Positions 1 through 64,000 of a DNA stretch of 64,000 nt are shown here, one piece after another. How positions within the stretch are numbered: the stretch's first letter is position 1; each line of letters begins with the position of its first letter. This stretch comes from an uncultured Gammaproteobacteria bacterium (GTDB lineage Bacteria > Pseudomonadota > Gammaproteobacteria > Pseudomonadales > Litorivicinaceae): the NCBI GenBank assembly GCA_913057215.1, contig CAJXNQ010000002.1, positions 1-64,000 on the forward strand, in the 5' to 3' direction. Made by a program: the position numbers and the translations under genes. Under the pieces are notes generated by a model. The model was not told the origin of the DNA. It worked only from the letters and a program-made list of their open reading frames with translations, and searched no databases.

Positions 1-77
1 AAGAAGGCTTGCGTTTTGCGATTCGTGAAGGTGGCCGGACTGTCGGCGCCGGCGTCGTCTCGAAAATCGTCGAGTAA
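1..77 (+). CDS. tuf: Elongation factor Tu, C-terminal fragment (5' end outside window)
   Basis: Frame 3 reads EGLRFAIREGGRTVGAGVVSKIVE*, the EF-Tu C-terminus; precedes S10 as in other gammaproteobacteria. Confidence 0.95.
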   Translation, partial: EGLRFAIREGGRTVGAGVVSKIVE

Positions 78-100
78 TCGTTCGTTTTTCGCATGAAATT

Positions 101-130
101 GAGCCCCGCATCTGCGGGGCTTTTTATTTT
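101..130 (+). terminator. Intrinsic terminator after tuf
   Basis: AGCCCCGC-ATCT-GCGGGGCT stem followed by TTTTTATTTT. Confidence 0.9.
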
Positions 131-142
131 TGGGATTCAACG

Positions 143-171
143 TTGACTCTTTGTAGTGTGGCACATACAAT
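143..171 (+). promoter_or_regulatory. Candidate sigma70 promoter of the S10 operon
   Basis: TTGACT-N17-TACAAT followed by GC-rich discriminator GCGCCACC; lies between tuf terminator and rpsJ. Confidence 0.75.
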
Positions 172-230
172 GCGCCACCTTGTTTTTGACCTGTCCGAAC
201 CATCGGGCAACGTTTGATTGGAGTAGCCAG

Positions 231-548
231 GTGGCAGTACAGAATCAAAAAATTCGGATTCGGCTTAAGGCCTTCGACCATCGCCTGATCGATACGTCGA
301 CTCAGGATATCGTCGATACCGCGAAGCGCACTGGTGCACAAGTCCGTGGACCGATCCCGCTGCCGACACGAATTGAGCGCTATACAGTGCTTGTTTCACC
401 GCACGTGAACAAGGACGCACGCGATCAGTACGAATTACGCACGCACAAGCGCATGATCGACATTGTTGAGCCAACTGAAAAAACAGTTGATGCCTTGATG
501 AAGTTGGATCTTGCTGCGGGTGTGGATGTACAGATCAGCTTAGGCTGA
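231..548 (+). CDS. rpsJ: 30S ribosomal protein S10
   Basis: GTG start ([21 protein letters not shown]...) with upstream GGAG; ORF-track start at 156 is too far upstream. Confidence 0.95.
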
Positions 549-663
549 TCGAAGGCAGGAGCGCATCAAAGCCGCGCGCTCCGGTGACAAGCGGTCTGTT
601 TGTATAACTTACTGTGGCCATAGCGGGTATTAAGCCCCCTGTGCAGGCAGAGAGGAAGTCGAG

Positions 664-1299
664 ATGACAATTGGAGTTGTCGGTCGGAAGACCGGTATGA
701 CCCGAGTGTTCACCGAGGAAGGCGTGTCAGTTCCTGTCACGGTTGTCCAGGTTGAGCCGAACCGGGTGAGTCAAGTGAAAACCGTTGAAACAGACGGTTA
801 CCAAGCCATTCAGGTGACTGTTGGTGAGCGTCGCGCGCAACATCGCGTGAGTCAGCCAATCAAGGGTCACCTTGCCAAAGCTGAGCTGCGCATGGGTCGT
901 GGTCTCTGGGAATTCCGTGTGGATGACCTTGGAGAGCTCGCGGTCGGTTCTGAAATCACAGTCAATCAATTCGAAGCCGGACAGGCGATCGACGTCATCG
1001 GACAGTCCAAGGGTAAGGGATTTGCCGGTGCTGTGAAGCGTTGGAATTTCCGGACCCAGGACGCAACCCACGGTAACTCACTGTCGCACCGTGCTCCTGG
1101 ATCTATTGGCCACTGCCAAACCCCAGGCCGCGTCTTCAAAGGTAAGAAGATGGCCGGGCACATGGGTGCGGAACGCGTGACGGTTCAGGGTCTCGAAGTT
1201 GTTCGCATTGATGAAGAGCAGGGCCTGATCTTGGTGAAAGGATCAGTGCCGGGCGCCAATGGGGCAGACGTAATCATCAAGCCTGCAGCGAAGGCTTGA
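664..1299 (+). CDS. rplC: 50S ribosomal protein L3
   Basis: [20 protein letters not shown]...; operon position. Confidence 0.97.
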
Positions 1300-1310
1300 G
1301 GGGGTCAGGT

Positions 1311-1913
1311 ATGGAATTGAATCTTGTAGCAGGTGGAACAGTCGAGGTCTCTGACCAAGCGTTTGGCCGCGAATTCAACGAGTCGCTGATCCATCAGGTG
1401 GTGACGGCGTATCTCGCAGGGGCTCGCCAGGGCACACGCGCGCAGAAGACACGGTCTGAAGTGTCTGGTGGTGGACGGAAGCCATGGCGTCAGAAGGGTA
1501 CAGGACGTGCGCGTGCTGGAACGACGCGCTCACCGATCTGGCGTTCAGGCGGTGTGACCTTCGCAGCGAAGCCGCAAAGCTTCGTGCAGAAGGTCAATAA
1601 AAAGATGTACCGCGCTGCAATGCAAAGCATTTGGAGTGAATTGGTGCGTCAGGATCGTTTGGTGATCACTGACGATCTCGGAATCGAGGCGCCAAAGACC
1701 AAAGAATTGGCGGCAAAACTGAGCGCGATGGATTTGAGCAACGTCTTGATCGTCGCCGGTGAAGTCACTGATGCGCTCTATTTGTCAGCACGCAATCTCC
1801 CGCACGTGGATGTGCGAGATGCAGATGCGATTGATCCTGTCAGTCTGATTTCGTACGAAAAAGTGCTGGTGACGGTTGACGCGTTGAAAGCGATTGAGGG
1901 GCAGTTGGCATGA
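1311..1913 (+). CDS. rplD: 50S ribosomal protein L4
   Basis: [19 protein letters not shown]...; ATG at 1311 preferred over TTG at 1296. Confidence 0.96.
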
Positions 1914-2206
1914 ACCAAGAGCGGATTTTTACTGTTTTGAAAGGACCGCATGTGTCAGAAAAGGCCACGGTCGTTGCCGATCAAAACAACCAATACGTAT
2001 TTAAGGTGGCCAGTGATGCGACCAAACCTGAGATCAAAGCCGCAGTTGAGGCCTTGTTTGAAGTGTCAGTCACGAAGGTCAATGTTGTGAACATCAAAGG
2101 GAAGACCAAGCGCACGGCGCGCGGTATGGGTAAGCGCAACGATACGCGCAAAGCCTATGTCACGTTGGCTGATGGGCAGGACATTTCCTTCGTAGCAGGC
2201 GAGTAA
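1910..2206 (+). CDS. rplW: 50S ribosomal protein L23
   Basis: Size, operon position, ISEKA-like N-terminus ([19 protein letters not shown]). Confidence 0.96.
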
Positions 2207-2216
2207 GGCGAAAGTT

Positions 2217-3041
2217 ATGGCAATCGTAAAATGTAAACCGACCTCAGCCGGCCGCCGTCACATGGTCAAGATCGTGACGCCGGATCTCCACAAAGGGGCT
2301 CCGCACGCGCCGCTACTTGAAAAGAAATCAAAGTCTGGTGGTCGTAACAACGACGGTCGGATTACGACGCGTCACGTCGGTGGTGGGCATAAGCAGCATT
2401 ACCGCGTGATCGATTTCAAGCGTAATAAAGATGGTATTCCAGGGAAAATCGAACGCCTTGAGTATGATCCGAATCGATCTGCACACATCGCGTTGGTCCT
2501 GTACGCAGATGGTGAGCGCCGCTACATCATTGCGCCGAAAGGCATGAAAGCTGACGATCCAATCCGCTCAGGCGAGGATGCGCCAATCAAGGTGGGTAGC
2601 TGTCTGCCGCTTCGGAACATTCCAGTGGGATCCGTGATCCATTGCGTGGAATTGAAGCCGGGTAAGGGTGCGCAAATGGCTCGTTCAGCCGGTGCATCAG
2701 TGCAGTTAGTCGCCCGTGAAGGACGGTACGCGACCTTGCGTCTTCGTTCAGGCGAAATGCGCAAAGTATTGTCTGAGTGCCGCGCAACCTTGGGTGAAGT
2801 TTCAAACGGTGAGCACAGCTTGCGTCAGCTGGGTAAGGCGGGTGCGAAGCGTTGGAGAGGCGTCCGTCCAACAGTGCGTGGTGTGGTGATGAATCCAGTT
2901 GATCACCCGCACGGTGGTGGTGAAGGGCGAACTTCAGGCGGACGTCACCCGGTGTCGCCTTGGGGTATGCCAACAAAGGGATACAAAACCCGTAAGAACA
3001 AGCGTACCGATAAGATGATCGTGCGCCGTCGGACGAAGTAA
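2217..3041 (+). CDS. rplB: 50S ribosomal protein L2
   Basis: [20 protein letters not shown]...; [11 protein letters not shown] motif. Confidence 0.98.
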
Positions 3042-3053
3042 GGAGAGAGATCA

Positions 3054-3329
3054 ATGCCACGTTCTTTGAAAAAAGGCCCATTCGTCGATCTCCACCTTCT
3101 GAAGAAGGTTGAGACGGCTGCCGAAGCAAACGACCGTCGTCCAATTAAGACGTGGTCGCGTCGGTCGATGATTCTTCCAAATATGGTGGGGCTGACCATC
3201 GCGGTTCATAACGGGAAGCAACATGTTCCTGTGTTGATCAACGAAGACATGGTCGGCCACAAGTTAGGTGAGTTCGCGGTCACGCGAAACTACCGTGGTC
3301 ACGCAGCCGACAAAAAGTCGAAGCGTTAA
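3054..3329 (+). CDS. rpsS: 30S ribosomal protein S19
   Basis: [20 protein letters not shown]... Confidence 0.98.
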
Positions 3330-3344
3330 GAGGTGGGAATAGCC

Positions 3345-3680
3345 ATGAATGAAGTGCAAGCATATTTAAAAGGCGCTCGGCTTTCTGCTCAGAAGGCGCG
3401 TTTGGTTGCAGATCAGATTCGCGGTAAGCACGTCGAAGAAGCACTGAACACACTGACCTTCTCGACCAAGAAGGCAGCACACATCGTGAAAAAAGTGCTC
3501 GAGAGTGCGATTGCGAATGCAGAACATAACGAGGGCGCAGACGTGGATGATTTGAAAGTCACCACCGTCTTCGTCGATGAAGGGATGACGATGAAGCGTA
3601 TTCGCCCACGGGCGAAAGGGCGTGCAGACCGTATTTTTAAGCGGACCTGCCACATCACCGTCAAAGTCGGACAGGCCTGA
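3345..3680 (+). CDS. rplV: 50S ribosomal protein L22
   Basis: [28 protein letters not shown]...; ATG 3345 preferred over GTG 3333. Confidence 0.96.
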
Positions 3681-3690
3681 GGGGAGTACG

Positions 3691-4374
3691 ATGGGTCAGA
3701 AAGTTCACCCGAATGGCATCCGCCTCGGGATTACAAAAGATCATTCGTCGGTGTGGTATGCCGAGGGAAGTGATTACGCAGACAAGCTGTTTGATGACAT
3801 CAAGGTCCGTGAGTTTCTTGATGCCAAATTGAAAAACGCACAGGTCTCGAAGATTTTGATTGAGCGTCCTGCGAAGAATGCGCGTGTGACGCTGCAAACT
3901 GCACGGCCAGGCATTGTGATTGGTAAGAAAGGCGAAGACGTCGAAGCGCTCCGCAAAGAGTTGACCAACATGATGGGGATTCCTGTCCAGATCAACATTG
4001 AAGAGATCAGAAAGCCTGAGCTGGATGCGCGCTTGGTTGGTCAAAATATTGCAGGTCAGCTCGAGCGTCGCGTGATGTTTCGTCGGGCGATGAAGCGTGC
4101 GGTACAGAACGCCATGCGTGCCGGTGCCGAAGGCATCCGAGTTCAGGTCTCAGGTCGTTTGGGTGGTGCTGAAATCGCACGGACCGAGTGGTATCGCGAA
4201 GGGCGGGTGCCATTGCATACGTTGCGGGCCGATATCGATTACTCGACCTATGAGGCGCACACCACATATGGCGTGATCGGAATCAAGGTATGGATCTTCA
4301 AAGGCGAGATCCTTGGTGGAATTGAAGCGGTTCGAGCGAATCGCGAACAGCAGCGCGCGAAAGCTGCTCGCTAA
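3691..4374 (+). CDS. rpsC: 30S ribosomal protein S3
   Basis: [24 protein letters not shown]...; track start 3622 is too far upstream. Confidence 0.97.
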
Positions 4375-4386
4375 GGGAAGAGGACG

Positions 4387-4800
4387 ATGCTGCAACCGAA
4401 ACGGACGAAGTTCCGCAAGATGCAAAAAGGCCGAAATCGCGGTCTCGCAGAGCGTGGCTCTAAGGTCAGCTTTGGTGAATATGCGTTAAAGGCGACCGGT
4501 CGCGGTCGTATGACGGCGCGTCAGATTGAAGCGGCCCGTCGGACCATTACTCGCCGCGTCAAGCGTGGTGGAAAGTTGTGGATCCGGGTGTTTCCTGACA
4601 AGCCGATTACCCAGAAGCCTCTCGAAGTGCGTCAGGGTAAAGGTAAAGGTTCTGTTGAATATTGGGTATGCCAGATTCAGCCAGGCCGTGTGTTGTATGA
4701 AATTGAAGGTGTCTCAGAAGACGTGGCGCGTGAAGCATTTACGCTTGCTGCCTCAAAGCTTCCATTTAAGACCACCTTTGTTAGTCGGACGGTAATGTAA
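4387..4800 (+). CDS. rplP: 50S ribosomal protein L16
   Basis: [21 protein letters not shown]... Confidence 0.98.
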
Positions 4801-4994
4801 TGAACGCAACAGAGTTACGCGAAAAGAGCGTCGCCGAGCTGAGAGACGAGCTTCTGAAGCTCCGTCGTGAACAGTTCAACCTGAACATGGCGAAAGCTAC
4901 AGGACAGCTCGCGCAAACCCATCTGCTTGGACAGATGCGTCGTGACATCGCGCGCATCAAAACCGTGATTGCTCAGAAGGAGGTCACGGCATGA
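4800..4994 (+). CDS. rpmC: 50S ribosomal protein L29
   Basis: [37 protein letters not shown]. Confidence 0.97.
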
Positions 4995-5257
4995 CCGAAG
5001 CGAAGACAATGGTTCGAACGTTGACTGGACGAGTCGTCTCAAATAAAGGCGACAAGACCATCAGTGTATTGGTTGAGCGTTTTGAGAAGCATCCGCTGTA
5101 TGGCAAGTACGTCAAGCGGTCGTCAAAAATCGCCGCACACGATGAAAACAACGAGTGCCAGATTGGTGACACAGTCACAATTTCTGAGTGCAGACCGCTT
5201 TCGAAGTCGAAGGCGTATCGCCTCGTTGAAGTCACCGAACGTGCTGTTCAGGTTTAA
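4991..5257 (+). CDS. rpsQ: 30S ribosomal protein S17
   Basis: [36 protein letters not shown]. Confidence 0.97.
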
Positions 5258-5269
5258 CGGAGGGGAATC

Positions 5270-5638
5270 ATGATTCAAGCGGAAAGTATGCTTGAGGTGG
5301 CCGATAACTCAGGTGCGCGTCGCGTGATGTGTATCAAAGTACTCGGTGGCTCGAAGCGTCGTTATGCCCGGATCGGCGACATCATCAAAGTCACCGTGAA
5401 AGAGGCGATTCCTCGCGGCAAGGTGAAGAAAGGCCAGGTCATGAACGCAGTGGTTGTTCGGACGCGCAGTGGTGTGCGTCGTCAGGATGGCTCATTGATT
5501 AAGTTCGATGGCAATGCGGCGGTTCTTTTGAATACAAACAACGCGCCCATCGGCACCCGTATTTTTGGGCCGGTGACGCGCGAACTGCGCGGTGAGAAGT
5601 TCATGAAGATCATCTCACTCGCGCCTGAAGTGTTGTAA
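5270..5638 (+). CDS. rplN: 50S ribosomal protein L14
   Basis: [33 protein letters not shown]. Confidence 0.98.
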
Positions 5639-5649
5639 GGAGCGAACCG

Positions 5650-5970
5650 ATGGCAGCAAAAATTCGTCGTGACGATGAAGTCGTCGTGATCACCGGAAAA
5701 GACAAAGGGCGTCGCGGCAAAGTGTTGCAGATTCGTCCAGATAACCGGGTGTTGGTCTCTGGGATCAACCTGGTGAAAAAGCATACAAAGCCGAACCCAA
5801 TGATGGGCAAACAAGGTGGAATCGTTGAGAAAGAAGCGCCGCTTCACATCTCGAATGTCGCGTTGTTTAACCCTGAGAACGACAAAGCCGATCGGGTTGG
5901 CTTTCGTGTAAACGAGGATGGCACCAAAACACGGGTGTTTAAGTCCACTGGTAAGGAAGTCGGGGCGTAA
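5650..5970 (+). CDS. rplX: 50S ribosomal protein L24
   Basis: [24 protein letters not shown] (KOW motif). Confidence 0.97.
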
Positions 5971-6000
5971 GCCTCTGCGCCTAGGAGCGAGAAATAAGCC

Positions 6001-6540
6001 ATGGCGAGACTACAGCAAGTCTACAAAGAGAAAGTGATACCCGCACTCCAAAGTGAGTTCGAGTACAAAAATGTAATGCAGGTGCCGAAAGTCACAAAAA
6101 TCACCCTGAACATGGGTGTGGGTGAAGCGGTTGCCGATAAGAAGCAAATTGAAAACGCAGTCCGTGACATGACTGCAATCGCAGGTCAAAAGCCGGTGGT
6201 GACGAAAGCACGCAAATCCATTGCGGGCTTTAAGATCCGTGATGGCTGGCCAATCGGTTGCAAGGTGACGTTGCGTGGTGAGCGGATGTGGGAATTCCTC
6301 GATCGTTTGATCGCCGTGTCAATTCCTCGGATCCGTGACTTCCGCGGTTTGAACGGAAAGTCGTTTGACGGGCGTGGAAATTATTCGATGGGTGTGCGTG
6401 AGCAGATCATGTTCCCCGAGATTGAGTACGACAAAGTCGACGCGATTCGTGGTCTGGATATCACAATCACGACGTCTGCAGAAACTGATGAGGAAGGGAA
6501 AGCGCTGCTGAAAGCATTCAGTTTCCCTTTCCGTAACTGA
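6001..6540 (+). CDS. rplE: 50S ribosomal protein L5
   Basis: Y...[30 protein letters not shown]. Confidence 0.98.
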
Positions 6541-6550
6541 GGAGCATTCA

Positions 6551-6856
6551 GTGGCTAAAAAATCGATGAAAGAACGCGAACTGAAGCGCCAAAAAACGGT
6601 TGCACGGTTTGCTGCAAAACGCGCTGCTTTGAAAGCAGTGATTCGTGATCCGAAATCAAGTGAAGAGGATGTGTGGGAAGCGCAGCAGAAGCTTCAGAAA
6701 ATGCCTCGTGATGCAGCCGCAGTGCGCTTACAGCGCCGGTGTAATGTCACAGGTCGTCCACACGCGGTTTACCGCAAGTTTGGCCTGTCCCGGATCAAGC
6801 TGCGCGAGACAATGATGCGCGGTGAAGTTCCTGGTCTGAAAAAGGCCAGCTGGTAA
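6551..6856 (+). CDS. rpsN: 30S ribosomal protein S14 (zinc-independent form)
   Basis: [24 protein letters not shown]; 101 aa, single C in [21 protein letters not shown]. Confidence 0.97.
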
Positions 6857-6870
6857 GGAGTGATTGATAC

Positions 6871-7266
6871 ATGAGCATGCAAGATACTTTGGCGGATATG
6901 TGCACTCGCATCCGCAACGGGCAAATGGCAGGTAAGACTGCTGTTTCCATGCCGTCTTCGAAGACGAAGGTAGCATTGGCCCGGGTACTCGCTGACGAAG
7001 GATTTGTAGGTGGATACAACGTCCAAGAGGACGGTGTAAAGGCAACGCTTTCAGTTGAACTGCGTTATCACGAAGGCCGCCCTGTGATCCGTGAGATTAA
7101 GCGTTCAAGCCGTCCTGGTTTGCGTCGCTACGCTGGTAAAGACACCCTGCCCAAAGTACAGGGCGGACTGGGTGTGGCCATCGTATCAACGTCGAAAGGA
7201 CTGATGACTGACCGTGATGCACGCAAAGCCGGAATCGGTGGCGAAGTGCTCTGCACCGTATTCTAA
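6871..7266 (+). CDS. rpsH: 30S ribosomal protein S8
   Basis: [22 protein letters not shown]... Confidence 0.98.
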
Positions 7267-7276
7267 GGAGTGATCG

Positions 7277-7810
7277 ATGTCTCGTATTGGTAAAGCGCCC
7301 ATCGCAGTCCCAACCGGTGTTGATGTCAATATCGCCGGCCAAGATGTGACTGTGAAAGGCAAAAACGGCACCTTGTCGATTTCTTTAAATCATGAAGTCG
7401 CAGTGCTACAGAACGACAATGTGCTGACCTTTGAGCCGCGTGAAGGCGCTCAAAATGGATGGGCACAGGCCGGCACAGCACGTGCGATTGTGAACAACAT
7501 GGTCAATGGTGTGACCAATGGATTTGAAAAGAAATTGACGCTGATCGGCGTCGGTTATCGAGCACAGGTTCAAGGCACCAAGATCAACTTGACGCTCGGC
7601 TTCTCGCACCCAGTTGTGTACGACCTGCCAGAAGGTGTCACTGCTGAAACACCGAGCCAAACTGAAATTGTGCTGAAGTCAGCCAACAAGCAGTTGTTGG
7701 GCCAGGTGGCTGCAGAAATTCGCGCGTATCGTCCACCAGAGCCTTACAAAGGCAAGGGTGTGCGCTATTCCGACGAGTATGTGCGTCGTAAAGAAGCGAA
7801 GAAGAAGTAA
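7277..7810 (+). CDS. rplF: 50S ribosomal protein L6
   Basis: [31 protein letters not shown]. Confidence 0.98.
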
Positions 7811-7821
7811 GGAGAGCGGAC

Positions 7822-8172
7822 ATGATGGACAAGAAAAAAGCCCGGTTACGTCGCGCTCGTCGCTCACGTGCCAAGATGCGCGAACTCGGCGCCAATCGGT
7901 TGTGTGTACACAGAACACCGCGCCACATCTATGCGCAGATTATTTCTGGCGACGGATCCAATGTGATCTGTGCGGCATCGACGCTCGATTCAGCCCTGCG
8001 TGAAGGCAATGGCGGAAACGTCAATGCAGCCGCAGAAGTCGGCAAGTTGATCGCAGCGCGTGCCAAAGAAAAAGGGATTTCAGCGGTTGCATTTGACCGT
8101 TCTGGTTTCCGGTATCACGGTCGTGTGAAGGCGCTTGCCGACGCAGCTCGTGAAAGTGGACTTGAGTTTTAA
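7822..8172 (+). CDS. rplR: 50S ribosomal protein L18
   Basis: [37 protein letters not shown]. Confidence 0.97.
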
Positions 8173-8181
8173 GGGGATCCG

Positions 8182-8688
8182 ATGAACGCAAAAGTAGAAA
8201 CGCAGCAGCAGGGTGATCTGCAAGAGAAGCTGGTTCAAGTGAATCGGGTTGCCAAGGTTGTGAAAGGTGGCCGAATCTTCAGTTTTACAGCACTGACCGT
8301 TGTTGGTGATGGAAATGGCAAGGTTGGTTACGGACGCGGTAAAGCGCGCGAAGTACCTGCGGCCATCCAAAAAGCGATGGAGTCGGCGCGTCGTAACATG
8401 GTGACTGTGAAGTTAGATGGCGACACGATTCAGTATCCAACGAAAGCGGCCCATGGTTCTGCCAAGGTGTACATGCAGCCTGCCTCTCAGGGTACGGGTG
8501 TTATTGCTGGCGGCGCGATGCGTGCAGTTTTAGAGATTGCAGGTGTGCAAAACGTTCTAGCGAAATGCTACGGCTCAACGAACCCTGCGAATGTTGTGCG
8601 CGCCACTATCAAGGCGTTGTCTGAGATGCAGTCTCCAGAAGACGTGGCAGCACGTCGTGGCAAGACCGTCGAAGAAATTCTCGGTTAA
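8182..8688 (+). CDS. rpsE: 30S ribosomal protein S5
   Basis: [37 protein letters not shown]. Confidence 0.98.
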
Positions 8689-8699
8689 GGATAAACCTC

Positions 8700-8891
8700 A
8701 TGAGCGAAAAGAAAATGCTGAAGGTGACTCTGGTGCGCAGTCCCATCCGCCAAAACCCGAAGCACAAGTTGTGTGTCCAGGGTCTTGGTTTGAGACGGAT
8801 GCATCAGACTGTCGAGGTCGAAGATACACCCAGCGTTCGAGGCATGATCAATAAGGTCAATTACCTCGTCCGTGTTGAAGGAGAAGCGTGA
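8700..8891 (+). CDS. rpmD: 50S ribosomal protein L30
   Basis: [46 protein letters not shown]. Confidence 0.96.
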
Positions 8892-9325
8892 TGCGTTTGA
8901 ATGGTTTATCGCCAGCTGCGGGCTCACGTCCAGCGAAAAAGCGAGTGGGTCGTGGCATCGGATCTGGTCTGGGTAAGACAGCGGGTCGTGGACATAAGGG
9001 TCTGAAAGCGCGTTCTGGTGGATCGGTGAAGCCTGGATTCGAAGGTGGTCAAATGCCTTTACAGCGCCGGTTGCCAAAGTTTGGCTTCACGTCGCGTAAG
9101 AGTCTGGTCCGTGATGAGATTCGGTTGGCTGAATTGAATAAGGTCGAGGGTGACGAGATCACGATGGACTCGCTGCGTGCTGCGCGGCTGATCGGTGAAA
9201 ACACACTGCATGTGAAAATCATCCTTGCAGGTGAGATCCAACGTGCTGTCACGGTGAAGGGCTTGAAAATCACCAAGGGTGCTCAAGCAGCGATCGAAGC
9301 CGCCGGCGGAAAGGTCGAAGCGTAA
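8891..9325 (+). CDS. rplO: 50S ribosomal protein L15
   Basis: [40 protein letters not shown] overlaps rpmD stop. Confidence 0.97.
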
Positions 9326-9327
9326 TT

Positions 9328-10647
9328 ATGGCAACTCCGGGCGCAACAGGTGGTGGATTGACGGAGCTTTGGGCACGTCTTCGATTCGTAGTGATCGCAA
9401 TCGTCGTCTACAGACTCGGCGCTCACATCCCTGTGCCTGGTATTAATCCAGATCGTCTGGCTGATTTGTTCGAGCAGCAGCAGGGCACCATCCTGAGCCT
9501 GTTTAATATGTTCTCAGGTGGTGCACTTGAGCGGATGTCAATTTTAGCACTTGGCATCATGCCCTATATTTCGGCATCGATCGTGATGCAGTTGTTGACC
9601 GCTACTGTTCCGTCCTTGGAAGCACTGAAGAAAGAAGGTGAGGCAGGCCGCCGCAAGATTACACAATACACCCGATATGGGACGGTCTTTTTAGCGACCA
9701 TTCAGTCGATCGGTGTGTCTATGGGTCTCGCCGGTCAGGGCATCGCATTTACGGCTGACTTCCACTTCCATTTTGTTGCGGTCGTGACCTTTGTCTCGGG
9801 ATCAGTCTTTTTGATGTGGCTTGGTGAGCAGGTGACTGAGAAAGGCATCGGAAATGGCATCAGCTTGCTGATCTTTGCGGGTATCGTAGCGGGTCTGCCT
9901 GGCGCAATTGGGCAATCTGCGGAGGCTGCCCGTCAAGGTGATTTGAATATTTTAGGGCTTCTGGCTATTGCCGTGATCGCCGTCGGTGTCGTTGCATTTG
10001 TTGTCTTCATGGAACGTGCTCAGCGTCGTATCACCGTGAATTACGCGCGTCGGCAGCAGGGCAACAAGGTATTTGCGGCACAACAGTCGCATCTTCCGTT
10101 GAAGATCAATATGGCCGGTGTTATCCCGCCGATCTTTGCATCGAGTTTATTGCTGTTTCCGGCCTCGATCGGCCAATGGTTTGGTCAAGGTGAGGGAATG
10201 GATTGGCTGTCTGACGTGAGTCTCGCACTCGGACCAGGCCAGCCGCTGTATTACTTACTGTTCACAGTCGGAATTGTGTTCTTCTGTTACTTCTACACCG
10301 CGCTCGTATTCAATCCGCGCGATGTGGCTGACAACTTAAAGAAGTCAGGTGCATTCATTCCAGGGATCCGTCCAGGAGAGCAGTCGGCAAATTACATTGA
10401 CCAAGTCATGAGTCGATTGACGTTCTGGGGTGCAGCTTACATCGCGGCGGTTTCATTGCTCCCGCAGAGCCTGGTGGTTGGATTTAACGCACCATTTTAT
10501 TTTGGCGGCACGTCGCTTTTGATCGTGGTCGTCGTTGTCATGGATTTTATGTCGCAGGTGCAGTCACACCTGATGAGTCGGCAATATGAATCCTTGATGA
10601 AGAAATCGAATTTGAAAGGGTACGGCGCTGGCGGTTTGCTCCGCTAG
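9328..10647 (+). CDS. secY: Preprotein translocase subunit SecY
   Basis: 439 aa multi-[33 protein letters not shown]. Confidence 0.98.
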
Positions 10648-10667
10648 GGTCGAAATTGGAGTCTGAA

Positions 10668-10781
10668 ATGAAAGTACGCGCATCAGTCAAAAAGATTTGC
10701 CGGCACTGCCGCATCATCCGTCGTAACGGTTCGGTTCGAGTGATTTGTTCCGATCCACGGCACAAGCAGCGTCAAGGTTAA
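10668..10781 (+). CDS. rpmJ: 50S ribosomal protein L36 (37 aa; absent from ORF track because of length)
   Basis: Read directly: [37 protein letters not shown] with C-x2-C...C-x4-H zinc ribbon. Confidence 0.96.
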
Positions 10782-10794
10782 TTGAAGGAAGGGG

Positions 10795-10823
10795 TTGAGA
10801 TTTTCTCTTGAAATCAATAGAAT
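10795..10823 (+). promoter_or_regulatory. Candidate sigma70 promoter of the alpha operon
   Basis: TTGAGA-N17-TAGAAT then TTCGCGCC, in the 102-bp rpmJ-rpsM gap. Confidence 0.7.
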
Positions 10824-10883
10824 TTCGCGCCTTGTATTTTTCGAGAGTCGGTCAAGCCGGTTCATGAATTTGGAGAGTTAGGA

Positions 10884-11240
10884 ATGGCACGTATTGCCGG
10901 CGTTAACATCCCAGACAACAAACATGCAGTGATTTCACTGCAGTATGTGTATGGGATTGGCCACACCCGCGCGAAAGCGATCTGTCAGGCGGCAGGTATC
11001 GACGAGACCGCGAAAGTCGCATCGTTGTCTGAAGAGCAACTGGAAGCGCTTCGTGGTGAGGTTGGAAAGTTTGATGTCGAGGGTGACCTTCGCCGTGAAG
11101 TGTCCATGAATATCAAGCGCCTGATGGATCTCGGATGTTTCCGCGGAATCCGTCATCGCCGCAGTCTGCCAGTTCGTGGACAGCGTACCAAGACCAATGC
11201 GCGGACCCGTAAAGGCCCACGCAAGCCGATTCGTAAGTAA
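10884..11240 (+). CDS. rpsM: 30S ribosomal protein S13
   Basis: [26 protein letters not shown]. Confidence 0.98.
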
Positions 11241-11249
11241 GGAACTCTG

Positions 11250-11639
11250 ATGGCGACACAGCGCAGCGCATCACGTAAGAAGGTTAAAAAGCAGGTTGCT
11301 GAAGGGGTCGTGCATATTCACGCGTCATTCAACAACACAATCATCACCATCACCGATCGGCAGGGAAATGCACTGTCATGGGCCACTGCCGGTGGATCCG
11401 GGTTCCGCGGCTCGCGGAAGTCAACACCCTTTGCTGCGCAGGTTGCATCAGAGCGTGCAGCGACTGCAGCTCAAGAATTCGGCCTGAAGTCAGTGGATGT
11501 GATGGTCAAAGGCCCAGGACCTGGTCGTGAGAGCGCAGTGCGAGCACTGAACGCTGTCGGACTGAAAGTAACGAATATTACGGACGTGACACCCATTCCA
11601 CACAATGGATGTCGCCCCCCGAAAAAGCGCCGCGTCTAA
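11250..11639 (+). CDS. rpsK: 30S ribosomal protein S11
   Basis: [46 protein letters not shown]. Confidence 0.98.
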
Positions 11640-11654
11640 GGAGTATTAGAGAGC

Positions 11655-12275
11655 ATGGCACGTTATATCGGACCAACTTGTAAACTGGCACGTCGCGAAG
11701 GAACCGATCTGTTCCTGAAAAGTGGCGTGCGGGCAATTGATTCAAAATGTAATTTGGAAACTCGTCCAGGGATGCACGGCGCAGCGCGCGGTCGTTTGTC
11801 TGACTACGGTTTGCAGTTGCGTGAAAAGCAGAAGGTGCGCCGGATGTACGGTGTGCTTGAGAAGCAGTTTCGTAATTACTACAAAGAAGCATCGCGTCTA
11901 AAAGGGTCAACCGGTGAAAACCTACTGAAGCTTTTGGAATGTCGCTTGGATAACGTGGTCTACCGCATGGGCTTTGGCTCGACACGTGCGGAAGCCCGTC
12001 AGATCGTCGGTCATCGCTCCATCATGGTCAATGGACAGGTGTTGAATATCCCGTCGTATCAAGTCAAGCCAGGTGATGTCATCAGCGTGCGCGAAAAGGC
12101 CCGTGGTCAGTTGCGTATCCGTGCAGCATTGGAACTTGCCGGTCAGCGTGCAGACGTGGGTTGGATTGATGTGGATTCCACCAAGATGGAAGGCACATTT
12201 AAGACACAACCTGAGCGTGCTGATTTGTCGCAAGACATCAATGAAAACTTGATTGTCGAGCTGTACTCGAAGTAA
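11655..12275 (+). CDS. rpsD: 30S ribosomal protein S4
   Basis: [26 protein letters not shown]. Confidence 0.98.
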
Positions 12276-12296
12276 ACCCTGTTTTTAGGAGACGAT

Positions 12297-13289
12297 ATGT
12301 CGTCATCAATGGAACTCTTGACTCCACGTCAGATCCAAGTCCAGGAGGTTTCTCCAGGACGCTCAAAAATTATTCTTGAGCCGCTCGAGCGTGGTTACGG
12401 ACACACTCTGGGCAATGCATTGCGTCGTATTCTGCTGTCGTCGATGCCTGGTTGCGCCATTATCGAAGCGAAGATCGATGGTGTGGCGCATGAGTATTCA
12501 GAAATTGAAGGTGTCAAAGAAGACGTCATCGAGATTCTATTGAATCTGAAGAACGTGGCGGTTGCTCTCGAAGGACGCGATGGCGTTGCAACGATCCGTT
12601 TGAATCACTCGGGTGAAGGTGTTGTCAAGGCCGGTGATTTTGAACTGCCTCAGGACGTTGAGATCGCAAACCCAGAGCAATACATCGCGACCGTGTCTGA
12701 ACGTGGTGCGTTGAATATCGAAGCGATCGTTGCACGTGGCATTGGGTATGAACCAGCCAGTGAGCGGGAAGAAGACGAAGAAACGCGGACGATTGGTGCG
12801 TTGCGTTTGGATGCAACGTTTAGCCCTGTACGTCGTGTGTCGTACGTCGTTGAAAGTGCGCGTGTTGAGCAACGGACCGATCTCGATAAGCTCGTGATTG
12901 ATCTTGAGACCGATGGGACGCTTGATGCGGAAGAAGCCATTCGTCGCGCGGCCACACTGATGCAACAGCAGCTATCGGTGTTTGTTGAGTTCGAAGGCCC
13001 ACAGGTTTCCGAAAGCGAGCAGCAGAAAGATGAGATCGATCCAATTTTGTTACGTCCTGTCGATGACCTTGAGTTGACTGTACGCTCAGCAAATTGTTTG
13101 AAGGCTGAAAATATTTATTACATCGGTGACCTGGTTCAGCGCTCAGAAGTTGAACTTTTGAAAACGCCGAATCTTGGCAAAAAGTCTCTGACAGAAATCA
13201 AAGACGTATTGGCGTCACGTGGTTTGTCATTGGGCTCGCGCCTGGAAAATTGGCCACCAGCAGGTTTTGCGCGCGAAGAAAGCGCATAA
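12297..13289 (+). CDS. rpoA: RNA polymerase subunit alpha
   Basis: [26 protein letters not shown]; alpha-[33 protein letters not shown]. Confidence 0.98.
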
Positions 13290-13338
13290 GTTAATCGAAC
13301 CCGTCGAGAGACGGCGATATCACGAGCGAGAATAGACC

Positions 13339-13722
13339 ATGCGTCATTTAAAAAGTGGAAGAAAACTGAATCGCAACAGCAGCCATCGGAAGGCGATGTT
13401 TACCAATATGGCGGCATCCTTGATCGAGCATGAGGTGATTAAAACAACCCTGCCGAAAGCCAAGGAATTACGTCGAGTTGCTGAGCCATTGATTACGCTT
13501 GCGAAAACGGATTCAGTTGCGAATCGTCGCCTTGCATTTAGCCGACTTCGGAATGACGCAGCGGTTGGCAAACTCTTCGCCGAACTGGGACCGCGCTATG
13601 AAACACGGCCAGGTGGTTATCTCAGAATCTTGAAATACGGATTCAGAGCGGGTGACAAAGCACCGATGGCAATTGTCGAATTGGTCGATCGTCCTGAGCA
13701 AGTGGCCGTCGACGCCGAGTAA
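13339..13722 (+). CDS. rplQ: 50S ribosomal protein L17
   Basis: [32 protein letters not shown]. Confidence 0.98.
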
Positions 13723-13741
13723 TTCATGTGAGTACCCCTAT

Positions 13742-13768
13742 AACCCGGCTAGACGCCGGGTTCTTTTT
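13742..13768 (+). terminator. Intrinsic terminator after rplQ
   Basis: AACCCGGC-TAGAC-GCCGGGTT then CTTTTT. Confidence 0.9.
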
Positions 13769-13769
13769 G

Positions 13770-13792
13770 AAAGGCGCGTTAAGCGCCTTTTT
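13770..13792 (+). terminator. Second tandem terminator-like hairpin overlapping the uvrA 3' end
   Basis: AAGGCGC-GTTAA-GCGCCTT followed by TTT; uvrA stop lies in the loop/stem. Confidence 0.7.
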
Positions 13793-16613
13793 GACGTTTG
13801 AGGATGGGCTTTAAAAATCGTCCCGTGTGTGAAATCGGGTTGTCTGCAACCTCTTCAGGTGTGCCTTCAGCGATGATGTCACCGCCGCCTGCACCACCCT
13901 CAGGTCCAAGGTCAATGATCCAATCTGCGGTCTTAATGACATCTAAATTATGCTCAATGACCACCACCGTATTGCCATGGTCACGGAGCCGATGCAGCAC
14001 CGTGAGAAGCTGTTGAATATCTTCGAAGTGCAGTCCGGTGGTTGGTTCATCCAGAATATACAGTGTTTGACCTGTGTCGCGCTTGGATAGCTCCCGGGCC
14101 AATTTGACACGTTGTGCCTCACCACCGGACAGGGTGGTCGCCGATTGTCCAAGTTTTAGATACGACAAGCCAACATCGACCAGAGTTTGAAGCTTACGAG
14201 CAAGCGTCGGGATGGCATCAAAAAATGCACGTGCCTCCTCAATGGTCATTTCCAGCACATCGTGGATCGACTTGCCTTTGTACAAAATATCCAACGTCTC
14301 GCGGTTGTAGCGGAGGCCTTTACAGGTATCACAGGGTACGTAGATGTCGGGTAAGAAATGCATTTCGACCTTAATCAGGCCGTCGCCTTGGCAGGTCTCG
14401 CACCGACCGCCTTTGACATTGAAGGAAAACCGGCCCGGACTGTAACCACGCGACCGTGCTTCTTGTGTCTCGGCGAAGATTTCACGAATAGGAGTGAAGA
14501 GCCCCGTATAGGTGGCTGGATTTGAGCGCGGCGTGCGTCCGATCGGACTTTGGTCAATATCAACGACCTTATCCAGCGCATGAATACCGTGACAGGCTTC
14601 GAATGGGGCTGCCTTGAGGGTGGTCGCCTTATTAAGAACTTTGGCTGTATGCGGATAGAGCGTGCGATTGATCAGCGTCGATTTCCCAGACCCTGACACT
14701 CCGGTGACACAGGTTAATATGCCAAGTGGCAGATTGAGATCCACATTGTTGAGATTGTTGCCAGTACATCCCGTGATTGAGAGGACGGCATCAGTGCGTG
14801 GCGTGCGAGTTGCAGGCACCGCGATCGCCTTTTGGCCTGAAAGATATTGCCCAGTCACCGATTTGGCGTCTGCCATCACATGCTGAGGTGTGCCATGAGA
14901 TACGATTTGACCACCATGCACACCGGCGCCAGGTCCAATGTCGACCAAGTGATCGGCACTTCGCATGGCGTCCTCATCATGCTCAACAACAATGACTGTG
15001 TTGCCCAGGTCACGCAAATGGAACAATGTGTTGAGGAGCCGCTCATTGTCACGCTGATGCAAGCCAATCGAGGGCTCATCGAGGATATACATGACACCCA
15101 CCAAGCCAGCACCGATTTGGCTGGCCAGACGAATCCGCTGTGCTTCTCCACCTGAGAGTGTCTCTGCGCTTCGATCCAGTGAGAGATAATCCAGTCCAAC
15201 GTTCACAAGGAATCCGAGGCGTGCTTGGATCTCTTTTAAGATTTTATCGGCAATTTCTTGGCGTCGACCGGGGAGATTAAGATCGTCAAAGAATGCATGA
15301 CAATCCCCAATCGGCAGTTTTACAAGCTCTGGAAGCCTGGTTTCACCAATAAAGACATGGCGTGCTGCTTGATTCAGACGCGACCCCTGGCACTCAGGAC
15401 AGGGTGCGTGTGTCATCATTTTCCCTAATTCATCGCGTTGGGTTTGAGAATCCGTTTCCCGGTAGCGTCGTTCGAGATTACGGATCACGCCCTCAAACGT
15501 ATGGCGCTTGTTCACCTGTCGTCCACGATCTGACACATAACTGAAATCAATCGCCTCGTCGCCTGAACCATAGAGAACGGCGTGACGTTGTGCCTCCGAT
15601 AAGTCTTGCCATTCAGTGTCGAGCTCAAAGCCATAGTGCGCGGCCACACATTTCAAGAGATGGAAATAATACAGACTGCGACGATCCCATCCTTTGATCG
15701 CACCTGAGGCGAGCGACAGCTCGGGATCGACGATCAGACGATCTGGGTCGAAATATTGATGCACTCCCAACCCATCACAGGTCTGACAGGCACCAAATGG
15801 ACTGTTGAATGAAAACAAACGTGGCTCGAGTGACGGAATTGAATAACCGCACTGCGAGCAGGCAAATTTGGATGAAAACATCATCGGAGCAAATGCATCA
15901 TCCATCGACTGCACCATCACCTGACCATCCGACAGATTCAGGGCTGTTTCGATCGATTCTGCGAGTCGTAACCGCTGTCCGTCATCGACTTTTAAGCGAT
16001 CAACGACGGCATCAATCGAATGCTTTTTCTTTTTATCCAGTGATGGCACTTCGTCAAGATCGACTACCAACCCATCGACTCGGACCCGAATAAATCCCTG
16101 GGCTTTGAGATCTTGGAAAATATGCAGATGCTCACCTTTCCGATCTGAAATCATCGGTGCCAAGATCAAGATCTTGGATCCCTCTGGGAGCCCGAGGATT
16201 TGATCGACCATCTGACTCACAGTCTGCGCTTCAAGACTCTGATTGTGATCTGGACACCTCGGCTCACCGGCACGTGCATACAATAAGCGCAGGTAGTCAT
16301 AGATTTCTGTAATGGTGCCGACCGTTGAGCGCGGATTATGGCTGGTTGATTTTTGTTCGATTGAGATTGCAGGCGATAACCCTTCGATGTGGTCTACATC
16401 GGGCTTCTCCATCATCGATAAAAACTGCCGTGCGTAGGCAGAGAGTGATTCGACGTAGCGTCGTTGTCCTTCCGCATACAAGGTGTCAAATGCCAAAGAC
16501 GACTTACCAGAGCCCGATAGCCCCGTAATCACAATCAGTTGGTCGCGTGGTAAATCAAGATTGATGTTTTTAAGGTTGTGGGTTCGAGCCCCACGAATCT
16601 GTATGGTATCCAC
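13779..16613 (-). CDS. uvrA: Excinuclease ABC subunit A
   Basis: 944 aa; duplicated Walker A ([28 protein letters not shown]), zinc-finger CxxC motifs, [10 protein letters not shown]. Confidence 0.98.
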
Positions 16614-16788
16614 AGCGCATCCGGTCAGTGTCTGGCAAAAGTACCAGTGTACAGTTGGATTGGGTCGTAATGCATGGATTCAATCGGATTCATTTGCATG
16701 TGCCGACAGGTTTGTCGGTTGTCGCTGACAGACAGATCCTCGTGCTACATTACAGTCTGACAACTGACACAACACACAGGGAACAGGC

Positions 16789-17250
16789 ATGGCGCGCTCG
16801 GTCAACAAAGTGACATTGATAGGTAACCTCGGAAACGACCCAGACATGAAGGCATTGCCGTCAGGCAGTCAGGTGGCAAACCTGAGTCTGGCAACGACAG
16901 ACAGCTGGCGGGATAAGAATTCAGGTGAAATGCAAGAACGCACGGAATGGCATCGTGTGGTCTTTTTTGATCGCTTAGCGGAAATTTGTGGCCAGTATTT
17001 AAAGAAGGGCTCGCGGGTGTATGTTGAGGGAAATTTGCGAACACGCTCTTGGGAGCAGGATGGCCAAAAGCGCTACACCACTGAGATCGTTGGTCGCGAA
17101 ATGATGATGTTGGATGGTCGCGGCGAGGGAGCTGAAATGTCTGCACCGCCCGTGCGTCGTGAGGCGCCTCCAAGTCAGCCTCAGCCAGCTGCTCAGCCGG
17201 TCAGTCAGCCGATGCCCGACCCAAATATTGATGACGAAATCCCGTTCTAA
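16789..17250 (+). CDS. ssb: Single-stranded DNA-binding protein
   Basis: [26 protein letters not shown]; acidic C-terminal tip DDEIPF; divergent from uvrA. Confidence 0.97.
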
Positions 17251-18196
17251 CACGGTGAATTTTGAGGACGAATCGGACAGCCGATTTCCCCGCGCCCGCG
17301 TCTTGGTTGTTGGTGAGCATACAAGTTTAGCCAAGGCCTTTTTGCAGATGCACTCCAGCGGTGGGCAACAGCGCGTGACCTTGTCTGAGTCAGTGAATCT
17401 TGCAGACGACCGCGACATCTTCGAATCCATCCGCATGCGACGTCCAGATTACGTGGTCAATTGTTTGGTTGAATCCGGAGTCGATCGTGCTGAGACGGAT
17501 CCATCAGATTGTCGATTGATAAATCACGATCTACCGGTCAGTCTGGCAATCGCCTGCCGTGAATTCGGGGCCACTCTCATTCAGTTGTCGACGGACTATA
17601 TTTTCGACGGACAAAAAGACATCGCGTACTTCGAAGACGATGCGCCAAATCCTCTGAATTTATATGGGCAAACTCGGCTCGAGGCTGAGCGTGATCTCGC
17701 CAACGTGCTCGACTCGCATGTGATTTTAAGAATTTCGCATCTGTTTGCGCCCGGCCCGGAGAGTTTTGTCGCCAACGTGTTGGCACGCGCGCGCATCGAG
17801 TCTGAGCTCCCATTGGTCCAGGATGAACGCGGCTGCCCCACATCGATCTTTGATATGGCACGTGTCATGTCGGCTGTCATTGATCAACTCCACGCCGGGG
17901 CTGGGAGTTATGGGACCTTCCATGTGGGGTGTCAGGGTGATGCATCCTGGTATGAACTCGGTGAGTGCATCATCGCCCAGGCTCGTCAGTTTGAAGACTT
18001 GGCAGTTGAGGAACTGGTTGGGATTTCAGGAGACTCGATTCAAGGACGTGCAGAACGCCCCAAGCGATTGATTTTGTCCACACGGAAGCTCTTGTATACC
18101 TTTGGGATTAAGCCGCGGCCCTGGCGGCAAGAGTTGGCTGATACCGTTGAAAAGCATTATGCCGCGGAGGGTGTGCAGCATGCAGAAGCTTCATAA
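17231..18196 (+). CDS. RmlD-like NAD(P)-dependent sugar-nucleotide reductase/epimerase family protein
   Basis: [33 protein letters not shown]...[12 protein letters not shown] (dTDP-4-dehydrorhamnose reductase-like); ATG at 17231 overlaps ssb end. Confidence 0.75.
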
Positions 18197-18356
18197 AACA
18201 TCGATTGTCAGACAGCGGATGCTTCGGATGAAAAAGCGCAAACGCATCTTAAGACGTCAGCAAAGCCTTAGGGAGATGGTGCTGCTTGCGAAGCAGCAGA
18301 CAGACGCATGGGATCGGTTGCAAGATACGAAGGAACCATCTGCTGAAACTGAGTGA
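18180..18356 (+). CDS. Small, strongly basic protein (58 aa), function unknown
   Basis: [63 protein letters not shown] 9 nt upstream of ATG; overlaps preceding CDS by 17 nt. Confidence 0.5.
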   Translation: MQKLHKTSIVRQRMLRMKKRKRILRRQQSLREMVLLAKQQTDAWDRLQDTKEPSAETE

Positions 18357-18900
18357 GCCACAGCGCGAGCTCAGTATAGCGAGTGCGCCATTCACCCGAG
18401 AACCGAAAATCAAGGTATCCAAGGGCGGCAGCCCAGGTGATCTGATCCAGCGTCGGAGTTTGCTCGATTGACTGGCGATTCGTGGTTGCCCAATCGAGTG
18501 CGCCGAGTACCTTCTGGTTAAGTCGATTGAGCCATGCGGTGTTGACCTGAGATTCATCGCGAAATCGTCGTTCATAGACCATCAGGAGCGCCGCTTCGAT
18601 ACAGCCATCGGCGATGGCAGCCCCCGTGAGAATATCGATACGCCGGCTGTTTGGTAACATGTCACTTCGCCCAGAGCGTTCAATCAGATACTCACAGATC
18701 ACCCGAGAGTCGGCAATGAGTTGCCCGGACTCGGTTTCGAGCACCGGAATTTTATTCAGTGGATTTGGATTGGAAGCCGCACTGTCCGGGTCATTGGTGT
18801 CCAGAGGAGACACCGTCAACTGATCGGCAAGTCCGCAGATTGAAGCGGTCATCTTGACCTTGCGCCCAAAGGGCGAGGGGATGGATGAGTAGAGTTTCAT
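18268..18900 (-). CDS. Glutathione S-transferase family protein
   Basis: [24 protein letters not shown]...[24 protein letters not shown]. Confidence 0.9.
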
Positions 18901-20111
18901 CCGTCAAGCTTTTGGAAGGTCATACAGGCATTGGTTCCACCAAAGCCAAATGAGTTGGACAAGATGGTCCGGATCGGCCCCTGTTTGAGTTCACGGGCGA
19001 TCGGCATACCTTCTGCCTCGGGATCCAGGGTCTCGATATTGGCTGAGGCTGCAATGAAGTCGTGCTGCATCATCAGGATCGAGTAAATCGCCTCCTGCAC
19101 GCCTGCTGCACCCAGGGAGTGACCTGACAATGATTTGGTGGAACCAATGACCGGTGGGTGCTCCCCAAAGACCGATCGGATGGCGTTGAGCTCAACAATG
19201 TCGCCAGCGGGCGTTGAGGTACCGTGTGCATTGATGTAATCGATCGGCCCATCGACACCTTCAATGGCCAATTGCATGCAGCGAACTGCACCTTCGCCGG
19301 AGGGTGCCACCATGTCAGCGCCATCACTGGTGGCGCCATACCCGACAATTTCACAATATATGTTCGCACCACGTGCTTTGGCGCGCTCATAGTCCTCTAA
19401 GACCAGTGCGCCGCCACCGCCTGCAATCACAAAGCCGTCGCGGTTGGCATCGTAGGCACGCGAGGCTTGTTGTGGTGTGTTGTTGTATTTCGAAGATAGT
19501 GCGCCCATGGCGTCGAAGAGGCATGACAAGGTCCAGTCTTCTTCTTCGCCACCCCCGGCAAACACAATATCTTGTTTACCGAGTTGGATCTGCTCGACGG
19601 CATTGCCAATACAGTGCAGGCTCGTCGAACACGCGGAGGTCATCGAGTAATTGATGCCTTTGATTTGAAAGGCAGTGGCTAGATTCGCAGACACGGTGGA
19701 GCCCATGGTCTGAGTGACGCGATATGGGCCGACGCGTTTGACCCCACGCTCGCGCAAAATATCTGCAGCCTCAACCTGACTGGCCGAGGATGCACCACCT
19801 GACCCCATCACGAGACCTGTTTTCGGATGACTGACTTCAGCCTCTGTGAGGCCAGCATCTTCGATTGCTTGACGTAAGGACAGGTAGGCATAGGCGGCGG
19901 CATCGCCCATAAAACGAAGCAATTTACGATCGATCTGCTCTGATAGATCCAGTGCAATGGATCCCGACACCTGGCTTCGCATCCCAAGCTCAGCGTAGGT
20001 TGGATTGGCTGTGATTCCGGATGTCCCTGTGCGGAGGCTGTGTGTGACCGCCTCAGCATCCAATCCAAGACACGAGGTGATTCCGAGACCTGTGACAACA
20101 ACCCTACGCAT
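18897..20111 (-). CDS. fabB: 3-oxoacyl-ACP synthase I
   Basis: [38 protein letters not shown]; adjacent to fabA. Confidence 0.95.
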
Positions 20112-20143
20112 ACCGACTCCTTTCTTGTCGTGCGGTGTTTGAA

Positions 20144-20653
20144 TTAAAAGCCTTCGGTGGATGTAAAGAGTCCCACCTTTAAGTCGGTCGCATGATAGAT
20201 TGCACGCCCATCAACACGCACCACACCATCACCAAGCCCCATGACGAGCGAGCGTGCAATTAAACGCTTCATGTCAATTTCATAGGTGACCTTTTTCGAG
20301 GTCGGAAGAATTTGGCCTGTGAACTTGACTTCACCCACGCCAAGCGCCCGCCCGCGTCCAGGGTGGCCACTCCATCCCAGAAAAAAGCCGACCAACTGCC
20401 ACATCGCATCGAGTCCCAGACAACCTGGCATCACGGGATCACCAGGGAAGTGGCAATCGAAAAACCAAAGATCTGGAACAATATCGAGCTCAGCGACCAT
20501 ATGACCCTTGCCGTGTGCCCCGCCGTCGGCTGTGATCGTCGTAATGCGATCCATCATCAGCATATTTGGCGCCGGCAGTTTGGCGTTGCCCTCGCCGAAC
20601 ATCTCGCCGTGCGCGCAGGCCAGTAACTCATCCTTGTTGTATTGGTTTTGCAT
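20144..20653 (-). CDS. fabA: 3-hydroxydecanoyl-ACP dehydratase/isomerase
   Basis: [32 protein letters not shown]. Confidence 0.97.
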
Positions 20654-20835
20654 TCATCCTCACGGCTTCGTTGCCACCACGTTAAACCGACAATGATATC
20701 AGAATACAGGAATTGCTTCGCATCGTGTGCGCACTCGGTGCGAAAAACTCTGCACCTTTCGATGCAGTCCAAAGACAGTGCGGTTCTGATAAGCTCTCAC
20801 CGCCTATATATGCTGACCATGATAAGGATCCTGTG

Positions 20836-22350
20836 ATGACACTGATTCGTGCTGACCATGTGATTGACAGTGTTGCAGACGCGCTGCAATTCATCTCCTA
20901 CTACCACCCGCTCGATTTTATTCAGGCTGTGAACTCGGCCTATGAGCGAGAAGAATCGCAGGCGGCGCGTGATGCACTTGCACAAATTCTCATCAATTCG
21001 AGAATGTCGGCCATGGGTCGGCGTCCAATCTGCCAAGACACCGGAATCGTGACGGTCTTTGTCAAAGTCGGAATGCAAGTGCAGTGGGATGATTCAGGGA
21101 TGTCACTCAGCGATATGATTAACGAAGGTGTCCGAAGAGCCTATACGCATCCGGATAACGTGCTGAGAGCCTCGATCTTGGCAGATCCCGCCGGTGCTCG
21201 GAAGAATACAGGTGACAATACACCAGCCGTGATTCACTACGAGGTCGTGCCTGGAAACACCTTGGATATTCAGGTGGCAGCCAAGGGTGGTGGGTCTGAG
21301 AATAAATCGAAAATGGTGATGCTCAATCCGTCGGATTCGATTGTCGATTGGGTGGTGAAGACGGTTCCAACCATGGGTGCCGGTTGGTGCCCCCCGGGTA
21401 TGCTTGGCATCGGCATTGGTGGGACGGCTGAAAAGGCAGCTGTGATGGCTAAAGAGTCATTGATGGAGCCCGTTGATATCCATGTGCTCAAAGCACGTGG
21501 TCCTGCAAATGCAACCGAAGAATTGCGGCTCGAGATTTTTGAGGCCGTGAATAACCTGGGCATCGGTGCGCAGGGTTTGGGTGGCTTAACGACTGTGCTG
21601 GATGTCAAAGTCAAAGACTACCCAACGCACGCTGCCTCAAAGCCCGTGGCCATGATTCCGAACTGTGCGGCGACTCGACATGCACACTTCGTATTGGATG
21701 GAAGTGGCCCGGCGCTGCAACAGGCACCGTCCTTGGAAGACTGGCCAGAAATCACATGGGATGCGGGCCCGACAGCGCGGCGCGTCAATCTCGATACGCT
21801 CACCCACGAAGACGTAATGTCTTGGCAGCCAGGGGAAACACTTCTCTTGAATGGCACCATGCTGACTGGGCGCGATGCGGCGCATAAGCGGATTTGTGAC
21901 ATGCTCAATCAGGGTGAGTCTTTGCCGGTCGATCTCAAAGGCAAGTTGATTTATTACGTCGGCCCAGTGGATCCGGTGCGTGACGAGGTGGTCGGCCCGG
22001 CCGGCCCAACGACTGCGACTCGGATGGACAAATTTACAGAGCAGGTGCTCTCGGAAACCGGATTGTTTGCCATGGTTGGCAAGGCTGAGCGCGGACCTGC
22101 AGCGATTGATGCCATTAAAAAGCACAAAGCAGCTTACTTGATGGCAGTCGGGGGAGCTGCCTACCTCGTCGCTCAAGCCATCAAGCGGTCTCGGATTGTG
22201 GCCTTCGAAGATCTCGGGATGGAGGCGATTCACGAGTTTGTGGTTGAGGACATGCCGGTGACCGTGGCTGTCGATTCACAGGGCACGAGTGTGCATCAGA
22301 CAGGCCCGGCCGAGTGGGCTCAAAAAATCGCAGCCAAACAGATCGCTTAA
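20836..22350 (+). CDS. Fumarate hydratase class I (Fe-S)
   Basis: RRPICQDTGIVTVFVKVG; GGSENKSKMVMLNPSD; 504 aa; ATG 20836 preferred to track start. Confidence 0.92.
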   Translation: MTLIRADHVIDSVADALQFISYYHPLDFIQAVNSAYEREESQAARDALAQILINSRMSAMGRRPICQDTGIVTVFVKVGMQVQWDDSGMSLSDMINEGVRRAYTHPDNVLRASILADPAGARKNTGDNTPAVIHYEVVPGNTLDIQVAAKGGGSENKSKMVMLNPSDSIVDWVVKTVPTMGAGWCPPGMLGIGIGGTAEKAAVMAKESLMEPVDIHVLKARGPANATEELRLEIFEAVNNLGIGAQGLGGLTTVLDVKVKDYPTHAASKPVAMIPNCAATRHAHFVLDGSGPALQQAPSLEDWPEITWDAGPTARRVNLDTLTHEDVMSWQPGETLLLNGTMLTGRDAAHKRICDMLNQGESLPVDLKGKLIYYVGPVDPVRDEVVGPAGPTTATRMDKFTEQVLSETGLFAMVGKAERGPAAIDAIKKHKAAYLMAVGGAAYLVAQAIKRSRIVAFEDLGMEAIHEFVVEDMPVTVAVDSQGTSVHQTGPAEWAQKIAAKQIA

Positions 22351-23411
22351 CGGCCGATTGCATCCACGATGGCTTGTGTGCAAACGGCCGTCGTGGCTTC
22401 ACCACCCAAGTCTCGGGTTTTGACATCCGTTGATCCGGTAAGCACGCTCTCGATGGCATGCTCGATGATTTGGCTCGCCTCTGTTTCACCAAGATGCTCG
22501 AGCATCATGGCCATGGTCCAAATGGCTGCAATCGGATTTGCGACGCCAAGACCTGCAATATCAGGCGCTGAGCCATGAACGGGCTCAAACATGGATGGAT
22601 AGCGTCCTTCGGGGTTGATGTTCGCCGAAGGCGCGATACCGATCGATCCGGCAACAGCAGGGCCGAGATCACTGAGAATGTCGCCGAACAAATTAGAACC
22701 AACGACGACGTCAAACCAGTCGGGGTGCAGCACAAAGTGCGCAGTCAAGATGTCGATGTGGTATTGGTCGGTTTTGATATCCGGGTGCTCAGCGCTGATG
22801 GCTTGGAATCGCTCATCCCAAAACGGCATGGAGTGCATGATCCCATTTGATTTTGTTGCTGAAGTCACGTGTTTTCCACGTGTTGCGGCCAGCTCGAATG
22901 CATAGCGGAGAATCCGATCGGTGCCGTGGCGTGTGAAGATGGATTCTTGAATCACGGTTTCGCGGTCGGTGCCTGCGTAGAGTCGGCCACCGGCCTCGGA
23001 GTACTCGCCCTCACAGTTTTCTCGAACAACCACGAAGTCGATGTCTTCGGGGCCGCGGCCCGCCAGTGGTGAGGTGATTCCGTGAAGGAGTCTCACAGGG
23101 CGGATATTGGCGTACTGATCAAACGCTCGGCGAATTGGAATTAAAAGCCCCCACAACGACACATGATCCGGCACGTCAGGCCATCCAACAGCCCCCAAAT
23201 AGATGGCATCAAAATCAGCCAGCTGTGTCAGCCCATCGTGAGGCATCATTGCACCGGTTTCTGCGAAGGTTTGGCATGACCACGGGAATTCGGTGAATTC
23301 AAGGCTGAACCCACAGACGGCGGCGACTTTTTGGCCAACGGCAACCCCGGCAGGAATCACTTCCTGACCGATTCCGTCACCCGGGATTGAAGCGAGATGA
23401 TATGTCTTCAT
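22347..23411 (-). CDS. Isocitrate/isopropylmalate-type dehydrogenase, tartrate/D-malate dehydrogenase subgroup
   Basis: HLASIPGDGIGQEVIPAG; VVRENCEGEYSEAGGRLY; NLFGDILSDLGPAVAGSIGIAPSANINP. Confidence 0.85.
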   Translation of the reverse strand: MKTYHLASIPGDGIGQEVIPAGVAVGQKVAAVCGFSLEFTEFPWSCQTFAETGAMMPHDGLTQLADFDAIYLGAVGWPDVPDHVSLWGLLIPIRRAFDQYANIRPVRLLHGITSPLAGRGPEDIDFVVVRENCEGEYSEAGGRLYAGTDRETVIQESIFTRHGTDRILRYAFELAATRGKHVTSATKSNGIMHSMPFWDERFQAISAEHPDIKTDQYHIDILTAHFVLHPDWFDVVVGSNLFGDILSDLGPAVAGSIGIAPSANINPEGRYPSMFEPVHGSAPDIAGLGVANPIAAIWTMAMMLEHLGETEASQIIEHAIESVLTGSTDVKTRDLGGEATTAVCTQAIVDAIGR

Positions 23412-23453
23412 GATAGCCTTTATGATGTTGTGATGAGCAATTGAGGAGCGTGT

Positions 23454-23717
23454 ATGGCCTTACCTATTCCAGAGCGTTGGCAGATCCTTCAGCGCGATTC
23501 CGTTGAAATGTTGTCACGGGAATTTCGGTTTGACAATTTTTCAAATGCCATGGCCTTTGCATCCCGTGTCGGTGAAGCGGCCGATGCTGCCGATCATCAC
23601 CCAGAAATCACAGTCTCTTGGGGAAGCGTTCGAGTGCTTTGGTGGTCACATGACGCAGGTGGTGTGACTGAGCGAGATATATCGCTTGCAGAGGCCACTG
23701 ATCGACTGTATGAGTAG
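23454..23717 (+). CDS. phhB: 4a-hydroxytetrahydrobiopterin dehydratase (PCD/DCoH family)
   Basis: FRFDNFSNAMAFASRVGEAADAADHHPEITVSWGSVRVLWWSHDAGGVTERD. Confidence 0.9.
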   Translation: MALPIPERWQILQRDSVEMLSREFRFDNFSNAMAFASRVGEAADAADHHPEITVSWGSVRVLWWSHDAGGVTERDISLAEATDRLYE

Positions 23718-23753
23718 CGCGCATTGGGGACGTGATGTCCGAGGAGGTGTTGC

Positions 23754-24809
23754 GTGCGAATCGCGTTTTTGGTTGCAGATTGGGCAGATCTGACGCCTGG
23801 TAAAAGCTCAACACTTGCGATGATTCGAGAGTCCGCCTCACGCAATCATTCTGTGTATGTCATCTATCCCCGCAATCTGACAGTGCGTGACAATGTTGCC
23901 TACGGATTTGCGCGTCGTGTGCAGACCGAGGGCAAGGTGTCGGATTCGGTGGCCTCGTTTTATAAAAAAGCGGTGTTGTCGGAAAAAATGCTGCCGTTAC
24001 ATTCTTTCGATGCGATTTTTGTGAGGCGCGACCCGCCACTGGATCCCATCGTTTTGAACTTTCTCGATTCGATTAAAGCAGAAACGGTGGTTTTGAACGA
24101 TGTGGATGGGATCCGCAAAGCCAACAATAAAATCTACACCACCAGCTTTCACACCGTGGGGTCGGAGTATCTGCCGGAAACCTACGTTTCAAAGAATAAA
24201 GATTACTTAAAGCGCATCATTCGGGAGTCAGATCGGAGCCGTTGGATCTTGAAACCACTTGATGGCTCGGGTGGACGCGGCGTGATTTTGCTCGAAACTC
24301 AAGCGCAGGGCTCTTTGAACTCGCTCCTTGATTTTTATATCGACACCAATCACGGACAAAGCAATTACGTGGTGCTGCAAGAGTATCTCGAGGCGGCCGA
24401 AGAAGGTGATATTCGCGTCTTGATGCTCGGCGGAAAATCCATCGGCGCCTATCAACGACGGCCGGCAAGTGACGATATTCGAGCCAACATCCACGCTGGA
24501 GCGACCGCGCACAAGGTGACATTGTCAGATGAGCAGACGCGATTGCTCCATAAGATTGGTCCGCAACTGATGGCCGATGGACTCCATTTCGTGGGACTGG
24601 ATTTGATTGGCAATAAGCTGCTTGAGGTGAACGTATTGAACCCAGGCGGGATCACCAATATCAATCGATTAAATCGACTGAAGCTCGAGCGCAAAGTGAT
24701 TGATTATGTCGAACAAATGGTGGATGCCCGCCATGCGAAGCGCTCAGAGCTCGAGCTACGTCTCACTCAGATCTCTGAACTCAGGCGACAGCTCGATCAG
24801 TCGGTTTAG
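23754..24809 (+). CDS. gshB: Glutathione synthetase-like ATP-grasp protein
   Basis: RRDPPLDP; WILKPLDGSGGRGVILLE; HFVGLDLIGNKLLEVNVLNPGGI; GTG start. Confidence 0.75.
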   Translation: MRIAFLVADWADLTPGKSSTLAMIRESASRNHSVYVIYPRNLTVRDNVAYGFARRVQTEGKVSDSVASFYKKAVLSEKMLPLHSFDAIFVRRDPPLDPIVLNFLDSIKAETVVLNDVDGIRKANNKIYTTSFHTVGSEYLPETYVSKNKDYLKRIIRESDRSRWILKPLDGSGGRGVILLETQAQGSLNSLLDFYIDTNHGQSNYVVLQEYLEAAEEGDIRVLMLGGKSIGAYQRRPASDDIRANIHAGATAHKVTLSDEQTRLLHKIGPQLMADGLHFVGLDLIGNKLLEVNVLNPGGITNINRLNRLKLERKVIDYVEQMVDARHAKRSELELRLTQISELRRQLDQSV

Positions 24810-25798
24810 GCGTTCACATCAATGAGGATGCGTCCAGCCACTTGATTGTCGATCAGTTGATGGGCTGTCTGCTGGATCGCCTCAAGTCCAATCATGCGAG
24901 TGCTTGCGTCGAGCTGTTCGGGTGTGACGTTTTCAGACAACAATTGCCAGGCTCGATCGCGTGTCGCGCGAGGTGCGTGGACTGAATCGACGCCCTGCAA
25001 GCGGATGTTTCGCAAAATAAAGGGAAAGACGGTGGTGTTGAGCTGGAAACCGCTGGCATTTCCAGTGGCGGCGATGACACCGTTGTATTGAATCTGTGCG
25101 ATCAGTGTGGCGAGAGTTTGGCCGCCGACTGTATCAATGGCACCGGCAAAACGTGTGGATTCAAGGGGTTTGGGGTCACGTGCAAAGTCATCACGCGCGA
25201 GTATTTCTGAGGCGCCGAGGGCTTTCAGCCGATCATGCTCGGAATCTCTTCCGGTGATGGCATGCACTTCATAACCAAGTGTGGATAACACGGTGGTTGC
25301 GATTCCACCGACACCGCCGCCGGCACCGGACACAGCAATGGGGCCGTCTGCCGGCTTTAATTCCGAATCAAGCAGTGCAAGCACACACAGCATGCCTGTT
25401 AAACCACCGGTCCCAAACTGCATGGCGCTTCGGCTCGTCAACGCCTTGGGTGTTTTGACCAGATAGGAACCCGGCACGCGGACCTGTTCTGCCATGCCAC
25501 CGGTGTGGGTCTCGCCGACTCCGTGCCCAGTCAGAATCACATGTTCTCCGGGTGAGAAATCTGGGTCGTCAGATGACAAGACCACACCCGCGGCATCGAT
25601 TCCAGGAATCATCGGAAAATCGCGAATGATCTTGCCCTTGCCGGTGATTGCGAGCGCATCTTTGTAGTTGAGAGAGCTGAACTCGTTGGCGATAAGGACA
25701 TTTCCGGTACTCAGCGCCTCCTGTTCGAGTGTTTCAATCTGAACGTCTGGAACCTTGGTGTCAGTCTGATGCAGTCGGAGTGCGCGAAATGAGCTCAT
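24806..25798 (-). CDS. acuI: YhdH/AcuI-family quinone oxidoreductase / acrylyl-CoA reductase
   Basis: FSSLNYKDALAITGKGKIIRDFPMIPGIDAAG; MDR fold Rossmann GAGGGVGGIA. Confidence 0.85.
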   Translation of the reverse strand: MSSFRALRLHQTDTKVPDVQIETLEQEALSTGNVLIANEFSSLNYKDALAITGKGKIIRDFPMIPGIDAAGVVLSSDDPDFSPGEHVILTGHGVGETHTGGMAEQVRVPGSYLVKTPKALTSRSAMQFGTGGLTGMLCVLALLDSELKPADGPIAVSGAGGGVGGIATTVLSTLGYEVHAITGRDSEHDRLKALGASEILARDDFARDPKPLESTRFAGAIDTVGGQTLATLIAQIQYNGVIAATGNASGFQLNTTVFPFILRNIRLQGVDSVHAPRATRDRAWQLLSENVTPEQLDASTRMIGLEAIQQTAHQLIDNQVAGRILIDVNA

Positions 25799-25846
25799 GG
25801 GGATCGTCCTTTGTTATTGGACTCTCCATGGTATGGAGTTTTTGGC

Positions 25847-25878
25847 AAAAAAAAAGAGGAACCGAAGTTCCTCTTTTT
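25847..25878 (-). terminator. Intrinsic terminator after phasin gene (probably bidirectional)
   Basis: Perfect 12-bp stem AAAAAGAGGAAC-CGAA-GTTCCTCTTTTT with A/T tracts both sides. Confidence 0.9.
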
Positions 25879-25903
25879 CAGATGCGCGAGTTGTCAGGGC
25901 ACA

Positions 25904-26278
25904 TTAGTGCTTTGTGACAGACTCCATTGCACCTTTGACGATGTTTGATGCTTCGTCACGGCTTTTCACAAGTGTCTCTTGTGAAGATTTTGCCGCGTCG
26001 ATCAAACGTGCTTGCAAGCCCTGGAGGTATGACTTCTGAGATTCAACAGCTGACGCCATGTCCTTCTCAGATGACAGTGCTTTCGCCTGCTCCATTGCGC
26101 CTTCAACCAGCTCTTTGACCAGTGCAGTTTGCTGCTCAACCAACGATTCAACCGTTGACTTGTTGATCTCAAACAGATCAGTCATTGGCTTCATAGCAGT
26201 TTCGTAAGACTTGGTGTCAAACATCTGCTTCATGTTGCTCTGCATTTCTTCAATCATTTTTGCGTACATGGGATTCAC
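25904..26278 (-). CDS. Phasin family protein
   Basis: 124 aa Ala/Lys/Glu-rich helical; MNPMYAKMIEEMQSNMKQMFDTKSYETAMKPMTDLFEINKSTVESLVEQQTALVKELVEG; adjacent to phaR/phaC. Confidence 0.85.
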   Translation of the reverse strand: MNPMYAKMIEEMQSNMKQMFDTKSYETAMKPMTDLFEINKSTVESLVEQQTALVKELVEGAMEQAKALSSEKDMASAVESQKSYLQGLQARLIDAAKSSQETLVKSRDEASNIVKGAMESVTKH

Positions 26279-26292
26279 TCCTTTTCAACAAT

Positions 26293-26368
26293 TTGTGCGG
26301 TGCACAAGGTATGGAGTAAAGATAGCATGTTGCAGTGCAACGTCAACACTTTTTTGTGCATCGCACCA
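26293..26368 (-). promoter_or_regulatory. Phasin promoter with three TGC-N3-GCA inverted repeats (candidate PhaR operators)
   Basis: TTGTGC-GGT-GCACAA (26293-26307), GTTGC-AGT-GCAAC (26329-26341), TTGTGC-ATC-GCACCA (26354-26368); minus-strand -35 TTGACG (26346-26341), N16, -10 TATCTT (26324-26319). Confidence 0.7.
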
Positions 26369-26377
26369 AAAAAAGAA

Positions 26378-26827
26378 TCAGTCTTTGGTCTTAGTCTGAT
26401 TCCCCAGCATCGATTGGGACATTGATTCCCACAGTTTCAAATTATCTTCCGTCATTTTTTGCATCATACCGATGGGCGTTGCGCCAATGACTGAGCGCAT
26501 TTGATCCTGCATCACTTCTTGTTGATTTAAGAAAAATGAGATGGATTGTTCGAGGAAGTGGGCCATATTGGTCTGCATACCGGAGCCGTAGAAACGAATT
26601 AGGTGTTGCAACACTTCATTGGTGAGGACGTGTTCACCGGCATCATTTTCCTGCTCCATGATGATCTGCAAGAGAATTGAGCGCGTGAGATCCTCCCCCG
26701 TTTTTGAGTCCACTACACGGAAACGCTCATGCCCGAGAACCAGATCGCGCACGTTATCAATCGTCACATAGCAGCTTTGTGAGGTGTCATACAGCCGTCT
26801 GTTGGGGTATTTTTTCAGAGTACGCAT
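26378..26827 (-). CDS. phaR: Polyhydroxyalkanoate synthesis repressor PhaR
   Basis: MRTLKKYPNRRLYDTSQSCYVTIDNVRDLVLGHERFRVVDSKTGEDLTRSILLQII. Confidence 0.95.
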   Translation of the reverse strand: MRTLKKYPNRRLYDTSQSCYVTIDNVRDLVLGHERFRVVDSKTGEDLTRSILLQIIMEQENDAGEHVLTNEVLQHLIRFYGSGMQTNMAHFLEQSISFFLNQQEVMQDQMRSVIGATPIGMMQKMTEDNLKLWESMSQSMLGNQTKTKD

Positions 26828-26908
26828 GATGCTGCCTTGTTATGTTGAAACTATATATCGGACTGTACCGATAAAATCGGCTCATCGCAAAAGGACACGA
26901 GGCCTAAG

Positions 26909-28507
26909 TTGCAAGGATTACAAGGGTTTGACCCAGAGCACACCGAATGGATGCAGGTTTGGCTGAAACGCCTCGCCGATGAGCATGCGTTGTTGACCTT
27001 TATGGATCCGTCACCAGTTGCCGAGTTATCACAGGCGCTGACTGCACTGGCGAGCAACGATCCGGCACGGTTTCAGAGTCTGCAATCCGATGTCTTGCCC
27101 CAGATGTTGTCCGCCTTCATTCGCACCGATGCGACCGATGAGGACTGGCTGTCGTTGATGGATCAATGCATCGCAGCGCTCCCTGAGGTTGAAGATTTTG
27201 ATCGCAGTCGGGTGCTGTGGTTGATTCGCCAGCTCCAAGATTCTGGTCGTCTTGTCGAGCGTGTCCGGACCATGCTCGAGACCAAGTCCGTGAACCTTGA
27301 GCAGGGGATCCGACACTGGCAAGAAGACATTGTGGCCGGCGCAGTCCTTCCAGACACCTTAAGACCCGAGACCTTTCGCCTTGGCGAGACCTTGGCGACC
27401 ACGCCAGGGGATGTGGTTTTTGAAAATCAGTTATTTCAGTTGATTCAGTACCGCCCGAGTACACCCGCCGTCGCTGAACACCCCATGCTGTTGGTCCCAG
27501 CCTTTGTGAATCGGTACTACATCTTGGATCTGTCGCCCGAGATGTCGATGGTGCGTTGGTTGGTTAGCCAAGGCCACACGGTCTTCCTGATCAGTTGGGT
27601 CAATCCCGATGCAGGTCTTGCCAATTATGATGTCACCCATTATGTGCTCGATGGCGTATTGGCAGCACTGGATCAAATGGATCGGATGCTCAACGGTCAA
27701 CCTGTTCAGTTGGTGGGGTATTGCGCCGGTGGTGTGCTTGCAAGCATTGCGGCGGCCTGGCTTGCTACGCGTGGTGAGCAGCGTATTGTCTCGCTCACAT
27801 TGTTGACGACCTTATTAGATTATTCAGATGCAGGGCCGCTGGGCGATCTTGTGACTGAGTCCTCCGTTGATGCCCTGACTCAACCGCTTGAGACACTGGG
27901 GTATCTGCCTGCTGAACTGCTCTTACGCACCTTCGCAAGCCTTCGGCCAACCGATCTCATGTTCGCGCGCGGGCTCCATTCGTATATTCTGGGTGAGCGT
28001 CACAAGCCGTTACCGTTATTGCATTGGCTGGGTGATGGGACGCGCACGCCTGCTGCGCTGGTGTTGTGGATTTTAAAGTCTTTATATCTTGAGAATCGAC
28101 TGATTGATGGCGAGCCGCTCATCATTGCCGGTCAATCAATTGACCTGTCTAAATTGGACATTCCTGTGTTCTTGTTCGCCTGTCAGAACGATGAGATTGC
28201 GCCATGGGCCAGTGCAATGCGCATTGCGGATGTATTCAGCGGGCCTGTGACCTGCGTGCTTGGCCAAGGTGGGCATAATTCGGGAGTCGTTTGTCCTCCC
28301 GATTCGGCACGCTACGATCATTTTCGAATGGATGGTAAACAGCCGACTGATCTGGACCGCGCGCTTCACGTCAAAGGCAGTTGGTGGAACAGTTGGTTGG
28401 CGTTTCTGACAGAGACTCAGGGCCAAGCGTCTGTACCTCCAGCGCCCGGTGGCGGTCTCCGTCCTGTATTGGAGCCCGCCCCCGGTCGCTACGTCCGGCA
28501 GCGTTGA
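26909..28507 (+). CDS. phaC: Poly(3-hydroxyalkanoate) synthase, class I-like
   Basis: Lipase-like box GYCAGG, catalytic-type FACQNDEIAPW and GQGGHNSGVV, C-terminal PAPGGGLRPVLEPAPGRYV. Confidence 0.93.
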   Translation: MQGLQGFDPEHTEWMQVWLKRLADEHALLTFMDPSPVAELSQALTALASNDPARFQSLQSDVLPQMLSAFIRTDATDEDWLSLMDQCIAALPEVEDFDRSRVLWLIRQLQDSGRLVERVRTMLETKSVNLEQGIRHWQEDIVAGAVLPDTLRPETFRLGETLATTPGDVVFENQLFQLIQYRPSTPAVAEHPMLLVPAFVNRYYILDLSPEMSMVRWLVSQGHTVFLISWVNPDAGLANYDVTHYVLDGVLAALDQMDRMLNGQPVQLVGYCAGGVLASIAAAWLATRGEQRIVSLTLLTTLLDYSDAGPLGDLVTESSVDALTQPLETLGYLPAELLLRTFASLRPTDLMFARGLHSYILGERHKPLPLLHWLGDGTRTPAALVLWILKSLYLENRLIDGEPLIIAGQSIDLSKLDIPVFLFACQNDEIAPWASAMRIADVFSGPVTCVLGQGGHNSGVVCPPDSARYDHFRMDGKQPTDLDRALHVKGSWWNSWLAFLTETQGQASVPPAPGGGLRPVLEPAPGRYVRQR

Positions 28508-30010
<1,503 letters not shown>

Positions 30011-30048
30011 GGTCGCTCCTTAAAAATAATTTTCACAGAGTAAATCGG

Positions 30049-30108
30049 ATCAATATTGATGGATCAATAGCAAATAATTCGACTATGATGTATCAATATT
30101 GATTGATC
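30049..30108. promoter_or_regulatory. Twin palindromes ATCAATATTGAT in the mmsA/LysR divergent promoter region
   Basis: 30049-30060 and 30092-30103, each followed by (G/T)GATC; 43-bp spacing. Confidence 0.65.
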
Positions 30109-30120
30109 TAGAGCGGTTTC

Positions 30121-31011
30121 ATGGCATTGCACTGGGATGATGCGCGTTACTTTTTAGCACTGGCACGGACTGGACAAATTGGGAAGGCCGCTGAGCTGCT
30201 TGGTGTGTCAAACATCACATTGTCGCGGCGTCTCAAGCAGATCCAGACCGAAAGCGTGGCGCCTTTATGGACTCGCAGCCGAAACGGACTCGAATTGTCC
30301 GATGAAGGGAGGCGCCTGGTGGCGTACTTTGAGCGCGTTGAAGCCGAGCTCGATGCTGCGCAAGACTTCATGGCCGGGCAGGTGAGTGGGGAGATTGCCG
30401 GCACAGTGCGTGTCGCAGCCCCCGAGGGTTTTGTCAATCAGATTGTCAGCCCGCACTTAGATGCCTTTGTCGCCGCGTATCCCAAATTGCGTTTGGAAAT
30501 TGTCCCGCAAACGCCCGGATTTTCCATGTCCCGACGGCAAGCCGATCTGGCCGTTATGGTTGGCGAGCCCACTGAACCTGAATTGGCTCATGAACACCTG
30601 AGCGACTATGGACTTGGGGTTTATGCGACAGCTTCATATTTGGACGCCCACGGAACACCGTCCACAGTTGAGGATCTCACCGACCATCGTTTAATTGGTT
30701 ACGTCGAGGATTTGTTATTCAGTCCACGCCTGAATCTGCAACGGTCGATTTGGAATCAGTGGACATCGACCCTGTCGGTGTATTCGCCCGTGGCTCAGGT
30801 CGAGGCAGTCAGCAGTGGTGCAGGCATTGGTGTGTTACACACCTTTTTGATCCGAGATCGTGCCTTGGTTCGAATCCTGCCTGATCTGAAACTGACACGT
30901 GCATTTTATTTGGTATCACATCAAAATACGACGCACGTGCCGAGGATTCAAGCGGCTCTGGGGTTCTTACGGAGCCTCGCTCAGTATATTCCCGATGACG
31001 TGAGCCCCTAA
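30121..31011 (+). CDS. LysR family transcriptional regulator
   Basis: N-terminal HTH ARTGQIGKAAELLGVSNITLSRRLKQIQTE; divergent from mmsA. Confidence 0.92.
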   Translation: MALHWDDARYFLALARTGQIGKAAELLGVSNITLSRRLKQIQTESVAPLWTRSRNGLELSDEGRRLVAYFERVEAELDAAQDFMAGQVSGEIAGTVRVAAPEGFVNQIVSPHLDAFVAAYPKLRLEIVPQTPGFSMSRRQADLAVMVGEPTEPELAHEHLSDYGLGVYATASYLDAHGTPSTVEDLTDHRLIGYVEDLLFSPRLNLQRSIWNQWTSTLSVYSPVAQVEAVSSGAGIGVLHTFLIRDRALVRILPDLKLTRAFYLVSHQNTTHVPRIQAALGFLRSLAQYIPDDVSP

Positions 31012-31301
31012 AACTTCGCTGCTTTCATGTGGAGTCCGACCGCGGTTGGAGACTCGACAACAATGGAAGGCACATTGGGGCTCAGGTCAATAGGAATAGC
31101 CCCTTTTTCGGCAGGGGCTTAACTGCCCGAACTTTTGTGCCTCAGCGGCTTATGGTTATAAACGCGCATGCTGCGCGTGTCTTGTTTCCCAATATCGTCA
31201 AGGCTGAGACCCAAAAGTTTAAATAATCTCGCATATCGGTACTTTAAGTACCAATAAAGATTTTTTTATAAACCTGGCCAGTTTATTTGTCTGTGTTTTT
31301 A

Positions 31302-31391
31302 CGGCGATTTTCGCCGCGAAAAAAGCTATTGATAAACCAGTATGTCTTGTGTTAGTTTATATAAAATGAAATTCACGGCGATATTCGCCGT
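31302..31391 (+). promoter_or_regulatory. Paired palindromic operators upstream of abiEi
   Basis: CGGCGATTTTCGCCG (31302-31316) and ACGGCGATATTCGCCGT (31375-31391), 74 bp apart. Confidence 0.6.
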
Positions 31392-31465
31392 AAAGTGGCT
31401 TTTTAGTAAACCCGTGGCGCGAGCGCGGTGCCTAAAAGTCAATAATTGAAAGAAAGGCAGCGCAC

Positions 31466-32302
31466 TTGGGTAATAACCTGATATCGAAAGATGACGGCGT
31501 GAAAGGGGCGTATAAGGAGCCCCTGAAAGCGCTTCTACCCTATGGCATGCTGGCGACCAAAAAGTGGCTGGCAGATCAGGGCCTGAGTGCTCATGCTATA
31601 GATAATGCTGTGAAAACAAAAACCTTATTGCTACTAGCGACAGGGGTATATAGCCAGTATTCCCGCTCTGTAGGCTGGGAGGGTGTCGTGGCGTCGATGC
31701 AGCGTATGGAGCATGCCGAGGGCAGGGCAACCGTGGTTGGGGGTTTATCTGCCCTTTCCTTATCTGGCTTGTCGCAGTATCTGTCGTTCGGCAAAATGCT
31801 TCGTATTCATCTATACGCGGCGGGCAAGTTACCAACGTGGTTAGCACGTTTGTCGCTACCTGTGGAATTTGAAGGTCATAGCGCAAGCAAGCTGTGGCCT
31901 GACTCTGTTCTGGACAATCAGTCTTTTATCAAAGAGCACGAGTGGGAGGCTGAATTACCGCCGGTGTATTTTTCATGCCCAGAGAAAGCAATATTAGAAT
32001 TGTTGGTGGATTTGCCAGACGGTGTGACCTTTGAGCATGCCGATGAGTTAATGCAGGGTTTAGTGAACTTATCGCCCAGAAAGCTCGATGCTCTTTTGTT
32101 GGCTTGTAAGAATGTAAAAGCGAAGCGGTTATTCTTTTGGCTGGCAAAACGCCAAAACTATCCTTGGTTTAGCAAGCTGAACGTCGAAGATTACCATTTG
32201 GGATCAGGCAAGCGTGTCGTGGCTAAAGGCGGCAAGCTCGATACGGATTATCTAATCACAGTGCCATCACATATGGCAGAAGGTGGATTCAAGGATGGAT
32301 AG
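31466..32302 (+). CDS. AbiEi-like type IV antitoxin/transcriptional regulator
   Basis: Position 5' of AbiEii, overlapping frames; N-terminal wHTH-like region (KKWLADQGLSAHAIDNAVKTKTLLLLATGVYS). Confidence 0.85.
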   Translation: MGNNLISKDDGVKGAYKEPLKALLPYGMLATKKWLADQGLSAHAIDNAVKTKTLLLLATGVYSQYSRSVGWEGVVASMQRMEHAEGRATVVGGLSALSLSGLSQYLSFGKMLRIHLYAAGKLPTWLARLSLPVEFEGHSASKLWPDSVLDNQSFIKEHEWEAELPPVYFSCPEKAILELLVDLPDGVTFEHADELMQGLVNLSPRKLDALLLACKNVKAKRLFFWLAKRQNYPWFSKLNVEDYHLGSGKRVVAKGGKLDTDYLITVPSHMAEGGFKDG

Positions 32303-33209
32303 GAACAGTATTTACTACAAACAAGTGCAACTATTGATGCAGGTTTTGCCTTTTGTAGCGAAACAAGAATGCTTTGCACTTAAAGGCGGAACAGCAATAA
32401 ACCTCTTTGTAAGAGAGTTCCCGCGATTGTCTGTTGATATTGATCTTGTCTATCTGCCCATGAAAGGCCGTGACGAAGCCTTGAAGGAAATTTGTGAAGC
32501 TCTGGACGCGATTAGCGCGGACTTAAGCGATGCCTTTGGAGACGTTGAGCTCACTAAAGCCTACAAGTCCAAAAAGGACTCGCTACGGTTGATCGTTGCG
32601 CGTAACGGCGTACAGATCAAAGTCGAGCTCTCACCTGTTTTACGCGGCACGGTTTACCAGCCGCAGCGAATGGAAGTCTGTGCCGCTGTGGAAGATCAAT
32701 TTGGTTACGCCGAGGTGCCAGTCGTGGCATTGGCAGACCTCTATGCGGGTAAAATCTGCGCAGCCTTAGACAGGCAGCACCCAAGAGATTTATTTGATGT
32801 TAAGTGGCTTTTGGATAATGAAGGTTTAACGGAAGAAATACGCAAAGCGTTGCTGGTGTATCTGGCAAGCCATAACCGGCCAATGGCCGAATTGCTCCGA
32901 CCGCAATTTAAAGATATCTCGGCGATCTACGCTGGCGAGTTTGCAAATATGGCCGAAATTGACGTGCCTTTGGAGGAGCTGGAGGCGGTGAGAGAACGCT
33001 TGGTAGAGCTGATCCACTTAGGACTGACTGATAGCGAGAGACGGTTTTTAGTGTCTTTTAAAAGCCGTAAACCAGATTGGTCGTTACTTGGACTCAATGG
33101 AGTGAGTGAGCTTCCTGCGACAAAATGGAAGCAGATGAATCTAGCCAAAATGCCAGATGAGAAACATAAGAAAGCACTTGAAAAACTGGAACGTGTTCTA
33201 GAGCAGTAA
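32295..33209 (+). CDS. AbiEii/AbiGii-family nucleotidyltransferase toxin
   Basis: FALKGGTAINLFVREFPRLSVDIDLVYL (GG...DxD), IKVELSP, DLYAGKICAALDRQHPRDLFDVKWLL; ATG overlaps AbiEi stop (ATGGATAG). Confidence 0.9.
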   Translation: MDRNSIYYKQVQLLMQVLPFVAKQECFALKGGTAINLFVREFPRLSVDIDLVYLPMKGRDEALKEICEALDAISADLSDAFGDVELTKAYKSKKDSLRLIVARNGVQIKVELSPVLRGTVYQPQRMEVCAAVEDQFGYAEVPVVALADLYAGKICAALDRQHPRDLFDVKWLLDNEGLTEEIRKALLVYLASHNRPMAELLRPQFKDISAIYAGEFANMAEIDVPLEELEAVRERLVELIHLGLTDSERRFLVSFKSRKPDWSLLGLNGVSELPATKWKQMNLAKMPDEKHKKALEKLERVLEQ

Positions 33210-33222
33210 TTTATCGCGCGGT

Positions 33223-33248
33223 CGTTATTGAAAAAATAACGCGTTTTT
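33223..33248 (+). terminator. Intrinsic terminator after abiEii
   Basis: CGTTATT-GAAAA-AATAACG then CGTTTTT. Confidence 0.8.
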
Positions 33249-33300
33249 GGTCCTCAAATGGGGATATTTACGAATGGGTACGCAGTAGGAATGAATCGGT

Positions 33301-34887
33301 ATGACTGATCGCAATTTTGTCAATGAAACCAATAGGAGACGGACCTTTGCGATCATCTCCCACCCGGATGCCGGTAAAACAACCATGACCGAGAAGTTGT
33401 TGCTTTTCGGCAATGCGATTTCTGTTGCAGGAACCGTGAAAGCCAGAAAAGCAGCACGCCATGCGACGTCTGATTGGATGCAGATGGAGCAGCAACGAGG
33501 GATTTCAGTGACAACCTCGGTGATGCAATTTCCATATCGGGATCGGACCGTCAACTTGTTGGATACGCCCGGACACGAAGATTTTTCCGAGGACACTTAT
33601 CGGACGCTGACTGCGGTCGATTCTGCCTTGATGGTTCTTGACGGTGCCAAGGGGGTTGAGGATCGCACCATCAAGCTGATGCAGGTCTGTCGTCTCCGGA
33701 CGACGCCCATCGTGACATTTATCAACAAGCTCGACCGCGACATCCGTGATCCAATTGAGCTGATGGACGAAGTTGAGGATGTACTGAACATCCAGGCAAC
33801 GCCTGTCACGTGGCCGATCGGGATGGGTCCGCACTTCAAGGGGGTCTATCACTTACGGACAGACACCATCCACTGTTATGTCAAAGGCCAAGGCGATCGG
33901 ATTCCCGATGATCAGCGGATTGAAGGTCTTGATTCTGAGGATGCAAAAGCACTCTTGGGCGATGAATGGGCTGATTTTGTCGATCAGGTTGAATTGGTGC
34001 GCGATGCGACTCCAGAGTTTGAGATCGATCGCTTTTTAGCCGGTGAGCTGACTCCCGTATTCTTTGGCACGGCCATGGGCAATTTTGGGGTGCGCGAGAT
34101 GCTCGATGACTTTGTCACTTATGCACCACCCCCAGTTGCACGCGCATCTGAATCACGGGTTGTTGAGCCAGTCGAAGAAAAATTCAGCGGCTTTGTGTTT
34201 AAGATCCAAGCCAATATGGATCCAAAACATCGGGACCGGATTGCATTTCTACGCGTATGTTCGGGTAAGTATGAGAAAGGCATGAAAATCCGACACACAC
34301 GCATCGGCAAAGATGTTCGGATTTCAGATGCGGTGACGTTTTTAGCCGGTGATCGGACCTCAGCAGAGGAGGCGTTTTCCGGCGACATTCTTGGGTTACA
34401 CAATCATGGAACGATCCAGATTGGGGATACCTTCACCGAAGGTGAGGACCTGCAATTCACCGGTATCCCGCATTTTGCACCCGAGCTGTTTCGTCGTGTG
34501 CGCTTGAAGGATCCACTCAAAACCAAACAGTTACAAAAAGGCCTGACACAGTTATCCGAAGAGGGGGCCACTCAGGTCTTTATGCCTCACAAGAACAACG
34601 ATCTGATTGTCGGTGCCGTGGGTACCTTGCAATTTGATGTGGTGGCCTTTCGGCTCCTCGATGAATACAAAGCCGAGGCGATCTATGAGCAGGTCAACGT
34701 CTACACAGCCCGTTGGGTGAAGTGTGACGATCCGAAAATGTTGGCGGATTTTAAAAAGAAGGCGTTTGAGCAATTGGCAGATGATGGCGGTGGTTATCTC
34801 ACTTATCTCGCGCCTTCGCGCGCGAATTTGCAGTTGATCCAGGAGCGCTGGCCAGACATCCAATTCTTGGAGACACGTGAGCACTGA
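33301..34887 (+). CDS. prfC: Peptide chain release factor 3
   Basis: [61 protein letters not shown]. Confidence 0.97.
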
Positions 34888-34889
34888 CC

Positions 34890-35636
34890 ATGTGGGTCGA
34901 TATCAATGCACATCTTGAAAAGCTCGATGACTCAATTGAGCAGGTGAATCAGGATTGTGCAACCAGTAATGTCACCGTGATCTGGAGCGGATTTCAGCCG
35001 AGTCAATGGGCGCAGATGCAGGCTTTAGATCATGTGCGGTGCGCTTTTGGATTGCATCCGCATGCCGATGCGAAAGTTCCCGACTGGCTCGATCGATTGG
35101 CCGCCTACTTAGATGACCATCCAACAGCGCCTGTGGGAGAGATTGGCTTGGATGCACGCGTGGGGTTTCCGGACTTTGCGCGGCAGTCTGCGCAGTTTGA
35201 GGCACAGCTGGCGCTTGCCAAGTCGTTGGATCGCGCGGTCATAATCCATGCAGTGAAGGCACATCAGGCGGTCCTCGATGCGCTTAAACGGACTCAAACC
35301 ACGCGGTTTGTGGTGCATGCGTTCAGTGGCTCGCTGGAGCTTGCCCGTGCGTATCTCGCCCTCGGTGGCTACTTGAGTTGTGGCGGACTGACGACGCGCG
35401 TGCCCGCCCCTCGCATCATGGCCCAGCTGGCTGAGCTGCCGATTTCACGGATCCTGCTTGAGTCAGATGCGCCAGATCTACCGGTCTCTGGAAAAGCGCA
35501 GGGTCACCCGTGTGATGTCCGGCACATTGGTCAGACGCTTGCCGAGCGTTTGGGGCTCAGTGTGCAGGATCTGGCCGATCAAACGACTGCGAATGCACAG
35601 GCGTTGTTTGGCTGCGATTTCGTTCAATCAGGCTAA
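34890..35636 (+). CDS. TatD family metal-dependent hydrolase
   Basis: WVDINAHLEKL; GEIGLDARVGF; IIHAVKAHQ; LLESDAPDL. Confidence 0.88.
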   Translation: MWVDINAHLEKLDDSIEQVNQDCATSNVTVIWSGFQPSQWAQMQALDHVRCAFGLHPHADAKVPDWLDRLAAYLDDHPTAPVGEIGLDARVGFPDFARQSAQFEAQLALAKSLDRAVIIHAVKAHQAVLDALKRTQTTRFVVHAFSGSLELARAYLALGGYLSCGGLTTRVPAPRIMAQLAELPISRILLESDAPDLPVSGKAQGHPCDVRHIGQTLAERLGLSVQDLADQTTANAQALFGCDFVQSG

Positions 35637-38600
35637 GCACTGAGGGCACGACCATCAGTACGAGGACGGTTCCATAGGCCAAACCGAAGACAATGGTGGT
35701 GGCCATGGGGATCAGAAACTGCGCTTGCGGTGAGGTTTCAAACAGAATCGGAGTCAGCCCCCCAATAGTGGTCAGTGACGTCACCAAGACCGCACGGAGG
35801 CGCAGGCAACTCGATTTCACAATCGCATCCAGATGATGTTCACCTTGAGCGCGCAGGCGCTTATAGGTGTCGACCAGCACAATTGAGTCGTTGATCACAA
35901 TCCCGGATAAGCCAAAAAATCCAAAGAGTGACAGGACGGTGAGATCAAGCCCCATCAGCCAATGGCCGCCGATGGCACCTGTCAGTCCAAGTGGAATGGC
36001 AATCAACACTGCAAATGGCCAGGTGTAGCTTGAGAACACCCAAGCCAAGATGATGTAAATCATCGTCAGCGCAATCAGTACACCGGTTTTCATGTCTGCG
36101 AAGGTTTCTTCGCGATCCTGGGCGCGTCCTTGGATATCAGATTGCAACCCGTACTTGGCCATGACTTGCGGCAACGCATCAGCCCGAATGTCACTCAAAA
36201 TTTCAGCCGCATTGGCGGTGAGATTATTCACATCCGCACTGACAACGATACTCATCTGACCGTCGGTTCGCCGCAATTCATCGAGTCCGCGTCTTGATTC
36301 GAAGGTTGCGACCACAGGCAGAGGTACAACCTCACCCGAGGGCGTGATGATCGGCAATCGATCCAGTGTGGAGAGCCGGTCGCGTTCACGCTCAGAGAGC
36401 GAGAGTAAAACGTCGATCTCAATCCCGTCTTCATAAAACGTCTGTAAGGTGCGCCCTTCAAAGGCACCCCGTAACTGACGCGCCAATTGCTGCGTACTTA
36501 AATTCAGTTGTCGCCCTTGAGGAGTGAGTTTGACGACCAGTTGTTCGGCGCCAAAGGGCAGATCGTCATCAATATTGGAGACCCCAGGATAGCGCCTGAT
36601 CGCATCTTGAAGTTCAAGCGAAGCGGCTTTGAGCGTGGCTGGATCACCGCCGGTTAATTTGATCTCAATGGGTTTCGACGGTGGACCGCCTTGTGCTTGG
36701 CGAATCGAAAATTTCTCAATGCCCGCCGGTAATACGATCCGCGCGCGCCATGCATCTAAAATCTCATCATTCGGTGGTCCATCCAGATTGCCTGTGAGCA
36801 GCACTTTTAGAGTCCCGTATTGATCGCCTTCGCCACCGCGGACACCGGGTGCCGACAGGCGGCGGTGCAATTTCACAGCATGCCGAATGACATCACCACC
36901 GAACTCCGCGTTGACCGCATCGAGCGTGTCCTCGAGATGTGTCAAGAAGCGATCCACATCATCTGGGGTGGTGCCGTTGGTGAACTGCGCGCCGGCCCAG
37001 AGTGTGGTGCCATCAATCGATGGGAAGAATGTGAATTTCACACGCCCGCCAGAGATCAGCCCCACCGAGAGAATGAAAATCGTCAACGCCGTCATCAAAG
37101 TCAGCGCCGGTGCTTTGAGAATCATCGCAACAAAGGGTTTGAATACATCATCCCGAAAGCGATTGAATTGACGATCGAGATACCGACGGACCTTCCCTTC
37201 ATCGTGACGATGTCCGCGCGCCAAGCTTTGGTTGAGATGGCCCGGTAAGATCAAAAAACACTCAATCAATGAGGCGATGATCACACAGATCACAATGATC
37301 GGGATGTCGCGCAAAATCGAGCCTATGACGCCACCGACGATCAACAAGGGTGAAAAGGCGGCAATGGTTGTTAAGCTCGACGACACGACCGGCGCAAGCA
37401 TGCGCTCGGTGCCGTGTAATGCGGCATTCACGGGCGTTTGACCGGACTGGTACAGGGTCAGGGTGTCTTCGCCGACAACGATGGCATCATCAACAATGAC
37501 ACCGAGCGCCATGATCATGCCGAACAAACTGATCATGTTGATGGTGCCACCGATCATCCAGAGGATGGCCAAGGTCGCCAGAAACGACACTGGAATGCCG
37601 ATCGTCACCCAAAACGCGACGCGCTGATTTAAGAATAAATACAAAATGACAATGACGAACAGTAAGCCGGTGAGGCCGTTTTTCAGAAGCAGATTGATGC
37701 GATCATCAAGGTATTGCCAACGCTCATCTAAAATGATGAGTTCGGTGCCGGCAGGCAATGCTTGCCTCGCATCTTCGATCCATGCATTGGTGATCTCGGC
37801 CATCTCCAAGGTGGAATCCGTTTCAGTGCGTTGCGGGATCAATTCGACGGCAGGCTGTCCCTGAAACGTGAGATAGGGCGCCTTGGGGTCCACCCGGTCT
37901 CGGACGGTGGCAATGTCACCGAGGCGCACGCCCACGGGTGATTCATCCAACTGGATCAGGGTGTTCGCAATCTGCTCTTGCGTGCGTCCTTGCTCGAGGC
38001 TTCTCAACTGTCGGGCACCGTCATCACGACCGGCGGTTCCTGCCGGCAAATCGCGCGCCTGAGTGAGGATCCGATCGGAGAGGGTATCGAGTGTCAGGCC
38101 AAGGGAAGCAAGGGTTTCAGCATTGGTTTCGATCTGCATTTCACGGGTTGGTAGGCCGCGGAAATCGACCTTTCGAACGCCGCGTGCAAGCAGCTCTTGC
38201 TCGGCTTTCAGGGCGAGTTTTTGCAATTCAAAGGGAGTCAGTGGGCCGGTGATCAGAAGACTTGAAATATCCTCGTAGCGTGTCAGCGAAGACACCACAG
38301 GATCTTCGGCTCCCTCGGGGATGGTTAGATTTTGTGTGATCCGTTGGCTGATGTCATCGAGCGCCTGGGAAAGGTTGGTGTCTTCAACCAGTTCAACGCG
38401 GAAGCTCGCGGCGCCGAATTGACTCGTGGCATCAATGGATTCGATCACCGCCAACTCTTCAATGGCGTTTTCGATCGGGATGGTTAAGCCCTCTTGGACA
38501 TCCTCTGCAGTCGCCCCTGGCCAGGCCACTGACACCGTGATGATGTCGAGCTCGAAACTTGGAAAAAACTGCGTTCTCAGTCGATCAACACCGAGCAAGC

Positions 38601-38676
38601 CGGCGATGATCATCAAGGCCATCAATAAATTGGCGGCGACCTTGTGCTTGGCAAAAAGATGAACAAACGAAATCAC
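35557..38676 (-). CDS. RND efflux transporter permease subunit (HAE1/AcrB-like)
   Basis: 1039 aa; MISFVHLFAKHKVAANLLMALMIIAGLLG; GVIVDDAIVVGED; SGIVINDSIVLVD. Confidence 0.95.
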   Translation of the reverse strand: MISFVHLFAKHKVAANLLMALMIIAGLLGVDRLRTQFFPSFELDIITVSVAWPGATAEDVQEGLTIPIENAIEELAVIESIDATSQFGAASFRVELVEDTNLSQALDDISQRITQNLTIPEGAEDPVVSSLTRYEDISSLLITGPLTPFELQKLALKAEQELLARGVRKVDFRGLPTREMQIETNAETLASLGLTLDTLSDRILTQARDLPAGTAGRDDGARQLRSLEQGRTQEQIANTLIQLDESPVGVRLGDIATVRDRVDPKAPYLTFQGQPAVELIPQRTETDSTLEMAEITNAWIEDARQALPAGTELIILDERWQYLDDRINLLLKNGLTGLLFVIVILYLFLNQRVAFWVTIGIPVSFLATLAILWMIGGTINMISLFGMIMALGVIVDDAIVVGEDTLTLYQSGQTPVNAALHGTERMLAPVVSSSLTTIAAFSPLLIVGGVIGSILRDIPIIVICVIIASLIECFLILPGHLNQSLARGHRHDEGKVRRYLDRQFNRFRDDVFKPFVAMILKAPALTLMTALTIFILSVGLISGGRVKFTFFPSIDGTTLWAGAQFTNGTTPDDVDRFLTHLEDTLDAVNAEFGGDVIRHAVKLHRRLSAPGVRGGEGDQYGTLKVLLTGNLDGPPNDEILDAWRARIVLPAGIEKFSIRQAQGGPPSKPIEIKLTGGDPATLKAASLELQDAIRRYPGVSNIDDDLPFGAEQLVVKLTPQGRQLNLSTQQLARQLRGAFEGRTLQTFYEDGIEIDVLLSLSERERDRLSTLDRLPIITPSGEVVPLPVVATFESRRGLDELRRTDGQMSIVVSADVNNLTANAAEILSDIRADALPQVMAKYGLQSDIQGRAQDREETFADMKTGVLIALTMIYIILAWVFSSYTWPFAVLIAIPLGLTGAIGGHWLMGLDLTVLSLFGFFGLSGIVINDSIVLVDTYKRLRAQGEHHLDAIVKSSCLRLRAVLVTSLTTIGGLTPILFETSPQAQFLIPMATTIVFGLAYGTVLVLMVVPSVLSLIERNRSQTTPVHSQSFDRPDPAH

Positions 38677-39902
38677 TCAATGACCTCAACTTTGAGCCCA
38701 GTGACCGCTGCAGGCAATCGTGATGTCAGGATTCGGTCGCCGCTATTCAAGACAGGGCTTCGAACCAGGACTTCGGTCTCGCCCGCAGCCGGGCGTTGTC
38801 CGAGACGTTCGACTTCAAGGCCCTCAAGGGTGTCATCGTTGGTCACGCGATACACCAAGTTGCCGCCATAGAGTGCGTCTGTCGGTAATACGGCGACGCG
38901 ATCTTCGGCCTCTAAGGCAATTGAGACACTCACCACTGTGCCTGTGGGCGGCAGAATCTCTGCACCACCAAAAAAGACATCCAAGGACCCCGTGTTATCT
39001 CGGACTTGGCCGGCCACGCGGGTGAGCTCAATTTGATCGCCATTGGCTGTGTTCGCAACGACCGGCGTTTCTGAGGCCAGCGCGCGTGCCAAGCGCTGGC
39101 CGATCTGGCTCGGTACCTGTACTCGGAGCTCGCGACCGGCATCGGGAGCAAAGGTGATCAGGTCTTGATTCGCTTGCACCCGATCACCGGCAACAACATG
39201 CACAGCCACCACCTGTCCGTCACTGGGTGCGATCACCTCAGTGGACTCAAGATCGCGTGTGGCCGCTCGGACCTCTGCTGCAAATCGCTCGATGGTGGTT
39301 TGTAACTGAGCGCGTTTGGCGTCCACTGTTTCCAATGCCAACTGTCGTCGGTTGACTTGCAATTTCTGTTGGACGACCGCGCGTCTTGCCTCGTCGATGT
39401 CTTGCTCAGATGCAAGATTGCGACCGCGCAGATCCTGCACACGGGTCAAACTCTGCTCGAGGATGGTTAGCGTCTCTTGATCGAGCGCGAGCGCTTCGCG
39501 GTCTTTGTCTTCAGTCGCATTGAGATTTGCCAGCGAGGCGCGCGCATCTGCGAGACTTGCTCGCACTTGCGAGAGCTTTATCTCCGCATCAATCCGGTCG
39601 AGCCTAGCCATCACCGTACCCTGAGTGACTCGGCTCCCTTCGCGGATGAGGAGCGTTTCAACGTCGGTCGCAAGGCGCGCCTTCAAGGTCTGGATGTCTG
39701 GGTTTTGTACGGTTGCGAATCCATTAAACTCCGGAGATACCCGGTCGAGTTCAATCTGCTGGGTGCTCACCCGCCAAGACGCTGCGGTTTCATCGCGTAC
39801 TTCGGCTGAGGGTTTGGTGGCGGTGAGCGCCATGAATCCGCCCACCCCAACCCCGAGGATCACAAGTCCAATAACAAAAGCTTTGATTCGGGCGTGTCGC
39901 AT
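38673..39902 (-). CDS. RND efflux membrane-fusion (periplasmic adaptor) subunit
   Basis: LIREGSRVTQGTVMARLDRIDAEIKL lipoyl-like; coiled-coil; TEVIAPSDGQVVAVHVVAGDRV; overlaps permease start. Confidence 0.92.
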   Translation of the reverse strand: MRHARIKAFVIGLVILGVGVGGFMALTATKPSAEVRDETAASWRVSTQQIELDRVSPEFNGFATVQNPDIQTLKARLATDVETLLIREGSRVTQGTVMARLDRIDAEIKLSQVRASLADARASLANLNATEDKDREALALDQETLTILEQSLTRVQDLRGRNLASEQDIDEARRAVVQQKLQVNRRQLALETVDAKRAQLQTTIERFAAEVRAATRDLESTEVIAPSDGQVVAVHVVAGDRVQANQDLITFAPDAGRELRVQVPSQIGQRLARALASETPVVANTANGDQIELTRVAGQVRDNTGSLDVFFGGAEILPPTGTVVSVSIALEAEDRVAVLPTDALYGGNLVYRVTNDDTLEGLEVERLGQRPAAGETEVLVRSPVLNSGDRILTSRLPAAVTGLKVEVIE

Positions 39903-39970
39903 GCGTTCCTACTCGCGTGATGAGGTGCTAACCGTACACGCGGTCTCTTCAACGCAAAAGGTGTTTGTGG

Positions 39971-40168
39971 TTAGACGGCCACCTTTTCGTTCGATCCCTC
40001 ATCACTTTCGCCCTGGATCTTGACATAGATCTCTTCGCGATGGATGTCGACCGATTTGGGCGCATTGATGCCGAGGCGGACGTGATTTCCAAACAATCCG
40101 AGGATCGTCACAGTGACGTCATCTCCAATCATCACCTTTTCGCCAATCTTACGGGTTAGTACAAGCAT
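39971..40168 (-). CDS. csrA: Carbon storage regulator CsrA
   Basis: [52 protein letters not shown]. Confidence 0.97.
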
Positions 40169-40425
40169 GGTTCACCTCTTTGATCTGTCCATAGTCGTTT
40201 GTCCAACTTGTGTCCTAAACATTGGATGTAAAAAATGAGTGAGTCAACACAAAAATGATGAGATCCATCATTTATTGAAGAAAATTACGACGTTGATTTA
40301 TTCCAAAATGGAATCTGTCTTATTTTTGTCCGAGGTTATCGCATGAATACTGGACAGATTGTTCGGGGGTGTTGCTCTGCAACAATGCGTGGTGCAATGC
40401 GCATGATGATCAAGAGGTGAAGTGG

Positions 40426-40749
40426 ATGTTCAAATTAATCGTCTATGTGCCCGAGTCTCACAAAGAGACAGTCAAAGAGGCGCTCTTCAGCGCCGGTGCA
40501 GGTCAACTGGGTGCTTATGCACAGTGCGCATGGGAGACACTTGGGACTGGTCAGTTTTGTCCTTCAACGGAGGCCACACCCTTTCTAGGCGTGGCTGGAA
40601 AACTTGAGCGAGTCGCCGAATGGCGTGTGGAGACACTTGTAGATGAGTCGGTCTGGCCGGATGTGAAAGCCGCATTGTATCAATCCCATCCCTATGAAGA
40701 GCCCGCCTTTGATTTGATTCAGGTTTTAGATGTGACGCCCCGGACCTAA
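40426..40749 (+). CDS. YqfO/NIF3-associated domain protein
   Basis: MFKLIVYVPESHKETVKEALFSAGAGQLGAYAQCAWETLGTGQFCP...YQSHPYEEPAFDLIQV. Confidence 0.8.
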   Translation: MFKLIVYVPESHKETVKEALFSAGAGQLGAYAQCAWETLGTGQFCPSTEATPFLGVAGKLERVAEWRVETLVDESVWPDVKAALYQSHPYEEPAFDLIQVLDVTPRT

Positions 40750-41297
40750 ACGCGGGCAGACTCGGGTACGGCGTCACGATCAATGCAATGCAGGCTGAAG
40801 GTCCCGGCTGTCAGATCCTCTTTCAGGTGCATCAGCGTGTCACGCACGGTTTGAAATGCCAGTTCGTCCCAGGGGATTTCATCAAGCGAAAACAGCTCCG
40901 TTTCAAGGCTCTCAGGCCCGATGCCGTATTCAGGGGTTTGTAGAAATGCCAAATAGAGCATGTACACCTGACTGATGGTGGGAATCGATGTCATCACATA
41001 CAGTTGATCGAGATCTGGCGTGGCGCGGGCCTCTTCCCAGGTTTCCCGCAAAGCTGCTTGAGCGACTGTTTCACCGTTTTCCATAAAACCAGCAGGCAGG
41101 GTCCACAGGCCATGGCGGGGCTCGATCGCTCGGCGACAGAGCAACACCTGATTGTCATAGAGCACCACGCAACCGGCAATGATCTTCGGATTTTGATAAT
41201 GGATCGTCCCACAGGATTCACAGAGATCACGCGGGCGGTTGTCGCCTTCGGGAACGCGGCGGATGGTGGTCTGTCCGCAATTGGAGCAGTAATTCAT
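40746..41297 (-). CDS. NUDIX hydrolase with N-terminal zinc ribbon
   Basis: YCSNCGQ...CESCGTIHYQNPK; NUDIX box GFMENGETVAQAALRETWEEA. Confidence 0.92.
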   Translation of the reverse strand: MNYCSNCGQTTIRRVPEGDNRPRDLCESCGTIHYQNPKIIAGCVVLYDNQVLLCRRAIEPRHGLWTLPAGFMENGETVAQAALRETWEEARATPDLDQLYVMTSIPTISQVYMLYLAFLQTPEYGIGPESLETELFSLDEIPWDELAFQTVRDTLMHLKEDLTAGTFSLHCIDRDAVPESARV

Positions 41298-41335
41298 GAT
41301 GCCTCCTGATTTTTTCCTATACTACTGAAATGTGC

Positions 41336-41905
41336 ATGACGAAACAGTGGCTGACGCAAACACTGAATCACTCGCCACCTCGGGAGCTCGACCCCACCGA
41401 CGCAGGGGATGCCGCGATTGCGATTGTGATTTCAGGCGCACACGCGCCAGAGCTGACGCTCTGTGTCAAAGCCTCGCATCTCAGGACTCATGCCGGTGAG
41501 GTCTCATTTCCAGGTGGGCGACGTGATCCGCTCGATGGTGATCTTCTCGATACGGCGTGTCGGGAGCTGTATGAAGAAACCGGGCTTCGACTCGATCGAT
41601 CATCGGCTGTTGGACGCCTTGGAGATCTTCAGAGTTTGCATGGGTTGCGCGTGCGGCCTTGGGTGTTTTTTTCAGAAGAGCGACTTGAAGGCACGCCCTG
41701 TGAGCTTGAAATCGCGCAGGTTCTCCAAAAGCCGATCCGCGCGTTTCAAGATCAAGTGCCGACGATTGAGTTATCCACGCACCGCACCGATCACCGAATC
41801 CGGATGCCGCGTTGGTGCTTCAGTGATGTTGTCGTATGGGGCCTGACTGCACTATTTATTGAGGATCTGCTGGCGGTGTTGGCTCAGGGACCTGCCAAGC
41901 TTTGA
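41336..41905 (+). CDS. NUDIX hydrolase, CoA pyrophosphatase (NudL-like)
   Basis: GEVSFPGGRRDPLDGDLLDTACRELYEETGL. Confidence 0.88.
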   Translation: MTKQWLTQTLNHSPPRELDPTDAGDAAIAIVISGAHAPELTLCVKASHLRTHAGEVSFPGGRRDPLDGDLLDTACRELYEETGLRLDRSSAVGRLGDLQSLHGLRVRPWVFFSEERLEGTPCELEIAQVLQKPIRAFQDQVPTIELSTHRTDHRIRMPRWCFSDVVVWGLTALFIEDLLAVLAQGPAKL

Positions 41906-43160
41906 CTGAGCGGATGCGGTTATCCTGAATCGCCAGAATCTCGAGTCGATATGAGTCAAATCGCACGCCGAGTGTCGTGTCGGGAATAAATTCCAGAAAC
42001 TCAATCAACAGTCCGCTTAATGTGCGTGGACCTTCGGTTGGCAATTCCCAGTCCAGTGCGCGATTGAGATCGCGGACAGTCGCTGATCCGTCAATGATAT
42101 AGGTGCCGTCATCCTGTGGATGCACATCTGGAGATGTGTCTTGGATGTGGTCGGTTGTGAACTCACCGACAATTTCTTCCAAGATGTCATCGATGGTCAC
42201 CAGTCCTTGGATTTCCCCATATTCATCCACCACGACCGCCATCCGTTCACGTTCTTTTTGGAAGTTGTAGAGCTGGGTATGCAATGCAGCGCTCTGTGGC
42301 ACGAAATAGGGCGGTTCACAGAGATCGAGGAGTCGTGCCTTGAAGGTCTCCTCATCCGTAATCACATCGGCATCGTCCAAGAGTTTGAGGGCGGTGCGTG
42401 CGTGTAACACACCCTTCAGTTGCTCGATGTCACCAGTAAAAACAGGCAGCCGCGTATGTTGAGTTGAGCGCAGTTGATCAATGAGATCCTCGACCTCGTC
42501 CTCCAAATCCAAGCCCGTGATTTCCCCACGTGGCACCATGATTTCATCGAGCTGGACGCGCTCGAGATCCAGAATCGACAGCAGCATCCCATGGCGTCTC
42601 GCTGGGATCCGATGGCCGCTTTGTGTCATCAGCGTTCTGAGCTCTTCTTTGGTCAGACGGTCTCGATTCGAGCTTTCAGGATGAATTCCGAGCAGGCGAA
42701 GCAGGCCGTTTGAGATCAGGTTGGCTCCCCAGACGAGCGGATAGGTGATCTTCAGTAGTGGCGTCAAAACGAAACTGGCGGGTCCTGCAATCCGCTCTGG
42801 GTAGAGCGCGGCAAAGGTTTTCGGTGTCACCTCTGCAAAGATCAAAATGACAAAGGTGAGTATGCCGGTGGCAATGGCAACGCCGGCATCGCCGAAGATG
42901 CGCACAGCCAATACGGTGGCAATCGCTGAGGCCAGGATATTGACAAAATTATTGCCAATCAGAATCAGGCCAATGAGACGATCTGGGCGCTCGAGGAGTG
43001 CAAGGATGCGGGCGGCTGTCTTCGATCCCTCTTCAGCTTGGTGTTGCAAGCGCACTCGGTTGATCGACATCAATCCGGTCTCTGAACTGGAGAAAAAACC
43101 CGATAACAGAATCAGAACACAGAGTGTCAGGCCCAGGGCTTCGTTGGAGATTTCACTCAA
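41856..43160 (-). CDS. HlyC/CorC (CorB-like) transporter: DUF21, CBS pair, CorC_HlyC domain
   Basis: FFSSSETGLMSINRVRLQHQAEEGSKTAA; MVPRGEITGLDLEDE; VVDEYGEIQGLVTIDDILEEIVGEF. Confidence 0.92.
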   Translation of the reverse strand: MSEISNEALGLTLCVLILLSGFFSSSETGLMSINRVRLQHQAEEGSKTAARILALLERPDRLIGLILIGNNFVNILASAIATVLAVRIFGDAGVAIATGILTFVILIFAEVTPKTFAALYPERIAGPASFVLTPLLKITYPLVWGANLISNGLLRLLGIHPESSNRDRLTKEELRTLMTQSGHRIPARRHGMLLSILDLERVQLDEIMVPRGEITGLDLEDEVEDLIDQLRSTQHTRLPVFTGDIEQLKGVLHARTALKLLDDADVITDEETFKARLLDLCEPPYFVPQSAALHTQLYNFQKERERMAVVVDEYGEIQGLVTIDDILEEIVGEFTTDHIQDTSPDVHPQDDGTYIIDGSATVRDLNRALDWELPTEGPRTLSGLLIEFLEFIPDTTLGVRFDSYRLEILAIQDNRIRSVKAWQVPEPTPPADPQ

Positions 43161-43172
43161 TGCCGACGTCCA

Positions 43173-43961
43173 TCACAGGAGGAATTCCAAAATCGCTTTG
43201 CTGCCAAGGTATCCGACACACAACAGGCCGGCCGCGATCACCGCTGTTTTACGCATGATGCGTGTCACCCCACCGTCTTGAAAGTGTTGCCACAGCGCAA
43301 GACTCATTCCGAGCCACGCCAATCCGGAGAGTGCCGTTTTGTGCGCTAGATTTTGCGCCCAAAAATTATCGACATAGACAATCCCCGAAATCAGCGCGAC
43401 CGTGAGCGTCAGCCAGGCGGTCTGCACCGCGCGCAGAAACAGGACCTCCATGGCGTCCAAAGGCGGTAAGTTGGTCAAAAGTGGTGTCATTGGACGCTCT
43501 TTGAGTTTCTGATGATGCCAGGTCACAAGGATCGACAGCGTGCCAGCGAAGGCCACAGCTCCGTAGGCAACGATTGAGGTGATCACATGGAACAGTGTTT
43601 TTGAATCAATCAGCGCCAAATCAGAGGGCGTATTAAAGGTCGCCGCAATGGCTGTAAAGAGGCCGGTAAAAGGGGCGACTCCGATCAGAAGAATATTCAC
43701 CGGTTGTTTCAAGCTGGTGGCCATGACAACCAGCATCAACAACGCACCGAGCAGGGTTCCCATGAGACCGGTTGTGGGCCGCCCACCGTTCTCGGCCAAT
43801 CCGATGATCACAACAACAACAGACAACACGAGCCCAAGCGCACCGAATAACATGGCCTGCATGTCGCGCATTTCGCCTTTTTGAAAGGCTGTGAACTGTT
43901 TAAACCCGGTCACTATTAACACGGAGGTGGCCAGTAACCCCGGAACCAATACAGACATCAT
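43173..43961 (-). CDS. Cytochrome c assembly (YpjD/CcsA-like) membrane protein
   Basis: Multi-TM; HVITSIVAYGAVAFAGTLSILVTWHHQKLK; gene order corB-ypjD-ffh; start set to MMSVLVPG. Confidence 0.8.
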   Translation of the reverse strand: MMSVLVPGLLATSVLIVTGFKQFTAFQKGEMRDMQAMLFGALGLVLSVVVVIIGLAENGGRPTTGLMGTLLGALLMLVVMATSLKQPVNILLIGVAPFTGLFTAIAATFNTPSDLALIDSKTLFHVITSIVAYGAVAFAGTLSILVTWHHQKLKERPMTPLLTNLPPLDAMEVLFLRAVQTAWLTLTVALISGIVYVDNFWAQNLAHKTALSGLAWLGMSLALWQHFQDGGVTRIMRKTAVIAAGLLCVGYLGSKAILEFLL

Positions 43962-44022
43962 CGAACTTCGTGGTGGTTTTTCGTTATCATAGTGTGTTCG
44001 AAGCCCACTCAAAAGGGATCAC

Positions 44023-45390
44023 ATGTTTAATTCGTTAAGTGAACGTCTTTCGCAGACGCTTCAGTCAATGGGTAAAAAGGCTCGGCTGACTGAAGACAAT
44101 ATTGCACAGACGCTCAAAGAAGTCCGAAAAGCTTTGCTCGAGGCCGACGTAGCCCTGCCCGTGGTCAAGCAGTTTGTATCGCAGGTCCGAACCCGTGCAC
44201 TGGGTCGCGAGGTCCGGGCGAGTCTGACGCCAGGTCAGCAATTTCTGAAAGTGGTGCAAAGTGAGCTGGAGGCTGTCTTAGGTGGCCCTTCTGAACAGCT
44301 GAATTTGGCAGCGCGGCCGCCTGCGGTGGTTTTGCTTGCTGGACTGCAGGGTGCAGGTAAAACCACAACAGCAGCCAAGCTGGCTAAGTTTTTGACCACG
44401 CGCGAGAAGAAAAAGGTGTTATTGGTCAGTGTCGATGTCTATCGGCCTGCCGCCATGGAGCAGCTTGCCACCTTGGGTGCGCAAATCGAGGTGGATGTGT
44501 TTCCATCCACGCCGGATCGGCAACCAATCGATCTGGCGCGGGAGGCCAAGGCCAAAGCGGACGTCTCGGCGTATGATGTACTGATCGTCGACACCGCCGG
44601 TCGACTCGGGGTCGATGAGGCCATGATGGCTGAGATCTCAGCACTGAATCAGGCGCTTGATCCAATTGAAACCCTGTTTGTGGTTGATTCGATGACCGGT
44701 CAAGACGCAGCCAATACCGCAAAAGCCTTTGCCGATGTCCTGCCGCTCACCGGTGTGATCTTGACCAAAGCCGATGGCGATGCCCGCGGTGGTGCCGCTC
44801 TATCTGTGAAGACCATCACGGGCCAGCCCATCAAGTTTATGGGTGTTGGAGAAACCGTGGATGGGCTTGAAGCCTTCCATCCGGATCGCCTGGCGTCCCG
44901 TATTCTGGGTATGGGCGACATGATGAGCCTGATCGAGGAAGCAGAGCAGAAACTCGATCGCGCCAAAGCCGAGAAAGTGGCGAAAAAAGTCATGAAAGGC
45001 AAAGGCTTTGATCTCGAGGATTTTCGTGACCAATTGCAGCAGATGCGCAATATGGGTGGGATGCAGGCGTTGCTTGAAAAAATGCCTGGCATGGGTCAGA
45101 TGGGGCAGCAGGTCCAAAATGCGGTGGACGAGAAGCAGTTTGGCCGCATGGAAGCTGTGATCAATTCCATGACGCCCGGTGAGCGGCGAACACCGGATGT
45201 CATCAATGGCTCGCGCAAGCAGCGAATTGCGAAGGGCTCTGGAACCGACGTTCAAGAAGTCAATAAAGTCATCAAGCAGCATAAGCAGATGGCCAAGATG
45301 ATGAAGAAGGTCGGTAAAAAGGGAGGCATGGCGAACATGATGCGCGGTTTGGGCGGTATGCAACCGCCAGGCGGGATGCCAAGGTTGTAA
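44023..45390 (+). CDS. ffh: Signal recognition particle protein Ffh
   Basis: GLQGAGKTTTAAKLAKFL; DTAGRLGVDEAMMAEI; Met-rich M domain. Confidence 0.97.
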   Translation: MFNSLSERLSQTLQSMGKKARLTEDNIAQTLKEVRKALLEADVALPVVKQFVSQVRTRALGREVRASLTPGQQFLKVVQSELEAVLGGPSEQLNLAARPPAVVLLAGLQGAGKTTTAAKLAKFLTTREKKKVLLVSVDVYRPAAMEQLATLGAQIEVDVFPSTPDRQPIDLAREAKAKADVSAYDVLIVDTAGRLGVDEAMMAEISALNQALDPIETLFVVDSMTGQDAANTAKAFADVLPLTGVILTKADGDARGGAALSVKTITGQPIKFMGVGETVDGLEAFHPDRLASRILGMGDMMSLIEEAEQKLDRAKAEKVAKKVMKGKGFDLEDFRDQLQQMRNMGGMQALLEKMPGMGQMGQQVQNAVDEKQFGRMEAVINSMTPGERRTPDVINGSRKQRIAKGSGTDVQEVNKVIKQHKQMAKMMKKVGKKGGMANMMRGLGGMQPPGGMPRL

Positions 45391-45413
45391 GTTGGCCCCA
45401 AACTCATTATGAT
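45385..45413 (+). promoter_or_regulatory. Candidate promoter of rpsP-rimM-trmD-rplS overlapping the ffh stop
   Basis: TTGTAA-N17-TATGAT followed by TGCGCGCC. Confidence 0.65.
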
Positions 45414-45470
45414 TGCGCGCCTTTGAATTTGAGGCTCTTTTAGATAGAGCAAAACACAGGATAGAAACAC

Positions 45471-45716
45471 ATGGTAACGATTCGTCTCTCACGCGGCGGT
45501 TCTAAAAAGCGTCCGTTCTATCACTTGACAGTGACAGACAGCCGCAACGCACGCGACGGTCGCTTCATTGAGCGCGTGGGCTTTTTTAACCCAGTGGCTC
45601 AGGGTCAGGCGGAGCGTCTTCGGGTTGATCTCGAGCGTGTTGATCATTGGATTGGCCTCGGCGCAAAAGCCTCAGATCGCGTGCAGCGCTTGATCAAGGA
45701 CGCGCGCCAAGGCTGA
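45471..45716 (+). CDS. rpsP: 30S ribosomal protein S16
   Basis: [41 protein letters not shown]. Confidence 0.97.
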
Positions 45717-46258
45717 TGGCTGAGGCGATTGTCGTAGGGCGCATTCGGTCTCCCTATGGCGTGAAAGGCTGGGTGTGGATGGACAGTTTCACCGATGACC
45801 CAGCTTCGGTGTTTGAATGGACACCTTGGACACTGTCCCGGCAGGCAGACCCTGTCAGTGGGCGTGATGCAGTTGAAGGCATTGAAGTGGTGCCGTCTGA
45901 GTGGGCGGCGCGACAGAAAGGCTGGGTGGTGCGATTGGATAATCGCACCGATCGAACCGCGGTTGAGCCGTTGGTGAACTGCCTGATTACAGTCGATGCG
46001 GCACATTTGCCTGCATTGGACGCAGATACATTTTATTGGCGTGATCTGACGGGGTGTCGAGTGGTCACGTCGACAGGACAGCAATTGGGTGCTGTCAGTG
46101 CAGTCATGGCAACAGGCGCCAACGATGTGTTGGTGGTTCAGGGTGACGCACAGAGTCTCGACGAACGGGAGCGATTGATTCCCTTCATCGATTCGGTGGC
46201 GACCGAGGTCGATGTGCAAGGCCGACGGATTTGCGTCGACTGGGACCCGGAGTTTTGA
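45716..46258 (+). CDS. rimM: Ribosome maturation factor RimM
   Basis: VVGRIRSPYGVKGWVWMDSFTDDP; ATG overlaps rpsP stop. Confidence 0.95.
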   Translation: MAEAIVVGRIRSPYGVKGWVWMDSFTDDPASVFEWTPWTLSRQADPVSGRDAVEGIEVVPSEWAARQKGWVVRLDNRTDRTAVEPLVNCLITVDAAHLPALDADTFYWRDLTGCRVVTSTGQQLGAVSAVMATGANDVLVVQGDAQSLDERERLIPFIDSVATEVDVQGRRICVDWDPEF

Positions 46259-46259
46259 G

Positions 46260-46997
46260 ATGAAATGGGGTGTGGTCACCCTGTTTCCTGACATGGTCGA
46301 GAGTGCGCTCTCCCATGGTGTGATCGGGCGCGGATTGCGAGATGAATTGCTTGAGTTGGCAACCTTCAATCCACGCGATCATGCAACCGACGTGCATCAG
46401 TCGGTGGATGACCGGCCCTATGGTGGCGGTCCCGGAATGCTGATGCAGGTTGAGACATTACGTGCAGCGATCGCCGAGGCGAAGCGGCAATTGCCAAGCG
46501 CGCCGGTGGTGTATTTAAGCCCGCAGGGTGAGCCGCTAGAGCAGTCGCTGGTGACAGAGTTGGCAAGTGGTCCGGAATTGATTTTGATTGCGGGACGCTA
46601 TGAGGGGATTGATGAGCGCGTGATTGCGCTGGATGTCGATCGTGAAATATCGCTTGGCGATTTTGTCCTCTCAGGTGGAGAGCCCGCGGCGATCGCAGTG
46701 TTGGATGCGGTCGGGCGTTTGGTTCCAGGTGTATTGGGTTCGCACGAGAGTGCGAATCAGGATTCGTTCAGTGCGGGCTTACTTGACCATCCGCACTACA
46801 CGCGTCCAGAGCGAATCGATGGGCATGAGGTGCCAGAGGTCTTGCTCAGTGGCCACCACGAGCGCATTGCGCAGTGGCGGAGAAAACAAGCTTTAGGGCG
46901 CACGTGGCAACGTCGGCCTGATTTATTGGCGCAGTTGGAGTTGTCGTCTGACGACCAGGCGCTGTTGGAAGAATTTAAAAAGGAGTCAAAGCCGTGA
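46260..46997 (+). CDS. trmD: tRNA (guanine37-N1)-methyltransferase
   Basis: [48 protein letters not shown]. Confidence 0.97.
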
Positions 46998-47353
46998 GCA
47001 TGAATCCAATCATTGAAGCGCTCAACAATGAGCAAATGAAGCAAGATGTTCCTGCGTTCGCGCCCGGTGACACGGTCGTGATTCAGGTGAAGGTTAAAGA
47101 GGGCACGCGTGAGCGTTTGCAGGCGTTTGAAGGGGTTGTGATTTCAAAGTCAAACCGCGGCCTGCACTCAAACTTCATTGTCCGCAAAATCTCGCATGGT
47201 GTCGGAGTGGAGCGGACCTTCCAGTTGCATTCGCCACTGATTGATTCGATCACGGTGAAGCGCCGTGGTGACGTCCGCAAGGCCAAGCTGTATCACCTAC
47301 GTGAGCTTTCTGGAAAAGCGGCTCGAATCAAGGAAAAGCTCGACACCAAGTAA
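46994..47353 (+). CDS. rplS: 50S ribosomal protein L19
   Basis: [37 protein letters not shown]. Confidence 0.97.
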
Positions 47354-47359
47354 ACAGAG

Positions 47360-48043
47360 ATGGAGATCGATTCCACTCGGGTGGGCGCGGACTCTGCTCA
47401 CACTCTATCGAAGCTCTTTACTTCACTTGACGCAGAAGACCGGACTGAAATTGCCGGTCTTTTTGCGTTGATGCATCGCCATCATGTCCCTGAGGGGGAT
47501 GTTCTATTTCGCCCAGGGGTCTCCTGTGAACGCTTTGCCGTGGTGGTCGAGGGCGCAGTTTCAGTCAATTTGATTGATGGGCTTCGGGAAAAAGTGTTGT
47601 ACACCGTTGAACCCGGTCAATTGTGTGTCCATACCCTGACCAACCTGCTCAATGATCGTGAGTACCAAGCTACGGCCATCGCGCAAAAGGACACACAGGT
47701 TGGATGGATGGATGCGACGAGCTTCCGTGCACACTATCAGGCCTCGCATGCGCTGCAACGGCTCATCGTGGCATCGCTGTCTGAGCGTTGTTTCCATTTC
47801 GTGCGTGATATCCATGATCTGTGTTTCCGATCGATTGAATCACGACTCGCAGAATGTCTGATACAGCATGCAGGCCAAGATGGTTGCGTGTATCTGTCAC
47901 ACCAGCAACTGGCTGCATACCTCGGCTCAACACGAGAAGTGATCAGTCGACAGTTAAAAGCGTTGGCCATGGCCGGACTGTGTAGGCTCAAACGTGGCCA
48001 GATTGAAATTGCAGATGTAGAGCAATTGCTCGCCCGAACCTGA
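47360..48043 (+). CDS. Crp/Fnr family transcriptional regulator
   Basis: cNMP-binding-like N-terminal domain (PEGDVLFRPGVSCERFAVVVEGAVSV) and C-terminal HTH (LSHQQLAAYLGSTREVISRQLKALAMAGLCRLKRGQIEI). Confidence 0.92.
   Translation: MEIDSTRVGADSAHTLSKLFTSLDAEDRTEIAGLFALMHRHHVPEGDVLFRPGVSCERFAVVVEGAVSVNLIDGLREKVLYTVEPGQLCVHTLTNLLNDREYQATAIAQKDTQVGWMDATSFRAHYQASHALQRLIVASLSERCFHFVRDIHDLCFRSIESRLAECLIQHAGQDGCVYLSHQQLAAYLGSTREVISRQLKALAMAGLCRLKRGQIEIADVEQLLART
47436..47464 (+). terminator. Terminator-like hairpin embedded in the Crp/Fnr 5' coding region
   Basis: AAGACCGG-N10-CCGGTCTT followed by TTT; lies 83 nt after rplS stop. Confidence 0.65.
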
Positions 48044-48044
48044 G

Positions 48045-48059
48045 TGTGACTTTGTCACA
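48045..48059 (+). promoter_or_regulatory. Candidate Crp/Fnr-family operator
   Basis: TGTGAC-TTT-GTCACA perfect inverted repeat between the regulator stop and the next gene; extended -10 TGCGATAAT at 48077-48085. Confidence 0.65.
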
Positions 48060-48113
48060 GAATAATGTGCTCTGCTTGCGATAATGCGCCCATCAATGGA
48101 TGGAGGTTATGTC

Positions 48114-49301
48114 ATGTATTCACCGCTTTATTTTCTCGCAGCACTCGGTGCCGGCGGATTATCGGTCACATTTTTTCTGATGTTGATGTTCTGGATCCCA
48201 CATCCAGGCCAACCGATTCCTGTCTTTGAAGACTGGGTGTTGGCGTTTCAGACAGGTGACTTGGCCACGCAGGCGCTGATTATTGTTGCACTATCCGGGG
48301 TTGCTTTTTTCGTTGTGCAACATGTCCGCTTACTTGTGCTGAACTATCGCCTGATGGCTGAGTATCGGAAAACATCAGACTATCAAGCGTTTCTGAACAG
48401 TCCGCAGCAAACCCAAGAATTGGCGATGCCCTTGGCAACAGCGATGACTGTCAATGCCGCGTTGATCGTGGGTGCACTGTTTGTGCCCAAACTGTGGTCG
48501 ATTGTTGAGTATTTGTTTCCATTGGCGATGGTCGCCTTTTTTGCACTCGGTGTGTGGGCCGTCCGGCTGTACGCGCGGACATTCCATCAGGCCACACAAG
48601 GGCAGGTGAACTTAGGTGGAGCGGCGAGCTTTGCGCAGGTGTTACCTGCCTTTACATTCTCCATGGTGGCGGTTGGTTTGGCAGCGCCTGCTGCCTTATC
48701 AAACACTCCCTGGGTTGTGGCTCTCAGTTTGACGCTGTCGACTTTTTTTGCAGTCAGTGCCATCGTGATTGCAGTGATCAAAACATCGATCGCACTGTCT
48801 AAAATGCTCAGTGAAGGTTTGGATGAGTCGGCCTTACCGACACTTTGGATCTGGGTACCCGTATTGACGGTCTTGAGCATCACCTTCATGCGTCAAGATC
48901 ACGGTGTGACGCATACATTGGGTCTCGCATCCACGGGTGATTGGCTGATGCCTCTGCTGCTGGTGGTCTCCGCACAATTGTTTGTCATCGTCTTTGGGGC
49001 CATTGCCATGCAGACACATGCGTACCTGCCGCGGGTGTGGCGTGGTGAGGTCCAAAATGCACCGGTGTTTTCGTTGATTTGTCCGGGTGTTGCCTTGTCT
49101 GTGAGTCTGCAGTTTCTGATCAATAAAGGATTTGTCGCAGCCGGCGTGGTTACAAAGTTCAGCGCGACCTACTGGATATTGAGCGCAATTCCAGTGGTGT
49201 TGGCTGTGATGACAATCTGGGTCTTTCTCCGACTCATGCACGGATTTTTAAAAGAGCGTGATACGCTTTTCAATCATGGAAATGCGGTCGAAGCTCGATG
49301 A
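48114..49301 (+). CDS. Multi-pass integral membrane protein (possibly TsoY-like; tentative)
   Basis: About 395 aa, very hydrophobic with several TM segments, MYSPLYFLAALGAGGLSVTFFLMLMFWIPHPGQPIPVFEDW; ATG 48114 has GGAGG 7 nt upstream, unlike track start 48084. Confidence 0.65.
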   Translation: MYSPLYFLAALGAGGLSVTFFLMLMFWIPHPGQPIPVFEDWVLAFQTGDLATQALIIVALSGVAFFVVQHVRLLVLNYRLMAEYRKTSDYQAFLNSPQQTQELAMPLATAMTVNAALIVGALFVPKLWSIVEYLFPLAMVAFFALGVWAVRLYARTFHQATQGQVNLGGAASFAQVLPAFTFSMVAVGLAAPAALSNTPWVVALSLTLSTFFAVSAIVIAVIKTSIALSKMLSEGLDESALPTLWIWVPVLTVLSITFMRQDHGVTHTLGLASTGDWLMPLLLVVSAQLFVIVFGAIAMQTHAYLPRVWRGEVQNAPVFSLICPGVALSVSLQFLINKGFVAAGVVTKFSATYWILSAIPVVLAVMTIWVFLRLMHGFLKERDTLFNHGNAVEAR

Positions 49302-50163
49302 CTATCTGGATGCGCTCTATTTAGAGCGAGGGCTTTCAGAGACAACGCTCAGCGCCTACAGAGTCGATCTCGTGGGCGCTGCTGCCTTTGCTGAAGCGCG
49401 TGCTCAAGAACTGTCGGATCTGAGTGATGCCGATATTCAAGAATACATCGGTCAGTTGTTTGCGACGGGCCGACAAACCAGTTCGATCCAAAGACGACTG
49501 TCTGCGTTACATGGTTACTTCAAATACCTGGTGCGGACCGGTCAGCGCGCAGACGACCCGATGGCGCGCGTCTCACGTCCCTCTAAAGGGCACATGCTGC
49601 CAAAGACATTGAGTGAAGCCGAGGTGACACGCCTTCTCGATGCGCCAGATGTGGAGTCGATAATTGGCCTTCGAGATCGAGCCATGCTTGAGGTGTTGTA
49701 TGCCTCTGGGTTGCGTGTGAGTGAACTCTGTGGGCTATTGCGCAGTCAGCTGAGTCTTGAACAGGGTGTAGTGCGAGTGATCGGTAAGGGCAGTAAAGAG
49801 CGTTTGGTGCCTCTGGGAGATGCCGCCCGACATTGGCTTGAAGCCTATCTGAAAAACGCGCGCCCTGAATTTGCAGATCCATCAGGACCGGCTGTTTTCC
49901 CGGGACGGACGGGTCGGCCAATGACACGCCAAACGTTCTGGCATCGGCTGAAGCAGTTGGCGGTCAAGGCAGATATTCAGAAGGATTTGAGCCCACACAC
50001 TTTAAGACATGCATTTGCCACTCATCTGGTGAATCATGGCGCGGACCTTCGAGTGGTGCAGCTGCTGCTTGGCCACGAGGATTTGTCCACGACACAAATC
50101 TATACCTATGTGGCGCGAGAGCGATTAAAACAATTGCACAGTCAACATCACCCGCGCGCATGA
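49276..50163 (+). CDS. xerD: Tyrosine site-specific recombinase XerD
   Basis: Phage-integrase catalytic pattern LRHAFATHLVNHGADLRVVQLLLGHEDLSTTQIYTYV; next to dsbC. Confidence 0.95.
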   Translation: MEMRSKLDDYLDALYLERGLSETTLSAYRVDLVGAAAFAEARAQELSDLSDADIQEYIGQLFATGRQTSSIQRRLSALHGYFKYLVRTGQRADDPMARVSRPSKGHMLPKTLSEAEVTRLLDAPDVESIIGLRDRAMLEVLYASGLRVSELCGLLRSQLSLEQGVVRVIGKGSKERLVPLGDAARHWLEAYLKNARPEFADPSGPAVFPGRTGRPMTRQTFWHRLKQLAVKADIQKDLSPHTLRHAFATHLVNHGADLRVVQLLLGHEDLSTTQIYTYVARERLKQLHSQHHPRA

Positions 50164-50196
50164 GCTACACTTGAGACAGATTCGATGGAGAGTTGT

Positions 50197-50910
50197 ATGC
50201 GTTGGCTAATTGCACTACTGATGGCCTGGTCTGTACCTGCCATATCCGATGAGACCGTGATCCGAGACAAGATTCTTGGCATCAATCCGGTCATCCAAAT
50301 TCAATCGGTCAAGCCGATTGCTGACTCACCATTTTTCGAAGTGGTGTTGTCCAATGGCGAACGGATTTATACCGACGCGCGTGCGCAGCACTTTGTGGCA
50401 GGGGATCTGTATGCAGTCGGTGTGGGTCAGGTGACAAATCTGACCGATTTGGCGAGGCAGGATGAACGGAAAGTCATGCTCCAATCGCTGGATGCTTCAG
50501 AACTCGTTGTATTTGAGCCCCAAGGGGACGTCGCGCATGACTTACTGGTTTTCACGGACATCGACTGTGGCTATTGCCGGAAACTGCACGAGGAAATTGA
50601 GAATTTGTTAGCCAATGGGGTGCGCGTCAGTTATGCCGCCTTCCCAAGAGCGGGTGTGGGCTCTGAGTCCTTTGAAAAATATGTCTCAGTCGTCTGCGCC
50701 GATGATCAGCAGCAGGCCATGACCGAGGCCAAGCAAGGCATTGATCCCGACCCTAAAACCTGTGCCAATGCAGTCGAGGCGCAATTTCGTTTAGGTCAGA
50801 GTTTGGGCATCAGTGGTACGCCCACTTTGATTTTTGACGATGGATCCATGCAGCCTGGATATGCCCCGTGGAACGAGCTTTTAAAGCGCATGAATCAAAC
50901 GGGCTCATAG
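50197..50910 (+). CDS. dsbC: Periplasmic disulfide isomerase DsbC
   Basis: Signal peptide MRWLIALLMAWSVPAIS; FTDIDCGYCRKLHEE; SGTPTLIFDDG. Confidence 0.92.
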   Translation: MRWLIALLMAWSVPAISDETVIRDKILGINPVIQIQSVKPIADSPFFEVVLSNGERIYTDARAQHFVAGDLYAVGVGQVTNLTDLARQDERKVMLQSLDASELVVFEPQGDVAHDLLVFTDIDCGYCRKLHEEIENLLANGVRVSYAAFPRAGVGSESFEKYVSVVCADDQQQAMTEAKQGIDPDPKTCANAVEAQFRLGQSLGISGTPTLIFDDGSMQPGYAPWNELLKRMNQTGS

Positions 50911-50948
50911 GCTACACTTGAATGTTTACGACAACTGAGTAACCGATT

Positions 50949-52145
50949 GTGGATACACGTTTCCCTCGCATCGAGCGGCTGCCACCCTATGTATTTAATG
51001 TCATTGGCGAAATGCGCCAGGCGGCGCGCGCCGCTGGGGAAGACGTCATTGATTTTTCAATGGGCAATCCAGATCAGCCAACACCAAGCCACATTGTCTC
51101 CAAGCTTGTTGAAACTGCTGAGCGCGATGACACGCATCGATACTCGCAGTCCAAAGGAATTCCACGACTCCGTCGTGCCATGGCCAATTGGTATAAAACC
51201 CGCTATGACGTCGACCTGAATCCTGAGACCGAAGTGATTACGACGATCGGGTCTAAAGAGGGCCTTGCGCACCTTGCCATGGCCACTTTAGGACCGGGTG
51301 ATGCGGTGCTGGTTCCGAATCCAGCCTATCCGATTCATCCGTATGGGTTCGTGATCGCAGGCGCCGACATTCGGCATGTCCCCTTGGTACCTGGCCAAGA
51401 TTTTTTTGCCGAGCTCGTTAAGCAAATCGAGACCTCCTGGCCGCGTCCAAAAATGCTGGTGTTGAACTTCCCAGCCAATCCAACGGCCATGTGTGTTGAG
51501 CTCGACTTCTTTGAGCGCGTTGTCGAAATCGCCAAAGCGCACGACATCTGGGTTGTCCAAGATCTCGCATATGCAGACATTTGCTTCGATGGCTATGTGG
51601 CACCGTCGATATTGCAGATACCGGGTGCAAAAGACATTGCAGTCGAATTTTTCTCACTGTCGAAAAGCTACAACATGCCGGGGTGGCGCGTCGGCTTTGC
51701 AGCCGGAAATCCAGAACTGATTGGAGCCTTGGCACGAATTAAGTCCTATCTGGACTATGGCACCTTTACACCCATTCAGGTGGCTGCGATTGCAGCACTC
51801 GAGGGCGACCAGCGCTGTGTCCATGAGATTCGGGATATGTACCAATCCCGCCGCGACGTGCTCTGTGACGGACTTGAAGCCTTAGGGTGGCCTGTTGATA
51901 AGCCGAAGGCGACGATGTTTGTCTGGGCGAAAATCCCTGAGGCATTCCGAGACATGGGGTCGCTTGAGTTCGCCAAAAAATTGATCTCAGACGCCAATGT
52001 CGCTGTGAGTCCTGGGATCGGGTTTGGTCAGTATGGGGACGATCATGTCCGCTTTGCTTTAATTGAAAATGAACATCGCACGCGTCAGGCGCTTCGCAAC
52101 ATCAAACGGATGTTGCGAGTGACTGACAGCGTGACACACGCATAG
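50949..52145 (+). CDS. alaC: Pyridoxal-phosphate aminotransferase, AlaC-like
   Basis: [42 protein letters not shown]. Confidence 0.88.
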
Positions 52146-52153
52146 GACGCATT

Positions 52154-53464
52154 TTGAAACCGATCGCTGTTGGCCTCGCTGGCTTGGGAACCGTTGCGCA
52201 AGGGACCTTGCATGTTCTTGAAAACAATCAAGACGAATTGACGCGCCGGATCGGGCGCCCACTTCAGATTACCCATGTGGGTGCACGCCGTGATCGAGAT
52301 GGGGTCGATCTCACCGGGATTCGCGTATCACGTGATTTGATGGATGTCGCGAGAGATCCAGACGTCGATGTCTTTGTCGAACTGATCGGTGGGACAGACT
52401 ACGCGCGCGAACTGATTGAGGCGGCCATTGAGTCCGGCAAGCATGTGGTGACAGCCAACAAAGCATTGATTGCCGAGTACGGTAACCAGATATTTGAAAA
52501 AGCGCAGGCCAAAGGGGTCACCGTCGCGTTTGAAGCTTCAGTCGCCGGTGGTATTCCAGTCATCAAGGCGCTTCGCGAGGGCTTGGCCGCAAATCAGATT
52601 CAATGGCTTGCCGGAATCATCAATGGCACTGGTAATTTCATTTTGACTGAAATGCGCGATGCCGGGCGCGATTTTGAAGATGTATTGGCTGAGGCACAGG
52701 CCCTTGGCTATGCAGAAGCAGATCCAACGTTTGATGTAGAGGGCATTGATGCAGCCCACAAGCTGTGCATCCTGGCGTCCATCGCCTTTGGGATTCCACT
52801 CAATTTCAATGCGGTCTATACCCAAGGCATCTCAGACATCGATTTGATCGACATCGATTATGCCGAAGAGCTCGGCTATCGCATTAAGCACTTGGGTATT
52901 GCACGTCGAACAGATCAGGGTATTGAAATGCGTGTGCATCCGACCTTGATCTCGGACAAACAGCTCCTGGCCAATGTGCATGGCGTGATGAATGCAGTGC
53001 AGATCCATGGTGATGCGGTCGGTTCGACCCTCCACTACGGTGCCGGTGCGGGTTCGTTGCCAACAGCCAGTGCCGTGGTTGCTGACTTGGTGGACTGTGC
53101 ACGTGCGTTGACATCGGACCCAACCAATCGTGTGCCGCATCTTGCGTTTCAGCCATCGCACTTAAATGATCTGCCGATTTTGCCGATGGCCGAGACCCTG
53201 TGTCCGTTTTATATCCGGCTGTCGGTTCGCGACGAAGTGGGCGTCTTGGCTGAGATCACCACAGTACTTTCGAAACACGGTGTTTCACTTGAGAGTATCT
53301 TGCAGAAAGATGGGGTCTCAGGTGAGCCGGTGGCGCTGATCCTATTGACCCATAAAGTTGTTGAGGGCGATTTAGAAGCCGCTCTCAAAACCATTGAAGG
53401 TGCGACCTTTGTGGTGGGTTCGCCTGTGGTGCTTCGTGTTGAAACCTTGGATGACACCCTATGA
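52154..53464 (+). CDS. hom: Homoserine dehydrogenase with ACT domain
   Basis: VGLAGLGTVAQGTLHVL; VVTANKALIAEYG; INGTGNFILTEM; TTG start. Confidence 0.95.
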   Translation: MKPIAVGLAGLGTVAQGTLHVLENNQDELTRRIGRPLQITHVGARRDRDGVDLTGIRVSRDLMDVARDPDVDVFVELIGGTDYARELIEAAIESGKHVVTANKALIAEYGNQIFEKAQAKGVTVAFEASVAGGIPVIKALREGLAANQIQWLAGIINGTGNFILTEMRDAGRDFEDVLAEAQALGYAEADPTFDVEGIDAAHKLCILASIAFGIPLNFNAVYTQGISDIDLIDIDYAEELGYRIKHLGIARRTDQGIEMRVHPTLISDKQLLANVHGVMNAVQIHGDAVGSTLHYGAGAGSLPTASAVVADLVDCARALTSDPTNRVPHLAFQPSHLNDLPILPMAETLCPFYIRLSVRDEVGVLAEITTVLSKHGVSLESILQKDGVSGEPVALILLTHKVVEGDLEAALKTIEGATFVVGSPVVLRVETLDDTL

Positions 53465-54840
53465 AGTTTGTCTCGACGCGTGGGGCTGCACCGACGCTTG
53501 AATTTTCCGAGGTCGTCTTGGCGGGCTTGGCCTCCGATGGCGGCTTATATGTTCCGGAATCGATGCCTCAGATTTCAGAGGCGACGTTTCGGTCATGGCA
53601 GGGTCTTCCCTACGATGATTTAGCCATTGAGGTGATGTGGCCCTTTGTTGAGGGCTCAATGCCGCGGGCAACCTTCGAATCCATGGTCCGTGATGCCTAT
53701 GGAAGTTTCCGTCACACTGGGATCGCGCCCTCAAAACAATTGACTCATGACACCTGGCTGTTGGAGCTCTTCCATGGGCCGACGTTGGCATTTAAAGATT
53801 TCGCATTGCAGCTCCTTGGTCGATTGTTGGATTACTTCTTAGCCGAGCGTGGAGAGCGGGGCGTTGTCATGGGAGCGACCTCTGGGGATACCGGATCGGC
53901 AGCGATTGAGGGTGCACGGCACTCGGCGCATTTGGATGTGGTGATTTTGCATCCCTATCAGCGAGTCAGTGAAGTACAACGCCGCCAAATGACCACCGTG
54001 CTGTCTGACAACGTGCATAATCTGGCCATCAAAGGCAACTTTGATGATTGCCAAGCGATCGTCAAAGCATCCTTTATGGATCAGCAATTTGTCGCGCCGA
54101 ATCGCTTGTTGGCGGTCAATTCCATTAATTTGGCGCGGATCATGGCGCAAACGGTGTATTACATTTATGCCGGTCTGCGGTTGGGTGCCCTCGATCGTCC
54201 AATTGCATTCAGTGTTCCATCGGCCAACTTTGGGGATGTGTTTGGTGGTTACTTGGCGCGCCAAATGGGCTTTCCGATTGCCCACTTTACCGTGGCAACC
54301 AATGCCAATGATGCCTTGGTGCGTGGCCTGGCTGGGGATCTGTCGCGGAAGCCGCTTCTGAAAACACTCTCGCCATCGATGGATATCGTGGTCAGCTCAA
54401 ACTTTGAGCGGTTGTTGTTTGATCTGCATGATCGAGACGGCGCTGCCATGAACCAGTTGATGCAGGATTTTCAGACACACGCTGTGCAGTTGGCACCATC
54501 TGTGGTGGAGAAGGCTCGGGCACTGTTTTCGGCACATGCTGTCGATGATGTGACCACCTGCGCCACCATTCGTCGGGTGTTTGAGGAAACCGGTGAGCTC
54601 GTTGATCCGCATACAGCGACCGGAATCGAAGCCCTGTGTGTGGCGCCAGCGGAGATGACCAAGGTGGTCTTGGCGACGGCACATCCTGCGAAGTTTGCTG
54701 AAGCCGTTCAAAATGCAGGCTTTGATGAGGTGCCATTGCCATCCGACATGGCCGATTTGATGACGCGCGAGGAACGCTATACGGTTTTAGAGAACGAGAT
54801 GTCTGACGTGCAGCAGTTCATCCGTTCCGTGATGGGTTGA
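53461..54840 (+). CDS. thrC: Threonine synthase
   Basis: STRGAAPTLEFSEVVLAGLASDGGLYVPE; GATSGDTGSAAI. Confidence 0.96.
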   Translation: MKFVSTRGAAPTLEFSEVVLAGLASDGGLYVPESMPQISEATFRSWQGLPYDDLAIEVMWPFVEGSMPRATFESMVRDAYGSFRHTGIAPSKQLTHDTWLLELFHGPTLAFKDFALQLLGRLLDYFLAERGERGVVMGATSGDTGSAAIEGARHSAHLDVVILHPYQRVSEVQRRQMTTVLSDNVHNLAIKGNFDDCQAIVKASFMDQQFVAPNRLLAVNSINLARIMAQTVYYIYAGLRLGALDRPIAFSVPSANFGDVFGGYLARQMGFPIAHFTVATNANDALVRGLAGDLSRKPLLKTLSPSMDIVVSSNFERLLFDLHDRDGAAMNQLMQDFQTHAVQLAPSVVEKARALFSAHAVDDVTTCATIRRVFEETGELVDPHTATGIEALCVAPAEMTKVVLATAHPAKFAEAVQNAGFDEVPLPSDMADLMTREERYTVLENEMSDVQQFIRSVMG

Positions 54841-56606
54841 TGCACACCACACGAGAGATCTCACCCACTGTCTTTGCGGATGCACGATCGCGTGGTTTGA
54901 GTGCCGTTGCAGCACGGATCTTGGCAGGGCGCCTGAGTGAGGCCACGCGCCTTGATGCAGTCATTGCGCCTCAGCTTGCCAACATTCCACCGCCCTCGAA
55001 ACTTCAAGATGCCGATCGGGCAATTGCACGTTTAGCGCGTGCGGTCACTGATCATGAATCGATTGGTGTATTGACCGACTATGATGCCGATGGATTGACC
55101 AGTCACGCCGTGCTGACGCATGCACTGGTCCGATTTGGCGTCGCAGAAGATCGAATCAGTCACTGGATTGGCCATCGCCTGGAGGATGGTTATGGGATCT
55201 CAGGCACCCTGGTGGACCGCCTCTTAGAATCAGGCGATCAGCCGACTGTTGTGATCTCCGCCGATTGCGGGTCGTCTGACGAACCACACATCGCGCGACT
55301 CAAGGCCGCTGGGATCGATGTGATTGTGACCGATCATCATCGGGTCTCAGACGCTGGCCCGCCGGTCAGTGCCTATGCGGTCGTGAATCCAAATCGTGAT
55401 GATTGCGAGTATCCAGATCAGGCCATCGCCGGCTGCATGGTGTCTTGGTTGGTCATGAGCGGCCTGCGTCAAGCACTGATTGCACAGGGTGTGCTCGGTG
55501 AGTCCTGCCCCAAACTGGGTGATCTGCTGGATTATGTCGCACTGGGAACAGTCGCTGACTGTGTGTCTTTGGGTGACAGCGAAATCAACCGTGCCGTGGT
55601 CAACGCGGGGCTTCAGTACATCAAAGCACGGCGTCGGCCGTGCTGGGATGTGGCAGCAACCCACCTCACACGTGCAGATCGTGACATCTCCAGTGAGTGG
55701 TTGGCGTTTCAGCTGGCACCGCGCCTCAACGCGCGGGGACGGATTGATCACTCGATGCTCGGTTTTGAATTTTTATGGACCGACAGCCGTACAGATGCCG
55801 AGTCTGCATTTCTGCAGCTTGATGCGGATAACAAAACACGACGCGCGTTGGAAAAGAAGATGGTTGAGACAGCGAAGCCGCTTGCGCGGCGCAGTCGTGT
55901 GGCAGGCTCACATGTGATTTGCGTGGTCTTGCATGACGGACACGCAGGTGTCCAAGGGATTGTGGCCAGTCGATTGGTGGAGGCTGAAGGGGTGCCGGCG
56001 CTGGTTCTAACGCCCGGTTCGGAGCCTGGCACCCTAACGGGTTCAATGCGCTCGATTCAAGGCGTTGATGCCAAATTGCTGCTGGATGATGTGGTAAGCG
56101 AGGTGCCCCAAGCGATCCTTAGGTATGGCGGTCATACCGGGGCCTGTGGGTTGACGTTGGTCGAGGCGGAGTTACCGAGCTTTAGTGAGGCATTACAGCG
56201 CGTTTTCTCAAGCCGCTATCCATCGCATCCTGTTGCGCCGCGTTTCATCACTGACGGCACTTTACTGGTTGAGGATTTCAGTCTTGAGCGGGTGCATGAA
56301 TTGGAGTCGCTTGGTCCCTTTGGTCGAGGATTTGAGGCGCCTGTCTTTGATGGTGTGTTTGAAGTACTCAGTAGCCGTCCAGTGGGATCGGATGGAACAC
56401 ATCTGAGCCTTGAGTTTTCAATCGATGGACAGACAGTCCGCGGGATTTGGTTCTCTGCACAACCCACCGGTCATCCAGCAGCCGCCAGTCCAGGTGATTG
56501 GTTGCAATGTGTCTTTGGGCTCTCGATCAATACCTACCGTGGACTTGAACTGTCTATCACAGTCCGCCATGGTGAGGTGGTGACAGAAGGAGTGATCGAT
56601 GGGTGA
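54840..56606 (+). CDS. recJ: Single-stranded-DNA-specific exonuclease RecJ
   Basis: GVLTDYDADGLTSHAVL; ISADCGSSDE; VTDHHR; QLAPRLNARGRIDH. Confidence 0.95.
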   Translation: MHTTREISPTVFADARSRGLSAVAARILAGRLSEATRLDAVIAPQLANIPPPSKLQDADRAIARLARAVTDHESIGVLTDYDADGLTSHAVLTHALVRFGVAEDRISHWIGHRLEDGYGISGTLVDRLLESGDQPTVVISADCGSSDEPHIARLKAAGIDVIVTDHHRVSDAGPPVSAYAVVNPNRDDCEYPDQAIAGCMVSWLVMSGLRQALIAQGVLGESCPKLGDLLDYVALGTVADCVSLGDSEINRAVVNAGLQYIKARRRPCWDVAATHLTRADRDISSEWLAFQLAPRLNARGRIDHSMLGFEFLWTDSRTDAESAFLQLDADNKTRRALEKKMVETAKPLARRSRVAGSHVICVVLHDGHAGVQGIVASRLVEAEGVPALVLTPGSEPGTLTGSMRSIQGVDAKLLLDDVVSEVPQAILRYGGHTGACGLTLVEAELPSFSEALQRVFSSRYPSHPVAPRFITDGTLLVEDFSLERVHELESLGPFGRGFEAPVFDGVFEVLSSRPVGSDGTHLSLEFSIDGQTVRGIWFSAQPTGHPAAASPGDWLQCVFGLSINTYRGLELSITVRHGEVVTEGVIDG

Positions 56607-57396
56607 TGAGCAGGCTGGGCAGTCTAAAACGCTGGTGCGGGGTCTCTCGATCTTGCGTGCGTGCGCGACCAGTCGACATGGTCTCACCTTGGTTGAGATT
56701 GCGGAGCACACAGAGCTCGCCCCATCGACGGTGCACCGCTTATTGACCACTCTGGAGTCGCTGGAATTTTTATCGGTCGATACAGAGACGGGTCGTTGGC
56801 GGATCGCGGTGGCCGGATTCGAAATCGGCAATGCCTTTATCCGATCACGTGACTATATCGCACAACTTCGGCCGTTGATGACCGAGCTGTCCGAGGCAAC
56901 TGGGGAAACAGTGAACTTGGCAATTTTGTCAGATGAGCGCGCGCTCTTCGTGTCTCAAGTTGAGAGTGGGCACATGATGCGGATGGTTGCACCCTTGGGT
57001 TCGCGTGCGCCGCTGCACGCTTCAAGTGCAGGAAAGGCCTTGTTAGCAGGCAGCAGCGACGAGGTCCGCGATCTCATTATTGATGGGCTTGAATACCCGG
57101 AACTGACGGTGCATACCTTGAAAACCCAAAAGGCATATCGCTTAGAGATTGAGACGGTGATCGCAGACGGATGCGCCTATGATCGTGAGGAACATGTGGT
57201 GGGTATGCAGTGTGTGGCGGCGCCTGTGTTCAATGAGATTGGCGAGCCGATTTGTGCATTGAGTATCAGTGGGCCGAGTGTGCGGATGGATGCTGAACGC
57301 CTTCGCAGTAATGCGCAGGCTGTCAGGCGCGCATGCGCCGAGGCCACCAATCTTTTAGGTGGACAACCACCGGCACATTGGCATGCCTATGACTGA
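56599..57396 (+). CDS. IclR family transcriptional regulator
   Basis: SKTLVRGLSILRACATSRHGLTLVEIAEHTELAPSTVHRLLTTLE; HASSAGKALLA. Confidence 0.93.
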   Translation: MGDEQAGQSKTLVRGLSILRACATSRHGLTLVEIAEHTELAPSTVHRLLTTLESLEFLSVDTETGRWRIAVAGFEIGNAFIRSRDYIAQLRPLMTELSEATGETVNLAILSDERALFVSQVESGHMMRMVAPLGSRAPLHASSAGKALLAGSSDEVRDLIIDGLEYPELTVHTLKTQKAYRLEIETVIADGCAYDREEHVVGMQCVAAPVFNEIGEPICALSISGPSVRMDAERLRSNAQAVRRACAEATNLLGGQPPAHWHAYD

Positions 57397-58123
57397 TGTC
57401 ATCCTATCCGTCGAGGGGCTGAAAAAATCATACGACGATGTGATCGCGGTTGATGGGCTCGACTTCAGCATTGAGGCCGGCCAGTGCTTTGGGTTATTGG
57501 GCCCGAACGGTGCAGGCAAGACCACCACGCTGCAGATGCTTGAAGGGATGGAGTCACCCACCAGTGGTACCGTCACCTATCGCGGTGGACCCTTACCTCA
57601 AGACTACCAAGAGCGGATTGGTATTCAGTTTCAGGCGACAGCGCTTCAGGACTTTTTGACACCCTTTGATAATTTGAAACTATTTTCTCGGTTTTACGAC
57701 GATCCGATCCCGATGGATACGCTGATCGAGAAGTTTCGGTTAAGCGAATTTCTCCACCGCGATGCCAGACGGCTATCAGGCGGGCAGCGTCAACGGCTTC
57801 TGTTGGCGATGGCACTGGTGCATAACCCTGAAATTGTATTTTTAGATGAGCCCACAACCGGGCTTGATCCACGTTCACGGCGTGATCTCTGGGAAGTGGT
57901 GCGCGATCTGAAAAATGAAGGCCGCACCTTGATTTTGACCACGCACTACATGGAAGAGGCGGAAATCCTGTGTGATGAGCTTGTCATCTTGTCGCACGGC
58001 AAAACCTTGCTTGAGGGCACCCCACGTGCGCTCATCGAGGCAGCCGGTGTTGAAAACCTCGATGCCTTGTTTTTAAACCTAACCGGTGAGCATTTGGTGA
58101 AAACAGAAGAGGTGATCTCGTGA
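57389..58123 (+). CDS. ABC transporter ATP-binding protein
   Basis: [52 protein letters not shown]. Confidence 0.95.
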   Translation: MTDVILSVEGLKKSYDDVIAVDGLDFSIEAGQCFGLLGPNGAGKTTTLQMLEGMESPTSGTVTYRGGPLPQDYQERIGIQFQATALQDFLTPFDNLKLFSRFYDDPIPMDTLIEKFRLSEFLHRDARRLSGGQRQRLLLAMALVHNPEIVFLDEPTTGLDPRSRRDLWEVVRDLKNEGRTLILTTHYMEEAEILCDELVILSHGKTLLEGTPRALIEAAGVENLDALFLNLTGEHLVKTEEVIS

Positions 58124-59130
58124 GAGCATTGAAACGCTCACTGAGACGCACCGGTGCCATTTTTCATGCGAGAAATCTCGAATATCTGCGGGATCGCGCA
58201 AGTTTCGGTTGGAATCTGTTATTTCCGGTTTTAATTGTACTGGCTTTATCAATCGTATTTTCGGGGCCGCCACGGGCCTTATTCAGTGTGACGGTCATCG
58301 GTGATGGGATGGCTCCTGAGTTGGTCGAGTTCCCAGGGGTTGAGCGCATTGATGCCAACCAAGACAGAGCGCTTGCGCGTCTGTCCAGGCAGCAGACTGA
58401 TCTGGTCGTCGAGGCATCAGAGACAGCCGTTCAATACTGGGTCAATGGGAACTCGGCCAGTGGTGCGCTGCTTGAACTACTCTTGAAGTACACAGAATCG
58501 CGCCCGCTGACGCGTGGTTTGGCCGATGGCGAGGCGATCCGGTATGTCGACTGGGTGGTACCAGGGATTTTGGGCATGAACATGATGTACTCCGCGCTAT
58601 GGGGCGTTGGTTATGTGGTGGTCCGTTATCGTCAGTCCGGCTATTTGAGACGCTTGAAAGCGACGCCCCTGACTCAGTTTGAGTTTCTCTCCGCACAGGT
58701 GTTGTCTCGACTGATCGTGACACTCACGGCCAGTTTGATTGTATTTGTGGGGACCCATCTGATTCTCGACTATAAAATGGTGGGTAGTGCCTTGTTGTTG
58801 CTTTTGGTTGCGCTCCTCGGTGGATTGGCAATGATCACCTTGGGTCTTGCGATCGCCTGTCGGACCGAGAGTAAAGAATTTGCAGATGGGTTATTAAATG
58901 CGGTGACCTTCCCGATGCTGTTGTTGTCTGAAGTCTGGTTTTCACTCGATGGCAGCCCAGTGTGGGTACAAACAGTGGCTGCCTGTTTGCCGCTGACCCA
59001 TGTGCTTGACGCGGCGCGTGCGGTGATGCTCGACAATGCCGGCATCCCTGAGATTTGGCCGTCATTGTTGATCTTAGTGGGCTTCTGTGCTGCCGGAATG
59101 ACGCTCAGTATTCGACTCTTCAAATGGTGA
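58120..59130 (+). CDS. ABC-2 type transporter permease
   Basis: Multi-TM; VPGILGMNMMYSALWGVGYVVVRYRQSGYLRRLKATPLTQFEF. Confidence 0.9.
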   Translation: MRALKRSLRRTGAIFHARNLEYLRDRASFGWNLLFPVLIVLALSIVFSGPPRALFSVTVIGDGMAPELVEFPGVERIDANQDRALARLSRQQTDLVVEASETAVQYWVNGNSASGALLELLLKYTESRPLTRGLADGEAIRYVDWVVPGILGMNMMYSALWGVGYVVVRYRQSGYLRRLKATPLTQFEFLSAQVLSRLIVTLTASLIVFVGTHLILDYKMVGSALLLLLVALLGGLAMITLGLAIACRTESKEFADGLLNAVTFPMLLLSEVWFSLDGSPVWVQTVAACLPLTHVLDAARAVMLDNAGIPEIWPSLLILVGFCAAGMTLSIRLFKW

Positions 59131-59134
59131 TGTC

Positions 59135-59869
59135 ATGACACGAACGGCTCTGATTCAAGGTGGCTCTGGCGGGATCGGTCGTGCGCTGAGCGCGGTCATA
59201 CGCGCCTCAGGTGAGTTTGATCAACTCATTGTCACGGCTCGCGATCCAGCCACTGTCGGATCGGACGATCCAAACACGCACGCAGTTGCACTGGATTTAA
59301 CCTCGGATACATCCATTGAAGAAGCCGCAGCCTCCGTGCGTCAACTGACCGACCGCCTGCATTTGGTGATCACCACGGCTGGACTGTTAAAAGACGATGC
59401 GCTTGAGATTCGACCGGAGAAAAAGCTCACGGATTTGAATCGTGCGAGCCTCATGCAGGTGTTTGATGTGAACTGCTTTGGCCCCTTTCTTTGGTACAAA
59501 GCACTCTATCCCTGCTTACGGCATCGCGAGGCACTGACCATCGCCACCTTGTCCGCCCGCGTCAGTTCGATTGGCGATAATCGCTTGGGTGGTTGGCACA
59601 GTTACAGAGCCAGTAAGACTGCGCAAAATATGCTGACCCAGAATTTGAGTCTAGAGCTTCGGCGTACCAATCCACAGGCCATTGTCGTGGGCTTGCATCC
59701 AGGGACAGTCGATACGGATCTTTCAAAACCCTTCCAGTCAGGGGTCTCGCCCGACAAACTCTTCAGCCCGGAGCAGTCTGCGCAGTACCTGTGGTCTGTG
59801 TTATCAGCACTGACGGTTGAGCGAAGTGGTCAAGTGATCGACTGGAACGACCAAACGATCATGCCCTAA
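59135..59869 (+). CDS. SDR family oxidoreductase
   Basis: ALIQGGSGGIGRALSAVI; TTAGLLKD; YRASKTAQNMLTQNL. Confidence 0.92.
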   Translation: MTRTALIQGGSGGIGRALSAVIRASGEFDQLIVTARDPATVGSDDPNTHAVALDLTSDTSIEEAAASVRQLTDRLHLVITTAGLLKDDALEIRPEKKLTDLNRASLMQVFDVNCFGPFLWYKALYPCLRHREALTIATLSARVSSIGDNRLGGWHSYRASKTAQNMLTQNLSLELRRTNPQAIVVGLHPGTVDTDLSKPFQSGVSPDKLFSPEQSAQYLWSVLSALTVERSGQVIDWNDQTIMP

Positions 59870-59950
59870 AATCGATCCATTGCGTCTTTAAAAGTGAACC
59901 TTCCGATCCCAATTTAAAACGTATTGGATTGAATCCGTGAATCGTGGAGT

Positions 59951-60847
59951 GTGGTGGTGGACCGATTATCCCGAGTACCTATTTTTGTTGCCGTCGCACG
60001 TCACGGCAGTTTCGCAGAGGCGGCACGTCGTCTCGGTATGACAGGGTCGGCGGTCAGCAAACAAGTGCAGCGACTGGAAAATGATCTGGGTGCACGTTTG
60101 TTTCACCGGACAACGCGGCAACTGAGTCTCACCGACGAAGGCTCTTTTTTGTTCGAACGCTCAGCACCTCTGGTGGAGGGAATAGAAGAAGTCGGTGAGA
60201 TGCTTGCCGGTCGTAAAGCGAAGCCAGAGGGAACACTTCGTTTGTCTGCACCGGTCGCGCTGGCGCAACGCGTGTTAAAAGAACCTCTGAGTGCATTTGC
60301 GGGCAAATATCCGGATGTCCATCTACATGTTGAGCTGTCCGATCGATTTGTCGATTTGGTCGGCGAAGGCTTTGATTTGGCGGTGCGGATCGGACATCTC
60401 GAGGACTCGTCATTGGTTGCGCGTCGGTTGGCTGATGTTGAGATGGTGTTGGTCGGGGCGCCGATTTTATTGGCGGAATACGGATCACCAGACAACCTCG
60501 TAGATGTGTCCCGCATCCCTTTTATCCATTATGGAACGGATCGGACGCAGCAGCGTATGTTGTTTCAGCGGGGCACTGAAGAACCGGAGCAGATCACGAC
60601 TGAAGCGCGTTTATCAACAAACAATGACCAAATGATGGTGTCGTTTGCACGGGCAGGGCTCGGTATGATTTTGCTGCCGCGATTTATGGTTGAGGAGGAA
60701 CTCGGCAATGGGAAACTCCGCGAAGTCTTGCCCGAATATCGCCCCTATCCGGATCGCAAACTGTATGCCGTGTTTCCGCACGGACGCCATCTGCCGCTGA
60801 AGACGCGCGTGTTGATCGACTTTTTAGTGGAAGAGATGAGCCGCTGA
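59951..60847 (+). CDS. LysR family transcriptional regulator
   Basis: FVAVARHGSFAEAARRLGMTGSAVSKQVQRLENDLGARLFHRTTRQLSLTDEG. Confidence 0.94.
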   Translation: MVVDRLSRVPIFVAVARHGSFAEAARRLGMTGSAVSKQVQRLENDLGARLFHRTTRQLSLTDEGSFLFERSAPLVEGIEEVGEMLAGRKAKPEGTLRLSAPVALAQRVLKEPLSAFAGKYPDVHLHVELSDRFVDLVGEGFDLAVRIGHLEDSSLVARRLADVEMVLVGAPILLAEYGSPDNLVDVSRIPFIHYGTDRTQQRMLFQRGTEEPEQITTEARLSTNNDQMMVSFARAGLGMILLPRFMVEEELGNGKLREVLPEYRPYPDRKLYAVFPHGRHLPLKTRVLIDFLVEEMSR

Positions 60848-60864
60848 TTCCTCAAGCGGCTCAT
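60836..60864. terminator. Hairpin at LysR/maeB convergent junction (possible terminator without a T tract)
   Basis: ATGAGCCGC-N11-GCGGCTCAT. Confidence 0.4.
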
Positions 60865-60868
60865 CCAA

Positions 60869-63142
60869 TCAGGCCTCGTTGCGATTGACGTTGGCAAGCG
60901 CCACGGCTGCCATATTGAGGATCCCGCGTGGTGAGTTCGATGCAGTGGCCACGTGTGCTTCTTTGCCGAGTCCGAGTAACACCGGCCCGACAGTCACGCC
61001 ACCACCGAGCATTTTCAACAGGTTCCGTGCAATATTCGCGCTGTCTAGATTTGGACACACCAGCAGATTGGCTGCACCGCTTAAGCGTGTATCGGGCAGC
61101 AGATCGAGACGCACTTTTTCATCCAACGCAGCATCGGCATGCATTTCTCCATCGGCCTCGATATCTGGATAGCGATCCATGAATAGTGCCGTAGCTTCCC
61201 GCACTTTGTTGGCACTCTCTGTCGTAGCTGAGCCGAAGTTTGAGTGCGATAAAAATGCAGCTTTTGGCTGGATTCCAAAGCGGCGGATTTCATCAGCTGC
61301 AAGTTTTGCAAGCTCACACAACTGCTCTGCAGTCGGATCCGGATTGACATGGGTGTCTGTTAAAAACAGCGTGCCCTGAGGCAGAATCAAAACCGTCAAC
61401 GCACCAACGACTGGAGAGTTCTCTTTGCGGCCGAGAATCTCTTCGGCCAATTGCAGATGCTTTTGATAGGTACCAAAAGTGCCACACAACATTGCATCGG
61501 CATCACCGCGTTTCAGCATCATCGAGGCCACCACGGTGGTGTTGGCGCGTACCCGCGTTTGTGCCGCCTTGGGCGTCATCCCATGGCGTGCCATGAGCTT
61601 CGAGTAGTCTTCGCCAATGGGGGTGACGAAGGAATCATCGAGGTTGTCGACAATTTGGAAGTCTTCATCGGCACGGATCGCAAGGCCCATGGAGGCAATC
61701 TTGTCGATAATGACTTGGCGACGACCCACCAAGGTGACGTCGGCCAGGTCCTCAGAAATAATCAGTTGGCAGGCTTGCAGCATTTTACCGCCTTCGCCCT
61801 CAGCCAAGACCAGGCGACGTTTGGTTGCGCGTGCAGCCTCGAACATGGGCTTCATCAGCATGCCTGAGCGCCATACAAACCGACTCAGATCTTCACGATA
61901 GGCATCGAGATCCTCGATCGGACGGGTCGCAACTCCACTGGCTTGGGCTGCGCGTGCCACGCCGGGTGGGATCTCCATGATGAGTCTGGGATCAAACGGC
62001 TTTGGAATGAGATATTCAGCGCCGAAGGTCAACTGTTCGCCCTGATAGGTTGAAATGACCTCATCCGACGGTGGGGTGTGCACCATCGCTGCGATGGCTT
62101 CAGCACAGGCTGCTTTCATCTCTTCGTTGATGACGGTTGCACCGCAGTCAAGCGCGCCACGGAACAAGAACGGGAAGCATAAGACGTTGTTAATTTGGTT
62201 TGGATAATCAGAGCGGCCAGTGGCAATCAGTGCATCTGGACGCACTTCTTTGACAAGCTCCGGCATGATCTCGGGTGTTGGGTTAGCGAGTGCAAAGATC
62301 ACCGGGCGGTCGGCCATGGTTTTGACTTCGTCTTGCGTAATGACGCCTGGGACAGACAGCCCCAGGAAAGCATCCGCACCCACCAACGCTTCGGCGAGTG
62401 TTCGAAGCTCCGTGTCGCGAGCATACTGCGCTTTGTATTGATCCATGGGTTCTTCGCGGTCCGGGCGCAACACACCGTGCTGATCACACACAATGATGTT
62501 TTCTGCTTTCACACCGAGTGTTTTCAGCATGTTAAGACACGCCATGGCCGCCGCGCCCGCACCCGAGCACACCAGTTTGACTTGGTCCATGGGTTTGCCA
62601 ATCAGTCGCATGGCATTGAGCATGCCGGCACCGACGACGATCGCAGTTCCGTGCTGATCATCGTGGAACACGGGGATGTTCATTTTTTCTCTGAGTCGGG
62701 TTTCGATCTCAAAACACTCAGGTGCCTTGATGTCTTCCAGATTGATGCCACCAAATGAGGGCTCGAGCGCACTGACGACGTCACAGAAGCGGTCAACATC
62801 CGTGGTGTCGACTTCGATGTCGATGGAATTGATATTGGCAAACTTTTTGAACAACACGCTCTTGCCTTCCATCACCGGCTTCGAGGCCAGTGGCCCAATG
62901 GCGCCAAGGCCGAGTACAGCCGTTCCATTGGTGATGACGGCGACCATGTTTCCGCGTGCCGTCAGCTCCGCGGCCTTACTTGGATCCTCTGCAATCTCAG
63001 TGCAGGCATAGGCAACGCCCGGACTGTAGGCAAGTGCTAAATCACGTTGCGTGGCCAAGGGTTTTGTCGCTGTGATTTCTAACTTTCCGGCAGGTTCGGC
63101 GCGGTGATAATTCAGGGCAGCTTCACGGAGGTCATTCGACAT
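60869..63142 (-). CDS. maeB: NADP-dependent malic enzyme with C-terminal phosphotransacetylase-like domain
   Basis: [46 protein letters not shown]; 757-aa two-domain protein; start could be 63157. Confidence 0.94.
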
Positions 63143-63219
63143 AGAAACGATTTCCATTTTTGTAGGGGGTTGTTTTCGGCTAGTGTAACGCACTTCTGAA
63201 CGTGCGAAAGAGGGACAGG

Positions 63220-63600
63220 ATGCAGATTGGTCGAATGGGCGTCATCTTTGGTTTGGCGCTGGTTGTCGGATCCATCATTTCGATGTGGTTACCTGAGAGT
63301 GAATCTCAAATCGAGGAAGATCTGTTTTCTGAAATCACCTACCACACCGGTGAGCTCAAACTCATCACAGATCAATTGGTTGCACTGAGAGATAAGGTGG
63401 TCGGCAGTCAGCAAGCGCAGATTGATCAGCGTTTGCAAAAGGCCGCCGATTGGTTGACGGCATTTCGTCCCACCGGTGAGACACACGCGGAGCGAACCGC
63501 CTATTTGATCAGCCAGCGCGATGAACTTCTGGACTTGGTGGATGAACTATCCGCGCTTCGAAAATCGTTGATGGACTCGAATCCATCGGCCACCGAGTGA
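63220..63600 (+). CDS. Small membrane-anchored protein with helical/coiled-coil domain, function unknown
   Basis: MQIGRMGVIFGLALVVGSIISMWLPE then charged helical region. Confidence 0.6.
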   Translation: MQIGRMGVIFGLALVVGSIISMWLPESESQIEEDLFSEITYHTGELKLITDQLVALRDKVVGSQQAQIDQRLQKAADWLTAFRPTGETHAERTAYLISQRDELLDLVDELSALRKSLMDSNPSATE

Positions 63601-63629
63601 TATCCTGATTTTTTGAACGGAGAATGCCC

Positions 63630-64000
63630 ATGAGCACCCGACTTCGGTTCTCATATGCGGAGCTACACCAAACCATTGCCGAAGCGGCAACGCGCATTAT
63701 TGCCAGTGATTTTCAGTTTGATGTCATCCTTGCGATTGGCGGCGGCGGATTTATTCCGGCGCGGATTTTACGCACCTATGTCGAAAAGCCACTCATAGCC
63801 ATCTCGCTTGCACGCTATCACCCCGATGAGCCACCTTCGGCACAGCCGCACAAGCTGCAATGGGTCGATGGCGTGAACAACATGATCACAGGCAAGCGTG
63901 TGTTGTTAGTCGATGAAGTGGATGATGAACGAACCACGCTGGCCTTCGCCATTGGCGAGTTGTTGGCCGAAGAGCCCGCTGAAATCGGTGTGTTTGTGAT
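63630..64000 (+). CDS. Phosphoribosyltransferase domain protein (truncated by window end)
   Basis: FDVILAIGGGGFIPARILRTYV...GKRVLLVDEVDDERTTLAFAIGEL (PRPP-binding type VLLVDEVDDE). Confidence 0.85.
   Translation, partial: MSTRLRFSYAELHQTIAEAATRIIASDFQFDVILAIGGGGFIPARILRTYVEKPLIAISLARYHPDEPPSAQPHKLQWVDGVNNMITGKRVLLVDEVDDERTTLAFAIGELLAEEPAEIGVFV

Follow-up and report, generated by a model that had tools for sequence, protein, structure and literature searches.

The phaR-phasin locus and the phasin promoter

The window, the whole stretch of 64 kb of DNA analyzed here, belongs to contig C2 of a genome of 1.58 Mb, the nearest relatives of which are Litoricola/OM252-type marine gammaproteobacteria, e.g., HIMB30 and LSUCC0096. 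The phbBC genes were reported in OM252 genomes, together with two phasin genes in many of them (PMC8269220); in the accessible parts of that paper, no mention of the regulation of these genes was found. On the minus strand of the window, phaR (26378..26827) is followed, after a gap of 108 bp, by a phasin gene (25904..26269; Pfam Phasin_2, 6.7e-14; TIGR01841 above cutoff), which starts with an ATG at 26269..26267 and is preceded by the Shine-Dalgarno sequence AAGGAG at 26283..26278, both read from the sequence. The product of phaR contains the Pfam domains PHB_acc_N and PHB_acc and scores 135.8 bits against TIGR01848 PHA_reg_PhaR (cutoff 109.45), so that the gene next to the phasin was correctly named as phaR in the initial annotation; it is present in a single copy in the genome. 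Among solved structures, no meaningful match to PhaR was obtained, and no terminator was found by the scan between phaR and the phasin gene. Divergent from phaR, a second PHA synthase-like gene (26909..28507, plus strand; Pfam PhaC_N) is detected by TIGR01838 at 415 bits, under the class I cutoff of 622.65. This gene is held at the phaR locus in many genomes of the genus, and the regular phaC is located separately (C1:88520-90232).

Three inverted repeats lie within 76 bp between the two genes, exactly as had been described: site 1 (TTGTGC-GGT-GCACAA, 26293..26307), site 2 (GTTGC-AGT-GCAAC, 26329..26341, with the core at 26331-26339) and site 3 (TTGTGC-ATC-GCACCA, 26354..26368), all with an RNY centre. 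The promoter scan revealed a phasin promoter, TTGACG-16-TATCTT, on the minus strand (26346..26319), consisting of the -35 box TTGACG (26341..26346) and the -10 box TATCTT (26319..26324), the latter preceded by TGC and classed as an extended -10 by its TG. One match of such quality is no more than shuffled sequences yield (mean 1.4), and the boxes are backed by their conservation in relatives, in the genus as well as in its sister genus. In the direction of transcription, the order is site 3, the -35 box, site 2 within the 16-bp spacer, the extended -10 TGCTATCTT, the start point, and site 1. The scan thus bears out the proposed geometry, in which the middle repeat fills the spacer and the other two fall just past the predicted start point and just upstream of the -35 box. 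Site 2 occupies the spacer and has one base in common with the -35 box; site 3 lies directly on the upstream side of this box, separated from it by 7 bp; and site 1 begins about 5 bp past the start point expected from the promoter boxes, which puts it at approximately +6 to +20 in the phasin transcript. As would suit a promoter under the control of PhaR, the region has sites that overlap or abut the conserved sigma-70 boxes TTGACG and TGnTATCTT, the start point being a predicted one. Site 3 is also situated about 10 bp past the stop codon of phaR and is flanked by AT-rich arms; with these arms (26351-26371) it matches the 21-mer of Sinorhizobium meliloti with 0 mismatches.

Conservation and recurrence of the sites

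The region downstream of phaR was compared among 17 genomes of the genus, the source genome included, all of which carry the phaR-phasin locus. All three sites are present in 15/17 of these genomes and two sites in the remaining 2/17, with spacings of 25-27 bp and 34-35 bp, and phaR adjoins the sites in all 17. With the window as the reference, mean identity is 0.99 for the 18 TGC/GCA positions and 0.99 for the promoter boxes, and 0.66 for the other 64 spacer positions. The core of site 1 is invariant in the 17 genomes, and the central triplets differ among genomes yet stay RNY. In the sister genus, three slightly weaker sites, spaced 24 and 37 bp, were found in both loci. One member of the genus (G014) has a shortened phaR, without sites there or at gltA; no phasin or PHA synthase was detected in this genome, which is about 87% complete, so that absence elsewhere is no proof, and the second synthase gene is missing at the phaR locus itself. 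In Litorivicinus sp. AH-657-M20 (L028, L047), phaR is kept in a shortened form, where the neighbouring second synthase and phasin genes are gone, no PHA synthase was found, and PhaR-type sites are also missing.

Pattern searches covered the genome, and further good matches were located upstream of phaC, the second phasin gene, an HHH-phasin-like gene, maoC-pta-ackA, fabI, and gltA/sdhC. Among evaluable loci of the genus, a site is present upstream of the HHH-phasin-like gene in 14/14, of phaP2 (the second phasin gene, divergent from acetoacetate-CoA ligase) in 12/12, of maoC-pta in 7/7, of fabI in 4/4, of phaC in 16/17, and of gltA in 12/15. The same type of site at these genes points, with a confidence as high as that in the phasin operators and jointly with them, to a predicted PhaR regulon that would comprise the second phasin, the HHH-phasin-like gene, phaC, maoC-pta-ackA, fabI, and gltA.

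Several features of these loci were also recorded. The HHH-phasin-like protein has 168 aa and a PhaH-like helix-hairpin-helix C-terminus (L003:1506-2012), and a pair of conserved PhaR-type sites, spaced by about 37 bp (L003:1990-2140), is common to its gene and the divergent gene of a Crp/Fnr-like regulator. Two MaoC-phosphotransacetylase fusion genes occur (L010:1971-3901 and L002:1-2101), one followed by acetate kinase and the other preceded by fabI, and a conserved PhaR-type site lies upstream of each operon.

Enrichment of the bare motif was considered as proof and rejected: in 25 genomes of the family, TGC/GCA pairs were counted 142 times with a 3-base spacer, 51 times with a 2-base and 102 times with a 4-base spacer, which are only moderately apart. 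The reversed-pattern control for the bare motif gave 22, in a pattern with unmatched dinucleotides. Since the 3-base spacer exceeds its 2- and 4-base controls only moderately, many unconserved matches are background, and single motif matches are not reliable unless they are conserved. The candidate sites at C5:14690, C6:654, C6:56508, and C15:9261 lie inside coding sequence or at its margin.

Probable identity of the binding protein

PhaR sites were tested by footprinting or EMSA in four other genera, with the motifs TGCRNYGCASMA in Bradyrhizobium (PMC6201568), YTKNTGCRNYGCANMAR in Ralstonia eutropha (PMC12849132), TG[N]TGC[N]3GCAA in Herbaspirillum (PMC3206438), and WNWD2NYGCRNYGCRNH2WNW in S. 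meliloti (PMC12542648). These motifs have a common core, either TGC-RNY-GCA or TGC-N3-GCA, and certain bases are preferred outside it (PMC6201568, PMC12849132, PMC3206438, PMC12542648). In the window, only sites 1 and 3 match the Bradyrhizobium consensus, each on both strands, and a perfect copy of TTGTGC-N3-GCACAA was found by pattern search once in the 1.58 Mb genome, namely at site 1. The window was scanned with a matrix that, to avoid circularity, was derived from 39 distinct sites in other genomes of the family, all of them taken from other promoters. The three sites took the top three scores, 21.0 bits for site 1, 20.5 bits for site 3, and 17.0 bits for site 2; the best other position in the window reached 12.8 bits.

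The proposal that PhaR operators lie over the phasin promoter thus gains support from a motif that equals the mapped PhaR sites, is conserved, and recurs at PHB genes. Sequence comparison shows the sites and how well they are conserved, the boxes of the promoter, the presence of the motif at PHB genes, and that the regulator is PhaR, all of which argues that the three repeats are very probably operators for the PhaR encoded directly upstream, through which the phasin gene would be repressed until granules release it.

Another repressor with operators near phaR might bind the sites instead, for instance the Crp/Fnr-like regulator divergent from the HHH-phasin-like gene, in whose own upstream region two sites of this type are situated. 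This assignment is very unlikely, as the motif is that of the PhaR sites mapped in the four other genera, the marked genes belong to PHB metabolism, and phaR stands beside the sites throughout the 17 genomes of the genus. Moreover, Crp/Fnr boxes differ in form from the TGC-N3-GCA sites. Less probable again is that site 3 is no operator and instead forms an RNA hairpin, a terminator or processing signal, at the 3' end of the phaR transcript, as its closeness to the phaR stop codon and the runs of T and A on its flanks might suggest; the hairpin was rejected because the fold is no better than that of shuffled sequences (z = -0.80) and leaves the palindrome unused, the scan gave no terminator at this position, and the central bases vary as RNY like those of the other sites. 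Chance clustering of a common 6-base palindrome is the least credible explanation, for although the window has no excess of bare TGC-N3-GCA (31 found vs 33.9 expected) and three copies fell within 70 bp somewhere in 44/2000 simulated windows (2.2%), so that the cluster of bare motifs by itself is only modestly unusual, chance is excluded by the fuller sites, site 1 being unique in the genome and the strict Bradyrhizobium consensus restricted to sites 1 and 3, by the extended arms and top three matrix ranks, and is refuted already by the strong positional conservation in the genus and sister genus.

Predicted repression of the phasin gene and proposed autoregulation of phaR

In the bacteria studied so far, PhaR blocks RNA polymerase at phasin promoters, and nascent PHB titrates PhaR away (PMC12542648, PMC12849132, PMC3206438, PMC3570403). 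By analogy, binding of PhaR, repression, and release by PHB are inferred for the present locus. In the absence of PHB, PhaR, probably as dimers or tetramers, would occupy the sequence upstream of the -35 box, the spacer, and the transcript start, and RNA polymerase would be kept off the phasin promoter; the promoter geometry fits such steric occlusion. As PHB granules form, PhaR would be drawn to the polymer and off the DNA, after which phasin would be made and the granules coated. PhaR at site 3 could, as a guess, also impede read-through from phaR into the phasin gene, which is conceivable because no terminator separates the two in the scan.

Cooperative binding had been part of the initial proposal. 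PhaR of R. eutropha binds the phaP promoter in a sigmoid manner (PMC3570403), and less PhaR is needed in EMSA when two sites are present (PMC12849132); by comparison with this system, cooperative binding is plausible here. Measured between their centres, the sites are 35 and 26 bp apart, or 3.3 and 2.5 helical turns, and are not helically phased, which argues against simple side-by-side cooperative contacts. The conserved spacing may be imposed by the promoter elements.

Autoregulation of phaR, which had been proposed along with it, is unsupported, because no TGCRNYGCA occurs in the 250 bp that precede phaR, either in the window or in the other 16 genomes of the genus examined, and the three sites are on the downstream side of phaR, where they would govern the phasin gene. 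A possible phaR promoter without a PhaR site, TTGCGA-17-TACAGT (26862..26890, minus strand), was recognized in the alignment of phaR upstream regions as a weak match under the scan threshold, with the TTGCG portion conserved among genus members. A conserved element TTTTTGCGCTCGCAT (TGC-N4-GCA) is found upstream of phaR in L013-L019, L021, L024, L025, and others, and is absent from the source genome except for its TTTTGCG half; as an autoregulatory site it was rejected, given its wrong spacer, its absence from the source genome, and the likely role of TTGCG as the phaR -35, and it is probably the -35 region of phaR. Negative autoregulation of phaR is weak or absent in S. meliloti as well (PMC12542648). 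In Acidobacteriota and related MAGs (L056-L072), a phaR-like gene is preceded by one TGCRNYGCA, at about -64 or -120, which suggests that autoregulation may occur there.

The layout of the sites is the pair flanking the -35 box known from Bradyrhizobium and Sinorhizobium plus the start-point site known from R. eutropha. At phaP1 of R. eutropha (Cupriavidus necator) H16, PhaR palindromes likewise lie by the -35 box of a sigma-70 phasin promoter and at its start point, with three sites predicted in all (PMC12849132). The third of these is within the coding sequence in R. eutropha but in the -35/-10 spacer here, where the whole set takes up 76 bp. Two footprinted sites with the same consensus are positioned 6 bp upstream and downstream of the -35 box at phaP1 of Bradyrhizobium diazoefficiens USDA110, as are sites 3 and 2 on either side of it here; unlike here, no third site at the start point is described in the accessible part of that report (PMC6201568). 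In S. meliloti, pairs of PhaR (AniA) sites with AT-rich arms also flank the -35 box at phaP1 and phaP2, and gltA and sdhC are among the predicted targets, as here (PMC12542648). The targets differ otherwise, with sites at maoC-pta-ackA, fabI, acetoacetate-CoA ligase, and phaC in the present genome. The type of switch was already known, and what is described here is a real and conserved array of predicted operators in a marine bacterium.

The chances are about even that PhaR in Litorivicinus/OM252 acts more widely as a carbon-overflow regulator without a site of its own, in which the triple operator would shut the phasin gene tightly and single or double sites would couple the state of the PHB granules to citrate synthase, MaoC-Pta/AckA, FabI, and acetoacetate-CoA ligase. 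The locus allows phasin repression, for which there is support, to be told apart from phaR autoregulation, for which there is none here, and it indicates that the PhaR operator code of alpha- and betaproteobacteria holds in this gammaproteobacterial family. The sites would define, by sequence, a conserved PhaR regulon for a surface-ocean clade of bacteria that is widespread, has been little studied, and has cultured members.
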